52,494 nt of DNA from an uncultured Magnetospirillum sp. (GTDB lineage: Bacteria; Pseudomonadota; Alphaproteobacteria; Rhodospirillales; Magnetospirillaceae). The stretch lies in NCBI RefSeq assembly GCF_903853455.1, contig NZ_CAINTR010000153.1, forward strand, positions 1 to 52,494, read 5' to 3'. The notes below the pieces were generated by a model. It was not told the origin of the DNA. It worked only from the letters and a program-made list of their open reading frames with translations, and did not search any database. A program made the position numbers and the translations under genes. Shown one piece after another: positions 1 through 52,494 of this stretch (its first letter is position 1; each line of letters starts with the position of its first letter).

Positions 1-8
1 CTCCAGTC

Positions 9-21
9 GGGGCTCCGCCCC
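9..21. other. Short GC hairpin at window edge
   Basis: GGGGC-tcc-GCCCC can fold into a 5-bp stem. It may be the end of a terminator or repeat belonging to a gene left of the window. Nothing else recognisable lies in bases 1-165, which should include the promoter of the next gene. Confidence 0.25.
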
Positions 22-165
22 TCCTTACGTCCGGCCCCAGCGGGCAATCATACCGGCCATCATAGTTGTCGCTCAACCGGCCAAGATAATTGTCGGCGGC
101 GAAATTGCCCGAAGGTCATATTCTCATCGCCATCGGCCGCCTGACCGGAATCATGGAGGGCGGCG

Positions 166-2154
166 ATGTCTGACAGCGAGGATTTCGGGCTGGGCATCGG
201 CAGGGCGGTGCTGGCCCTGCGCGGCCAGCCATTCGACACTCTGGTACGCGCCGCCGGCCTCGACCCCCGCAGCGATTTCCGCAACGCCAATCTGGCGGGA
301 ATGAATCTGCACCGGGCCGATCTGCGCGGCTTCGACCTGAGCGGGGCCGATCTCCGGCGCACCGGATTCCTCGGGGCCAAGCGGGATGGCCGGACCGTCA
401 TCAGCGGAGCCACTCTCGATGATTTCGATGACGACATATTGCGGCGCAGGAAGGCAAGGCCAGATGTTTCCGCAAAGGACTTTGCCTTGGCGTGTGCATT
501 GAGCGACTACACATGCATCGGTTTGGTTGGGCGGAACTTCAACTGGCGCGATGCGCTCGCCGCCCACCCAGGAAATGGGAGTGTGCTGGAGGCGATTTGT
601 CGACTGGACTGTCTAACCGATCTGATGCGGTTGGCGGCGCTTCGAATGGGGGAGGTTTTCGGGTGTAAAGGCGAAAACTATTTCATTCGCTACACATTTC
701 TTGCGGCCAAAACCGACGCCGATGTATCCGAAGTGGAACGACTTTATCGCTTGGCTGTGGCAAGCCATCCGAGGTCGGTGGCTCTTCTCGGCAATTTTGC
801 CCTATTCATGCATACCACCGCATGCGACGACCTTGACGAGGTGGAGCATCTGTACCGCAAGGCTTTGGCAGTCGATCCCAAACACGCCATCAATCTCGGT
901 AATTTCGCTTCGTTCATGCAGACCATACGTGGCGACCAGGATGAGGCAGAGCGTCTGTATCGGGTGGCGCTAGAGGCCAATCCCAAGCATGTCAACAACC
1001 TCGGCAACTTCGCCTTCTTCATGCAGAGTGTGCGCGGCGACATGGCCGAGGCGGAACGGCTGTACCGGGCGGCGTTGATGGTTGATCCTAGGGATGTCGG
1101 TAATCTCAGTAACTTCGCCAATTTCATGACTGTGCGCAAGGATCACGATGAGGCTGAGAGGCTGCACCGAGCTGCGCTGGCGGTTTGTTCCAATAATGCT
1201 AACGTTCTTGGTGGCTTCGCTTTATTTATGCAGACTGTACGCAAGGATAATGGCGAGGCAGAGCGGCTGTACCATGCGGCGCTGGTGGTTGATGCACAGC
1301 ATGTTATCAATCTCGGTAACTTTGCCATTTTTATGCAGACTATACGTGGCGACCATGATGAGGCGGAGCGTCTGTACCGGTTGGCTCTGACGACCGATCC
1401 GAAGCATGCAAATACCCTCGGTGCCTTCGCCCAATTCATGCATTCGGTGCGCAACGATTACGATGGGGCGGAGCGTCTGTACCGGGCGGCGCTGGCCGCC
1501 AATTCAACGAATGCCGCGACTCTCGGCAACTTCGCTAATTTCATGCAGACCGTGCGCGGCGACATGGACGAGGCGGAGCGTCTGTACTGGGTGGCTTTGG
1601 CGGCCGACCCCGAGCATGCTAACACCCTCGGCAACTTTGCCTCGTTCATGCGGAGTGTGCGCGGCGACATGGCCGAGGCGGAGCGCCTATACCGGAAGGC
1701 GTTGGAGGCCGATCCCAAGCATGTCAACAACCTCGGAAACTTCGCCTTCTTCATGCAGAGTGTGCGCGGCGACATGGCCGAGGCGGAGCGTCTGTACCGG
1801 GAGGCTGTGGTGGCTGATCCCAAGCATGCCAACTGTCTCGGCAACTTGGCCTATATTCTCATTGCCGCCGGCCGCGAAAGTGAAGCCGAGTCCCACATTG
1901 AGGCAGCGCTGATCCATGCCGGGGCCAACCAAGATGACCTCCGTCTCGAATGCTGGTTCTACCGCTATGCCGTCTACCCCCAATGGCGGGAGCAGGCCTT
2001 GGCGGAGATGACGGTGCTGCTGGACAAGGGTGTGCGGTCGCCGGGGTGGGACCTGTCCGGCGTGGTAGCGCGGGGCAAGGCCCTGGGCCATCCCGATCCC
2101 GAGCGGTTGGAGCAATTGGCGCGGACCATCGCGGAGGAAAAGTCGGCGGGGTGA
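166..2154 (+). CDS. Pentapeptide-repeat/TPR repeat protein
   Basis: This 662-residue protein has no predicted enzymatic domain. Residues about 38-75 contain pentapeptide-repeat-like A(D/N)LxX steps (NANLAGMNLHRADLRGFDLS). From about residue 185 to 570 there are eleven tandem TPR-like units of 34-35 residues, with consensus AERLYRxALxxDPKHxxNLGNF followed by FMQxVRGD. The units are very alike at DNA level as well as protein level, which suggests recent expansion. A good ribosome site (GGAGG, 6 nt spacing) precedes the ATG at 166. No signal peptide or membrane segment is evident, so a cytoplasmic protein-binding scaffold is the likely role. TPRs are protein-interaction modules; the partner is unknown. 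It stands alone, with a palindromic repeat and convergent HU gene downstream. Confidence 0.85.
   Translation: MSDSEDFGLGIGRAVLALRGQPFDTLVRAAGLDPRSDFRNANLAGMNLHRADLRGFDLSGADLRRTGFLGAKRDGRTVISGATLDDFDDDILRRRKARPDVSAKDFALACALSDYTCIGLVGRNFNWRDALAAHPGNGSVLEAICRLDCLTDLMRLAALRMGEVFGCKGENYFIRYTFLAAKTDADVSEVERLYRLAVASHPRSVALLGNFALFMHTTACDDLDEVEHLYRKALAVDPKHAINLGNFASFMQTIRGDQDEAERLYRVALEANPKHVNNLGNFAFFMQSVRGDMAEAERLYRAALMVDPRDVGNLSNFANFMTVRKDHDEAERLHRAALAVCSNNANVLGGFALFMQTVRKDNGEAERLYHAALVVDAQHVINLGNFAIFMQTIRGDHDEAERLYRLALTTDPKHANTLGAFAQFMHSVRNDYDGAERLYRAALAANSTNAATLGNFANFMQTVRGDMDEAERLYWVALAADPEHANTLGNFASFMRSVRGDMAEAERLYRKALEADPKHVNNLGNFAFFMQSVRGDMAEAERLYREAVVADPKHANCLGNLAYILIAAGRESEAESHIEAALIHAGANQDDLRLECWFYRYAVYPQWREQALAEMTVLLDKGVRSPGWDLSGVVARGKALGHPDPERLEQLARTIAEEKSAG
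973..1786 (+). repeat. 105-bp tandem coding repeats inside the TPR gene
   Basis: Units of 105 bp (one of 102 bp) recur in frame. The stretches starting at about 973 and 1705 match almost base for base over roughly 80 bp (both continue through AAGCATGTCAACAACCTCGG). They lie 732 bp apart, which is seven units minus one codon. Such near-identity at synonymous positions points to recent duplication or gene conversion between units. Confidence 0.75.
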
Positions 2155-2164
2155 GGCACATACT

Positions 2165-2295
2165 CCCTCGCCTGCTTGCGGGAGAGGGAGGGGCCCGCCG
2201 CGCAGCGGTGGGAGGGTGAGGGCCATTCTGTTCAGGCAGACGAGCCCTCACCAGGCTCGCGCTGCTCGCCACCCTCTCCCGCCAGCGGGCGAGGG
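2165..2295. repeat. REP/BIME-like imperfect inverted repeat
   Basis: The left arm starts CCCTCGCCTGCTTGCGGGAG. The right arm, read on the other strand, starts CCCTCGCCCGCTGGCGGGAG. Both continue with partial similarity to a GTGAGGGC core around a short centre near 2226-2243. This is the look of a dispersed intergenic palindrome. It sits between the convergent TPR and HU genes. Its genome copy number cannot be judged from this window. Confidence 0.5.
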
Positions 2296-2302
2296 TCGAA
2301 AA

Positions 2303-2338
2303 GCGAAAGCCCCTCGGAGATTTCTCTCCGAGGGGCTT
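2303..2338 (-). terminator. Rho-independent terminator of the HU gene
   Basis: A perfect 13-bp stem (AAGCCCCTCGGAG / CTCCGAGGGGCTT) with a 6-nt loop lies 29 bases past the HU stop. On the minus strand it is followed a few bases later by TTTT. Confidence 0.75.
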
Positions 2339-2367
2339 GGCAATCTCACCCAAAGGGTGACGACGGA

Positions 2368-2643
2368 TCAGACGTTGACCGCGTCCTTGAGACCCTTGCC
2401 GGCGGTGAACTTCGGAGCCTTGGAGGCCGCGATCTTGATGGTCGCGCCGGTCCGCGGATTGCGACCTTCCTTGGCGGCCCGCTGGGTCACCGAGAAGGAG
2501 CCGAAACCGACCAGACGAACGTCGTCGCCGGCCTTCAGAGCCGCCGTGATGGCAGCGAACGTCGCATCGACGACAGTGTCGGAGGCGGCCTTGGACAGAC
2601 CGCTCAGCTCCGCAACCTTGTTCACCAGATCCTGCTTGTTCAT
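2368..2643 (-). CDS. hup: HU family DNA-binding protein
   Basis: This 91-residue protein has the usual HU length. It begins MNKQDLVNKVAELSGLSK, has the conserved core VGFGSFSVTQRAAKEGRNP and the beta-arm RNPRTGATIKIAASKAPKF. HU binds and bends DNA as a dimer in the nucleoid, with little sequence specificity. The internal ATG at 2643 was chosen because the longer frame adds about 64 residues with no HU similarity. It is a single gene with its own terminator, convergent with the TPR gene and downstream of the acyl-CoA dehydrogenase in the same direction. Confidence 0.95.
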   Translation of the reverse strand: MNKQDLVNKVAELSGLSKAASDTVVDATFAAITAALKAGDDVRLVGFGSFSVTQRAAKEGRNPRTGATIKIAASKAPKFTAGKGLKDAVNV

Positions 2644-2833
2644 GAGACCCCCAATTGAATGTCGTAGCCGGTAGAAAATGACACGACCGCTTCCGGCGTC
2701 AACCCTAGATTTGGTCACGCACCAACCGGCCGCTCTGAACCCCGTCCCGGCAGCCCCTGCAATGCGGCGGCCCGGACATCGGAACGATACGCAATGTCGC
2801 TTGTTTTCCGCAACAATACAACCGTCTACCCCC

Positions 2834-2839
2834 ATTATA
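2834..2839 (-). promoter_or_regulatory. Possible -10 box for HU
   Basis: A perfect TATAAT lies on the minus strand about 190 bases upstream of the HU start, just past the acyl-CoA dehydrogenase stop. No convincing -35 was found at 16-18 bp, so it remains tentative. The rest of 2644-2862 shows no gene. Confidence 0.3.
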
Positions 2840-2862
2840 CTGAGGCTTTCCCACAGGATTCC

Positions 2863-4527
2863 TCAGGGGATGAAGACGTTATCGGGTAACGACCCTAGCT
2901 CGCCGCCGCTTTGGCAGCGCGCCGCCAGATGCTCCACTTCCGGCAGCATCCAGTCGCGCACGAATGTTGCGCAGGCGCGGATGCGTTCGGGATTGGGGGC
3001 TGCCTCGGCGGCGGCCTCCAGCCGCGCCCAGGCGGCGGCGAACGCCACCAATCCCAGCAGACGCAGATAGGAGGTGGCGATCAGGCCGACGTCGCGCCGC
3101 TGAAGGGTGGCGGTGGTGGCTTGCTCCACCGCCGCCAGGGCACGGGTTAGGGCGGCGGCGGTGGCGGGGGTGGCGCGGCCGGCGGCGGCGGCGACATCCG
3201 CCTTGAACTCGGTCAGCGCCGCGCCGTTGTCCAGCCGGATCACCCGCCCGGCCACGGTCTGGGCCTGGATGCCGTTGGTGCCCTCGTAGATGGGGGTGAT
3301 GCGGGCGTCGCGGGCGATCTGCTCGACCCGGTACTCGCGCAGGAAGCCGTAGCCGCCATGGACCTGGATGGCGAGGCTGGCGGCCTCTTGCGCCGCGTCG
3401 GTGACGAAGGCCTTGCAGACCGGCGTCATCAGCTCCATCAGCGCCGGGGTCTCGCCCAGCTCCAGATCGACCAGGGTGCGCAAGACCATGGCGCGGCAGC
3501 CCATGGCCAGGGCCATCTGGGTCATCAGCATGCGCCGCACGTCGCCGTGCTTGGCGATGACGTCGGGTCCTTCGGAGGCTCCGGCCCGGCCTTGCTTGCG
3601 CTCGGCGGCATAGGCCAGCGCGCGCTGCATCGCCACCTCGGCCAGGCCGACGCCCTGGACGGCGACGTCCAGGCGCTCGGCGTTCATCATGGTGAACATG
3701 CGCTTCAAGCCCTCGCCGGGGGCGCCGATGATCTCGGCCCAGGCGCCGTCGAATGCCACCTGACAGGTGGGAGAGGCGTGCATGCCCATCTTCTCTTCCA
3801 GCCGCACCACCGTGATCGGGTTGCGGCTGCCGTCGGGTAGGTGCGACGGGCACAGGAACAGCGACAGCCCCTTGACGCCGGCGGGAGCGCCGGGCGTGCG
3901 GGCCAGGACCAGATGCATGATGCGGCCGTCGGTCAGGTTCTGGTCGCCGCCGGAGATGAAGATCTTGCCGCCGGAGATGCGCCAGGACCCGTCCTCGGCC
4001 GGGGTCGCCATGGTCCGCGCCAGCCCCAGGTCGGAGCCGGCCTGGGGCTCGGTCAGGCACATGGTGGCGAGATAATCGCCGGAGGCCAGACGCGGCACCC
4101 AGGTCTTGCGCTGGGAATCCGAGCCGCTGGCGATCAGGGTTCGCATGGCGCCATGGGCCAGCGACAGAACCATCTGATAGGTGATGCAGGCTCCCGACAG
4201 CATTTCCGACAGGGCCGAGGCCAGGATATGGGGCAGACCCTGGCCGCCGTAGTCCTCGTCCACCGCCAGACCCGGCCAGCCGCCATCCTTGAACTGGCGG
4301 AAGGCATCGACGAAGGCGGCCGGCATGATCGCCCGGCCATCCACCAGATGGGTGCCCTCGATGTCGCCGACGGGGTCGAGCGGCGCGATGATCCCGTCCA
4401 CCATGGCGGCGGCATGGGTCAGCACGTCCGAGGCCAGTTCCTCGTCCCAATGGGGCAGGCGGGCGGCGTCGGCGCCATGCTTGAGCGCGAACAGCAGGTC
4501 GGGCAGGGGGGTGCGGTAGTCGATCAT
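2863..4527 (-). CDS. Acyl-CoA dehydrogenase, long form
   Basis: This FAD-dependent enzyme oxidises acyl-CoA to enoyl-CoA and passes electrons to ETF. The 554-residue protein has family motifs MCLTEPQAGSDLG, the IHGGYGFLREY-type signature (here VHGGYGFLREY) and ITPIYEGTNGIQ; the Glu of YEGT is the expected catalytic base. It is much longer than the roughly 380-residue standard enzymes and carries a C-terminal extension of about 130 residues, as in the long acyl-CoA dehydrogenases with an extra C-terminal domain. It is the last gene of the livKHMGF - ligase - thiolase operon, 28 bases after the thiolase. This position suggests it introduces the double bond into saturated side chains, for example phenylpropionyl-type CoA esters. 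The exact substrate is inferred. Confidence 0.9.
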   Translation of the reverse strand: MIDYRTPLPDLLFALKHGADAARLPHWDEELASDVLTHAAAMVDGIIAPLDPVGDIEGTHLVDGRAIMPAAFVDAFRQFKDGGWPGLAVDEDYGGQGLPHILASALSEMLSGACITYQMVLSLAHGAMRTLIASGSDSQRKTWVPRLASGDYLATMCLTEPQAGSDLGLARTMATPAEDGSWRISGGKIFISGGDQNLTDGRIMHLVLARTPGAPAGVKGLSLFLCPSHLPDGSRNPITVVRLEEKMGMHASPTCQVAFDGAWAEIIGAPGEGLKRMFTMMNAERLDVAVQGVGLAEVAMQRALAYAAERKQGRAGASEGPDVIAKHGDVRRMLMTQMALAMGCRAMVLRTLVDLELGETPALMELMTPVCKAFVTDAAQEAASLAIQVHGGYGFLREYRVEQIARDARITPIYEGTNGIQAQTVAGRVIRLDNGAALTEFKADVAAAAGRATPATAAALTRALAAVEQATTATLQRRDVGLIATSYLRLLGLVAFAAAWARLEAAAEAAPNPERIRACATFVRDWMLPEVEHLAARCQSGGELGSLPDNVFIP

Positions 4528-4555
4528 TATTTTATAGTCCCTCAGTCGCCGGGGC

Positions 4556-5779
4556 CTACACCTCGATCAGGATCGCCACGCCCTGGCCGCCGCCGATGCA
4601 GGCCGAGGCGATGCCGCGCTTCAGGCCGGCGCGGCGCAATTCACGGGCGACGGTGATGCACAGCCGCACGCCGGTGACGCCCAGCGGGTGGCCCAGCGCG
4701 ATGGCGCCGCCGTTGACGTTGACCTTGGAGCGGTCGAGGCCGAGTTCCTTCTCCACCGCCAGATACTGGGCGCCGAACGCCTCGTTGATCTCGAAGCGGT
4801 CGATGTCCGACAGTTTGAGGCCGGCGCGTTCGACCACGGCGGCGATGGCGGGAGCGGGGCCGATGCCCATGATCTCCGGCGGCACGCCCACCACGTCGGC
4901 GGCGACCACCCGGGCCAGCGGCCTCAGGCCCCGGTCGCGCACGGCCTGGCCGCCCACCACGATGGCGGCGGCGGCGCCGTCCACCACGGCCGAGCTGTTG
5001 CCGCCGGTCTGCACCCCCTTGAAGGCGGGCTTCAGTTTGCTCAGCACCGACAGCGGGGTGGGGCGCACATGCTCGTCCACGGCGAAGCTCTCGACGCCCT
5101 TGGGCAGGCGGATGCCGCGATCATTGTAGCCGGCGAGGCTGAAAGTCTCGCTGATCACCGGCACGATCTCGCCGGCGCGGAATTCTTGGCCGGCGATGGC
5201 GCGGGCGAAGCTTTGGGCGGCGAACTCGTCCACCTCCTCGCGGCTGATGTTGTATTTCTTGGCCAGATTCTCGGCTGTGTCGCCCATGCCGGTGGACGAC
5301 GCGGTGTCCTTGGTGGCCTCCCACAGGAAGTCCTTGAACTCCACCTGGCCCATCTTGAAGCCGGAGCGCGAGGTATAGGACGCCACCGGATTACGCGACA
5401 TGGATTCGGTGCCGACGCACAGAACCTTGGTGGCCTTGCCAAGCGTGATGGCGTCGGCCGCCTGGATGATGGTCTCGAAGCCGGTGCCGCACAGCCGGTG
5501 AACCAGCAGCGCCGGAACCTCCAGCGGAACCCCCGAATACAGACCGATATGGCGGGGCAGGAAATAGGCGTCGAAGCTGCTCTGGGCCATGTTGCCCGCC
5601 ACCACCATGTCGATCTCGGCGGCGGGAATGGCGGCCTTGGCCAGCGCTTCCCGCGCCACCTTGATCCCCAGATCGGTGGGGGAGATGTCGCGCAGCACGC
5701 TGGTGAAGTCGGCGAAGCCGGTACGGACGCCGTCCACCAGCCAAACGTCGTCGTAGACGGTTCCAAGTCCCTTGGTCAT
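4556..5779 (-). CDS. Acetyl-CoA acetyltransferase (thiolase)
   Basis: This 407-residue protein carries out thiolytic cleavage of 3-ketoacyl-CoA to acetyl-CoA and a shortened acyl-CoA. The nucleophilic Cys is C97 in HRLCGTGFE. Other family signatures are NEAFGAQY, GGAIALGHPLGVTG with the catalytic His, and the C-terminal CIGGGQG with the second Cys. The start at 5779 gives a normal thiolase length; the longer open frame upstream only shadows the CoA ligase. It lies 17 bases after the ligase stop in the same operon. It probably performs the last step of side-chain beta-oxidation. Confidence 0.93.
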   Translation of the reverse strand: MTKGLGTVYDDVWLVDGVRTGFADFTSVLRDISPTDLGIKVAREALAKAAIPAAEIDMVVAGNMAQSSFDAYFLPRHIGLYSGVPLEVPALLVHRLCGTGFETIIQAADAITLGKATKVLCVGTESMSRNPVASYTSRSGFKMGQVEFKDFLWEATKDTASSTGMGDTAENLAKKYNISREEVDEFAAQSFARAIAGQEFRAGEIVPVISETFSLAGYNDRGIRLPKGVESFAVDEHVRPTPLSVLSKLKPAFKGVQTGGNSSAVVDGAAAAIVVGGQAVRDRGLRPLARVVAADVVGVPPEIMGIGPAPAIAAVVERAGLKLSDIDRFEINEAFGAQYLAVEKELGLDRSKVNVNGGAIALGHPLGVTGVRLCITVARELRRAGLKRGIASACIGGGQGVAILIEV

Positions 5780-5796
5780 GACCGTGTTCCTTCTTC

Positions 5797-7638
5797 TTAA
5801 GCGAGGCGAATGACCGCGGAATCGTCGCCCGAAGCGTAAAGCCGCTCCACCAGGGCGGCGCGGCAGGTCAGGACGGCACGCTGGTTGATGTAGCCCTTGT
5901 CGGTGATCTCGTTGGCGTCGATGGAGGGCGGTTCGGCCATCAGCAGCGCCTTGGCGACCCGGTGGGAACTGCCCTTGCCCTGGGCCGCCAGGGATTTCAG
6001 GGCGCTCGCGAGGTGGCTTCGCACTTCCGGCCGCTCGATCAGCTCTTGCAGCGGCGTGTCGGAGGCGGCATCGGGGCACAGTTTGAGGCAGCCGGCCTGG
6101 CTGGCGAAGCCGAGCACCCCCACCTCCTCGCGGTCGTGGCCGGTGATGACTGCATCCTGCAGCACCGGGGCGGCGGCGTCGATGATGTCCACCCGCAAGG
6201 CGCCCACCGGCACCCAGGTTCCCGACATCAGCTTGAAGTCCTCGGCGACGCGGCCGTCGAACAGGACGCCCTTGGCGGGATCGTCGGGATCGGCCAGCTT
6301 GCCGGCGTCGCCGATGATGTAGAAGCCGTCCTCGTCGAAGGCGGCCTTGGTCAGGTCGTCGCGCTTGTAATAGCCCGGCGTGATGTTGGTGCCGCGCACC
6401 CGCATCTCCAGCTTGCCGCCGTTGGGGATCATCTTCAACTCGCAGCCGGGGGCCGGCAGTCCGATGTTGCCGGCGCGCTCGATGTCGAAATGCACCGTGG
6501 TGATCATGGGCGAGGTTTCGGTGGAGCCCCAGGACGACACCAGCCGCACCTTGTGTCCCAGGGTCCGGATGGAGAGCGATTCCAGCTTTTCCCACAGCGA
6601 CTGGGGCAGGGCGGCACCGGCGTAGAAGATCAGCTTCAGATTGCGGAAGAACGAGGTCCGCAGGGCCTCGTCGGCCTCAAGCTGCGGAATCAGCATGTCG
6701 TAGCCGCGCGGCACGTTGAAATACAGTGTCGGTGAGATTTCGCGCAGATTGGCCGCCGTCTTGTCGACCAGACCGGGCATGGGCTTGCCCTCGTCGATAT
6801 ACAGCGTGCCGCCATGGCGCATCACCATGTTGAAGTTGTGGTTGCCGCCGAAGGTGTGGTTCCACGGCAGCCAGTCCACCAGCACCGGGGGGGATTCGGC
6901 CAGGAACGGCCAGCACTGGCGGATCGCCTGCTGGTTCGAGCACATCATGCGCTGGGTGTTGATCACGCCCTTGGGCAGGGCGGTGGAGCCCGAGGTGAAC
7001 AGGATTTTGGCCACTGTGCTGGGCCGCACCGAGGCGAAGGCGGCTTCCACCTCCGGTCCCGGGGTGGTGGTCAGCAGGGAGGCGAAGCTGGCCGAGCCGG
7101 CCGGCGGATTGACACTGGTCACCACCTCGACGCGGGCCAGTTCCGGGATCACCAGGGCATCGGCGAAGCGGGCGCCGTCGGCGGCATAGACCAGGCCCGG
7201 CTTCAGCAGGTCGGCGATGTATTTGAGCTTGGAATGGTCCTTGGACACCAGCGAATAGGCTGGCGAGATCGGCGCCACCGGAATGCCCACATACATGGCG
7301 CCCTGGGCCAGCAAGGCATGGTCGATGCTGTTGTCCGACAGGATCATTACCGGCCGGTTGCGGTTGAGGCCGCGATCGAGCAGCGACTGGGCGATGGCTT
7401 CCACCGTCTTCAGCGCCTCGGCCCAGGTGACCTTGCGCCAACCGCCCTCGCTGTCGCGTTGGGCCAGGAAGACCGCGTTGGGGGTACGATCCGCCCAGTG
7501 GTGCAGCAGGTCGCCCAGGCAGCGCGAGAACGGCTTCAGGCTTTCGGGAGAGCGCAAGATCATGGAGCCGTCGGGCAGGTTTTCGACGGCAACCTGAGCC
7601 GGTGCGAAATTGATCGGTCCCCAGGCAATGCTATTCAT
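5797..7638 (-). CDS. Feruloyl-CoA synthase-like acyl-CoA ligase
   Basis: This ATP-dependent AMP-forming ligase activates a carboxylic acid to its CoA thioester. The 613-residue protein has the AMP-binding P-loop ILFTSGSTALPKGV at about 213-225, SSWGSTETSP as the A5 region and GDAGKL in place of the usual TGD motif. The overall sequence (GWRKVTWAEAL, DWLPWNHTFGGNHNFN, ITDKGYINQRAVL) resembles feruloyl-CoA synthases rather than fatty acyl-CoA ligases. The ATG at 7638 was chosen because GGAGG lies 5 nt before it; a longer frame reaches 7695. It lies between livF and the thiolase, so the ABC transporter probably brings in its substrate. Confidence 0.88.
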   Translation of the reverse strand: MNSIAWGPINFAPAQVAVENLPDGSMILRSPESLKPFSRCLGDLLHHWADRTPNAVFLAQRDSEGGWRKVTWAEALKTVEAIAQSLLDRGLNRNRPVMILSDNSIDHALLAQGAMYVGIPVAPISPAYSLVSKDHSKLKYIADLLKPGLVYAADGARFADALVIPELARVEVVTSVNPPAGSASFASLLTTTPGPEVEAAFASVRPSTVAKILFTSGSTALPKGVINTQRMMCSNQQAIRQCWPFLAESPPVLVDWLPWNHTFGGNHNFNMVMRHGGTLYIDEGKPMPGLVDKTAANLREISPTLYFNVPRGYDMLIPQLEADEALRTSFFRNLKLIFYAGAALPQSLWEKLESLSIRTLGHKVRLVSSWGSTETSPMITTVHFDIERAGNIGLPAPGCELKMIPNGGKLEMRVRGTNITPGYYKRDDLTKAAFDEDGFYIIGDAGKLADPDDPAKGVLFDGRVAEDFKLMSGTWVPVGALRVDIIDAAAPVLQDAVITGHDREEVGVLGFASQAGCLKLCPDAASDTPLQELIERPEVRSHLASALKSLAAQGKGSSHRVAKALLMAEPPSIDANEITDKGYINQRAVLTCRAALVERLYASGDDSAVIRLA

Positions 7639-7707
7639 GACGTCCTCCACTCCGGTCTTTGCCGGTATCCCTTGAATCTGGCCTAAAACCCCCATGCTCG
7701 CCTCCCG

Positions 7708-8411
<704 letters not shown>

Positions 8412-8412
<1 letters not shown>

Positions 8413-9161
8413 CACTCGTGCTCCTCGCCCAGATAGCATTCCAGCACCTTGGGGTGGCGGGTGACCTCGGCCGGGGTGCCTTCGGCGATCTTCTCGCCAT
8501 GGTGCAGCACCACCACATGGTCGGACAACGCCATGACGGCGCGCATGACGTGTTCGATCAACAGGATCGTCAGTCCGGTCTCCTGGTTGAGGGCGGTCAG
8601 GATCGCCACCATGCGGTCGCATTCCACCGGCCGCAGGCCCGCCATCACCTCGTCCAGCAGCAGCAGCTTGGGCCGGGTCGCCAGGGCGCGCGCCACTTCC
8701 AGGCGTTTGCGGTCGGGCAGGGTCAGCGACTGGGCGGGATGGGAGGCCTTGTCGCCCAGTTCCAACAGCCGCAGGATCTCGTTGGCGCCGGCGCGGGCCT
8801 TCTCCACGTCGCCGTCATCATGGCGGAGTGCTCCGACCATGACGTTCTCCTCCACCGTCAGGCCGGCGAAGGGCTTGACGATCTGGAAGGTGCGGCCGAT
8901 GCCGGCGCGGCAGATGCGGGCCTGGCCCAGACCGGTGATGTCGTGGCCGTCCAGCAGGATGCGCCCTTCGCTGGGCGGCAGGGCTCCGGCGATCAGGTTG
9001 AAGGTGGTGGTCTTGCCGGCGCCGTTGGGACCGATCAGGGCGACGATGTCGCCGCGCGGCACGTGGAAGCTGACCGCGTTGACCGCCCGCAATCCCCGGA
9101 AGCTCTTGCCGATGTCCTCCACCGCCAGCATGGGGGTGGTGATGGGCTGCGCGACGGTCAT
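8412..9161 (-). CDS. livG: Branched-chain-type ABC transporter ATPase LivG
   Basis: This 249-residue ABC ATPase has Walker A GPNGAGKTT, the LivG-type IGRTFQIVKPF Q-loop region and Walker B LLLLDEVMAGLRP. The signature is LTLPDRKRLEVA: the usual LSGG/LPYG element reads LTLPD, a mild departure worth noting. The ATG at 9161 overlaps the livM stop by four bases. The long open frame continuing upstream to 10004 is out of register with LivM and has no ABC similarity. Confidence 0.92.
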
Positions 9162-10150
9162 CGTCCGCCTCCGTCCAGTCCGAGCCGGTGACGCAGCCAT
9201 GGCCACAACCCGCCGGGTTTGAGGATCAGGATGGCCAGCAGGCAGATGCCGTAGGCGATCTGCTTGATGCCGTCGATGCCGATGGCGTTGCCGGCGACGG
9301 TCAGGCCCTCGCCCAGCACGGTCAGCACCGCCGCCCCCAGGATCGGGCCGAACAGGGTGCCGATGCCGCCGATGATGGTTCCCAGCATCAACTCGATGGA
9401 GCGATGCATGGAGAAGATGCTCTCGGGATAGAGGTTGTTGTTGTAGAAGGCGATGAACAGGCCGCCCAGGCTGGTCATGGACGCCGAGACGATCACCGCG
9501 ATCATCTTGAGGCGGAAGACGTCGATCCCCAGCGCGTCGGCGGCGTCCTGGTCCTCGCGGATGGCCTGCCAGTAATAGCCGATGCGGCGGCGCAGCAGCG
9601 AGCGCGAGAAGGCGAAGGCCAACACTGCCATCCCCAGGATCACGTAGTAGAACATGGTCGCCGAACCGCGCAGCATCCACACGTCGTTGGTGACGCGGTT
9701 GCTGACCGGCAGGAACAACCCGCTGGAGGCGTTCACCCAGCCCCAATGGTCGAACAAAATCCGGGTGAACTCGGCGAAGGCGATGGTCAGCAGGGCGAAA
9801 TAGACTCCCATCACCTTGAAGCGGAAGCCCAGCGCGCCGATGACGGCACCGGCCGCCGCCGAGATCACCATGCCGGCGATGGCGCCGATCAGGGGCGGGG
9901 TTCCGAAATGCACGAACAAGGCGCCGCCGGCATAGGCGCCGAGGCCGACATAGAGGGCATGGCCCAGCGAGAACTGGCCGGCGAAGCCCATCATCACGTT
10001 CCACGCCATGCCGAGATAGGCCTGAAGCAGGATGGTGATCAGGATCGACAGCAGATAGTCGCCGGCCCCCAGCGGGGCCACCACCAGCACCGCCAGCAGG
10101 CCCAGCAGCAAGACCGCCCTGCGGTCGGAGAGAAGCGTCGCGATGCTCAT
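9158..10150 (-). CDS. livM: Branched-chain-type ABC permease LivM
   Basis: This 330-residue integral membrane permease has about eight to ten hydrophobic segments. It contains the LivM family stretch YLGMAWNVMMGFAGQFSLGH and the coupling-loop region AIREDQDAADALGID that contacts the ATPases. It overlaps livG and livH by four bases on each side (ATGA). It partners with LivH to form the translocation channel. Confidence 0.94.
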   Translation of the reverse strand: MSIATLLSDRRAVLLLGLLAVLVVAPLGAGDYLLSILITILLQAYLGMAWNVMMGFAGQFSLGHALYVGLGAYAGGALFVHFGTPPLIGAIAGMVISAAAGAVIGALGFRFKVMGVYFALLTIAFAEFTRILFDHWGWVNASSGLFLPVSNRVTNDVWMLRGSATMFYYVILGMAVLAFAFSRSLLRRRIGYYWQAIREDQDAADALGIDVFRLKMIAVIVSASMTSLGGLFIAFYNNNLYPESIFSMHRSIELMLGTIIGGIGTLFGPILGAAVLTVLGEGLTVAGNAIGIDGIKQIAYGICLLAILILKPGGLWPWLRHRLGLDGGGR

Positions 10151-11016
10151 GGCTTCTTCCCCAGGATGCCGTGAGGCCGCAGCAGCAGGACCAGGATCAG
10201 CAGGCCGAAGCTGAACATGCTCTTCAGGCTGGGCTCGATCAGCGCGCCCGACAGCGCTTCCGACAGGCCGACCAGGATGCCGCCCAGCAGCGCACCGCCC
10301 AGGCTGCCGAGGCCGCCCAGGATGACGATGATGAAGCCCAGCAAGGTGTAGTCGGACGACAGATTGGGATGGACGTCCACCAGCAGCACCAACAGGCAGC
10401 CGGCGGCGCCGACGCAGGCGGCGCCGATGCCGAAGGTGACGGCATAAAGATTCTCGACGTCGAGCCCCACCACCCGTGCCCCCACCGGATTGTCGGCGCA
10501 GGCGCGGATGGCGGTTCCCGTCGTGGTGTAGCGGAAGAAGGCTCCCAGCAGCAGCGCCACCCCGCCGGCCGCCACCGCCGCGATGACCCGCACCTTGTCC
10601 AGCACCAGCGGACCGATGGAATAGCTTTCGAAGCTGGCATCCAACTGGATGCTGCGGGCGTCGGGGCCGAACACCATCATCATCACATTGGTGATGATGA
10701 TGGCGATGGACAACAACAGCAGGAACTGGATGTGCTCGGAGACCCCCAGGAAGCGGTTGATGAGAAACCGCTGGAGGAGGTAGCCGAACACGAACAGGAT
10801 TCCCGCCACCAGCGGCAGAGCTGGGACCGGTTCGATTCCCAGCTTGGTGAACAGCAGGAAGGCGGTGTACATGGCCAGCACCATCATGTCGCCATGGGCG
10901 AAGTTGACCACCCGCATGACGCCGAAAATGACCGACAGCCCCAGTGCCATCAGGCCGTAGACCAGCCCGGTCAGCAGACCGCCGCTGGTTACGTTCAGGA
11001 AGAATGTCGCGTCCAT
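10147..11016 (-). CDS. livH: Branched-chain-type ABC permease LivH
   Basis: This 289-residue permease begins MDATFFLNVTSGGLLTGL and contains GVMRVVNFAHGDMMVLAMY, the typical LivH N-terminal motif, followed by several membrane helices. ATG 11016 was taken because upstream residues of the longer frame only mirror livK in another frame. It lies 29 bases after the livK stop. Confidence 0.93.
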   Translation of the reverse strand: MDATFFLNVTSGGLLTGLVYGLMALGLSVIFGVMRVVNFAHGDMMVLAMYTAFLLFTKLGIEPVPALPLVAGILFVFGYLLQRFLINRFLGVSEHIQFLLLLSIAIIITNVMMMVFGPDARSIQLDASFESYSIGPLVLDKVRVIAAVAAGGVALLLGAFFRYTTTGTAIRACADNPVGARVVGLDVENLYAVTFGIGAACVGAAGCLLVLLVDVHPNLSSDYTLLGFIIVILGGLGSLGGALLGGILVGLSEALSGALIEPSLKSMFSFGLLILVLLLRPHGILGKKP

Positions 11017-11045
11017 CCCGGCTCTCCGCCCGTCTTGGTGATGAG

Positions 11046-12302
11046 CTAGGTCCGGCCCTTGAAGGCTGGCATGGGGAAGACCAGCTTCGCCTCGGCCGAT
11101 TCCGCCGGCAGTACCACCGTCGGCTTGCCGCCCAGGTTCTGGACCACCGCCGACGGCAGGTTGACGTTCTGTCCCTTGGCGTCGAAGGTGATGGCGCCGC
11201 CCAGCATGGCCCGCTTGGTGATGTTGGTGGTCCGCAGCGCCTCGGTCAGCGCCTGCGGATCGCCGCTGCCGGCTCGCTTGTGGGCGTCGGCGGCGATCAG
11301 CACCGCCTCGAAGGTGAAGCCGACATTGAGGTCGCAGCTTTCCTCGGGAAAGGCCTTGTCGAAGATCTGGCTGAGGTGGTTGCCGACCTCCTGCTTGGGA
11401 TCGAACCACGGAATATTGACCGAGCAGAATTCGGCATATTTCCCCAATGCCTTAAGAAACTGCTTGTCGTACATGCCGGGGCTGCCGGGCGAGGTGACGC
11501 CCATGGTGTCCATCTGCTGCTTGACCATCTCGCGCACCAGCAGAATGGCGTCGTTGAGCCGGGTCACCGTCATGACGAAATCGGCCTTGGTCGCCTTGGC
11601 CTTGGCCACCTCGATGGAGAGGTCGCGGGCCTTGGGGTCGTAGGCGATGGTCTCGACGATGGTGAAGGGCAGATCCAGCTTGGGCATCAGGGCGTTGATG
11701 CCGCCCAGCATGCCCATGCCGAAGCTGTCGTTGATGTGCAGCAGCACCGCCGTCTTGGGGGTTACCCCGCTTGTCGCGAAGATGTCCTTGTAGAGCATCA
11801 GCCCCTGCTTGCCCAAGGTGCCGGCGGAAGGAAAGTTGCGGAAGACGTATTTGAAGCCCTGCTCGGTGATCTTGGGCTCGGAGCCGATATTGACAACGAA
11901 GGGGATGCCCTTCTGCTCGGCCACACCGGCCACCGCCAGGGTGGTGGCGGAATCGAAGCAGCCCATCAGCATCTGGGCGCCCTCGCGGATCAGCTTTTCC
12001 GCCTGGGTGCGGCCGGTGTCGGGATTGGATTCGGTGTCGGCGTTCATCAGCTCGACCGCGTAGCCCATGTCGCGCAACATGGGCAGGCCGACTTCGGCGC
12101 CACGCTGGCAGGCCTGGCCGATCAGCGCCAGATGGCCGGAGCGCGGCAGCAGAACGCCGAGCTTGAGGGGGGGGGCGGCGCGGGCCGAGCGGATCATGGG
12201 CAGGCCGGCGGTGGAGACCAAGGCTCCGGTCGCGGCGGCGGCGGTGAATTGGCGCCGGGAGATACCCTTGGACACGGGCGGAATCGTGATGTTGTCAGAC
12301 AT
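11046..12302 (-). CDS. livK: ABC transporter substrate-binding protein, Tat-exported
   Basis: This 418-residue periplasmic binding protein of the Leu/Ile/Val (Peripla_BP_6) family is the first gene of the operon. Its N-terminus carries a twin-arginine signal (SRRQFTAAAATGALVSTAG, Arg 16-17) ending near SARA-APP. Export in folded form is therefore predicted, which is less common for LivK proteins. Mature features are LKLGVLLPRSG and GCFDSATTLAVAGVAEQ. ATG 12302 has an AAGGGA ribosome site; a longer frame to 12392 would put about 30 residues before the Tat signal. The ligand is probably the acid later activated by the operon's CoA ligase. Confidence 0.9.
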   Translation of the reverse strand: MSDNITIPPVSKGISRRQFTAAAATGALVSTAGLPMIRSARAAPPLKLGVLLPRSGHLALIGQACQRGAEVGLPMLRDMGYAVELMNADTESNPDTGRTQAEKLIREGAQMLMGCFDSATTLAVAGVAEQKGIPFVVNIGSEPKITEQGFKYVFRNFPSAGTLGKQGLMLYKDIFATSGVTPKTAVLLHINDSFGMGMLGGINALMPKLDLPFTIVETIAYDPKARDLSIEVAKAKATKADFVMTVTRLNDAILLVREMVKQQMDTMGVTSPGSPGMYDKQFLKALGKYAEFCSVNIPWFDPKQEVGNHLSQIFDKAFPEESCDLNVGFTFEAVLIAADAHKRAGSGDPQALTEALRTTNITKRAMLGGAITFDAKGQNVNLPSAVVQNLGGKPTVVLPAESAEAKLVFPMPAFKGRT

Positions 12303-12415
12303 TGGACGTCCCTTTCTCAGATCGAAAGCCTCCGCGTCGCTCTTTGGCGACTTATTGAACCTGATCCTGAGCCGGCAAACTTCATTCGTCAAGGGTCATT
12401 GTTGCCCATAAAAAC

Positions 12416-12432
12416 TGTTGCGCATCGCAACA
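12416..12432. promoter_or_regulatory. Probable MarR operator (livK / dehydrogenase divergent region)
   Basis: TGTTGCGCATCGCAACA is a perfect 7-bp inverted repeat around CAT. It lies 50 bases upstream of the dehydrogenase ATG and 114 bases upstream of livK. The same flanked arrangement, AAACTGTTG-N7-CAACAA, occurs once more upstream of the enoyl-CoA hydratase, next to the MarR gene. Confidence 0.65.
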
Positions 12433-12481
12433 AATATAGCATGATGTTTCACCGTCATGTTTTCCGCCGGGGAGAGGCATC

Positions 12482-13564
12482 ATGAACCTTGAAACCAAGA
12501 TCGGGCTGGTGGGGGCCGGGACCATGGGCGCGGCCATCGCGCAAGGCGCCGCGACCAGCGGATTCACGGTGATCTTGCATGATCGCGCCCCGGCGGTGCT
12601 GGAGCGTGCCATGGGGCAGATCAAGGGCTCCCTCGGCCGCGCCGTCGAAAAAGGCCGCATGACCGCCGCCGAGGCCACGGCGACTCTCGACCGGCTGACG
12701 TCCTCGGCCGATATCGCCGGGCTGGCGCCGTGCGGTCTGGTGATCGAGGCGATCATCGAGAATGCCGAGGCCAAGGCCGGTCTGTTTCGCACCCTGTCGG
12801 GGCTGCTGTCGCCCGATGCGCTGATCGCCACCAACACCAGCTCGCTCAAGGTCGACGATCTGGCGGATGCGGTAAGCCGGCCCGAGCGGTTCCTCGGTCT
12901 GCACTACTTCTTCCCGGCGGCGGTCAATCCGCTGCTGGAAATCGTGCGCGGCAGGGTCACTTCCGAGGCGGCCATGGCGGCAGCCGCCATCTTCGCCAAG
13001 ACCACCGGCAAGCAAGCGATCCGCTGCCGCGACGCCTTTGGCTTCGCCGTCAACCGCTTCTTCGTTCCCTATCTCAACGAGGCGGTGCGGCTGGTGGACG
13101 AGGGCTTCAACGCCGGCGACATCGACCTGGCCATCACCCAGGGGTTCGGAACCGCCATCGGACCGTTCAAGCTGATGGACATTTCCAAGCCGGTCATCGC
13201 GCTGCATGCCTGCCGCACCCTGGCCCGGATGGGGCCGTTCTACCAGCCGGCGGCGTCACTGGTCACCGTCGGCGAGTCGGGCGCATCGTGGAGTGCCGAG
13301 TTGCCGGCCTCGGTCGATCCGGCCAAGGCGGCGATCATTGTCGAGCGCCTGCAAGGCGCGGTGCTAACCGCCGTGCTGGAGGCGCTGGACGAGGATGTGG
13401 CGGCGCCGGAGGACTTCGACCTCGGCGCCCGCATCGGTTTGCAATGGAACTGGCAGCCCTGCGCCGGAGCCCGAACCCTCGGCCGCGCCGGTACAAAGGC
13501 CCTGGTGGCCCGCCACTTCCACGGCCGGCCTCTGCCCAGGAGTCTCGACGCTTTGTTCGGCTAG
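12482..13564 (+). CDS. 3-hydroxyacyl-CoA dehydrogenase
   Basis: This 360-residue NAD-dependent dehydrogenase oxidises 3-hydroxyacyl-CoA to 3-ketoacyl-CoA. It has an N-terminal Rossmann fold with GLVGAGTMGAAIA (residues 8-20), VIEAIIENAEAKAGLF, ATNTSSLKV and the catalytic-His region FLGLHYFFPAAVNP. The C-terminal helical domain carries DAFGFAVNRFFVPYLNEA. It is transcribed divergently from the livK operon and shares its control region and palindrome. It supplies the missing third step of beta-oxidation, so the two divergent units should be co-regulated. Confidence 0.92.
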   Translation: MNLETKIGLVGAGTMGAAIAQGAATSGFTVILHDRAPAVLERAMGQIKGSLGRAVEKGRMTAAEATATLDRLTSSADIAGLAPCGLVIEAIIENAEAKAGLFRTLSGLLSPDALIATNTSSLKVDDLADAVSRPERFLGLHYFFPAAVNPLLEIVRGRVTSEAAMAAAAIFAKTTGKQAIRCRDAFGFAVNRFFVPYLNEAVRLVDEGFNAGDIDLAITQGFGTAIGPFKLMDISKPVIALHACRTLARMGPFYQPAASLVTVGESGASWSAELPASVDPAKAAIIVERLQGAVLTAVLEALDEDVAAPEDFDLGARIGLQWNWQPCAGARTLGRAGTKALVARHFHGRPLPRSLDALFG

Positions 13565-13650
13565 TCCTGGGTTCGGCTAGTCCCGGCTTCTCCGTTCCGG
13601 TCCGTTGGACTACTATCCCGAAAGTGACGGGAGCAAAGGGACGAAGCGGT

Positions 13651-14418
13651 ATGACATTTGCCACGAAACCGTGCCACGTCATCAATCTGAAGCGTCGCGA
13701 GGATCGACACCGCGAATTCCTTCGCCTCAACGCGGGCAAAGCCGAATTCGTGTTCGTCGAAGCCATCGAGGGCGCCAGTCTGAGCCGCGAGGTCATGGAG
13801 TGCGATGGCCTGCTGGCGCCGCGAACCCAATATATCACCCAGGGCGCCCTGGGCTGTGCCATGTCGCATCGGCGCTTGTGGGAGCAGTGTGTCGACGAGG
13901 ACGAGACCATGTTCATCTTCGAGGATGACGCTTGCCTCGCCCCCGATTTCCTGGCGCAGGCGTCGGCTGCCCTGGCAGCGGCCGGCGACATCGACATCCT
14001 CTATTTCGGCTACAACCTCGACCAGTCGCTGGCGGTCTATCTGGCCGGGGACCTGATGGCGGCCATGAAGGTGGGGGATGCGGTGGTCGGCGGCAAGGGC
14101 TGGCTGGACGGCTATTCCACCCCAGGCGGCATCGCGCCCACCTCCGTCGCGGTGATGCGGCCGGCGCTGCTGTGGGGACTTCTCGCCTATGCCGTCACCC
14201 CGGCGGGGGCGTGCAAGCTGCTGTCCCGGTGTTTTCCGTTGCGCAACCACGATCTGTCGCTGCTGGATGGGGCCGGGGTGTCGCGCGGCATCGACGGTTC
14301 GATCCTCGCGCTTGTCCAGCAAGGCGTGGTCAAGGCCGCCTGCTGTTTTCCCCCCATCGTCCTGGGACCCAACACCGATTCCGACACCGAGGGTGGCGTC
14401 AACAAACCCCGTCCTTAA
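13651..14418 (+). CDS. Glycosyltransferase family 25 protein
   Basis: This 255-residue protein opens with the GT25 hallmark HVINLKRREDRHREF and has the DXD-like FIFEDDACLAPDF (EDD 91-93), both typical of LPS-modifying beta-glycosyltransferases. Family members transfer sugars, often galactose, to lipooligosaccharide or surface glycans in the cytoplasm. The ATG at 13651 was chosen because the frame before it is a shadow of the dehydrogenase gene. It lies inside the catabolic cluster but has no obvious functional link to it. Its TAA stop coincides with the A-run that forms the T-tract of the opposing terminator. Confidence 0.82.
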   Translation: MTFATKPCHVINLKRREDRHREFLRLNAGKAEFVFVEAIEGASLSREVMECDGLLAPRTQYITQGALGCAMSHRRLWEQCVDEDETMFIFEDDACLAPDFLAQASAALAAAGDIDILYFGYNLDQSLAVYLAGDLMAAMKVGDAVVGGKGWLDGYSTPGGIAPTSVAVMRPALLWGLLAYAVTPAGACKLLSRCFPLRNHDLSLLDGAGVSRGIDGSILALVQQGVVKAACCFPPIVLGPNTDSDTEGGVNKPRP

Positions 14419-14456
14419 AAAAGGAGGAGACCTGGAGCCGAGGCTCGCAGGTCTCC
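14414..14456 (-). terminator. Terminator of the enoyl-CoA hydratase gene
   Basis: The stem GGAGACCTG / CAGGTCTCC (14426-14456) continues inward with GAGC/GCTC. On the minus strand it is followed by TCC and six T residues. The T-run is the complement of the A-run that includes the GT25 stop codon, so the two convergent genes share these bases. Confidence 0.8.
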
Positions 14457-14489
14457 AGTGCATCATCCGGGAGGATGATTGCGGAGGCG

Positions 14490-15269
14490 TCAGGCGCCGG
14501 CCTTGCCCGCCTTGCCTTCGAGGAAGGCCCGCATGCGGTCGCGGGCCTCGGTGCTGGTCTGGGTCATGGCGGCCATCAGGGACTCGGCGAACAGGCCGTC
14601 GTTCTGGGCCATGTCGGCGATGCGGGGCAGGGCGTTGATCACGGCGTAGTTGGACAGCGGCGCGTTGCCGGCAATGCGCTCCGCCAGGTCCAGCGCCTTG
14701 GGCAGGGCCTCGCCTTCGCCGACCAGATGATGGGAGAGGCCCATGGCCTGCCCCTCCTGGGCGTTGTAGGCATGACCGGTCAGCATCATCTCCGCCATGC
14801 GGCCGGCGCCGATGATGCGGGCGACGCGGACCGAGCCGCCGCCGCCGACGAAAATGCCACGGCTGCCCTCGGGCAGGGCGTAGAAGGTGGAGGGCTCGGC
14901 CACCCGCACATGGGTCGAGGTCGCCAGTTCCAGGCCACCGCCGACCACGGCGCCCTTCATGGCGGTCACCACCGGCAGGCCGCCCATCTGGACATGATGG
15001 AAGGTGCGGTGCCACTTCTGGGAATGAAGCATCACCTCGAAGGCTTCGCGGTCGCGATGTTCGGCCAGGTCCAACCCGGCGGAGAAGTGGGTGCCGTGGC
15101 CGTGCAGCACGACGACGCGCGCCGCTTCCGGCGGGGCGGAGAAGAAGTCACAGATCTCGTCGATCAGGGGATCGTTGATGGCGTTGCGTTTTTCGGGACG
15201 GTTCAGTCCCACCACGGCGACGGCGCCGCGCATCTCGACGGTCAAAAGGGCATAGGATTTCTTGCTCAT
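14490..15269 (-). CDS. Enoyl-CoA hydratase/isomerase
   Basis: This 259-residue crotonase-fold enzyme hydrates enoyl-CoA to 3-hydroxyacyl-CoA. Signatures are VVGLNRPEKRNAIND, the oxyanion-hole stretch HGTHFSAGLDL and GLPVVTAMKGAVVGGGLELA. The ATG at 15269 has a strong GGGAGG ribosome site. It is probably the hydration step between the acyl-CoA dehydrogenase and the 3-hydroxyacyl-CoA dehydrogenase of the neighbouring units. A retro-aldol hydratase-lyase role, as in feruloyl-CoA to vanillin, is the main alternative; the nearby dehydrogenase and thiolase favour plain hydration. It is monocistronic with its own terminator. Confidence 0.9.
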   Translation of the reverse strand: MSKKSYALLTVEMRGAVAVVGLNRPEKRNAINDPLIDEICDFFSAPPEAARVVVLHGHGTHFSAGLDLAEHRDREAFEVMLHSQKWHRTFHHVQMGGLPVVTAMKGAVVGGGLELATSTHVRVAEPSTFYALPEGSRGIFVGGGGSVRVARIIGAGRMAEMMLTGHAYNAQEGQAMGLSHHLVGEGEALPKALDLAERIAGNAPLSNYAVINALPRIADMAQNDGLFAESLMAAMTQTSTEARDRMRAFLEGKAGKAGA

Positions 15270-15395
15270 GCCGTGCCTCCCCGTGGAAAGGCCAAAACGT
15301 CGCGCCTGGTGCGACGTTTGGATTTTCCGCAATTCAATTCTCTGGTGGACCCGTTGGGACCGCCATCACCATGGGGAGATGTTATTTGTTCAAAC

Positions 15396-15412
15396 TGTTG
15401 TGTGCAACAACA
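15396..15412. promoter_or_regulatory. Probable MarR operator upstream of enoyl-CoA hydratase
   Basis: TGTTGTGTGCAACAACA has TGTTG and CAACA half-sites at the same 7-bp spacing as the livK/dehydrogenase palindrome, and the same AAAC left flank and CAACAA right half. It lies about 130 bases upstream of the hydratase start, immediately after the MarR stop. Confidence 0.6.
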
Positions 15413-15424
15413 ATATTTGTTCCC

Positions 15425-15925
15425 TCAGCTCAGATAGAGCCGCAGCAGCAGGCTGTTGAGCTGTTCGCGCTCGGCGTCGCTGAGACAAGCGGTGACGCGG
15501 CGGTCATGCTCGACCACCAGCTCCTTGAGGCGTGCCAAGGTGGTTTGACCCAGCTCGGTCAGCACGATGGCATAGGTGCGCCGATCCACCGGCGACGGAA
15601 CGCGGGTGGCGAGCTTCTTGCCCTCCAACGCGTCGATCAGGATGACGGCGCCAGAGCGGTCGATGCCCATGGTGGTGGCCAAGGTGGTCTGGCTGAGGCC
15701 GGGATTGGCGCCGATGATGGTCAGGGCGGCGAATTGCGAGGGCCGGATGTCCATGGAGCCGACGGTGCGGACATAGTCCTGGTAGACCACCACCTGGGCG
15801 CGGCGCAGCCGATAGCCGACGATGTCGTCGAGCATGTCGAGGGCAAGGCCCGTGGTGGGAGCGGGAGGCAAGTCTCCCGCCGCCGGCTTCCGTGTCCTCG
15901 CTTTACCGCTTACCTTGTTGGCCAA
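15425..15925 (-). CDS. MarR family transcriptional regulator
   Basis: This 166-residue winged-helix repressor-type protein has a core of MDIRPSQFAALTIIGANPGLSQTTLATTMGIDRSGAVILIDALEGKKL, followed by the wing RVPSPVDRRTYAIVLTELGQ. MarR proteins bind palindromic operators as dimers and are released by small ligands, often aromatic acids or their CoA esters. Its position between the hydratase and unrelated genes, and the two shared palindromes, make it the likely regulator of the whole catabolic cluster. CouR of Rhodopseudomonas palustris, which responds to p-coumaroyl-CoA, is the nearest functional analogy I can offer. That analogy is an inference from gene context. Confidence 0.9.
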   Translation of the reverse strand: MANKVSGKARTRKPAAGDLPPAPTTGLALDMLDDIVGYRLRRAQVVVYQDYVRTVGSMDIRPSQFAALTIIGANPGLSQTTLATTMGIDRSGAVILIDALEGKKLATRVPSPVDRRTYAIVLTELGQTTLARLKELVVEHDRRVTACLSDAEREQLNSLLLRLYLS

Positions 15926-16045
15926 GACGCCTCCTATGCCTTCTTCGTTTCAAGATGTATTGATTTCTGCCATCTCACACAACTGCATTAGTGTGGAATG
16001 GCGAAATTGGGGTAGATTAGGTCGGGAAACCAAGGAAAGACGCCG

Positions 16046-16900
16046 ATGAATTGTCCTTTCTGCGCCGAGGAGATCCGCGACGAAGCCGTGGTCTGCAAAC
16101 ACTGCCGGCGGGATCTCAGTATTGTTCGCCCCGTGATGGACCAACTGCGGGCCGTGACCGCGCGACTGGATACCCTGGAGGCGCTCAAAGCGGCGCAGGA
16201 CGATGCGCTGGTCCGCATCGAGGCGCTGGAGGCCAGGGCCACAACCGCGCTCCAAGTCGCAAGCGGCCCCGAAGACGGTGAGGACGCCGTTTCTCACCAC
16301 CGGTTGGATGCGAAAAAGGGCGGGGAAGGTTGGCTTGCCGGTCTCGGGGGCATCGTCGCGGCCGTGCTGTTGCCGATTCTGGCGCTGCTGGTGGCGCATT
16401 GGCTGGTGGTGATGGTGTTCGACCTCAAGACCTGGGTCATCCGGCTGCTCTCGATCCTGCTGCCGCTGCCCTTCGCCATGCTGATGCCGTTCAAGGGCCG
16501 CCACCACATGGCGGTTCAGGTGGTGATGGGGCTGATCATCGGCGGTGGGGCGGTCTTGGGGATGCTGGCCATCACCGGACTGATGGACGATCAGCCCATC
16601 CTGCCCCAGGACCGCCGTGAATGGCGCGAGGTGATCGAATACGGCGTCAGCATATGGCTCAGCTACCTGACCGGGGCCATGATCTTCGCCGCTTTCAACT
16701 CGCGCCGCCGCGACAAGGCCACCGACTCGTTGATCAAGCGGCTGGCCCGCGACCTCGCCAAGCTGATGGCGCCCGAGAACGAGAGCCGTCAGCAGTTGGA
16801 AAAGCGTATCCAGACCCTTTCCGGGACGGTGGGAACCCTGGTGCCGGTGGTCACCGGCGCCGTGTCGATCATCGCCGGCATGCGTAAGCTTTGGGAGTAG
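16046..16900 (+). CDS. Zinc-ribbon membrane protein
   Basis: This 284-residue protein of unknown function begins with a zinc-ribbon (MNCPFCAEEI then VCKHCRRDL; Cys 3, 6, 17, 20). A probable coiled-coil at about 30-70 (MDQLRAVTARLDTLEALKAAQDDALVRIEALEARA) follows. About four hydrophobic segments lie between residues 95 and 225 (GIVAAVLLPILALLVAHWLVV, MGLIIGGGAVLGMLAI and others). The C-terminal part, from about 230, is charged and then ends in a short hydrophobic stretch. Cys-rich N-termini of this kind occur in many uncharacterised bacterial membrane proteins. It is convergent with the next gene, 9 bases apart. Confidence 0.75.
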   Translation: MNCPFCAEEIRDEAVVCKHCRRDLSIVRPVMDQLRAVTARLDTLEALKAAQDDALVRIEALEARATTALQVASGPEDGEDAVSHHRLDAKKGGEGWLAGLGGIVAAVLLPILALLVAHWLVVMVFDLKTWVIRLLSILLPLPFAMLMPFKGRHHMAVQVVMGLIIGGGAVLGMLAITGLMDDQPILPQDRREWREVIEYGVSIWLSYLTGAMIFAAFNSRRRDKATDSLIKRLARDLAKLMAPENESRQQLEKRIQTLSGTVGTLVPVVTGAVSIIAGMRKLWE

Positions 16901-16909
16901 CGGGGGGCC

Positions 16910-17341
16910 TTACTTCGTCACCGACAACTGCACCGTGGTGCTGCCCGAGCGGCCGTCACTGTCCTTGACGTCGATGCGGATGGAGTGCTGTCCCGCCGGG
17001 ACCTCCGCCTTGCTCATGTCGATGCCGTCGGGGGTGACGAAGCCTTTCACCCGGTCGGTGATGTCGACGACGGGTGATTTCAGATAGACCACCTTCAACG
17101 AACCCGGCTCGATGGTGGCGCCGCCATGGGCTTCGAACTTCACCTTCAGGTCGAAGGGGGATTTGGTTTCTCCGGGGGTCATCAGTTTGATGGTGGGGCC
17201 GCGCGTTATCCCGCGCATGGTGACGCCTCCCGCCGCGGCCGGCAGAGCCGCTTCCGCCTCGGTGATCAGGGTTCCCGCGAAGGCGCCGTTGGCGGTCATC
17301 GAGATCAAGGCCGCTGCCAGCCACACTGTCTTTCGCATCAT
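16910..17341 (-). CDS. Secreted hypothetical protein
   Basis: This 143-residue protein starts with a clear Sec signal peptide (MMRKTVWLAAALISMTANGAF, cleavage near AFA-GT). The mature part looks all-beta and immunoglobulin-like: LKVKFEAHGGATIEPGSLKV, then DITDRVKGFV and VPAGQHSIRIDVKDSDGRSG. This resembles small periplasmic beta-sandwich proteins, but I do not recognise a named family. ATG 17341 is preceded by GGAG at 6 nt; a TTG at 17353 is a less likely start. Confidence 0.7.
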   Translation of the reverse strand: MMRKTVWLAAALISMTANGAFAGTLITEAEAALPAAAGGVTMRGITRGPTIKLMTPGETKSPFDLKVKFEAHGGATIEPGSLKVVYLKSPVVDITDRVKGFVTPDGIDMSKAEVPAGQHSIRIDVKDSDGRSGSTTVQLSVTK

Positions 17342-17516
17342 GACATTCTCCAAGTCCCCGGAACGTCATGACTTTAGCGCGGACCGACAACAATTTCCAG
17401 ATCCGGCAATACACCCAAAAAGAATGTGAAGTGTGACCTTGTAGAGTCGATGCGGCGTTTCCAGATACCCTTTAAGGAACAGTCTCGAACGTTCGCCGGT
17501 ATCAAAGGGGGCTCGC

Positions 17517-18296
17517 ATGTTGACCTTGGCCGTCGGTTCTCGTCAACCCGTCAACTCGCGCATGATTTCTCCGGCTCAGGCATCGGAGTGGCTGAACGCC
17601 GGTTGGCGCGACATGTGGCGGCAGCCCATGCTCAGCCTGGGCTTCGGCGCTTTCTACGCCGGAATCGGCGGCGTCTTGTTCCTGGTGTTGAACGAAATCG
17701 GGATGGGGTCGCTGCTCTTTCCCGTGGCGGCCGGCTTCATGCTGGTCGGGCCGTTGGCGGCGGTTTTCCTCTACGAGATCAGCCGGCGCCTGGAAACCGG
17801 CGAGCCGGTGTCGCTGTCTGCGGTGGTGACCCATGTCCTGGCCCGCGCCGGCCAGATCGGCAATATGGGGCTGATCCTGGCCATGCTGATGATGGCGTGG
17901 CTGCTGGCCGGCCTGGTGGTGTTCGCGTTGTTCTACCCGCCCGGCATGCCCTTGGCCCTCGACACCTTCATGGTCGATGTGGTGCTGAAGCCCGAATCGG
18001 TTAATTTCCTGGTGGCGGGAACCCTGGTCGGCGGTGTGCTGGCGGTGATCGCCTTTGCCGTCAGCGTCTTCGCCATGCCCATGTTGCTGGAGCGCGATGT
18101 GGGGGTGATCGAGGCCATGGCGTTCAGCGTTCATGCCGTTCGCCGCAACTGGCGCACCATGGTCGGCTGGGCCGCCACCATCGCCATCATGACCTTCTTC
18201 GGTATGGCGACCGCCTTCGTCGGCCTGATCCTGGTCTTGCCGCTGGTGGGGCATGCCAGTTGGCACGCCTACCGCGACGTGGTCGGCAGGTCATAA
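17517..18296 (+). CDS. DUF2189 family integral membrane protein
   Basis: This 259-residue protein resembles the DUF2189 family of polytopic membrane proteins, with about six hydrophobic segments. The region SEWLNAGWRDMWRQPMLSLGF near the N-terminus and GHASWHAYRDVV at the C-terminus are typical of this family. A ribosome site, AAAGGGGGC, precedes the ATG at 17517. No biochemical role is established for the family. It stands alone, divergent from the secreted protein across a 175-base gap that must contain both promoters. Confidence 0.8.
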   Translation: MLTLAVGSRQPVNSRMISPAQASEWLNAGWRDMWRQPMLSLGFGAFYAGIGGVLFLVLNEIGMGSLLFPVAAGFMLVGPLAAVFLYEISRRLETGEPVSLSAVVTHVLARAGQIGNMGLILAMLMMAWLLAGLVVFALFYPPGMPLALDTFMVDVVLKPESVNFLVAGTLVGGVLAVIAFAVSVFAMPMLLERDVGVIEAMAFSVHAVRRNWRTMVGWAATIAIMTFFGMATAFVGLILVLPLVGHASWHAYRDVVGRS

Positions 18297-18349
18297 CCAG
18301 AGGTGTTGCGGCAAAATTTTACGAAATCTGGCGAAAGCGTTACAGGGCC

Positions 18350-18380
18350 TCACAATTCATCTCCCATTGCGGGTGGATCG
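18350..18380 (+). promoter_or_regulatory. Duplicated upstream element, copy 1
   Basis: TCACAATTC-N12-GGGTGGATCG lies 97 bases before the first small-paralogue ATG. The same two blocks at the same 12-base spacing recur before the second paralogue, so the upstream region was duplicated along with the gene or is under selection. Confidence 0.5.
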
Positions 18381-18446
18381 CGGAATGGAGCAGGGCGATA
18401 ATCAGCATAGGTAGAAGTGCTTATCGTTCCTTTTCCAGGTGTGCCC

Positions 18447-18641
18447 ATGGACCCGTCGCTGATCGAGATCATCAAGAATGCCGTTCGGAGCGCCCAGCGT
18501 CAGGGCCTTGGAACCCAGGAGCAGCGCGCCGCCGCCGAAGCGGTTCTGTTGGCTCTGATCCCGTCGCTGTCTCCCTCCATCGCCAACCTCATCGTTGAGC
18601 AGCTCTTTCCCTTCGTCGCGGAAATGGGGGCTGTCGCCTGA
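18447..18641 (+). CDS. Small hypothetical protein, paralogue 1
   Basis: This 64-residue protein begins MDPSLIEIIKNAVRSAQRQG and has a second predicted helix around PSIANLIVEQLFPFV. It is predicted all-helical, without Cys or a signal peptide. It shares MDPSLIE, the QGLG/AGLG turn, a QR-x-AA stretch and the closing hydrophobic helix with the gene at 18750. ATG 18447 was taken because it aligns with the paralogue's start; a GTG at 18417 is possible. The function is unknown. Confidence 0.6.
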   Translation: MDPSLIEIIKNAVRSAQRQGLGTQEQRAAAEAVLLALIPSLSPSIANLIVEQLFPFVAEMGAVA

Positions 18642-18663
18642 CACGTCGCTTCGTCAGGCAGCA

Positions 18664-18694
18664 TCACAATTCTTATCGTTTCGAGGGTGGATCG
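18664..18694 (+). promoter_or_regulatory. Duplicated upstream element, copy 2
   Basis: This is the second TCACAATTC-N12-GGGTGGATCG, 86 bases before the second paralogue's ATG. Confidence 0.5.
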
Positions 18695-18749
18695 GGGGGA
18701 GGGGATGGGGAATGCTGGGGTTGAAGATCGTGTTTCCCAGGATGAAGCC

Positions 18750-18938
18750 ATGGACCCGTCGCTGATCGAAATGGTGACCCGCGTGGTCGCGAATGCTCGC
18801 CGGGCCGGCCTGGGGGCCGCGGATCAGCGCGACGCCGCCGTGGCGGCGGTTTGGGCGGCGACGCCGGGCGAGGCTCCGGCCATCGCCCACTTCATCGTCC
18901 AACTGGTCTATCCGAGCGTGGTTGGCCTCGCAGCCTAA
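18750..18938 (+). CDS. Small hypothetical protein, paralogue 2
   Basis: This 62-residue protein is a diverged tandem copy of the preceding small gene. It begins MDPSLIEMVTRVVANARRAG, continues LGAADQRDAAVAAV and ends in a hydrophobic helix (APAIAHFIVQLVYPSVV). ATG 18750 was chosen by alignment; the longer frame from 18687 adds a low-complexity Gly/Glu-rich lead with no counterpart in copy 1. It overlaps the convergent flavoprotein gene by four bases. The function is unknown. Confidence 0.55.
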   Translation: MDPSLIEMVTRVVANARRAGLGAADQRDAAVAAVWAATPGEAPAIAHFIVQLVYPSVVGLAA

Positions 18939-20305
18939 CTGACGATCTTTCCCGGGTTCATGATCCCGGCGGGGTCGATCGCCGTCTTGATCCGGCGCAT
19001 CACCTCCAGCGCCTCGCCGAACTCCTCCTCCAGAAACTCCATCTTGCCGTGACCGACGCCATGTTCGCCGGTGCAGGTACCGTCCATGGCCAGCGCCCGG
19101 CGGACGATGCGGCGGTTGAGGGTTTCGGCTTCGGCGATTTCCTCGGGCCGGTCGGGATCGACCAGCAGCATGACGTGGAAATTGCCGTCCCCCACATGGC
19201 CGACCACGCATGAGATCAGCGACGACGAGGCAAGGTCCTCCTTGGTTTCCAGCAGGCATTCGGCCAGCCGCGAGATGGGAACGCAGGTGTCGGTGGTCCA
19301 GGCGCGGGAGCCGGGGCGCAGCCCCACCCCGGCGTAATAGGCGTTGTGACGGGCGGCCCACAGCCGCGAGCGGTCCTCGGTGCCGGTGGCCCATTGGAAC
19401 TGCTCGGCGCCGAATTCGGCGGCAATGGCCTGGACCCGTTCGGCCTGTTCGCGCACTCCCGCCTCGCTGCCGTGGAATTCGAAGAACAGGGTCGGCGCCA
19501 CCTGGTGGGTGGTCTTGGAGTAGCGGTTGACGGCCTCGACCATCACCTCGTCCATGAACTCGATGCGGGCCACCGGGATGCCGGACTGAATGGTCAGGAT
19601 CACCGTCTGGACCGCCGCTTCCACCGACGGGAATGGGCAGACCGCCGCCGAGATGGCCTCGGGGATGCCATGCAGGCGCAACGTCACCTCGGTGATGATC
19701 CCCAGTGTGCCTTCCGAGCCGACGAACAACCGGGTCAGGTCGTAGCCGGCCGAGGATTTGCGGGCGCGCCGCGCGGTGCGGATCACCTTGCCGTCGGGCA
19801 GAACCACCTCCAGGGACAGCACGTTGTCGCGCATGGTGCCGTAACGTACGGCGTTGGTGCCCGAGGCCCGGGTCGCCGCCATGCCGCCCAGCGAGGCGTC
19901 GGCGCCGGGGTCGATGGGAAAGAACAGGCCACTGTCGCGCAGATACTCGTTGAGCTGCTTGCGGGTGACGCCGGGCTGAACGGTGACGTCGAGGTCTTCC
20001 GGGCGGACGGTCAGCACGGCGTTCATGCCGCTGACATCGATGCAGACCCCGCCCTTCAGTGCCGCCACATGGCCTTCCAGCGAGGTGCCGGTGCCGAAGG
20101 CGATGATTGCCACACCATGGGCGGCGCAGGCCGCGACGGCGGCGCTCACCTCCGCCGTGGTCAGGGCGAATACCACCGCTTCCGGCGGGCAAGGGGGGAA
20201 GTGCGACTCGTCCTTGCCATGCTGGTCACGCACGGCCTGGGCGGTGGACAGGCGGTCGCCGAAGATGACGCCAAGCTGGTCGAGCAGGGATGACGGAAGA
20301 GGCAT
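18935..20305 (-). CDS. FAD-binding oxidoreductase, D-lactate dehydrogenase/GlcD-like
   Basis: This 456-residue flavoprotein of the VAO/PCMH family has an N-terminal FAD-binding domain (VAIIAFGTGTSLEGHVAALKGG, TVQPGVTRKQLNEYLRDSGL, GLFFPIDPGADASLGGMAAT, LFVGSEGTLGIITEVTLRL). The C-terminal domain carries CVVGHVGDGNFHVMLLVDP and GTCTGEHGVGHGK, hallmark of cytochrome-linked D-lactate dehydrogenases and glycolate oxidase subunit D. It probably oxidises a D-2-hydroxy acid and passes electrons to the respiratory chain. ATG 20305 is where family similarity begins. The upstream MFS gene, 34 bases away in the same direction, may supply its substrate. Confidence 0.88.
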   Translation of the reverse strand: MPLPSSLLDQLGVIFGDRLSTAQAVRDQHGKDESHFPPCPPEAVVFALTTAEVSAAVAACAAHGVAIIAFGTGTSLEGHVAALKGGVCIDVSGMNAVLTVRPEDLDVTVQPGVTRKQLNEYLRDSGLFFPIDPGADASLGGMAATRASGTNAVRYGTMRDNVLSLEVVLPDGKVIRTARRARKSSAGYDLTRLFVGSEGTLGIITEVTLRLHGIPEAISAAVCPFPSVEAAVQTVILTIQSGIPVARIEFMDEVMVEAVNRYSKTTHQVAPTLFFEFHGSEAGVREQAERVQAIAAEFGAEQFQWATGTEDRSRLWAARHNAYYAGVGLRPGSRAWTTDTCVPISRLAECLLETKEDLASSSLISCVVGHVGDGNFHVMLLVDPDRPEEIAEAETLNRRIVRRALAMDGTCTGEHGVGHGKMEFLEEEFGEALEVMRRIKTAIDPAGIMNPGKIVS

Positions 20306-20339
20306 ATGGTTCGGCTCTCGGTAAACAGGACAAAAAACT

Positions 20340-21524
20340 TTACGAGGCCTTGCCCATCCGGCGCAAGGCCAGGGCGAGGGCGATCCCCGACAACGACGCC
20401 GGGACCAGCACCAGCCGTGCTCCCTCCCAGCCGAAGGCGACGACGGCGGCGCCCACCGCCACCGGCCCCACCAACTGGCCCACATTGCTGCCCTGCATCA
20501 GCAGGCCCAGGGTGACCGGCACCAGCCGACGCTCTGGAGCGAAGATTGCCGCTCCGCCCAGGATGCAGCCCGGCAGCAGGCCGCCGACCGCCGAGAAGAT
20601 CAGGCACAGGGCATAAGCCATGCCGGCGGGCATGGACGGCGCGAAGATGCCGAGCGACGTCAGGGCGATAACCGTGCTGGCGGCGGCCATGGCGGCCCAA
20701 CGCGGCAGGCCCCGGCGCAGCAACGGTCCGCTGGCGAGGTTGCCGAGGATGTTGGCCGCCGCCACCGCCGCCGCCAGCATGCCCGCCGTGCCCGGTGACA
20801 GCGCCATGCGTTCGATCAGCAGGGTGGGGAGGAAGCCGGTCAGGGCGGCATAGCCGGCGGAATAGGGAATGAAGAGGATGGCCAGCAACAGGGGGGCCGG
20901 CGCCTTGATGGTTCGGGCGATGTCGTGCAGCAGATGACCGGGCGAGATCGAAGCGGGAAGGACCGGATGCGGCATGCGGCGATGAATCAGCAGGGCGTAT
21001 CCGGCCAGCAGCACCGCCATGCTTAGCCACAGGCCGCGCCAGCCGAGCAGGGGCAGGCCGGGGGCGGCCATCATGGCCACCGCGACTCCGAACGGCATGA
21101 AGCTGCCCCACATGCCGAAAGCCGTCTGGCGGTCGTCGGGATGGGTCAGCAAGGTGATCAGGGCGGGGGCCGAAATCACCACCAGCATGTAGCCCACTCC
21201 CTCCACGGCGCGGCTGGTCAGCAGCCAGGGCAGGTCGGGAGCGAGGCCCCCGGCCAGGCTGGCCGCCGACAGCAAAAGCAGCCCGATGGGGAGCATGCGC
21301 CGCGCGCCCAGGCGGGTGACGACGCTTCCCATGCTGGCGCCCGCCGTCGCTCCCAGCAGGGCGAAGATGGATAGGATCCATGAGGCCGCCGAGAGGCCGA
21401 TATGGATCTCGGCCCGGATGAAGGGCAGGGCGATGGGGGCTTTGCCGATCTGGAAGGCGGCGGTCACGCCGGCCCCCACCGCCAGAAGCACGGCGGGCCA
21501 GGACGTCCGGGCGGGTTCGGTCAC
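20340..21524 (-). CDS. MFS transporter
   Basis: This 394-residue protein has about twelve hydrophobic helices. It shows the major facilitator loop 2-3 motif as GSVVTRLGARRMLPIG and the motif-C-like region of helix 5. It is a secondary transporter of unknown substrate. It is upstream of the D-lactate dehydrogenase-like gene in the same orientation with a short gap, so the pair may be an uptake-and-oxidation unit for a 2-hydroxy acid. That link is inference. Confidence 0.88.
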   Translation of the reverse strand: MTEPARTSWPAVLLAVGAGVTAAFQIGKAPIALPFIRAEIHIGLSAASWILSIFALLGATAGASMGSVVTRLGARRMLPIGLLLLSAASLAGGLAPDLPWLLTSRAVEGVGYMLVVISAPALITLLTHPDDRQTAFGMWGSFMPFGVAVAMMAAPGLPLLGWRGLWLSMAVLLAGYALLIHRRMPHPVLPASISPGHLLHDIARTIKAPAPLLLAILFIPYSAGYAALTGFLPTLLIERMALSPGTAGMLAAAVAAANILGNLASGPLLRRGLPRWAAMAAASTVIALTSLGIFAPSMPAGMAYALCLIFSAVGGLLPGCILGGAAIFAPERRLVPVTLGLLMQGSNVGQLVGPVAVGAAVVAFGWEGARLVLVPASLSGIALALALRRMGKAS

Positions 21525-21573
21525 GCGGTGTTCCGCCTTGTCGTCACGTCCTCATGCCCCCGTCGGTCATGGC

Positions 21574-21903
21574 TTAGTTCTTGATGGTCTTGCGGCAGGC
21601 GGTCGCGGCGCGGCGACAGGATTCGGCGCATTCCTTGAGGCGCACGTCTTCCTTGGACAACCTTTCGCAGGCGCTGGCACATTTGTCGCTGACCTCGGCC
21701 GCCACCTGACAGGTGAGGTGATGCAGGCGCGATGAACGCAGCATGAAGTCGGCGGCGGTCTCGTTGATGTCGGCGCAGTCGAGCAGAAGCTGAACCAGCT
21801 CCCACTCCGCCACTTCGCCGCCGTGCTGCAAGCCGTGGATGACGGATTCGGTGCAGGAGCGATGGGCGGTCAGGCACGCTTCAATGCAATCGGTCAACGG
21901 CAT
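21574..21903 (-). CDS. Cys-rich four-helix copper-binding-type protein (DUF326-like)
   Basis: This 109-residue helical protein has ten Cys at positions 6, 10, 17, 43, 65, 75, 79, 92, 96 and 103, mostly as CxxxC pairs on predicted helices (DCIEAC, KCASAC, ECAESC). This is the pattern of the DUF326/Csp family of four-helix bundles that hold many Cu(I) ions in the bundle core. No signal peptide is present, so it would be cytosolic like Csp3. It has fewer Cys than the best-studied Csp3 proteins. A copA-cueR pair lies about 7.5 kb away on the other strand. Confidence 0.8.
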   Translation of the reverse strand: MPLTDCIEACLTAHRSCTESVIHGLQHGGEVAEWELVQLLLDCADINETAADFMLRSSRLHHLTCQVAAEVSDKCASACERLSKEDVRLKECAESCRRAATACRKTIKN

Positions 21904-21952
21904 TTCGGTTCTCCCCTGATGGTCACGATCCTCGGCCGGGCCGAGGGTTTAA

Positions 21953-23056
21953 TTATTCCGCGTAATCGTAGGTTCCATTCTTCCAAACATACACGACGTA
22001 GCCGGGGGCGGCGACGTCGCCCTTGGCGTCGAAGCCGATCCGTCCCAGCGCCGTGTCGAACTTTTCCGCCTTCAGTACGGCGGCGACCTTCTTCCAGTCG
22101 GTGGACTTGGCCTTTTCCGCCGCCTGAGCCCAGGCCTGGATGGTGCCATAGGTGTAAAGGGTATAGGCCTCGGGCTCGTAGTTCTGGGCGCGGTAGTACT
22201 TCACCAGTTCGGCGTTGGCCGGGTTCTTGCGCGGATCGGGGCTGAAGGTCATCAGGGTGCCTTCGCCGGCGGCGCCGGTGATGGCCCAGTATTCCTCGGT
22301 CACCAAGGCGTCGCCCCCCAACAGGACGGTCTTCAGTCCCTGGTCGCGCATCTGGCGCACGATCAGGCCGCCTTCGGTCTTGTAGCCGCCCAGATAAAGG
22401 ACATCGACCTTGGCCTGCTTCAGCTTGGTGACCAGGGCGGAATAGTCCTTCTCGCCGGCGGCGATGGCCTCGTAGACCGTGTCCTTGACCCCCAGCTTGG
22501 CCAATGCCTCGCGGGTCTGGTCGGCCAGTCCCTTGCCGTAGGAGGACTTGTCGTGGACGATGCCGACCACCTTGCCCTTGAAGTGCTTGACGATGTATTC
22601 GGCGGCGACCTGCCCCTGCTGGTCGTCGCGGCCGCAGGTACGGAAGACGTTGGGCAGGCCGCGCTCGGTGAATTTGGGATTGGTCGAGGCCGGCGAAATC
22701 TGGAGGATGCCGGTCTCGGCATAGACGTCGGACGCGGGAATTGACGAGCCGGAGCAGAAATGCCCGGCCACGAACGGCACCTTCTTGGCGGCCATTTCGT
22801 TGGCCACCGCCACCGCCTGCTTGGGATCGCAGGCGTCGTCGCCCATGGCCAGCACCAGCTTCTGCCCCAGCACGCCGCCCTTGGCGTTGATGTCTTCCAC
22901 CGCCTTGACGGCGCCACGGCGGAACTGCTCGCCGAACGCCGCCTCGCTGCCCGACAGCGGGCCGGCCACCCCGATGGTGATCTCGGCGCGGGCAGGGGTG
23001 CCGGCGAAAAGAACGGCGGCGGTTACGCTCAACGCCAGAAGTCTGGTCCTGCTCAT
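21953..23056 (-). CDS. livJ: Branched-chain amino acid ABC transporter substrate-binding protein
   Basis: This 367-residue periplasmic protein has a Sec signal (MSRTRLLALSVTAAVLFAGT, cleavage after ARA). The Peripla_BP_6 family features are EITIGVAGPLSGSEAAFGEQ, VEDINAKGGVLGQKLVL and ISPASTNPKFTERGLPNVFR. Residues resemble canonical LivJ/LivK far more than the Tat-exported protein at 11046, so branched-chain amino acids are a good guess. It belongs functionally with livHMGF at 24146-27846. It is separated from them by a repeat-protein gene on the opposite strand and must have its own promoter. Confidence 0.9.
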   Translation of the reverse strand: MSRTRLLALSVTAAVLFAGTPARAEITIGVAGPLSGSEAAFGEQFRRGAVKAVEDINAKGGVLGQKLVLAMGDDACDPKQAVAVANEMAAKKVPFVAGHFCSGSSIPASDVYAETGILQISPASTNPKFTERGLPNVFRTCGRDDQQGQVAAEYIVKHFKGKVVGIVHDKSSYGKGLADQTREALAKLGVKDTVYEAIAAGEKDYSALVTKLKQAKVDVLYLGGYKTEGGLIVRQMRDQGLKTVLLGGDALVTEEYWAITGAAGEGTLMTFSPDPRKNPANAELVKYYRAQNYEPEAYTLYTYGTIQAWAQAAEKAKSTDWKKVAAVLKAEKFDTALGRIGFDAKGDVAAPGYVVYVWKNGTYDYAE

Positions 23057-23230
23057 CGGGCACTCCTCCCTCGACGGAAAATCATTGGCGCCAGTTTAGC
23101 AGGGCCGCCGGGCGACGCCATGCCCAATGTCGAAGTGACGAAAGTGCTTGAAAAGCGATATCGGTTCGATATACTAATTCCCGACGGCCGCAATCGGCCG
23201 ATCGAGATTTTTCGAGCAGGAGTATCCCCC

Positions 23231-23821
23231 ATGACCACCGAAAAGAAGCCGGACGATTTGGCCGCGACGGTCGCGCCGCCGTCGGCGCCTGCGGCGAAAG
23301 CCGCCAAGCCCGCGAAGGCGGAAAAGCCCGCGAAGGCGGAAAAGCCCGCGAAGGCGGAAAAGCCCGCGAAGGCGGAAAAGCCCGCGAAGGCGGAAAAGCC
23401 CGCGAAGGCGGAAAAGCCCGCGAAGGCGGAAAAGCCCGTGAAGGCTCCGCCCGCACCGAAAGCCGCCAAGCCGGCGAAGGCCCCGGCCGCGCCGAAGGCC
23501 GCGAAAGCCGAAAAGCCTGCCAAGGCCCCGGCCGCACCGAAAGCCGCCAAGCCCGTGAAGGCGGAAAAGCCGGCTAAGCCGGTGAAGGCTCCGGCCGCGC
23601 CGAAGCTCGTCGCCGAAGCCGGGGCGGACGATGCCGCCAAAAAGCTGGGCAAGAAGGACAAGAAGAGGGCGAAGAAGAAGGACAAGAAGAACAAGGAAGC
23701 GGTCATCATTCGCTTCGACGACACCCAGCTCCCCCTGATCGACGCCAGCGCCGAGGCCCTGGGGCTGTCCCGCGCCGCCTGGGTCCGCATGGTGGTGGCG
23801 CAGGCGCTGGCCAAGGGCTGA
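23231..23821 (+). CDS. Lys/Ala/Pro-repeat protein, histone H1-like tail
   Basis: This 196-residue, highly basic, low-complexity protein consists mainly of EKPAKA hexapeptide repeats (about residues 26-70), then PVKAPPAPKAAKPAKA-type variants. A lysine patch (KKLGKKDKKRAKKKDKKNK) precedes a short folded C-terminus VIIRFDDTQLPLIDASAEAL to VVAQALAKG. That C-terminus looks like a small ribbon-helix-helix-type domain. Comparable repeats occur in histone H1-like bacterial proteins such as AlgP, so DNA or RNA binding is plausible. The start at 23231 has AGGAG at 8 nt; the longer frame upstream only shadows livJ. It sits on the opposite strand between livJ and the rest of the liv genes. Confidence 0.75.
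   Translation: MTTEKKPDDLAATVAPPSAPAAKAAKPAKAEKPAKAEKPAKAEKPAKAEKPAKAEKPAKAEKPAKAEKPVKAPPAPKAAKPAKAPAAPKAAKAEKPAKAPAAPKAAKPVKAEKPAKPVKAPAAPKLVAEAGADDAAKKLGKKDKKRAKKKDKKNKEAVIIRFDDTQLPLIDASAEALGLSRAAWVRMVVAQALAKG
23306..23431 (+). repeat. Seven exact 18-bp tandem repeats
   Basis: The unit AAGCCCGCGAAGGCGGAA repeats seven times in perfect tandem and continues into a partial eighth. Each unit encodes six residues, so copy-number change by slippage keeps the reading frame. It is a likely site of length variation between strains. Confidence 0.9.
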
Positions 23822-23822
23822 G

Positions 23823-24145
23823 CTAAAGCTTCCACCAACTGAACGGGCCGGTGCGCTGGATTAGCCAGGGATACTGGTTGGCCATGCGCCTGGTCCGGGT
23901 CAGGCGGAAGGCGGCAAGCGCGATGGCGATGATGATGGCGCTGTCCAGCAGCCACCCCCAGACCGACAGCAACTCGCCCCTGAACAGGGCAAAGCCGAGG
24001 AAGCGGTCGGCGGCTCCCAGCATCAGGCCGTAGGGCAGCACCAGCCACCACGGCCGCCAGGTCGAGGCCAAGGCTTGGCCGGTCATGAAGGCGCAGCCGC
24101 CGAACAGGATCAGGGTCAGGCCGACCAGGACGCCGAGAGAGGTGA

Positions 24146-24149
<4 letters not shown>
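23823..24149 (-). CDS. Small membrane protein of the liv operon
   Basis: This 108-residue protein has three or four hydrophobic segments (LGVLVGLTLILFGGCAFMTG, WWLVLPYGLMLGAA, LLDSAIIIAIALAAF) and a C-terminal QYPWLIQRTGPFSWWKL tail. It overlaps livF by four bases and is therefore the last gene of the liv operon. I recall such small membrane proteins following livF in other alphaproteobacteria, without a known role; this could not be checked here. It may be an accessory subunit. Confidence 0.7.
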
Positions 24150-25700
<1,551 letters not shown>

Positions 25701-25704
<4 letters not shown>

Positions 25705-26930
25705 CGAGGGTCTCCCAGCCGGATGGTGGGCTCGCGATGCGACAGCAAACCGGAGGGCTTCCACAGCATGATCAGCACCATGGCTCCACCGAAGGCCAGC
25801 ATGCGGTATTGCTGCAACTCGCGGAACCATTCGGGCAGGCCCACCAGCAGCACCGCCGCCAGCACGATGCCGATCTGGCTGCCCATGCCGCCCAGCACCA
25901 CGATGGCCAGGATCACCGCCGATTCGATGAAGGTGAAGCTCTCCGGGCTGATGAAGCCCTGGCGGGTGGCGAAGAACGAACCGGCGAAGCCGGCGAACAT
26001 GGCCCCCAGGGCGAAGGCCGACAGCTTGACCGCGGTGGGGTTGATCCCCAAGCTACGGCAGGCGATCTCGTCTTCGCGCAGGGCCTCCCAGGCGCGGCCC
26101 ACCGGCAGCCGGCGGATGCGCAGCGTGAACAGGTTGGTGGCCAGCGCCAGGGCCAGGATCAGGAAGTAAAGGAAGATCACCCGGTGGTCGGCGGAGTAGT
26201 CCAGGCCGAAAAAATCGGCGAAGGTCTGGTGTCCTTCCGGCGCCACCGCCTTGAATGACAGCCCGAACAGGCTGGGACGCTCGATCCCGGAAATGCCCAT
26301 GGGGCCGCCGGTCACGTCCTGCCAGTTCTGCAAGATCACCCGGATGATCTCGCCGAAGCCCAGCGTGACGATGGCGAGGTAGTCGCCCCGCAGCCGCAGC
26401 ACCGGAAATCCCAGCGCCAGTCCGAAGCCGGCCGACAGCATGCCGGCCAGCGGCAGGCAAATCCAGAACGACAGGCCGAAGGTCTGCGACAGTAGGGCGT
26501 AGGAATAGGCGCCGACGGCATAGAAGGCGACGAAGCCCAGGTCCAGCAGTCCGGCCAGTCCGACCACGATGTTGAGGCCCCAGCCCAGCATGACGTAGAT
26601 CAGCACCAGGGTCGCCTTGTCCACCAGGTTGCGGTCGGCGAACGGCAGGAAGGGTAGGACCAGGGCGATCACCGCCAGGATCCAGCCGGCGCCCAGGCGC
26701 AGATTTTTGGTTCCGGCGGGCAAAGCCGGCAAACCGGGCAGGGGGGGGAGCAGGCGGATGACGAGACGGCCGCAAAAGACGATCCCCGCCGCCCAGGCCA
26801 CCAGATCGAAGCGGCCGGCCAGGGTCAGGCCGGTGGCGCTGTCCACCAGCCGGAACCCCAGCATGGGCAATGCCAGGGCGCTGGCGACCAGTCCGGCCAG
26901 GACGGCGTCTCGAAGCGCGGCCGGCAGCAT
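25701..26930 (-). CDS. livM: ABC permease LivM
   Basis: This 409-residue permease has the long LivM form, with an N-terminal extension of about 100 residues containing two or three extra helices, as in E. coli LivM. Core motifs are MLGWGLNIVVGLAGLLDLGF and LREDEIACRSLGINPTAVKL, the ATPase-coupling loop. It lies directly after livH with one base between the genes. Confidence 0.95.
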
Positions 26931-26931
26931 C

Positions 26932-27846
26932 TCAGATCTTCTCCACGTCCGGTCTTCCCAGCAGGCCGGTGGGGCGGAACAGCAGCACCATCACCAGGAC
27001 GCCGAAGGTGGCGACGTCCTTGTACTCGATGGAAAAGTAGCCCGACCAGAACGCCTCGATCAGCCCGATCAGCAATCCGCCCAGCATGGCGCCGGGCAGC
27101 GAGCCGATGCCGCCCAGGACGGCAGCGGTGAAGGCTTTGATCCCGGCCAGGAAGCCGATGTAGAAATCGATCACGCCGTAATACAGGGTCACCATCAGGC
27201 CGGCGACGCTGGCCAGCATCGCGCCCATGACGAAGGTCGCCGACACGATGCGGTCCACGTCGACGCCCAGAAGCGAGGCCATTTTCATGTCCTGTTCGCA
27301 GGCCCGTTGGGCCCGGCCCAGCGAGGTGCGGGTGATCACCCAGGTGAAGCCGGCCATCAGCACCAGGGTCAGGGCCATGATGACCATTTGCAGCCAGTTC
27401 AGCGAAACGGTGAAGTCGTTGCCTTCCATCAGGGTGATGCCGCCGTGGAACACCGGCGGCAGCGGCTTGACCCGCGCGCCTTGGGCCAACTGGCTGAAAT
27501 TCTGCAACACGATGGACACGCCGATGGCGGAAATCAGCGGCGCCAGACGTGGCGCGCCGCGCAACGGCCGGTAGGCGACCCGTTCCACCGTCCAGCCCCA
27601 TAGCGAGGTGAGGATCATGGTGGCGAACAGGGTGATCAGCAGGGCGATGGGAACCGAGGTGCCGCCGATGGTGGTGGCGGCGAGGAAGGCGATCAACGAG
27701 ATGAAGGCGCCCAGCATATAGATTTCACCATGGGCGAAATTGATCATGCCGATGATGCCGTAAACCATGGTGTAACCGATGGCGATCAGGCCATAGATGG
27801 CACCCAGCGTCAGCCCGTTGATCAATTGCTGGAGGAAATATTCCAT
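26932..27846 (-). CDS. livH: ABC permease LivH
   Basis: This 304-residue permease begins MEYFLQQLINGLTLGAIYGL and contains GIIGMINFAHGEIYMLGAF, the LivH N-terminal hallmark, plus RACEQDMKMASLLGVDVDRI as coupling loop. ATG 27846 has a purine-rich ribosome site (AAGGGGGGTGG). It is the first gene of the livHMGF operon, and its promoter should lie in 27847-27999, divergent from the next gene. Confidence 0.95.
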   Translation of the reverse strand: MEYFLQQLINGLTLGAIYGLIAIGYTMVYGIIGMINFAHGEIYMLGAFISLIAFLAATTIGGTSVPIALLITLFATMILTSLWGWTVERVAYRPLRGAPRLAPLISAIGVSIVLQNFSQLAQGARVKPLPPVFHGGITLMEGNDFTVSLNWLQMVIMALTLVLMAGFTWVITRTSLGRAQRACEQDMKMASLLGVDVDRIVSATFVMGAMLASVAGLMVTLYYGVIDFYIGFLAGIKAFTAAVLGGIGSLPGAMLGGLLIGLIEAFWSGYFSIEYKDVATFGVLVMVLLFRPTGLLGRPDVEKI

Positions 27847-27999
27847 CCACCCCCCTTGTTGTACCGATTTCGAGAAACGTACTCGTGGGGGCGATCCTGT
27901 CAACCCGGAAGGCTGACAACCGTTTTGGCATAGCGCTTTTTCATCCCACGCAAGGGCTTCTCTGATACAATTCAGCGGCTTTCAAGGAGAGAGGACCGG

Positions 28000-28926
28000 A
28001 TGCCGCAAGAGTTCATGGACGACGTCATCCGTATCCGCATCGACACCACCCGGGCGGTGGACGCCTTCCTGACTCTGCTGGCGGAGCAGGCCGCCGAGGG
28101 CGAGACGCGGGCGCCGGCCAATCCGGCCGCTACCGCCTTGTGGCGCGAATTGGCTCCGTTCCGGCTGGTCGAATACGCCTATGTGGATGGCGGTGTCGGC
28201 GCCATCGTCGGGGCTTTCATCGGTTTTCCCGATGGCGGGCTGTATTCGGTGGAAGATGATATTCCGGAAGATGCGGTGACCGAATTGGTCAAGGGCAGCG
28301 AGCATCGCGCCGCCGACCTGCCGCCCATCTACGTCTATGTGGTGCTGGAGAAACCGGCGAATCGCGAGGCCATCGACAGCTTCCTGACCGAGCTTTCCTC
28401 CCATGTGGGCCACGCCCTGGTCGGTGTGGTTCCCGGTTCCGACGGCAAGCTCAAGGCCCGGTTCTACGATGCCGAGGGAACCAAGGGCGTGGCGCGGGAA
28501 GGAGATCGCCACCTCGACAAGTCGGCGGTGCTGGGCCGCTTCGCGTCTCGCAGTCAGCGCGTCGATGGGCGGGCCTATGCCTGTCTCACCTATGCCTATG
28601 CCAAGCAGATTCTGGAATTCGCCTCGGCGCCGGACCGCGACGACTTCGTCGCGTGGTCGCGCTCCCTGTGCGATTGGATCTTCGGCCATGGCGACGACGC
28701 GGTCGAACTGGGCTTTCCCGAGGCGCATCGGCCAGCCGAACTGGCTCCGGTTCCCGAGGATGACCGGCCGGTGATTCATCTGGCCGCGCCGAGTTCGTTC
28801 GAGGACGGCGCCGCCTGGACCGGCATCAATTCCGACGCGCCGCCGGAGGACGTCGCGGGGGCGCGGGATTATTGGGCCTATGTCCGCCGGGCGTTGGACG
28901 AGGCCAGGAGCGGGACGGCGTATTAG
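28000..28926 (+). CDS. Hypothetical protein, 308 residues
   Basis: I do not recognise a family for this soluble acidic protein. Residues 1-60 and 100-150 look like two related alpha/beta segments: IRIRIDTTRAVDAFLTLLAE and IYVYVVLEKPANREAIDSFL may be an internal repeat, each a beta-strand followed by a helix. There is no signal peptide, membrane segment or Cys cluster. It overlaps the stop of the convergent receiver-domain gene. It is preceded by a weak AAGGAGAG ribosome site. Confidence 0.75.
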   Translation: MPQEFMDDVIRIRIDTTRAVDAFLTLLAEQAAEGETRAPANPAATALWRELAPFRLVEYAYVDGGVGAIVGAFIGFPDGGLYSVEDDIPEDAVTELVKGSEHRAADLPPIYVYVVLEKPANREAIDSFLTELSSHVGHALVGVVPGSDGKLKARFYDAEGTKGVAREGDRHLDKSAVLGRFASRSQRVDGRAYACLTYAYAKQILEFASAPDRDDFVAWSRSLCDWIFGHGDDAVELGFPEAHRPAELAPVPEDDRPVIHLAAPSSFEDGAAWTGINSDAPPEDVAGARDYWAYVRRALDEARSGTAY

Positions 28927-29297
28927 GCCTTGGCAGCGGCGTCGATGGCGTTGAGGAGGGCGTCCACCTCGAACGGCTTTTCCAGCACCGCCACCGCTCC
29001 CAGCCGGCGGGCGGTGTCGAGGCCCTGGGCCTTTTCCATGCGGGCGCTGCCGCCGGAAATGGCGATGATGCGCGCCGCCGGCAGCATGGTCTGCAATTCC
29101 AGGATGGCCTGGATGCCGTCCATCTCGGGCATGATGATGTCGGTGACGATGATGTCGAAATCCTTGCCGGCCGCGACGATCTCCACCGCCTGAAGGCCGT
29201 TGTCGGCGGTCACGATGTCGTGGCCGCTGGCGCCGAGCACGTCGATCAGCGTGTCGCGCATCAGCTTGGTATCTTCGACGATCAGAATCCGGCTCAT
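28923..29297 (-). CDS. CheY-like single-domain response regulator
   Basis: This 124-residue receiver domain has no output domain. The acidic pair is E8-D9 (ILIVEDT), the phospho-acceptor D53 (VTDIIMPEMDG), the switch Ser S81 (AISGGS) and the conserved K107 (EKPF). It is phosphorylated by a histidine kinase that is not in this window and probably acts by protein-protein interaction. ATG 29297 gives the normal receiver length. It is divergent from copA and convergent with the unknown gene. Confidence 0.92.
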   Translation of the reverse strand: MSRILIVEDTKLMRDTLIDVLGASGHDIVTADNGLQAVEIVAAGKDFDIIVTDIIMPEMDGIQAILELQTMLPAARIIAISGGSARMEKAQGLDTARRLGAVAVLEKPFEVDALLNAIDAAAKA

Positions 29298-29372
29298 GAC
29301 CCCTCGCGGCTCCGTGATGGACCTCCAAGCATAGATAGCGGCATTCCGATGGCGCGGCAAGGACATTGCCCC

Positions 29373-29403
29373 TTGACCTTCCAGTGACGGGAAGCAGCAC
29401 TAT
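29373..29403 (+). promoter_or_regulatory. CueR-type promoter of copA
   Basis: The -35 TTGACC (29373-29378) and -10 CACTAT (29398-29403) are 19 bp apart. The spacer holds the MerR-family dyad CTTCC-N7-GGAAG. This over-long spacer with a central dyad is diagnostic of copper-responsive CueR promoters. Its place rules out the upstream start codons of the copA frame. Confidence 0.88.
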
Positions 29404-29434
29404 GACCCTGAGAGAACCCCGAAAGGACCCGGTC

Positions 29435-31624
29435 ATGACTCATCAGCCTCAGCCCGCCAGCCTGTCCTTGCCCGTCAAGGGGATGACCTGCGCCGCCTGC
29501 TCGACGCGGTTGGAGCGGGTCCTGGGCAAGGTCGACGGCGTCGACCGCGCCCTGGTCAGTCTGGCCGCCGAGCGGGCCGACATCCGCTACGACTCCGTCC
29601 GGGTCCAGCCGGACCAACTGGTGGCGGCCATCGTCAAGGCCGGCTTCCAGGCCGATCTGGCCCGAGCCGGCGACGAGGACCTGGACCGCGCCGAGGCCGA
29701 GTATGCGGCCGAGACCCGTCATCACCTGCTGGCGCTGGTGGTGTCGGCGCTGCTGACCCTGCCGCTGGTGGGGCAGATGGTCCTCGACCTCGCCGGCCTG
29801 CATGTGATGATTCCGCCGTGGTGGCAACTGGCCTTGGCGGCGCCGGTGCAATTCTGGATCGGCGGGCGCTTCTACAAGGGCGCCTGGACGTCGCTCAGGG
29901 GCGGACTCGGCAACATGGACGTGCTGGTGGCGCTGGGCACCTCGGCCGCCTTCGGCCTGTCGGCCTGGCATGTGGTGGCCGGCGACGCCCATCACGGCAA
30001 TCTTTATTTCGAAGGCGCCGCCGTGGTCATCACCCTGGTGCTGCTAGGCAAGGTGCTGGAAACCCGGGCGCGGCACTCGGCCGCCGGAGCCATTCGGGCG
30101 CTGATGCGGCTGCGGCCCGATATCGCCCGGGTCGAGCGTGACGGCGTGATTCTGGAGGTTCCCGCCGCCCTGGTGGCGGTGGGCGAGATCGTGGTGGTGC
30201 GGCCGGGCGAGATCGTGCCGGTGGATGGCGAGGTGGTGGAGGGCCAAAGCCAGTTGGACGAGTCCCTGATCACCGGCGAAAGCCTGCCGGTGACCAAGGA
30301 CAAGGGCGATGGGGTGGTGGCGGGCGCTGTCAACGGCGACGGCATGCTGCGGCTGGCAGCCACCCGGGTCGGGGCCGAATCCACTATCAGCCGGATCATC
30401 CGCATGGTTCAGGGGGCCCAGGCCAGCAAGGCGCCGGTGCAAAAGCTGGTGGACCGCATCTCAGGCGTCTTCGTGCCGGTGGTGGCGGCGTTGGCCCCGG
30501 CGTCGTTCCTGGGCTGGTGGCTGGTGGGAGGGGATCTGCAAACCGCCTTCGTCGCCGCCGTCTCGGTGCTGGTGATCGCCTGCCCCTGCGCCCTGGGGCT
30601 GGCCACTCCCACCGGCATCATGGTCGGCACCGGCGTGGCGGCGCGCCACGGCATCCTGATCAAGGACGCCCAGGCGCTGGAGCTTGCCCACAAGGTCTCG
30701 GTGGTGGTGTTCGACAAGACCGGCACCCTGACCGAAGGCCATCCGACGGTGATCGCCGCCATGGCTGCCGATGGTGACCGCGAGAGTTTGCTGCGGCTGG
30801 CGGCGTCGGCGCAGCAGGGCAGCGAGCATCCCCTGGCCCGCGCCGTGCTGGCGGCGGTCACGCCGGAGAGCCTGACGCCGGTGTCCGATTTCCGCAGCCT
30901 GCCCGGCCGAGGTCTGGTCGCCACGGTGGCGGGGCGGACCGTGATGATCGGCAGCCGCCGGCTGATGACCGAGGAGAGCGTCGATCTGTCGTCCCTCTCC
31001 GTTCAGGCGGGAGAGGAAGAGGCGCGGGGCCGGACCATCATGTGGGTGGCGGAGGCCGGCCGGGGGCTGGGATTCGTCGCGGTGGCCGACCCGGTCAAGC
31101 CGAGCGCGGTCAAGGCGGTGGCGGCGCTCAAGGCCCTGGGGGTCGAGACGGTGATGCTGACCGGTGACAACGCCCTGGCGGCCCGTGTCGTGGCCGAGGC
31201 AGTCGGCATCGACCGGGTGTTGGCGGAAGTGCTGCCGGAAGACAAGGCGGCCGAGGTCGCCAAGCTGAGGGGGACGGGGCGGGTGGTCGCCATGGTGGGC
31301 GACGGCGTCAACGACGCCCCCGCCCTGGCCGCCGCCGATATCGGGGTGGCCATGGGAACCGGCAGTGATGTCGCCATGCAGGCGGCCGGCATCACCCTGG
31401 TGCGGGGCGATCCGGCGCTGCTGGCCGAGGCGCTGTCCATTTCGCGCGCCACCACCGCCAAGATCCGCCAGAACCTGTTCTGGGCCTTCGCCTATAACGT
31501 GGTGGCCATACCCGCCGCCGCCGCCGGCCTGCTCACGCCCGTCATCGCCGGGGCGGCCATGGCCATGTCGTCGGTGTCGGTGGTGTCCAATTCCTTGCTG
31601 CTGCGGCGCTGGAGGATGAAATGA
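29435..31624 (+). CDS. copA: Copper-exporting P1B-type ATPase CopA
   Basis: This 729-residue inner-membrane pump exports Cu(I) using ATP. It has one N-terminal heavy-metal-binding domain with GMTCAACS, eight hydrophobic segments expected, the actuator LITGESLPV, the ion-binding CPC in [13 protein letters not shown], the phosphorylation site DKTGTLT and the hinge [15 protein letters not shown] 29435 has AAAGGA 7 nt upstream. Earlier ATG codons fall inside the promoter. It overlaps cueR by four bases, so pump and regulator are co-expressed from the CueR promoter. Confidence 0.95.
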
Positions 31625-32013
31625 ATATTGGCGAGGCGGCCAAGCTTTCGGGCATCTCGGCCAAGACCATCCGCTACTACGAATCCATCGGGCTGATCCC
31701 GGCGGCGGGGCGCACCGCCGCCGGCTATCGCGCCTATACGCGCAACGAGGTCGAGACCCTGCGCTTCATCCATCGCGCCCGTTCGCTGGGCTTTTCGGTG
31801 GAGGATGTGTCGGGGCTGCTGGAGCTGTGGCGGGACCGCTCGCGCGCCAGCGCCGACGTCAAATCCATCGCGCTGAGCCACGTCGCCGCCATCGAGCGCA
31901 AGATCGCCGAACTGGACTCCATCCGCCGGACGCTGCTGGACCTAACCAACCGCTGCTGCGGCGACGACCACCCCGAATGCCCGATCCTCGATGGTCTGGC
32001 GTCGGAAGGGTAG
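31621..32013 (+). CDS. cueR: MerR family copper regulator CueR
   Basis: This 130-residue protein begins with the MerR winged helix ([20 protein letters not shown]). The metal-binding loop has Cys112 and Cys120 in [13 protein letters not shown], matching the Cu(I) ligands of CueR. An additional Cys113 is present. CueR activates its target promoters by untwisting a 19-bp spacer; such a spacer lies upstream of copA. Translation is coupled to copA by an ATGA overlap. Confidence 0.93.
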
Positions 32014-32034
32014 ACGCAGGCTGTTGAATTCTGT

Positions 32035-32116
32035 CGTCATGCGCGGGCTTGTCCCGCGTATCCACGCCCATCCGCCCCTCGAACGCGGGTGTTACGGCAC
32101 GGCGTGGATGGCCGGG
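32035..32116. repeat. REP-like palindromic element
   Basis: CGTCATGCGCGGGCTTGTCC followed by CGCGTATCCACGCC contains a CGCGGG-cttgt-CCCGCG hairpin. It is of the widespread alphaproteobacterial type 'gtcatgnnCGGGCTTGNCCCGnnnatccac'. GGCGTGGATGGCCGGG at 32101-32116 is an inverted partner (TCCACGCC against GGCGTGGA). Confidence 0.6.
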
Positions 32117-32239
32117 CCGAGGTTGTGGTTCCGTGCGTTTGATTTTGCCGGCCCAGGCTGGATCACCCCGGCCGCCACAAGGTGTGAAAGGCCGAGGAAG
32201 CCCTTGAGGCGTTTGGTTTGGGAGTGAGGAATAAGGATT

Positions 32240-32366
32240 GAGACACGAATGAACACGAATAAGATCGAATAAGAGAAAACAAAAATATTATTTATATTCT
32301 TTGGTGTTGCTCGAAGCTCATCCGAAAGTAAAAATATTCGATCTTATTCGTGTTCATTCGTGTCTC
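32240..32366. repeat. Perfect 32-bp inverted repeat with AT-rich loop
   Basis: The arms 32240-32271 and 32335-32366 are exact reverse complements over 32 bases. They begin GAGACACGAATGAACACGAA and end GTGTTCATTCGTGTCTC. The arms extend outward a few bases if one C is bulged. The 63-base loop is AT-rich and gene-free. Each arm contains repeated ACGAAT steps. It lies between convergent cueR and the STAND-cyclase gene, so it could stop transcription from both sides. It could also be a copy of a dispersed or mobile palindrome. Confidence 0.9.
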
Positions 32367-32389
32367 GAATCTTGTTCTTCTTGGAGAGA

Positions 32390-34906
32390 TCAGCCCAACC
32401 GCCACAGGGTATGAAGGCCGGCGAAGCCTTTCAGTTCTTGAGGGGGGACCGGCTGGAAGGCGAAGCGGGTCTGGCCCTGGCCCAGGTCGTGTTCCACGTC
32501 CCGCTTGGCGGCATCGCTGACCATGATGCCGTCGTCAGCGCAGGCGGATTGCACCCGCGCCGCGTAATTGGCGGTGGGGCCGTCGATGTCGCCGTCAGGC
32601 AGCAGGGTGACCTTGCCGCAATGGACACCGACCCGGATGGACAGGCGGGCATCGCCGGGATCGGCATGGGCGGCACGGCCGAAGCCGAGGGCGGCGGTGG
32701 CCTCCCGGAACACCAGCAGCAAGCCGTCGCCCAGACTCTTCACCACTCGGCCGCCGCCTTGTTCCGCCAGCCGGGTCAAGGTCTTGAAATGCATCGCCTT
32801 GGCCGCCTTCATCGCCTTCTGCCCCAGGGTCTGGGTCTGGGCGGTAGAGCCGACGATGTCGGTATAGACGATGGTCAGTAACACCTCCTCACCGACCTCA
32901 TCGGCGGGCGGTTCCGCGACGGGCGTGGCCGGCGCCATCTCGGCCAGGAGGTCGGCGAGGTTGCTTGCATAGGACTGGGTATCGGGATGGTCCGGCCCCA
33001 ATGTGTCGGTGGCGATGGCCACCGCCCGCTCCAGATGGGATTGGGCACCGTCCTGGTCGCCAAGCTGGTATAGCACCAGTCCCAGGTTGTTGAGGTTGAG
33101 GGCGACGTCAGGATGGTCGGGGCCATGGGCCTGTTCATGGATGGTCAGTGCCTGTTGAAAGGCGGTTTCGGCACCGGCGAGATCTCCACGCTTATGCAAC
33201 AGGCCGGCCAGATTGTTGAGAAGGGTGGCGACGGTGGGATGGTTGGGGCCGAGGGCCGCCTCGGTGATGGTGAGCGCTCGCCGGATGGCGGTTAAGGCTC
33301 CATCGTGATCGCCAAGGTCCTGTAGTACGGTGCCCAGATTGTTGAGACGAATAGCGACCGTGGGATGGTCGGGGCCATGGGCGGTCTCGCCCATGACCAG
33401 CGCCCGCTGGAGGGCGGTTTTGGCCCCCTCCGTGTCCCCAAGTTTGTAAAGCGCCAAGCCAAAATTACCGATATAGGTGGCTGTCTCGGGGGCTTGGGTT
33501 GGTTCGGCGATTGCCACCGCCCGCTGATGGGCGGCTTTGGCCCCGCCGTAATCGCCCATCATGCCGAGGTGGCTACCGAGGGCATCCATCAAATCTGCGG
33601 CATCCTCGCCGCCCCGGGCGGCGGCGATTTCGGCGATGTGGCGGAGATGGGGCTGCCAGACCAGCAATGGCCGGGGCAGGCCGGTCTCGTTCTGGGTGGC
33701 GGTGGCATTGTAGACCGCCCGTTCCACCAACTCCAGGGTCTTCCCGATGGCGAGGTCGCGAGCGACGAAGGCGGCGACTAGGCGGTGGAGGCGAGGGCCT
33801 TCCTCCAGCAACTCCACCAGTCCCAGATCGGCGAGGCGGGATAGGGCTTTTTGTACCTCCAGCCGTGGGGCCGCATCGTCCCAATCCTTGCCCAGGGTCC
33901 ACGCCAGCAGCCAATGAGGAAGGGGTTCGCCGGGGGCGAAATGGGCGGCCATGATCAGGGCCAGAGCTGCCAGGGCATCAGCCTCCGGGTCCAGCTTTTG
34001 GGTGCTGAGTGCGAAGGTGCGGGCCACATGCTGTTCATGCCGGGTCGGGCTGGCGCCGCCCAGGGTCATGGAGGCATGCTCCAGGATGGGCGCGGCACGG
34101 ATGGCGGTCAGGTACTCGGCCGGGCTGACCTTGAATTGGGCGAGGTAGGAGCCGGCCAGATGCAGGGCCAGCGGCAGGTCGCCCAGCTCCTGGGCAATCT
34201 CGTCCAGGGCGGCGGTGTCGGACAGGCGGCCGGCATCGTGGTTGCGCAGCAGGGTGATGCTGTCGTGTCGCGCCAGGATGCCCAGGGTCAGCGGGGTGAC
34301 GCCGGTTTCCGCCGGCCAGTGGGCCCGGCGGCTGGTCAGGATCACCCGGCACTGGCCCTGGGGCGGGCACCACGCCTCGAACAGTTCCGGGTCCTCGCAA
34401 TTGTCGAACACCAGCAGGCGGGGCAGCCCGTCCTGCCAGCGGGCGGAGACCAGCGCCACCTGCTCGTCCAGCGGCAGGTCGTCGTATTCGGGATGCAGGG
34501 TCATGCGCTCACCGCAGGCGGTGATTTCGCCCGCCACGCCGCCGGCCTCGGCGAAGCTCAGCCAGAACACGCCCCCGGCGAAGAAGCGGCCATAGCGCCA
34601 GACCAGTTCGGCCGCCAGTTGGCTCTTGCCGATGCCGCCCCAGCCGGTGATGGCCGGGCTCTGGCCGATGGCGGCGGCGCCGCCCTGTTTCAGGGTGGCG
34701 GCCAGGATGGGAAATTCCTTGGCTCGGCCGACGAACAGCCGGTTGCGCTTCAACGGCATGCGCGAGCCAAGCGGCAGCCCGTCCGGTTCCGGCAGGTGGT
34801 CGGGCAGGGTGGCGAGCAGGCGCTTGGCCTTGCTCAGCGCCGTGGCGTCGGCTTTGGCCGGTTGGGCCGCCTGGAACCTGTCGCTGAAGGTGAGAGTCTT
34901 CGTCAT
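32390..34906 (-). CDS. STAND NTPase - TPR - class III nucleotidyl cyclase
   Basis: This is an 838-residue soluble fusion. Residues about 55-400 form an NB-ARC/STAND ATPase: LFVGRAKEFPILAATL, Walker A GWGGIGKSQLA at 88-98 and Walker B RLLVFDNCED. About five 42-residue TPRs of the kinesin-light-chain type follow (GPDHPTVAIRLNNLGTVLQD). The C-terminus from about 675 is a class III cyclase with metal Asp683 (YTDIVGST) and Asp727 (SLGDG), Lys723 before it as expected for an ATP-specific base-binding residue, and transition-state Asn780 and Arg784 (TANYAARV). All catalytic positions I can place are kept except the second base-selecting residue, which is Pro. The product is probably cAMP. In most fusions of this kind the cyclase comes first. 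The trigger bound by the TPRs is unknown. Confidence 0.88.
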   Translation of the reverse strand: MTKTLTFSDRFQAAQPAKADATALSKAKRLLATLPDHLPEPDGLPLGSRMPLKRNRLFVGRAKEFPILAATLKQGGAAAIGQSPAITGWGGIGKSQLAAELVWRYGRFFAGGVFWLSFAEAGGVAGEITACGERMTLHPEYDDLPLDEQVALVSARWQDGLPRLLVFDNCEDPELFEAWCPPQGQCRVILTSRRAHWPAETGVTPLTLGILARHDSITLLRNHDAGRLSDTAALDEIAQELGDLPLALHLAGSYLAQFKVSPAEYLTAIRAAPILEHASMTLGGASPTRHEQHVARTFALSTQKLDPEADALAALALIMAAHFAPGEPLPHWLLAWTLGKDWDDAAPRLEVQKALSRLADLGLVELLEEGPRLHRLVAAFVARDLAIGKTLELVERAVYNATATQNETGLPRPLLVWQPHLRHIAEIAAARGGEDAADLMDALGSHLGMMGDYGGAKAAHQRAVAIAEPTQAPETATYIGNFGLALYKLGDTEGAKTALQRALVMGETAHGPDHPTVAIRLNNLGTVLQDLGDHDGALTAIRRALTITEAALGPNHPTVATLLNNLAGLLHKRGDLAGAETAFQQALTIHEQAHGPDHPDVALNLNNLGLVLYQLGDQDGAQSHLERAVAIATDTLGPDHPDTQSYASNLADLLAEMAPATPVAEPPADEVGEEVLLTIVYTDIVGSTAQTQTLGQKAMKAAKAMHFKTLTRLAEQGGGRVVKSLGDGLLLVFREATAALGFGRAAHADPGDARLSIRVGVHCGKVTLLPDGDIDGPTANYAARVQSACADDGIMVSDAAKRDVEHDLGQGQTRFAFQPVPPQELKGFAGLHTLWRLG

Positions 34907-34993
34907 GCCCCATTCCCCGCGCCGCCTGACATCACTCTATCGGAGATGGGGCGGGCTGGAAATGGCGACGGATGGTTGCTGCGGGGCGAACCC

Positions 34994-36013
34994 TCAGTAG
35001 GCCCTATCGATACAGAAGTCGATGACGTCGATCATCGCCTGCTTGACCGGCGAATCGGGGAAGATGCCCAGCGCGTCGCGGGCGATTTCGCCGTAATGGC
35101 GGGCGCGGGCGACGGTGGCGGCCAGGCTGCCGTGCTTTTCCATCAAGGCGATGGCGCGCTCCAGGTCGCCGTCTTCCTGCTGAAGGTCCTCGACGCAGCG
35201 GCGCCAGAAAGTGCGCTGGTCGTCGTCGCCGCGACGGAAGGCCAGGATCAGCGGCAGGGTGATCTTGCCCTCGCGGAAATCGTCGCCCACGGTCTTGCCC
35301 AGCACCGCCTGCTTGGCGGAGTAGTCCAGCACGTCGTCGATCAGTTGGAAGGCGATGCCTAAGTTGAGGCCGTAGGATTCCAGCGCCTCTTCCTCGATCT
35401 TGGGCCGATCCGCCACCACCGCGCCGATGCGGCAGGCGGCGGCGAACAGGGCGGCGGTCTTGGAACGGATGACCTCCAGGTAGGAGTCCTCGCTGGTCTC
35501 GGTGTCGTTGGCGGTGATCAGTTGCAGCACCTCGCCCTCGGCGATCACCGAGGAGGCCCGCGACAGAATGGCCAGCACCGACAGCGAACCGTCCTCGACC
35601 ATCAGCTCGAACGAGCGCGAGAACAGGAAGTCGCCGACCAGGACGCTGGGCTTGTTGCCGAACAGGGCGTTGGCGGAGGCCTGGCCGCGCCGCAGGTCGG
35701 ATTCGTCGACCACGTCGTCGTGTAGCAGGGTGGCGGTGTGGATGAATTCGACGCAGGCGGCCAGCTTGATGTGGCGTTCGCCGCCATGGCCGGCCAGCTT
35801 GGCCGAGGCCAGGGTCAGAACCGGGCGTAACCGCTTGCCGCCGGCGGCGATGATGTGGCCCGCCAACTGCGGAATCAGCTCGACCGGGCTGTGCATGCGC
35901 TCGACGATGGTGCGGTTGACCTTCAGGAGGTCGTCCTTGACCAATGCCACCAGCGCGTCGAAGCTTTTCGCCTTTTTGCCCCGCTCGTCCTCGAAATTGA
36001 CCACGATCGCCAC
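34994..36013 (-). CDS. ispB: Polyprenyl diphosphate synthase (octaprenyl type)
   Basis: This 339-residue trans-isoprenyl chain synthase adds isopentenyl units to make the ubiquinone side chain. The first Asp-rich motif is LLHDDVVDESDLRRG and the second QLIDDVLDYSA; GGKRLRPVL and GEVLQL are also typical. The ATG upstream at 36064 would add 17 residues. I prefer GTG 36013, giving AIVVNFEDERG, because GGGAGGAG lies 10 nt before it; the start is uncertain. It is divergent from the methyltransferase gene, a gene order I believe common in alphaproteobacteria. Confidence 0.9.
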   Translation of the reverse strand: MAIVVNFEDERGKKAKSFDALVALVKDDLLKVNRTIVERMHSPVELIPQLAGHIIAAGGKRLRPVLTLASAKLAGHGGERHIKLAACVEFIHTATLLHDDVVDESDLRRGQASANALFGNKPSVLVGDFLFSRSFELMVEDGSLSVLAILSRASSVIAEGEVLQLITANDTETSEDSYLEVIRSKTAALFAAACRIGAVVADRPKIEEEALESYGLNLGIAFQLIDDVLDYSAKQAVLGKTVGDDFREGKITLPLILAFRRGDDDQRTFWRRCVEDLQQEDGDLERAIALMEKHGSLAATVARARHYGEIARDALGIFPDSPVKQAMIDVIDFCIDRAY

Positions 36014-36127
36014 GATTCCGAAACTCCTCCCGTGCGGATTTGTCCCTACCCGCAGCACGAACATAGTGTTGCGGCGGAAAGTCGGTCAAGCTTACATCTC
36101 CCGAATTCGTGGGATTAAGGTTAATTC

Positions 36128-36880
36128 ATGCAGACGGCATCTTGCTTCGACGTCACCGAGGATCTTCTGCTGGGGGGGCGGGTGAGCCTGCGCCAGCCCG
36201 CCAGCGGCTATCGCGCCGCCATCGACCCGGTGATGCTGGCGGCGGCGATGGCGGCCAAGGCCGGCGAGAGCGTGCTTGATCTCGGCTGCGGCGTCGGGGC
36301 GGCGGCGCTGTGTCTGCTGGCCCGCTTGCCCGAGCTGCGGGTCACCGGGTTGGAGCTTCAGCCCGAACTGGCGGAACTGGCGCGCCACAATGCCGAAGCC
36401 AACGGCCGCACCGGCGGTTTCGTGGTGGTGGAGGGCTCGGTGGCGGCTCCTCCGGCGGGGCTGGGCGGCTTCGACCATGTCATGACCAATCCGCCGTTCC
36501 TTCGCCCGGAAAGCGGCACGTCGCCACCCGCCGCCATCAAGGCTGTCGCCAATGTGGAGGGCGAGGTCGACCTCGGCCGGTGGATCAAGGCGGCGGTGAA
36601 GTTGTTGAAGCCCAAGGGAAGGCTGGCGGTCATTCATCGCGCCGACCGGCTGGCCGATCTGCTGGATGCGCTGAAGGGCAGGGGCGTCGGCGCGATTCAG
36701 GTTTTGCCGCTCTGGCCGAAGCCGGAACGTCCCGCCGGGCGGGTGATCGTGCTGGCCCGCAAGGGGGCACGGGCACCGCTGGAGATCCTGCCGGGGCTGG
36801 TGCTTCACCGTGACGACGGTGGCTTCACCGAAGCGGCGGAGGCGGTGCTGCGCGGTGCTCGGGCTCTGGGCGGTCCTTGA
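36128..36880 (+). CDS. TrmN6-like tRNA adenine-N6 methyltransferase
   Basis: This 250-residue SAM-dependent methyltransferase has motif I LDLGCGVGAAALCL (50-63) and the N6-adenine type catalytic motif NPPF (121-124). The upstream ILGGRVSLRQ-type lead (LLGGRVSLRQPASGYRAAID) is characteristic of tRNA1(Val) A37 N6-methyltransferases. The target is inferred from the family. It lies next to ispB on the opposite strand. Confidence 0.85.
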   Translation: MQTASCFDVTEDLLLGGRVSLRQPASGYRAAIDPVMLAAAMAAKAGESVLDLGCGVGAAALCLLARLPELRVTGLELQPELAELARHNAEANGRTGGFVVVEGSVAAPPAGLGGFDHVMTNPPFLRPESGTSPPAAIKAVANVEGEVDLGRWIKAAVKLLKPKGRLAVIHRADRLADLLDALKGRGVGAIQVLPLWPKPERPAGRVIVLARKGARAPLEILPGLVLHRDDGGFTEAAEAVLRGARALGGP

Positions 36881-36911
36881 CCCTCCGGGTGAGACGGGGG
36901 ATAACTGCGCT

Positions 36912-37145
36912 ATGTTCGGAAAATTCCTGCTGACCGTTGCCGTTATCGCCATCGTCTGGTTCGGCTTCAAGTATCTGGCCCGTCTGGCCGAGTTGAAGCA
37001 TCGCGACGCCGCGCCGGCCCCCAAGATGCGAGCGGATCGGGCTCCCGGCATCGAGGCCGAGACCATGGTGGAGTGCCGGGTCTGCGGCACTTGGCAGCCG
37101 GCCGGCGCGGCCAAGCCATGCGGTCGGGCGGACTGCCCCTACTGA
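36912..37145 (+). CDS. Small membrane-anchored Cys-motif protein
   Basis: This 77-residue protein has an N-terminal membrane helix (FGKFLLTVAVIAIVWFGFKY), a charged linker and a C-terminal zinc-ribbon-like Cys set (VECRVCGTWQP then PCGRADCPY). It resembles the short PP0621-type family of unknown function. The start at 36912 begins the membrane helix; the longer frame shadows the methyltransferase. It is 31 bases after that gene and probably cotranscribed. Confidence 0.75.
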   Translation: MFGKFLLTVAVIAIVWFGFKYLARLAELKHRDAAPAPKMRADRAPGIEAETMVECRVCGTWQPAGAAKPCGRADCPY

Positions 37146-37170
37146 TATTTAACGCGGATTGGAGGTTCCC

Positions 37171-37401
37171 ATGCCTAAGGCCAAGAAACCGACCCCGCCC
37201 AAGAAGCTGAGCGATACCGAAAAGCTGATTCAGGAATGCGTCAAGAAGGCGCAGGCCCGCAAGAAATCCGGCCAGACCGACCGCGAGTGGCGCCAGCAAT
37301 ACGCCGACACCCTCAAGGTCGAAGGCGAGAAGGTGCCGCTGAGCGAAACCCCGTTCGATGGCGACGCCCGCAAGAGGCCCAGCCGCAGCGGCGGGGAGTG
37401 A
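37171..37401 (+). CDS. Small basic hypothetical protein
   Basis: This 76-residue hydrophilic protein is rich in Lys and Arg (MPKAKKPTPPKKLSDTEKL, then CVKKAQARKKSGQTDREWRQ). It is probably cytoplasmic with one central helix. A strong GGAGG ribosome site 5 nt before the ATG supports translation. I know no family for it. It is the last gene of the short methyltransferase run. Confidence 0.6.
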   Translation: MPKAKKPTPPKKLSDTEKLIQECVKKAQARKKSGQTDREWRQQYADTLKVEGEKVPLSETPFDGDARKRPSRSGGE

Positions 37402-37405
37402 AGTC

Positions 37406-37523
37406 TCATTCGTAACGTCCCTCAAGCGCCGGGCGGCGGACCTCCGTCCGCCTTGGCTTTCGCGCCATGTGGCGCGCCGGGCTTTGCCCGCAACTCCGTA
37501 CGAATGAAGGGTTCATTCGTACG
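37406..37523. repeat. Composite palindromic repeat cluster
   Basis: The outer arms TCATTCGTAACG and CGTACGAATGA enclose two further hairpins, GGCGGAC-ctcc-GTCCGCC and GCGCC-atgt-GGCGC. The right outer arm also forms a perfect 12-bp palindrome with a 3-base loop (CGTACGAATGAA / TTCATTCGTACG, 37497-37523). It ends seven bases before the cox subunit III stop. It may act as a bidirectional terminator, although no T-run follows, or be a BIME-like repeat. Confidence 0.65.
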
Positions 37524-37529
37524 TCGGTT

Positions 37530-38342
37530 TCAACCATTTCCCCACCAATAGACCCAGACGAACAGGAACACCCACACCACATCGACGAAGTGCCAGTACC
37601 AGGCGGCGGCTTCGAAACCCACATGACGCTCGGCGGTGAAGTCGCCGCTGAGCGTCCGCAGCAGGCAGACGGCGAGGAAGGTCACGCCGACGAAGACGTG
37701 GAAACCGTGGAACCCGGTGGCCATGTAGAACACCGACGGATAGATGCCATCGGTGAAGGCGAACAAGGCCTGGCCGTATTCGTGAACCTGCAACGACAGG
37801 AAGGCCATGCCGAGTACGATGGTCAGCGCCAGCCAGCGGACGCTCCGGGACCGCTGGCCCGCCACTAGGGCGTGATGCGAGCGGGTCAGCGTCAGACCCG
37901 AACTCATCAGGATCAGGGTGTTGACAAAGGGGATGTGCCAGGTGTCCAGCACCTCGATCCCGGCCGGCGGCCACTGGGTGATCTCGGGGGCCATCTTGAG
38001 CGCCGAATTGAAGAACGCCCAGAAGAAGCCGGCGAAGAACATCACCTCCGAGGCGATGAACAGCGCCATCCCCAGGCGCAGACCATGCCGGACCTCGGGG
38101 GTGTGGGCTTGGCCGGCGCGGGCTTCGCGAATCACATCGCGCCACCAGCCGAACATGGTGACCAGCACCAGCGCCAGTCCCAGCAGCAGCCCCCATTTAT
38201 GGGTCCGCTCGTGGAAATAGGCGATGGCGCCCCAGGCCAGCACGAAGGCGGAGAGTCCTCCCATCAGAGGCCAGGGGCTGGGATCCACCAGATGGTAGGG
38301 ATGGGAAGGGTGGGTGTCGGGATTGGCATGTGCCTGGCTCAT
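37530..38342 (-). CDS. ctaE: Cytochrome c oxidase subunit III
   Basis: This 270-residue membrane protein with seven expected helices starts MSQAHANPDTHPSHPYHLVD. It has the family stretches RHGLRLGMALFIASEVMFFA, THHALVAG-type THSHHAL (here RSHHALVAG), GFHGFHVFVGVTFL and the final AAWYWHFVDVVWVFLFVWVY. Subunit III stabilises the oxidase core and its proton uptake path. It is the last gene of the cox operon and overlaps ctaG by four bases. Confidence 0.96.
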   Translation of the reverse strand: MSQAHANPDTHPSHPYHLVDPSPWPLMGGLSAFVLAWGAIAYFHERTHKWGLLLGLALVLVTMFGWWRDVIREARAGQAHTPEVRHGLRLGMALFIASEVMFFAGFFWAFFNSALKMAPEITQWPPAGIEVLDTWHIPFVNTLILMSSGLTLTRSHHALVAGQRSRSVRWLALTIVLGMAFLSLQVHEYGQALFAFTDGIYPSVFYMATGFHGFHVFVGVTFLAVCLLRTLSGDFTAERHVGFEAAAWYWHFVDVVWVFLFVWVYWWGNG

Positions 38343-38887
38343 GACCGTCCTCTTCCATTGGCGGACTCTTCGGTCCGGAAGAATGTGTAGGAAAGGGTGA
38401 TGGTGCCGACTTCATCGGTATGGGGGTCGCTGGCCATGGCGGGGTCGATGACGAAGGTTACCGGCAGTTCCACGGTCTGGCCCGGCTGCAGAACCTGCTC
38501 GCTGAAACAGAAGCACTGGATCTTGGCCACATAGCGGCCGATCTTGTCCGGTGTCGCGTTGAACACCGCGTTGCCGGTGATGGGGTGGTCCGAGAGGTTG
38601 GTGGCGGTGAAGACGGCCAAGGTGTCCTCGCCCAGCCTGACCCGCATCTCGCGGACCTGGGGGGCGAAGCGCCAGTCCAGCCCCTTGGCCACCGAGGCGT
38701 CGAAGCGGATGGTGACCATGCGGTCCGACGCATGCTCCGAGGCGGCGGCCACCTGCTTGGGCGGTCCGCCGATGCCGGTGGCGGTGCAGAACGCCCGGTA
38801 GAGCGGAACGCTGGCGATCACCAGACCGATCATGGCGGCGACGATCACCACCAGGGCCGCGACGGTTGCTCCGGGACCGCGTTTCAT
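38339..38887 (-). CDS. ctaG: Cytochrome c oxidase assembly protein CtaG/Cox11
   Basis: This 182-residue protein has an N-terminal membrane anchor and a periplasmic beta-sandwich that inserts Cu(B) into subunit I. The copper-binding motif is QCFCFSEQVLQPGQ, preceded by YVAKI. FYRAFC-type VPLYRAFCTATG at residues 27-38 is also conserved. It lies six bases after ctaD. The heme O synthase gene ctaB, which often sits between ctaD and ctaG in alphaproteobacteria, is absent here. Confidence 0.95.
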   Translation of the reverse strand: MKRGPGATVAALVVIVAAMIGLVIASVPLYRAFCTATGIGGPPKQVAAASEHASDRMVTIRFDASVAKGLDWRFAPQVREMRVRLGEDTLAVFTATNLSDHPITGNAVFNATPDKIGRYVAKIQCFCFSEQVLQPGQTVELPVTFVIDPAMASDPHTDEVGTITLSYTFFRTEESANGRGRS

Positions 38888-38893
38888 GCCGGG

Positions 38894-41533
<2,640 letters not shown>

Positions 41534-41553
41534 TTAGGGTCAGGATCATCGTC

Positions 41554-41931
41554 ATGTTCAGCCGGTTGTTTGGTGGTTTGGGTGGGGCGGTTCGACCAGG
41601 CGGCGACAAGGTTCAGGTGGTCGATCCCGCCACCATCCGGGGATGGTGGGAGGCTGGCGAGGTGGTTCTGATCGATGTGCGCGAGCGTGACGAATACGCC
41701 GCCGAGAACATTCCCGGTTCCATCAATCTGCCGTTGACGTCGTTCAATCCCGCCCTGGTTCCCAAACCGGAAGCCGGCAAGCGTCTGGTGATCCACTGTC
41801 GCAGCGGGGTGCGCTGCGGCACCGCCTCCGCCCATCTGGTCGCGTCGGACTGGGAAGGCGACATCGTCCGCATGCAAGGCGGCATCATCGGCTGGAAGTC
41901 GGCGGGCGGGCCGACGCGCCGGGGCTCATGA
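41554..41931 (+). CDS. Rhodanese-like domain protein
   Basis: This 125-residue single-domain sulfurtransferase has the catalytic loop HCRSGVRCG with Cys82. The CH2A-type IDVRERDEYAAENIPGSINL and the trailing MQGGIIGWKSAGGP are classic rhodanese features. It is cytoplasmic, with a short hydrophobic start. The role may be sulfane-sulfur transfer or cyanide and thiosulfate handling. It is divergent from the cox operon. Confidence 0.9.
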   Translation: MFSRLFGGLGGAVRPGGDKVQVVDPATIRGWWEAGEVVLIDVRERDEYAAENIPGSINLPLTSFNPALVPKPEAGKRLVIHCRSGVRCGTASAHLVASDWEGDIVRMQGGIIGWKSAGGPTRRGS

Positions 41932-41993
41932 TCTCTTAAGAGTTATTCTCATAAACTGGCTGGGTAGTCGCTTCCAAAGAGGAGTGAACGACC

Positions 41994-42167
41994 ATGGGCC
42001 AGAAGGCTGCGCGCCGCGAGAAATTAGCGGCAATTCGGGAAAGGGCTTGGGAGATCCTCGCCTCGCCTGAAATCCATACCCTGATGTCCAGGGAGCGGGC
42101 TCTCGATTCCCTTGGTTACCTCTGGGAAGTCGAGAAGGAAAGGCTGGGATCCCTGTTGGCCTGTTAG
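41994..42167 (+). CDS. Small hypothetical protein, 57 residues
   Basis: ATG 41994 opens a 57-codon frame with an AGAGGAG ribosome site. The product is basic and probably helical (MGQKAARREKLAAIRERAWE, then a C-terminal LYWEVEKERL-like helix). A strong terminator follows nine bases after the stop, which supports a real transcription unit. No family is recognised. Confidence 0.55.
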   Translation: MGQKAARREKLAAIRERAWEILASPEIHTLMSRERALDSLGYLWEVEKERLGSLLAC

Positions 42168-42175
42168 CCGACCGA

Positions 42176-42217
42176 CTGCGCCCCTCTTCCGACCGGGAGA
42201 GGGGCGCAGAGCGTTTT
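42176..42217 (+). terminator. Rho-independent terminator
   Basis: A perfect 12-bp stem, CTGCGCCCCTCT / AGAGGGGCGCAG with a 10-base loop, is followed by AGCGTTTTC. It ends the 57-residue gene. On the other strand it may also serve the convergent zinc-finger gene. Confidence 0.75.
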
Positions 42218-42236
42218 CAGGCGGAAATCCGGTGGC

Positions 42237-42467
42237 TCAGCGCGGGCCGCAGCGCTTCGCCAGCACGGCTCTGGCCTCGGCCTCGTCGGCGCAGTCTCGG
42301 CAATGCTTGGCGTAAGGATTGGCCTTTAGTCGTTCCGCCTCGATCTCCTCGCCGCAGGCGCGGCAAGTTCCGTTCGACGGAACCGTTTCCACTTTCCCCA
42401 GAACCGCTTGAATAGCTGCCGCGTTGAGGACTTCAACCCGTTCGGCGGCGAGATCAATATCGTCCAT
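42237..42467 (-). CDS. DksA/TraR-type zinc finger protein
   Basis: This 76-residue protein has the C4 zinc finger TCRACGEEIEAERLKANPYA then HCRDCADEAEARA, as in the short TraR/DksA family that binds RNA polymerase. ATG 42467 has AGGAG 7 nt upstream; the longer frame begins at a TTG. The coiled-coil half of full-length DksA is missing, as in TraR-like proteins, so it might tune transcription. The effect is unproven. Confidence 0.8.
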   Translation of the reverse strand: MDDIDLAAERVEVLNAAAIQAVLGKVETVPSNGTCRACGEEIEAERLKANPYAKHCRDCADEAEARAVLAKRCGPR

Positions 42468-42555
42468 ACCCTCACTCCTGAGAGCCAAGTAGGCCGATAT
42501 AGTGGAATCACTTTAGGTTGAGATCAATATATATGATGGGGTGAGCGGCGCGGGA

Positions 42556-43035
42556 TTAGTCCGACGTCTTCGGCGACCAGGTCAGGGTGGCGTTGGCGTC
42601 TTCCTGGTTACAAAGCTCGGACAATTTGGCAGCCGAAACCCGCAACGGCGTAGTGCCGTTGATGGTGAGGATGCCCTTGCGGACCAGTTTCCAGCCAACC
42701 GAGACGCAGACATTGGGGGGCACGTTGTCGGCGGTGACGGAGACCTGATTGCCTTTGCGCTCCACGATCATGCCGCCGCCGAACACATTGTGCTCGAACA
42801 CGGCGCCTTCGGCGGCGCGCTCCATCTGGTCCACGAAGGCTTCGGGCGTCGCCATGGCGACCTCTCCCTTGGGACGCATCAGGAAGGCAGCCGCGCTGAA
42901 GGCAACGATGACCGCGATCAGGGCGAGGATCGCCAGCGTCTTGTTCGACCCACCGCCGGATTCGTGTTGGCGCTTGGGAGCGGAGTGGTGGTGGGCGAGG
43001 TGTTTGCCGGGAGTCGCCGAGTGACTGATCATCAT
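42556..43035 (-). CDS. Membrane-anchored hypothetical protein
   Basis: This 159-residue protein has a His-rich cytoplasmic lead (HLAHHHSAPKRQHE), one membrane helix at about 33-52 (TLAILALIAVIVAFSAAAFL) and an external domain with VEDQ-type helix and beta strands. Two Cys (VCVSV, ELCNQ) in that domain could form a disulfide. It resembles no family I can name. The gene is separate from its neighbours. Confidence 0.65.
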   Translation of the reverse strand: MMISHSATPGKHLAHHHSAPKRQHESGGGSNKTLAILALIAVIVAFSAAAFLMRPKGEVAMATPEAFVDQMERAAEGAVFEHNVFGGGMIVERKGNQVSVTADNVPPNVCVSVGWKLVRKGILTINGTTPLRVSAAKLSELCNQEDANATLTWSPKTSD

Positions 43036-43126
43036 TCACCACCCTGAGGGATAAAATGCCTCCAATACGGAAATTGTAACGAAATATGTTTAAGACAAGG
43101 TTAGGACTCGGGGGGGCGAAACGGAC

Positions 43127-43154
43127 GAAGCCCCCAGGTTTCCCTGGGGGCTTC
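43127..43154 (-). terminator. Hairpin downstream of tRNA-Val
   Basis: A perfect 12-bp stem, GAAGCCCCCAGG / CCTGGGGGCTTC with a 4-base loop, starts two bases past the tRNA CCA end. On the minus strand the next bases are GTCCGTTTCG, a weak T-run. Confidence 0.7.
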
Positions 43155-43156
43155 GA

Positions 43157-43231
43157 TGGTGGGCGGTACAAGGATTGAACTTGTGACCCCTGCGATGTCA
43201 ACACAGTGCTCTACCGCTGAGCTAACCGCCC
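43157..43231 (-). tRNA. tRNA-Val (anticodon GAC)
   Basis: This is a 75-nt cloverleaf read on the minus strand. The acceptor is GGGCGGT / ACCGCCC, the D-arm GCTC-agcggta-GAGC, and the anticodon arm CTGTG-TTGACAT-CGCAG with GAC at positions 34-36. The T-arm is ACAAG-TTCAATC-CTTGT. The CCA end is encoded. Confidence 0.95.
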
Positions 43232-43421
43232 GTTCTCCTCGGCGGGTTCGCGTCGCGTCCGCCGAGGGTCGTTCTTTTAGCGTCGTTCTTCGGGCATTGC
43301 AAGCCCTTCTGAAAAGCCTGCACAATGGTTTTTTCAAGGCTGCCGCGCGGAGGGGATGGTGCGATTTTTCATCCCGGATATGACTCCCGCGCGGCGACCT
43401 GTTAAGAATGCGGCACACGCC

Positions 43422-44315
43422 ATGGATACCAACCACACCGCCGCCCTTGATGACAGTTCCGTGCTGACGGTCCGCGCACCGCTCCGGCAGACCGTGCCAT
43501 TGGTGTTCGCGTCGCCGCATTCGGGCCGGGACTATCCCGCCGACTTCGTCGCCGCTTCGAAGCTTGATCCCAAGGCGCTGCGCCGGTCCGAGGACAGTTT
43601 CATCGACGAGTTGTACGCCTGCGCCCCCGATCAAGGGGCGCCGCTGATCAGCGCGGTGTTCCCACGGGCTTATTGCGACCCTAACCGCGAACCTTACGAG
43701 CTTGATCCCGCCATGTTCACCGGGCCGCTGCCCGGTCACGCCAATACGCGCAGTCCCAGGGTGCTGGCCGGGCTCGGCACTATCGCCAGGGTGGTCGCCA
43801 GCGGCGCCGAGATCTATGCCGGCAAGTTGTCGGTGGACGAGGCGGAGCAGCGGATCGCCCGGTGCTACAAGCCTTATCACGACCGGTTGCGGCGGTTGGT
43901 GGACGACACCCGGGCTGCTTTCGGCTGGTCGCTGTTGGTGGATTGCCATTCCATGCCGTCAGTGGGAGGCCCCATGGATCGCGACTCGGGCCTGTCGCGA
44001 GTGGACGTGGTGCTGGGCGACTGCTTCGGGGCGGCGTGTTCGCCGGTGTTCACCCAAGTGGTGGAGGACGCGTTTCGTCTGCGGGGATATCGGGTGGTCC
44101 GCAACACGCCGTATGCCGGCGGGTTCACCACCCGGCATTATGGCCATCCTCGCGAGAGCAGCCACGCATTGCAGATCGAGTTGAATCGGGGGCTCTACAT
44201 GGACGAGACCGAGCATCAGCACAGTTCGGGCTTTGGGCAATTGCAGGCCGATATCGAGGGGGTGGTCATGGCCCTGATCGACGCCGTGAACGAGTACGCG
44301 CCGTCATGTCTTTGA
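43422..44315 (+). CDS. N-formylglutamate amidohydrolase family protein
   Basis: This 297-residue protein belongs to the family that hydrolyses N-formylglutamate at the end of a histidine-degradation branch. Conserved pieces are VFASPHSGRDYP with the first metal His, PRAYCDPNREPYELD, LLVDCHSMPSV and GGFTTRHYGHPRESSHALQI with ELNRGLYMDE. No hut genes are nearby, so the family name may not give the true substrate. ATG 43422 was chosen for normal length; upstream ATGs at 43356 and 43380 cannot be excluded. Its stop overlaps the next gene by ten bases. Confidence 0.85.
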   Translation: MDTNHTAALDDSSVLTVRAPLRQTVPLVFASPHSGRDYPADFVAASKLDPKALRRSEDSFIDELYACAPDQGAPLISAVFPRAYCDPNREPYELDPAMFTGPLPGHANTRSPRVLAGLGTIARVVASGAEIYAGKLSVDEAEQRIARCYKPYHDRLRRLVDDTRAAFGWSLLVDCHSMPSVGGPMDRDSGLSRVDVVLGDCFGAACSPVFTQVVEDAFRLRGYRVVRNTPYAGGFTTRHYGHPRESSHALQIELNRGLYMDETEHQHSSGFGQLQADIEGVVMALIDAVNEYAPSCL

Positions 44316-44902
44316 ACGCCACGCCGCTGCCGGTGGTGATCCGCGACGCGTCCGCGGCGGACATGGCGGCCATTCAGGCGATCTATACCTATTACGTCAC
44401 CCGCTCGGCCGCGTCCTTCGAGGAAGTGCCGCCCAGCGTCGAGGACATGACCGCCCGCTGGTCCCAACTCGTCGGGCGCGGTCTGCCGTTCCTGGTGGCG
44501 GAGGAAAAGGGGGAGGTCCTGGGCTACACCTATGCCGGCCCCTTCCGGCAGCGCTCGGCCTATCGCTATACCGTCGAGGATTCCATCTATGTGGCGCCGT
44601 TCGTGGTGCGGCGCGGCATCGGCGGCGTGCTGCTGTCCGCCTTGATCGAGCGCTGCACCGCTCTCGGCTATCGCCAGATGATCGCGGTGATCGGCGATTC
44701 CGCCAATCAAGGGTCCATCGCCCTGCACCGCGCCAATGGCTTCGGTCAGGAAGGCGTGCTGCGCGGCGTTGGCCTCAAGTTCGGCCGCTGGGTCGATGTG
44801 GTGATCATGCACCGGACCTTGGGCGGCGATGACCGGCCGCTTCCCGATGGCGGCATCGCTCCGCCGCTGATCTCTTCCCCTCCGTCCGAGGATTGCCTAT
44901 GA
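44306..44902 (+). CDS. GNAT N-acetyltransferase, phosphinothricin acetyltransferase-like
   Basis: This 198-residue protein has the N-terminal VIRDASAADMAAIQAIYTYY and the acetyl-CoA binding segment APFVVRRGIGGVLLSALIER. ANQGSIALHRANGFGQEGVL is the later conserved part. This family usually acetylates methionine sulfoximine, phosphinothricin or related amino acid analogues. It overlaps the amidohydrolase gene, so both are translated from one mRNA. Confidence 0.85.
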   Translation: MSLNATPLPVVIRDASAADMAAIQAIYTYYVTRSAASFEEVPPSVEDMTARWSQLVGRGLPFLVAEEKGEVLGYTYAGPFRQRSAYRYTVEDSIYVAPFVVRRGIGGVLLSALIERCTALGYRQMIAVIGDSANQGSIALHRANGFGQEGVLRGVGLKFGRWVDVVIMHRTLGGDDRPLPDGGIAPPLISSPPSEDCL

Positions 44903-45015
44903 CCACGCCGACCCCCGAGGACATCGCTTTCAGCCGCCGCATCATTGTCGGTCTGGCCGTGATGCTTGCCGTCTTGCTCGGATCCCTGGCCTATGGTGCC
45001 CTGAGGAACTTCTAG
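44899..45015 (+). CDS. Single-helix small membrane protein, 38 residues
   Basis: A 38-codon frame starts within the GNAT stop (ATGA overlap). The product has a polar lead (MTTPTPEDIAFSRR) and one membrane helix (IIVGLAVMLAVLLGSLAYGA). The tight coupling and good helix suggest it is real, although it is short. The function is unknown. Confidence 0.5.
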   Translation: MTTPTPEDIAFSRRIIVGLAVMLAVLLGSLAYGALRNF

Positions 45016-45521
45016 GCCTCGGCGCGCTGATGGACCGTTTCGGCCTGACGCTGCATGGCCATGCGGTCCAGCTTGTCGAACGGCAACTCGGCGAAAAGCT
45101 CGACCCGACGGCGGATCATGCGCACCGTGTCGGCAAGGCGCGAACTCCGTTCCGCATGGGACCCGGAGGTCAGGTCGGGCCGGGGAATGGGCCAGGGCAC
45201 CACCATGGGCGCGCCGGGCAGGGTGACATCCCGGCAGCCTTCGTCGGCCTCGGTCAGGTTGAAGACGAAATCCAGTTTGGGCGCTTCCAGGCGCTGAAAC
45301 TCCGTCACGTTGACCGGCGTGACGGAGTCGGGCAGCGCGCCGACCGCACGGAGTACGTCCGAAATGGCGTCCGGGATGGTCTGGCTCGGCCTTACGCCCG
45401 CGTTGTAGGCGTGGAAGCGGGCCGAACGTTGGGAGTTCAGCAGGAATGTCGCGATCGGAGCCCTGACCGTGTCGTCGTCGCAGACGAAAAGCACATTGAA
45501 GACCTTGCTTGGAGCAGCCAT
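45012..45521 (-). CDS. Low-molecular-weight phosphatase/ArsC-like protein
   Basis: This 169-residue protein has the LMW phosphatase fold: P-loop VLFVCDDDTVRAPIATFLLN keeps the C-x5-R active-site spacing. Asp/Glu-rich loop residues replace the usual GNICRS. The middle resembles arsenate-reductase-like FVFNLTEADEGC, DVTLPGAPMVVPWPIPRP. It could be a phosphatase, arsenate reductase or a sensor that has lost activity. It is convergent with the small membrane protein. The start codon is ATG 45521, after GGAG. Confidence 0.75.
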   Translation of the reverse strand: MAAPSKVFNVLFVCDDDTVRAPIATFLLNSQRSARFHAYNAGVRPSQTIPDAISDVLRAVGALPDSVTPVNVTEFQRLEAPKLDFVFNLTEADEGCRDVTLPGAPMVVPWPIPRPDLTSGSHAERSSRLADTVRMIRRRVELFAELPFDKLDRMAMQRQAETVHQRAEA

Positions 45522-45603
45522 CTCCGTGATCCCCTTCGATTGGATCGACCCAAGGGGATCATAAGCCGTCGGAGCGACGGAAATTGTTATAGTTTGCGTA
45601 AGG

Positions 45604-46824
45604 TCATGCCGCCTTGCCGCGAGGGGCGAAACGGCGGATCGTGAAATCTTCCACCGCGACCCGAATCACGTCCTCGAAACCGTTGAACCCGGTGCGCAGG
45701 TAGGTGCCATAGGCTCCCAACTGGCCGATTTCGATCCAGTCGCCCTCGGTCACGTCATCGGGCAGCAGGAAGGGGCCTTGCATGCGATCCAGTGAGTCGC
45801 AGGTCGGACCGTAGAAGCTGAAGTCGCCAATGCGGCCGGTGCTGAACCCCGCGGCCTTGATCAGGCGGCAGGGATAGCGAAAGCCCAACACGCCCGCGTC
45901 GGACAAGGTGCCGTAGACCCCGTCGTTGATGTAAAGCAGGTCGCCGCGCCGTGCCTGGACCTGAACCACCAGCGACTGACAGGCCGCCACCAGAGCCCGG
46001 CCGGGCTCGCACCACAGGACGCATCCTTCGGGCAGGGCCATGCGGGCCACGCCGTGGGCGATGGCCGTCATGAACGCGTCCAGCGGAGGCGGCTGCATGT
46101 CGGGGTAGGGCACGGGAAAGCCGCCGCCCACGTCCAGCACGTCCAGGCGAATCCCGGCGTCCCGGATCACCGCGTCGGCCTGCTGCAAGGCGCGCTCCCA
46201 CGCCGACGGGTCGCAGCATTGCGAGCCCACATGAAACGACAGGCCAAGCTTGGCGGCATGGGGGGCGCAGGAGCGCAGCAACGCGGCCGCGTCATCGGCG
46301 AAGGCACCGAATTTCCCCGACAGATCCAGACGGGCGCCGCCCTTGGCCAGGCCCAGCCGTACGATCAGGCAGAGGTCCTTGGCTCCGGCGGTTTCATCGA
46401 CGATCTTGGCCAGTTCGTCGGTGCTGTCGAGTACGAAGTCGCGCACGCCGTGCTCGCGATAGGATTCGCGAATGGCCGAGCGGGCCTTGACCGGATGCAT
46501 GAAGTGAATCCGCGCCTGGGGGAACAGCCGGCGGACCAGTCGCACCTCGGTGATCGAGGCGGCGTCGAAATGAGAGATCCCTCCGGCGGCCAATGCCCGC
46601 AGAACCGCTTCGTCCGGGTTGCACTTGACGGCGTAAAGAACAGAACCGGGGAAGGCTTCGACGAAACGCGCCGCCTCGGCTGTCGCCATGGCCGGGCGCA
46701 GGCAGACCATGGGAATCTCGGGGCGGTGGGCCAGGACGGCCGCGTTCACCGATGGCAGCGACAACGGTGCGCCATCACGGCGGAAGCCAGCCTGGTCATG
46801 GGGGCGGCAGCGGGCGATGTTCAT
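45604..46824 (-). CDS. Ornithine/lysine decarboxylase (PLP, fold III)
   Basis: This 406-residue PLP enzyme converts ornithine to putrescine, or lysine to cadaverine, feeding polyamine synthesis. The PLP lysine is K67 in LYAVKCNP. HVGSQC, the phosphate-binding GGGFP and CEPGRALVA follow, then the dimer-interface FYGPTCDSLDRM with the catalytic Cys. This is the eukaryote-like, Nif3-unrelated type used by alphaproteobacteria. ATG 46824 has GGGGGAG 8 nt upstream. A roughly 290-nt leader containing a peptide gene and hairpin precedes it. Confidence 0.92.
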   Translation of the reverse strand: MNIARCRPHDQAGFRRDGAPLSLPSVNAAVLAHRPEIPMVCLRPAMATAEAARFVEAFPGSVLYAVKCNPDEAVLRALAAGGISHFDAASITEVRLVRRLFPQARIHFMHPVKARSAIRESYREHGVRDFVLDSTDELAKIVDETAGAKDLCLIVRLGLAKGGARLDLSGKFGAFADDAAALLRSCAPHAAKLGLSFHVGSQCCDPSAWERALQQADAVIRDAGIRLDVLDVGGGFPVPYPDMQPPPLDAFMTAIAHGVARMALPEGCVLWCEPGRALVAACQSLVVQVQARRGDLLYINDGVYGTLSDAGVLGFRYPCRLIKAAGFSTGRIGDFSFYGPTCDSLDRMQGPFLLPDDVTEGDWIEIGQLGAYGTYLRTGFNGFEDVIRVAVEDFTIRRFAPRGKAA

Positions 46825-46898
46825 GGGAGTGACTCCCCCCGACATGGGTCGAATCCTTCACCGATCCCTTTTCACGAAGGACGGCAATCGTTCAGGAA

Positions 46899-46938
46899 AC
46901 GGCGGCACGCGACCGGAAACAGTCGCGAAAGCCGCCGT
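46899..46938 (-). promoter_or_regulatory. Attenuator-like hairpin after the leader peptide
   Basis: The strong stem ACGGCGGC / GCCGCCGT continues with CGCGAC / GTCGCG. On the minus strand it begins at the last base of the leader peptide's stop codon. A short TTTCC follows it, so it could stop transcription or block the decarboxylase ribosome site about 60 nt downstream. Confidence 0.65.
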
Positions 46939-47003
46939 CACATACTGACGTTACGGATGGGACTGACTGGGGGGAACGTGCCCTGAATGTGGGTCGCCAA
47001 CAT
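46938..47003 (-). CDS. 21-residue leader peptide of ornithine decarboxylase
   Basis: A 21-codon frame within the leader begins MLATHIQGTF and ends PPVSPIRNVSM. A near-ideal ribosome site (GGGGAGG, 5 nt) precedes it. It is Pro-containing and has PPVSP and IRNVS near the end, the kind of tail seen in arrest peptides. Its TGA lies against the hairpin. The functional analogue would be SpeFL of enteric bacteria, which stalls on ornithine, and the alphaproteobacterial speF leader motif in Rfam. I cannot confirm that this is a member. Confidence 0.6.
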   Translation of the reverse strand: MLATHIQGTFPPVSPIRNVSM

Positions 47004-47120
47004 GTCCACCTCCCCTTCGGGTACCGGCCCATTTCTGCCGGCTCCTCCAAAAAGGACGCGTCCGTCGTTGCATAACCTCGATTGGGCCATCGGCACGTGC
47101 GTGTGCGTCACTGGGTTAAA

Positions 47121-47149
47121 TATATAGGCCGTCCGTAGACGGACGGCAA
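47121..47149 (-). promoter_or_regulatory. Decarboxylase promoter with palindromic spacer
   Basis: On the minus strand TTGCCG (47144-47149) and TATATA (47121-47126) are exactly 17 bp apart. The spacer contains most of the perfect palindrome GCCGTCCG-TAGA-CGGACGGC (47128-47147). A repressor bound there would block RNA polymerase. Transcription would start near 47114, leaving a 290-nt leader. The rest of 46825-47437 (613 bases without a large gene) holds the leader features; 47150-47437 has no gene I can support. Confidence 0.55.
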
Positions 47150-47437
47150 TCCCGGAAGTGTTACATTTTCAGGCTTCCAACTCCGCCAGCAGGGTGTCGG
47201 TGGCGCGGAGCCGATCCGCTTGATCATCCGTGACGTCGTGTGTCGCCGGATAGTCTCGGTTCAAGTTGGAACGATGTCATTTATTTCGGGGAGAGCGGCC
47301 TATACATTCGAACTGTGACGATGGCATGATTCTTTTGTTGCAGCCGGCCGCGGAGGGTGTCCGACATCGGGTGTGACGGTATAATCCGGCAATGCGGCAT
47401 CGCAATTTTGGGTTGCCGTGGACCGCAAAGCACGATC

Positions 47438-49213
47438 ATGTCCCCCCTCATTCCGCATAAATCCAGCGTTTCAGACATTCGGGTGGCTTTTCAAGCCATC
47501 GTGAACGTCCATTCCGGGCAGTGCTTCGGCCACGAGGTGCTGTTGCGTGGGTGGGAGGCGCATGGCGTCTCGTCGGTCGAGGAGATGCTGACCGCCAGCC
47601 ATGCCGGCGGGCGGCTGGTGGAGTTGGAGATCGCCATTCGCGCCAAGGTCGCCGAAGTGGCATCAACCATTCCCGCCATCGCTCAGGCGGCGCTGTTCAT
47701 CAACCTGGATGCCCGGGTGGCGGCCCATCTGGATGTGGTGATGGAGGCGACCCAAGGGGCGCTTCAACCGCGTTTCGCCCATGTGGTCACCGAGATTTCC
47801 ACCCTGCCCGAGGGGGGGATGCCGAATATCTACGCCGCCAAGACCATGCGGCGGAAGGGAGGCATGCTGGCGGTGGACCGTTTCGGCGCGTCGCCCGACT
47901 CGCTTCGTCTCCTGACCGACTGCGACCCGGATTTCATCAAGATCGACCGCTCCTTGATTCGCGGCATCGACAGCGACGCCCGCAAGCGGGTGGTGCTGGC
48001 GCAGTTGATCGGCATGGCCCACACCCTGGGGATCGAGGTCATCGCCGTCGGCGTCGAAAACGGGCGCGAGCTCACGGTGTGCCGCGAGTTGGGCCTGGAT
48101 TTGATCCAGGGCAATTTCATCAGCCCGCCCCAGGAGGATTTCGAGCGGCTGGCGGCCGACTACACCCATGTGGAAGTGCTGGCGCGCGAGGATCGCCGCC
48201 AGCGTCAGATCGACCAGAAATGGGTGTTGCAACAGATGGATCTGGTTCCGGCCATTCTGGTCGACGCCCCGGTCAGCGAAATGTTCGACCGCTTCGCCCG
48301 CTCTCCCGACAACGCCTATGTGCCGGTGGTGGACGCGACGGGGCGGCCGGTCGGGATCGTCCGCGAAAGCGACATGAAAAATTACGCATATTCAACCTAT
48401 GGCAAGGACCTCATCGCCAACAAGGCGCTGGGGCGGCGGCTGCGCGAATTCGTGGTGCGCTGCCCCATCGCCGACATCGCCACGCCGCTGGACCGGATGC
48501 TGGCCATCTACGCCGCCGTGGAGCAGGCCGACGGCATCCTGGTGAGCGAGCACATGGTCTATCGCGGGTTTCTGACCGCCCGGTCGCTGATCCGCGCCAT
48601 GCACGAGAAGACCCTGGCGCGGGCGCGCGACGAGAACCCGCTCAGCAAGCTGCCCGGCAACGTGGTCATCAACGAATATGTGGTCGACTGCGTCGCGGGC
48701 GGCGAAGGTGTGGTCCTCGCCTATATCGACTTCGACAACTTCAAGCCGTTCAACGACACTTACGGCTTTCGCCAGGGCGACCGCGCCATCCTGTTGTTCG
48801 CCGAGTTGTGCCGCAAGAACGCCGATCCGCAGACGTGGTTCCTGGGTCATATCGGCGGCGACGATTTCTTCGTGGGCATCAAGGCGGTGTCGCAGGACGA
48901 GGCGGTGCTGGCCATCGGCGAGTTGATCCACCTGTTCTCGTCGGATGCCGAAAGTTTCTACGACCAGGATGCCCGTCAGCGCGGCTGCATCACCGCCCAG
49001 GATCGTGAAGGCCATATCAAGTCGTTTCCGCTGCTGTCGGCCAGCGCCGTGCTGTTCGTGCTGCCGCCAGGATGCCGCGACGTCAGCGTCGACGACATCT
49101 CGTCGGCGATCGCCGCCAAGAAAAAGGAGGCGAAGTCCGCCCCCAACAAGTTGGCCATCGTCGAGTTTTCCGGTGGGGATCCCGCTGCCGCGCTTGAGTT
49201 AACCGAACATTAA
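47438..49213 (+). CDS. EAL-CBS-GGDEF c-di-GMP protein with altered EAL site
   Basis: In this 591-residue protein the order is EAL (about 10-240), CBS pair (265-385) and GGDEF (about 395-570). The EAL domain keeps EVLLRG, FINLD, VTEIS and KIDRSLI, but the metal-binding DDFG reads DRFG and loop 6 (GxGYSS) reads ASPDS, so phosphodiesterase activity may be lost. The GGDEF domain has DFDNFKPFNDTYG and GGDDF, a good diguanylate cyclase motif; no RxxD I-site is visible. CBS pairs often bind adenosine nucleotides, so the enzyme may be allosterically controlled. ATG 47438 begins just before the EAL domain; a GTG at 47357 is less likely. Confidence 0.9.
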   Translation: MSPLIPHKSSVSDIRVAFQAIVNVHSGQCFGHEVLLRGWEAHGVSSVEEMLTASHAGGRLVELEIAIRAKVAEVASTIPAIAQAALFINLDARVAAHLDVVMEATQGALQPRFAHVVTEISTLPEGGMPNIYAAKTMRRKGGMLAVDRFGASPDSLRLLTDCDPDFIKIDRSLIRGIDSDARKRVVLAQLIGMAHTLGIEVIAVGVENGRELTVCRELGLDLIQGNFISPPQEDFERLAADYTHVEVLAREDRRQRQIDQKWVLQQMDLVPAILVDAPVSEMFDRFARSPDNAYVPVVDATGRPVGIVRESDMKNYAYSTYGKDLIANKALGRRLREFVVRCPIADIATPLDRMLAIYAAVEQADGILVSEHMVYRGFLTARSLIRAMHEKTLARARDENPLSKLPGNVVINEYVVDCVAGGEGVVLAYIDFDNFKPFNDTYGFRQGDRAILLFAELCRKNADPQTWFLGHIGGDDFFVGIKAVSQDEAVLAIGELIHLFSSDAESFYDQDARQRGCITAQDREGHIKSFPLLSASAVLFVLPPGCRDVSVDDISSAIAAKKKEAKSAPNKLAIVEFSGGDPAAALELTEH

Positions 49214-49289
49214 CATCTGGCGGCTTCCGCCAGGGCTATTGTGCGGTGCGGCACCGGAGACTTCATTCGTCACAAAAAGGATTTCGGGG

Positions 49290-50330
49290 ATGACGATCCG
49301 CAGCGGAACAACGGCGCGGTGTCTCGCCTCGGCGTGGGTTGTCTTGGCGTTGTCGGTCGCTTGGCCGCACGGGGCGGCGGCGATGGAACGGGAGGCGGCC
49401 GGCCCGCTTCGCTTCGCCCTGATTTCCCCCCAGTCGCGGCAGGAAACCGAGGAAAAATGGACGCCGGTGCTGACGGCGCTTGGCCGGTATTTGGGAATGA
49501 CGGTGGAAGCCGACGTCGCAACCGACTATGCCGGCGCCATCTGGAGTCTTCGCAGCGGCCGGGCCCAATTGGCTTGGCTCGGCAACAAGGGCGCCATGGA
49601 GGCAGTCGACAATGCCGGCGCCGAGGTGTTTGCGCAGCAGACCTATCCCTCCGGTCTCGGCGGCTACTACAGTTATGTGATCGTGGCCAAGGAATCGCCC
49701 CTGGCCGATGTCGACGACCTCATTTCCACGGCCGCCGGGTTGACCTTGGCGCAGGGCGATCCCAACTCCACTTCCGGCACCGTGGTGCCGAACTACTACC
49801 TGTTTTCCCGGCGCCATCTCGAGCCGCGCAAGATATTCAAGCGTGTGACCCAGGCGAACCACGAGGACAACATCGTCGCGGTGGCCGAGGGGCGGGCCGA
49901 TGCCGCCACCGTCGCCAGCGTGCACTACGACCAGGTCGGCCGGAAACGTCCCGAGGTCGTCGCCGCCACTCGGATCATCTGGCGATCACCGCTGATTCCC
50001 GGCGATCCCCTGGTATGGCGCAAGGATCTGCCGCCGGACCTCAAGGCCCGGATCGCCGGGTTTTTCCTCAATTACGGCGTTGCCGGCCACGGCAAGAAAT
50101 CCGCCGTGCTGGCCGAGGAGCGCGCCGCCCTCGAACGTTTGGACGTCAGGAGCTTCGTCGCCTCGGATAACCGTCAGTTGATGTCGGTGAGGCTGCTCGA
50201 ACTGGCGAAGACCCGGACCCAGATCGAAATGGACAAATCCGCCTCACCGGCCGACCAGTCCCGGCGGCTCAAGGAGATCGACCGCAAGATCGCCGAGATC
50301 GACCGTCTCTCCAACCCTGCGGCCAACTGA
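49290..50330 (+). CDS. PhnD-like periplasmic binding protein with C-terminal coiled coil
   Basis: This 346-residue protein has a signal peptide at residues 1-32 (SAWVVLALSVAWPHGAAA). It is of the phosphate/phosphonate-binding type: LRFALISPQSRQETEEKW, DYAGAIWSLRSGRAQLAWLG, GDPNSTSGTVVPNYYLF. It has no ABC permease or ATPase partner; the next gene, nine bases away, is a membrane c-di-GMP enzyme. The last about 70 residues (LLELAKTRTQIEMDKSASPA then KEIDRKIAEIDRL) form a predicted coiled coil beyond the usual fold, perhaps to contact the partner. The ligand is unknown. Confidence 0.85.
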   Translation: MTIRSGTTARCLASAWVVLALSVAWPHGAAAMEREAAGPLRFALISPQSRQETEEKWTPVLTALGRYLGMTVEADVATDYAGAIWSLRSGRAQLAWLGNKGAMEAVDNAGAEVFAQQTYPSGLGGYYSYVIVAKESPLADVDDLISTAAGLTLAQGDPNSTSGTVVPNYYLFSRRHLEPRKIFKRVTQANHEDNIVAVAEGRADAATVASVHYDQVGRKRPEVVAATRIIWRSPLIPGDPLVWRKDLPPDLKARIAGFFLNYGVAGHGKKSAVLAEERAALERLDVRSFVASDNRQLMSVRLLELAKTRTQIEMDKSASPADQSRRLKEIDRKIAEIDRLSNPAAN

Positions 50331-50338
50331 GGCGAGCG

Positions 50339-52420
50339 ATGATCAATCCCGTTGTCCATCGCGTCTCTGGCGGTATCGGCGCCAAACTGTTGCTGGTCGT
50401 GCTGCCATGCATGCTGCTGGGGGCGGTGGCCATGTTCATGCTGTTCGAGCAGTACAGCACCCGCGACCGGGTGTCGGCCCTGCGGGCTCGCCTGGACAGC
50501 TTCGCCGTCACCCAGGCGGCATCGCTGGTCAAGCCGCTATGGGAGTTCGACTCCGCCACTGTCGACCGTCTGTTCCGATCCTATGCCGATGTCCCCGAAC
50601 TGTTCAGCGCCCAGGTCTTCAATGCCGATGGAGTTGCCGTCGCCACGGTGGCGGGGCACGAGACCGATGGTCATCGGGAGGTCTTCGGCAGAGTGGTGCC
50701 GTTGGTTCAGCAAACCCCGGGGGGAGACTATTCCGTCGGCCGGCTGGAGGTTGCGTTTCATGATGGACGGGTGCAGGGCGAACTGAACGGACAGCGGACC
50801 GGCGGGGTGATGGTCCTGTCGGGCGCCTTCCTGCTGCTGGCGGGGGTGAGTTTGCTGGCGGTTCGCCGTCTGGTCGCCAACCCGCTCAGGCGGTTGAGGG
50901 ATTCGCTTCATCACAACGCCTCGGTCCTGACGCGGGAACCGCTGGTCTGGACCGGGCAGGATGAGGTGGGGGAGGTGGTCTACGCCTATAATCAACTCCT
51001 GTCGGAGATTGATCAGCGCACCGAGGACATCCACCATCTGGCCTATCACGATCCCCTGACCGGCCTGCCCAACCGGCGGCTGCTGGAGGATCGCATCGGC
51101 CATGCCATCGCTGTCGCCGAGCGTCAGCATCGGACCATCGCCCTGTTGTTCGCCGACATCGACAACTTCAAGGTGGTCAACGACACTTTGGGGCACAAGC
51201 AGGGCGACGCGCTGCTTCGGGTCGCCGCCGAGCGCATGTCGGGGATCATGCGGGGCATGGACACCATCGCCCGCTGGGGCGGCGACGAGTTCGTCATCGT
51301 CATCGAGAATCTGTCTTTGGCCGGCGAGGCTTCCAGCGTCGCCGAGAAGCTGATCGAAGCGGTGGGCATTCCCATCCACCTGGGCAGCAATCTGCTGCGG
51401 ATCGGGGTGTCGGTCGGAATCAGCCTCTATCCCCAGGATGGCATCGACGTGACCACCCTGGTCAAGAACGCTGACATGGCGCTGTTCGAAGCCAAGGGGC
51501 GTGGCCGCAACACCTTCCATTTCTTCGATCAGGCCATGAATGCCCGTGCCATGCGGCGGCTGGACGTGGAAATGGCGTTGCGTCAAGCCATCACCCTGGG
51601 CCAGTTGGAACTGCACTACCAGCCCAAGATCACCTCCGCCAGCGGCGCCATCGCTGGGGTCGAGGCGTTGATCCGGTGGCGTCGTCCCGGCGAGGGACTG
51701 ATCCAGCCCGACGAGTTCATTCCGCTGGCCGAGGAAAGCGATCTGATCGTCGCGGTGGGCGAATGGGTGCTGAAGGAGGCTTGCGCCCAAATCCGTGACT
51801 GGCAGGCCCGGGGGGTCGGCGATGTCCATGTGGCCGTCAATCTGTCCCCCCGTCACTTCCGCCACGAGAGAGACCTGGACGGCATCATGGCGGTGGTCGA
51901 TGCCGCTGGAGTTCCCCCCAGCCTCATCGAGATCGAGGTGACCGAGACGACCCTGATGCACGAGCCGGAAAAAGTCATCGGCTTCCTCCAGCGCCTGCGC
52001 GACCACGGCTTCGGCATCGCCATCGACGACTTCGGCAGCGGGTATTCCAACCTGTCCTATCTCCGGCGGTTGCCGATCACCACCCTCAAGATCGACCGCG
52101 CCTTCGTGATGGACATCGAGCACAACGAAGACAATGTGGAGATTATCCGCGCCATCATCGCCATGGCCAACGCGCTGGGTTTGGGGCTGGTGGCGGAAGG
52201 GGTCGAGACCGAACGGCAATTCGCCTTCCTCCGGGGCTCGGACTGCGCGGTGGTGCAAGGCTACTATTTCTCGCGCCCCCTGCCGCCGGGCGATCTTGAA
52301 GCCTTGCTGCCCAAGCTTCCGCCCCGGATGGAGACCGGCCATTCCCTGTCTTCGCCGCTGGGGATCCGGCCGCCACCGGCCGCCATGGGCGAGGCTTTCG
52401 CCGTCCCCGCGATCAGCTGA
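50339..52420 (+). CDS. Membrane HAMP-GGDEF-EAL protein
   Basis: This 693-residue protein has two membrane helices (about 15-36 and 158-178), a periplasmic sensor region between them, HAMP (NPLRRLRDSLHHN), GGDEF and EAL. The cyclase motif WGGDEF is intact with a preceding RGMD I-site. The EAL site also looks intact: EALIRW, VAVNLSPRHF, EVTETTL, DDFGSGYSNL, LKIDRAFV and GVETE. It could make or break c-di-GMP, depending on the signal. The periplasmic part is about 120 residues and may bind the PhnD-like protein encoded just upstream. Terminator-like bases follow its stop. Confidence 0.93.
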   Translation: MINPVVHRVSGGIGAKLLLVVLPCMLLGAVAMFMLFEQYSTRDRVSALRARLDSFAVTQAASLVKPLWEFDSATVDRLFRSYADVPELFSAQVFNADGVAVATVAGHETDGHREVFGRVVPLVQQTPGGDYSVGRLEVAFHDGRVQGELNGQRTGGVMVLSGAFLLLAGVSLLAVRRLVANPLRRLRDSLHHNASVLTREPLVWTGQDEVGEVVYAYNQLLSEIDQRTEDIHHLAYHDPLTGLPNRRLLEDRIGHAIAVAERQHRTIALLFADIDNFKVVNDTLGHKQGDALLRVAAERMSGIMRGMDTIARWGGDEFVIVIENLSLAGEASSVAEKLIEAVGIPIHLGSNLLRIGVSVGISLYPQDGIDVTTLVKNADMALFEAKGRGRNTFHFFDQAMNARAMRRLDVEMALRQAITLGQLELHYQPKITSASGAIAGVEALIRWRRPGEGLIQPDEFIPLAEESDLIVAVGEWVLKEACAQIRDWQARGVGDVHVAVNLSPRHFRHERDLDGIMAVVDAAGVPPSLIEIEVTETTLMHEPEKVIGFLQRLRDHGFGIAIDDFGSGYSNLSYLRRLPITTLKIDRAFVMDIEHNEDNVEIIRAIIAMANALGLGLVAEGVETERQFAFLRGSDCAVVQGYYFSRPLPPGDLEALLPKLPPRMETGHSLSSPLGIRPPPAAMGEAFAVPAIS

Positions 52421-52447
52421 TCCGTCCCTCCGTTTTGCGCGGAAGCC

Positions 52448-52484
52448 AAAAAAAACCGCTCGGTTGCCCGAGCGGCTTGAGTTT
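52448..52484. terminator. Bidirectional terminator
   Basis: CCGCTCGG-ttgc-CCGAGCGG (52456-52475) is followed by CTTGAGTTTT on the plus strand. On the minus strand it is followed by a run of eight T residues. It closes the signalling pair and probably also a convergent gene beyond the window. Confidence 0.8.
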
Positions 52485-52494
52485 TGGGAGGAAA

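Follow-up and report, generated by a model that had tools for sequence, protein, structure and literature searches.

A diverged extended speF leader with a short upstream reading frame, widespread before polyamine genes in Alphaproteobacteria

The speF leader of Gammaproteobacteria (SpeFL/orf34) carries an upstream open reading frame (uORF) before an ornithine decarboxylase gene, whose expression is determined by rare codons, ribosome pausing and RNA structure, and in Salmonella rare-codon pausing on orf34 can control Rho and mRNA structure (PMC6386406). The available text of that source describes a conserved peptide domain and mentions nothing equivalent to the conserved RNA core treated here. 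In Alphaproteobacteria, Corbino et al. (PMC1273637) reported an "extended speF element". When the leader of A. tumefaciens was examined by in-line probing, none of ornithine, lysine, mDAP, putrescine, cadaverine and spermidine bound, and homospermidine is not named among these six compounds, tested in 2005, in the available part of the account (PMC1273637). ar45 has additionally been described as an independently expressed RNA immediately 5' of speF, co-immunoprecipitated with Hfq in S. meliloti (PMC7717549). As far as the available portions of this literature go, the function of both speF (no ligand found in 2005) and ar45 (an "sRNA") is left open. In the SAM-II metA leader of S. meliloti, an alphaproteobacterial riboswitch with SAM as its ligand, the core is followed by a Shine-Dalgarno sequence (SD) and an AUG1 ahead of the real start; a short RNA arises there by premature termination, translation is controlled at a distance, and AUG1 is unused in its native context (PMC9373788).

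In this work we analysed the window (the whole stretch of 52,494 nucleotides), in which a leader precedes a decarboxylase gene. This leader is real, larger than the original prediction had read it, and marks a polyamine leader which is widespread in Alphaproteobacteria. Its core is homologous to that of the extended speF element, likewise starts near a putative transcription start and likewise lies 5' of a COG0019-type ornithine/lysine decarboxylase. It differs from that element in its P1 stem (GCCC/GGGC there, GACGC/GCGUC here), in the clear SD-AUG-uORF after the core, in having homospermidine synthase and, once, spermidine genes among its targets, and in giving no Rfam match in the window. 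We know of no sequence relation between this core and SAM-II metA. Among the papers listed in searches of the open-licence PMC literature, none connects this leader with homospermidine synthase or mentions the AGU pattern reported below. With speF and ar45 joined in one cis element, with new targets and with a codon-plus-hairpin device, the question of sensing becomes testable, and the leader offers a testable route to a sensor unexplained since 2005. Moreover, the frame-locked choice of AGU, and rarely of its synonyms, in otherwise free uORFs would surprise specialists in translation-coupled control.

Layout of the leader in the window

The features of the leader are collected in Table 1. The transcript probably starts near 47112. 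The "strong" -10/-35 originally claimed did not hold up, since a promoter scan of 46820-47360 called no promoter and the pair in Table 1 matches, by eye, at 8 of 12 positions; TATA-like hexamers are also seen by eye 5' of the core in several relatives. Between the promoter-like hexamers lies a perfect 8-bp inverted repeat, GCCGTCCG-TCTA-CGGACGGC (47147-47128, minus strand), which is listed as terminator-like by the scan and is possibly an operator; by eye, it is not seen in L082 or L083. The U-run after P1, which the terminator scan did not call, would be the counterpart of the ar45 3' end and is a predicted termination site.

Table 1. Leader features and the following gene, in window positions
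Feature	Position	Strand	Basis or remark
Promoter-like pair, weak: TTGCCG (47149-47144), 17 nt, TATATA (47126-47121)	47121..47149	-	by eye
Conserved RNA core, model R1, 104.3 bits	47001..47114	-	window leader is a training member; last base (47001) is the G of the uORF AUG
P1 5' arm GACGC	47105..47109	-	R1 alignment, covariation
P1 3' arm GCGUC	47055..47059	-	R1 alignment, covariation
U-run, 5 U, after P1	47049..47053	-	terminator-like end of the 5' module
Second hairpin CCGGC/GCCGG	47024..47041	-	5/5 pairs with both-side changes
uORF Shine-Dalgarno GGAGGT	47008..47013	-	adjoins a CCC-GAA-GGGG hairpin
uORF MLATHIQGTFPPVSPIRNVSM, 21 codons + TGA	46938..47003	-	ATG 47003-47001, TGA 46940-46938
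Rare Ser codon AGT, in frame, codon 20	46944..46946	-	sequence and cross-leader frame test
Hairpin from within the stop codon, 4 nt past AGT	46898..46939	-	folding
AR-fold ornithine/lysine-type decarboxylase	45604..46824	-	alternative start 46845

The 21-codon ORF is present as originally read, with GGGGAGGTGGAC directly in front of its ATG, and so is the hairpin with which its stop codon merges, folding at -31.2 kcal/mol (60 nt folded). A further in-frame AGT stands at codon 14 (46964-46962), and L153, which precedes the homospermidine synthase gene of this genome, shows the same arrangement of AGT, stop codon and hairpin. A fold of 306 nt (46815-47120) has a z of -3.0, with 0/100 shuffles equally stable; when the window leader is folded by itself, its minimum-energy structure has the second hairpin and lacks the closed 5' hairpin.

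The downstream gene is, as predicted, of the ornithine/lysine decarboxylase type: Pfam PF02784 and PF00278 score above cut-off, and the closest solved relatives are 2plj and 5gjm (lysine/ornithine decarboxylase; E 6.5e-41 and 9.7e-41), with nothing above cut-off in NCBIfam. By eye, its start is more likely the ATG at 46824-46822, with GGGGGGAG as its SD, than the one at 46845, as it also looks in L082 and L083. The divergent genes beside the leader (47357-52420, plus strand) appear, by eye, to encode a periplasmic binding protein and signalling proteins of the EAL/GGDEF type.

The RNA core, its relation to speF and ar45, and its distribution

The covariance model R1 was built from 34 related leaders, none of them an ar45/speF locus, which were picked for spread and length from 56 listed leaders to give alignment A1 (L112 and L028 were set aside). 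In the core, a long hairpin with GACGC/GCGUC as its closing stem precedes a U-run, a second hairpin and an SD, the AUG comes directly after, and the internal loops CGCACGUGCC/GCAACGACG of the long hairpin are near-invariant. In L149 the P1 stem reads GACGU/ACGUC and in the ar45 loci GCCC/GGGC, and the distance from the 5' module to the SD-AUG is similar before different genes. The uORF SD is of the GGAGGT type in Rhodospirillaceae and of a weaker GGGA type in Acetobacteraceae. Based on 50 loci aligned to R1 (a fit to the model itself, which favours the structure), 12 of 20 pairs show changes on both sides and 97.7% of the cells are paired. None of 500 shuffles attained the observed value on any of five covariation measures, and all of these measures dropped strongly when the pairing partners were shifted in the same 50 loci. 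The core has, as riboswitches do, a conserved, covarying RNA fold in the 5' leader.

The original prediction of a speF-type leader stood by homology and failed with the Rfam model itself. Neither RF00518 nor RF02347 matched in 46000-49000, at its curated score or at E<=10, and the only Rfam matches at E<=10 there were weak ones to FTX_5 and the L2 leader, both outside our leader. RF00518 was likewise not found in the genome of the window (in a search without positive control, with a model that does match other alphaproteobacterial loci), RF02347 in 0/55 genomes of the family (strict filters, without positive control), and any Rfam family at E<=5 in the leaders of L083, L008, L024, L099 and L031. 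RF00518 matched in 13/240 alphaproteobacterial genomes (E<=0.01), 6 of them above cut-off, and a search of the best 8 of these loci (L111-L118, from what appear to be Rhizobiales) against all of Rfam gave ar45 in all 8 and speF above cut-off in 6, side by side, speF coming directly after ar45. R1 spans ar45 together with the 5' part of speF in seven of these eight loci (L111-L114 and L116-L118, E 4e-6 to 3e-4), the eighth, L115, reaching an E of only 0.13. Because R1 finds 7/8 ar45/speF loci, the window leader is a diverged extended speF element, an element represented in Rfam by two separate families, ar45 (an "sRNA") and speF; this coverage fits the extended speF element as set out in the available part of Corbino et al. 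(PMC1273637).

R1 detects the core in 68/385 alphaproteobacterial genomes (E<=0.01) and in 9/299 genomes of a phylum sample that includes members of the class (E<=0.001), all 9 being Alphaproteobacteria; in the orders of two matched genomes, 7/7 and 69/76 genomes carry it (E<=1e-6). Among relatives of the window decarboxylase (80 loci kept out of 143), the core is present at 75/80, 26 of which loci were in R1; among the 54 non-training loci it is present at 49, some of these being near-copies of training leaders (e.g. L029 and L025 score alike). As to the five coreless loci, L027, L041 and L049 have just 236, 17 and 123 bases before the decarboxylase match, and in L001 and L002 the decarboxylase lies directly behind a gene read by eye as agmatinase. 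More distant decarboxylases (L106-L110, 43-49% identity) have no core at E<=0.05. The genome of the window holds three clear copies, in the window, on C133 (101.7 bits) and on C165 (38.9 bits), and a fourth place (E 0.86) is taken as chance. Only the searches for decarboxylase relatives found loci through a gene. Most loci were found via the core and contain it for that reason, but that polyamine genes follow it is no such product of the search.

This link extends beyond the window-type decarboxylase. The C133 copy (leader L153) precedes a homospermidine synthase (E 3e-154 to solved homospermidine synthases; saccharopine dehydrogenase domains in Pfam, no match in NCBIfam), and the C165 copy precedes a second PF02784 decarboxylase. 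When each leader row is assigned to whichever of three reference proteins matches best in the following 1500 bases, 172 rows (omitting L198, the second L137 match and L102, whose leader is the same as that of L055, and otherwise not deduplicated) divide into 113 with the window decarboxylase, a number inflated by seeding, 46 with the second decarboxylase, 8 with homospermidine synthase and 5 with none; the 85 rows from the genome search divide into 46 second-type, 26 window-type, 8 homospermidine synthase and 5 none. We read the second-type decarboxylase as the usual ODC. Of the five rows with none, L192, the sole case of its kind, precedes an AdoMet decarboxylase and a spermidine synthase (above the NCBIfam cut-offs), L142 a class-I glutamine amidotransferase (Pfam above cut-off, NCBIfam below) and L178 (core at 60.9 bits) a 136-aa ORF with no family match, while L127 and L162 end too soon for a target and have uORFs of the homospermidine-synthase type.

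The upstream reading frame and its AGT codon

The prediction that an ORF at this place is kept among relatives was borne out: at the AUG that follows the core, a uORF of 8-62 codons opens in 148/172 rows. In 12/172 the ORF runs into the downstream gene (11 second decarboxylases, among which L206 and L207 are weak matches, and the amidotransferase of L142), and in 3/172 (L157, L159, L180) this AUG is the decarboxylase start itself, with no uORF. The remaining rows have fewer than 8 codons (3), no start codon by our rule (5) or an ORF of 136 codons (1).

The peptide fared differently. Across 20 clusters of related uORFs, variable columns number 102/102/129 by codon position, and the window cluster (3 sequences) did not display the coding-type substitutions proposed as a check (13/10/8, with 4 synonymous vs 35 nonsynonymous codon differences). 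Partial exceptions are L134/L137 (13/12/31), L051 with L071-L073 and L078 (4/3/11) and the uORFs before homospermidine synthase (8/7/10). By this mostly negative test the peptide body is lineage-specific and unconserved; a conserved peptide sequence of the SpeFL type was not found in the uORF clusters tested, where just a short C-terminal motif recurs. A sensor role of the peptide in general, as originally proposed, is disfavoured by these bodies and by the three rows in which the AUG is the decarboxylase start. As for the proposed stalling residues, PPVSP is unconserved (IPQFNP in L082, IPQFDP in L083), and IRNVS was partly right, since IRNV-S(AGT)-M contains the recurrent frame-locked AGT followed by Met, but with Val in place of the usual Ser, Thr or Arg.

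What does recur is the codon AGT. The tests exclude redundant rows and those without a clear start; the one on 100 uORFs also requires a terminated ORF of 8-62 codons. Counted over the final 12 codons of these 100 nonredundant uORFs, AGT occurs 61/5/4 times by frame, being in frame in 54 uORFs and absent in frame from the other 46. Its in-frame ratio (11.1) is the highest among the 64 triplets, followed by ATG (9.8), which often comes after AGT. In an ORF-independent test on 105 nonredundant leaders, AGTAT[GC] occurs 18/0/0 times by frame, at 14 distinct distances from the AUG, CGAAGT 16/1/3, TC[GC]AGT 12/0/0 and all AGT 74/23/23. Judged by these counts, the uORF frame, and hence its translation, is under selection. 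That the ORF arose by chance in an ordinary 5' UTR, as the poor conservation of the peptide body might have suggested, is already contradicted by the 18/0/0 and 61/5/4 counts and by the core at 75/80 loci, and we give this reading almost no credence. A check on new loci (30 of 31 fetched, L236 having no start by rule) gave AGTAT[GC] 26/0/1 and all AGT 37/7/9 by frame; this check is not independent, because 27/30 of the new loci are >70% like earlier leaders or one another, and the 3 nonredundant ones have AGT 2/1/2 by frame.

The AGT codon is also associated with the hairpin. Where AGT lies within 3 codons of the stop (n=25), the mean z of the 55 bases beginning six before the stop is -2.97, vs -0.05 thirty bases upstream, and the other uORF groups have weaker hairpins (-1.25, n=29; -1.06, n=45). 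Anchored on AGT, uORFs with no CGA before it (n=37) reach a z of -2.45 at +6, and those with CGA-AGT (n=17) at most -1.67, at +12. By eye, the hairpin sequence varies between lineages, and in several Acetobacteraceae the AGT lies within the hairpin loop and not before the hairpin.

The start region, in turn, may pair with the core. Complementarity to GCAACGACG is 10.99 over AUG+0..+15 (other stretches 6.6 to 10.2, most about 8.3), and 9.87 over AUG+3..+15 vs 8.38 in mononucleotide shuffles (n=99). Such figures suggest that the core could pair alternatively with the start region; as the pairing strand is almost invariant, it offers no covariation for this pairing.

Proposed mechanism, alternatives and lineage variants

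We propose, with a probability of about one half, that the leader exerts a two-stage RNA control of polyamine genes, in which the core is the sensor and switch and the uORF the actuator. In this mechanism, the core would sense a polyamine-related signal, either a metabolite directly or via a protein, and would alternate between two forms: a closed, terminator-like one that yields a short RNA of the ar45 type, and one whose GCAACGAC strand is able to pair with the region of the start codon. The state of the core would then set both transcription beyond the U-run and translation of the uORF, on which the ribosome would slow at AGU, the hairpin then standing where the mRNA enters the ribosome; the presence of this ribosome would settle whether synthesis of the decarboxylase is pre-empted by the downstream hairpin, by Rho or by decay factors. 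The core is the likeliest sensor because it is also present where there is no uORF (3 rows) or where the ORF continues into the gene (12 rows), and its direct output would be access to the uORF AUG and perhaps termination at the U-run. Sensing, termination and pausing are steps that we infer. Salmonella orf34 and SAM-II metA serve as precedents for this mechanism. Counting against it are the six compounds that did not bind in A. tumefaciens, the 46/100 uORFs with no in-frame AGT in their last 12 codons, the position of the AGT in the hairpin loop in several Acetobacteraceae, the fold of the window leader that lacks the closed 5' hairpin, and the near-invariance of the strand to which the start region is complementary. 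A more tentative proposal, which we hold to be possible but less likely than not, is that speF and ar45 are the halves of one sensor (probably a new riboswitch class), that the regulon spans ornithine/lysine decarboxylases, homospermidine synthase and AdoMet decarboxylase-spermidine synthase across Alphaproteobacteria, and that the output is a uORF with a hairpin-backed, codon-specific AGU pause; homospermidine would be the first candidate ligand.

The strongest alternative is a SpeFL-like arrest peptide, in which a nascent chain ending in [S/T]-S-[M/I] would bind a small molecule in the tunnel and stall the ribosome at or near the stop, so that the hairpin melts. The C-terminal motif is indeed frame-locked and a hairpin stands at the stop; [ST]S[MI] occurs 19 times in the 100 nonredundant uORFs with its first residue encoded by five codons, and within one order all 27/27 new uORFs (32-45 aa) contain SS[IM], 17/27 ending in PSSIG, with a diverging middle. 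The second Ser of [ST]S[MI] is nevertheless AGT in 16/19 cases, which points to the codon or the RNA and not to the amino acid; in RS[PT], Ser is AGT in 14/15 and Arg is CGA in 14/15, and before other residues [ST]S has AGT in merely 10/28. From the bias within [ST]S[MI] and RS[PT] it follows that the codon, and not the residue alone, is kept in these motifs. Against an arrest peptide there are also the unconserved body, most clusters having no third-position bias, the weak excess of K/R in the six residues before AGT (41/54, 76%, vs a background of 64%) and the 15/172 rows in which the uORF is missing or runs into the gene. We regard this alternative as rather unlikely.

Less likely still is a codon-rate attenuator in which the core has no dedicated sensor and is merely a structured element for ribosome loading and mRNA stability, decoding of AGU (and CGA) tracking the supply of Ser/Arg-tRNA or the polyamine level, as with the rare Arg codons of Salmonella orf34. 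Such a device would agree with the share of AGT, which makes up 2.8% of uORF codons vs 8/2411 (0.33%) in five window ORFs, and with the CGA found directly before AGT in 17/54 uORFs, but it leaves unexplained both the near-invariant core loops before different genes and the loci without a uORF. It is improbable, finally, that the 5' module is a trans-acting sRNA (ar45) which shares the promoter region, with the decarboxylase leader controlled separately: the independent expression and Hfq co-immunoprecipitation of ar45 described for S. meliloti in the available text of PMC7717549 speak for it, and against it, genes of different kinds have the module linked to the SD-AUG with similar spacing, as expected of a cis element.

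Since the ends of the uORFs resemble a recoding site, we also considered programmed (antizyme-like) frameshifting from the uORF into the decarboxylase. It is rejected, since the main frame is closed in 34 of 53 loci (open in 19); in the window too, by eye, the decarboxylase frame is closed from the shift site.

Some lineages show patterns of their own. In L142 (1609-2490, plus strand), an ORF from just after the core continues in frame into the amidotransferase, which may likewise belong to the regulon. By eye, L140, L164, L165, L167, L172, L175, L207 and L193 share R-[LS]-R (TRLRN-like) with varied codons, situated in an N-terminal extension (or uORF) before the second-type decarboxylase, which suggests a conserved peptide in that lineage. 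The homospermidine-synthase-type leaders L125, L126, L127, L131, L138, L162, L163 and L181 have a 14-aa uORF, which by eye reads M[FNT]GH..AP.PR..R-like in 5/8, with L125, L126 and L131 deviating.
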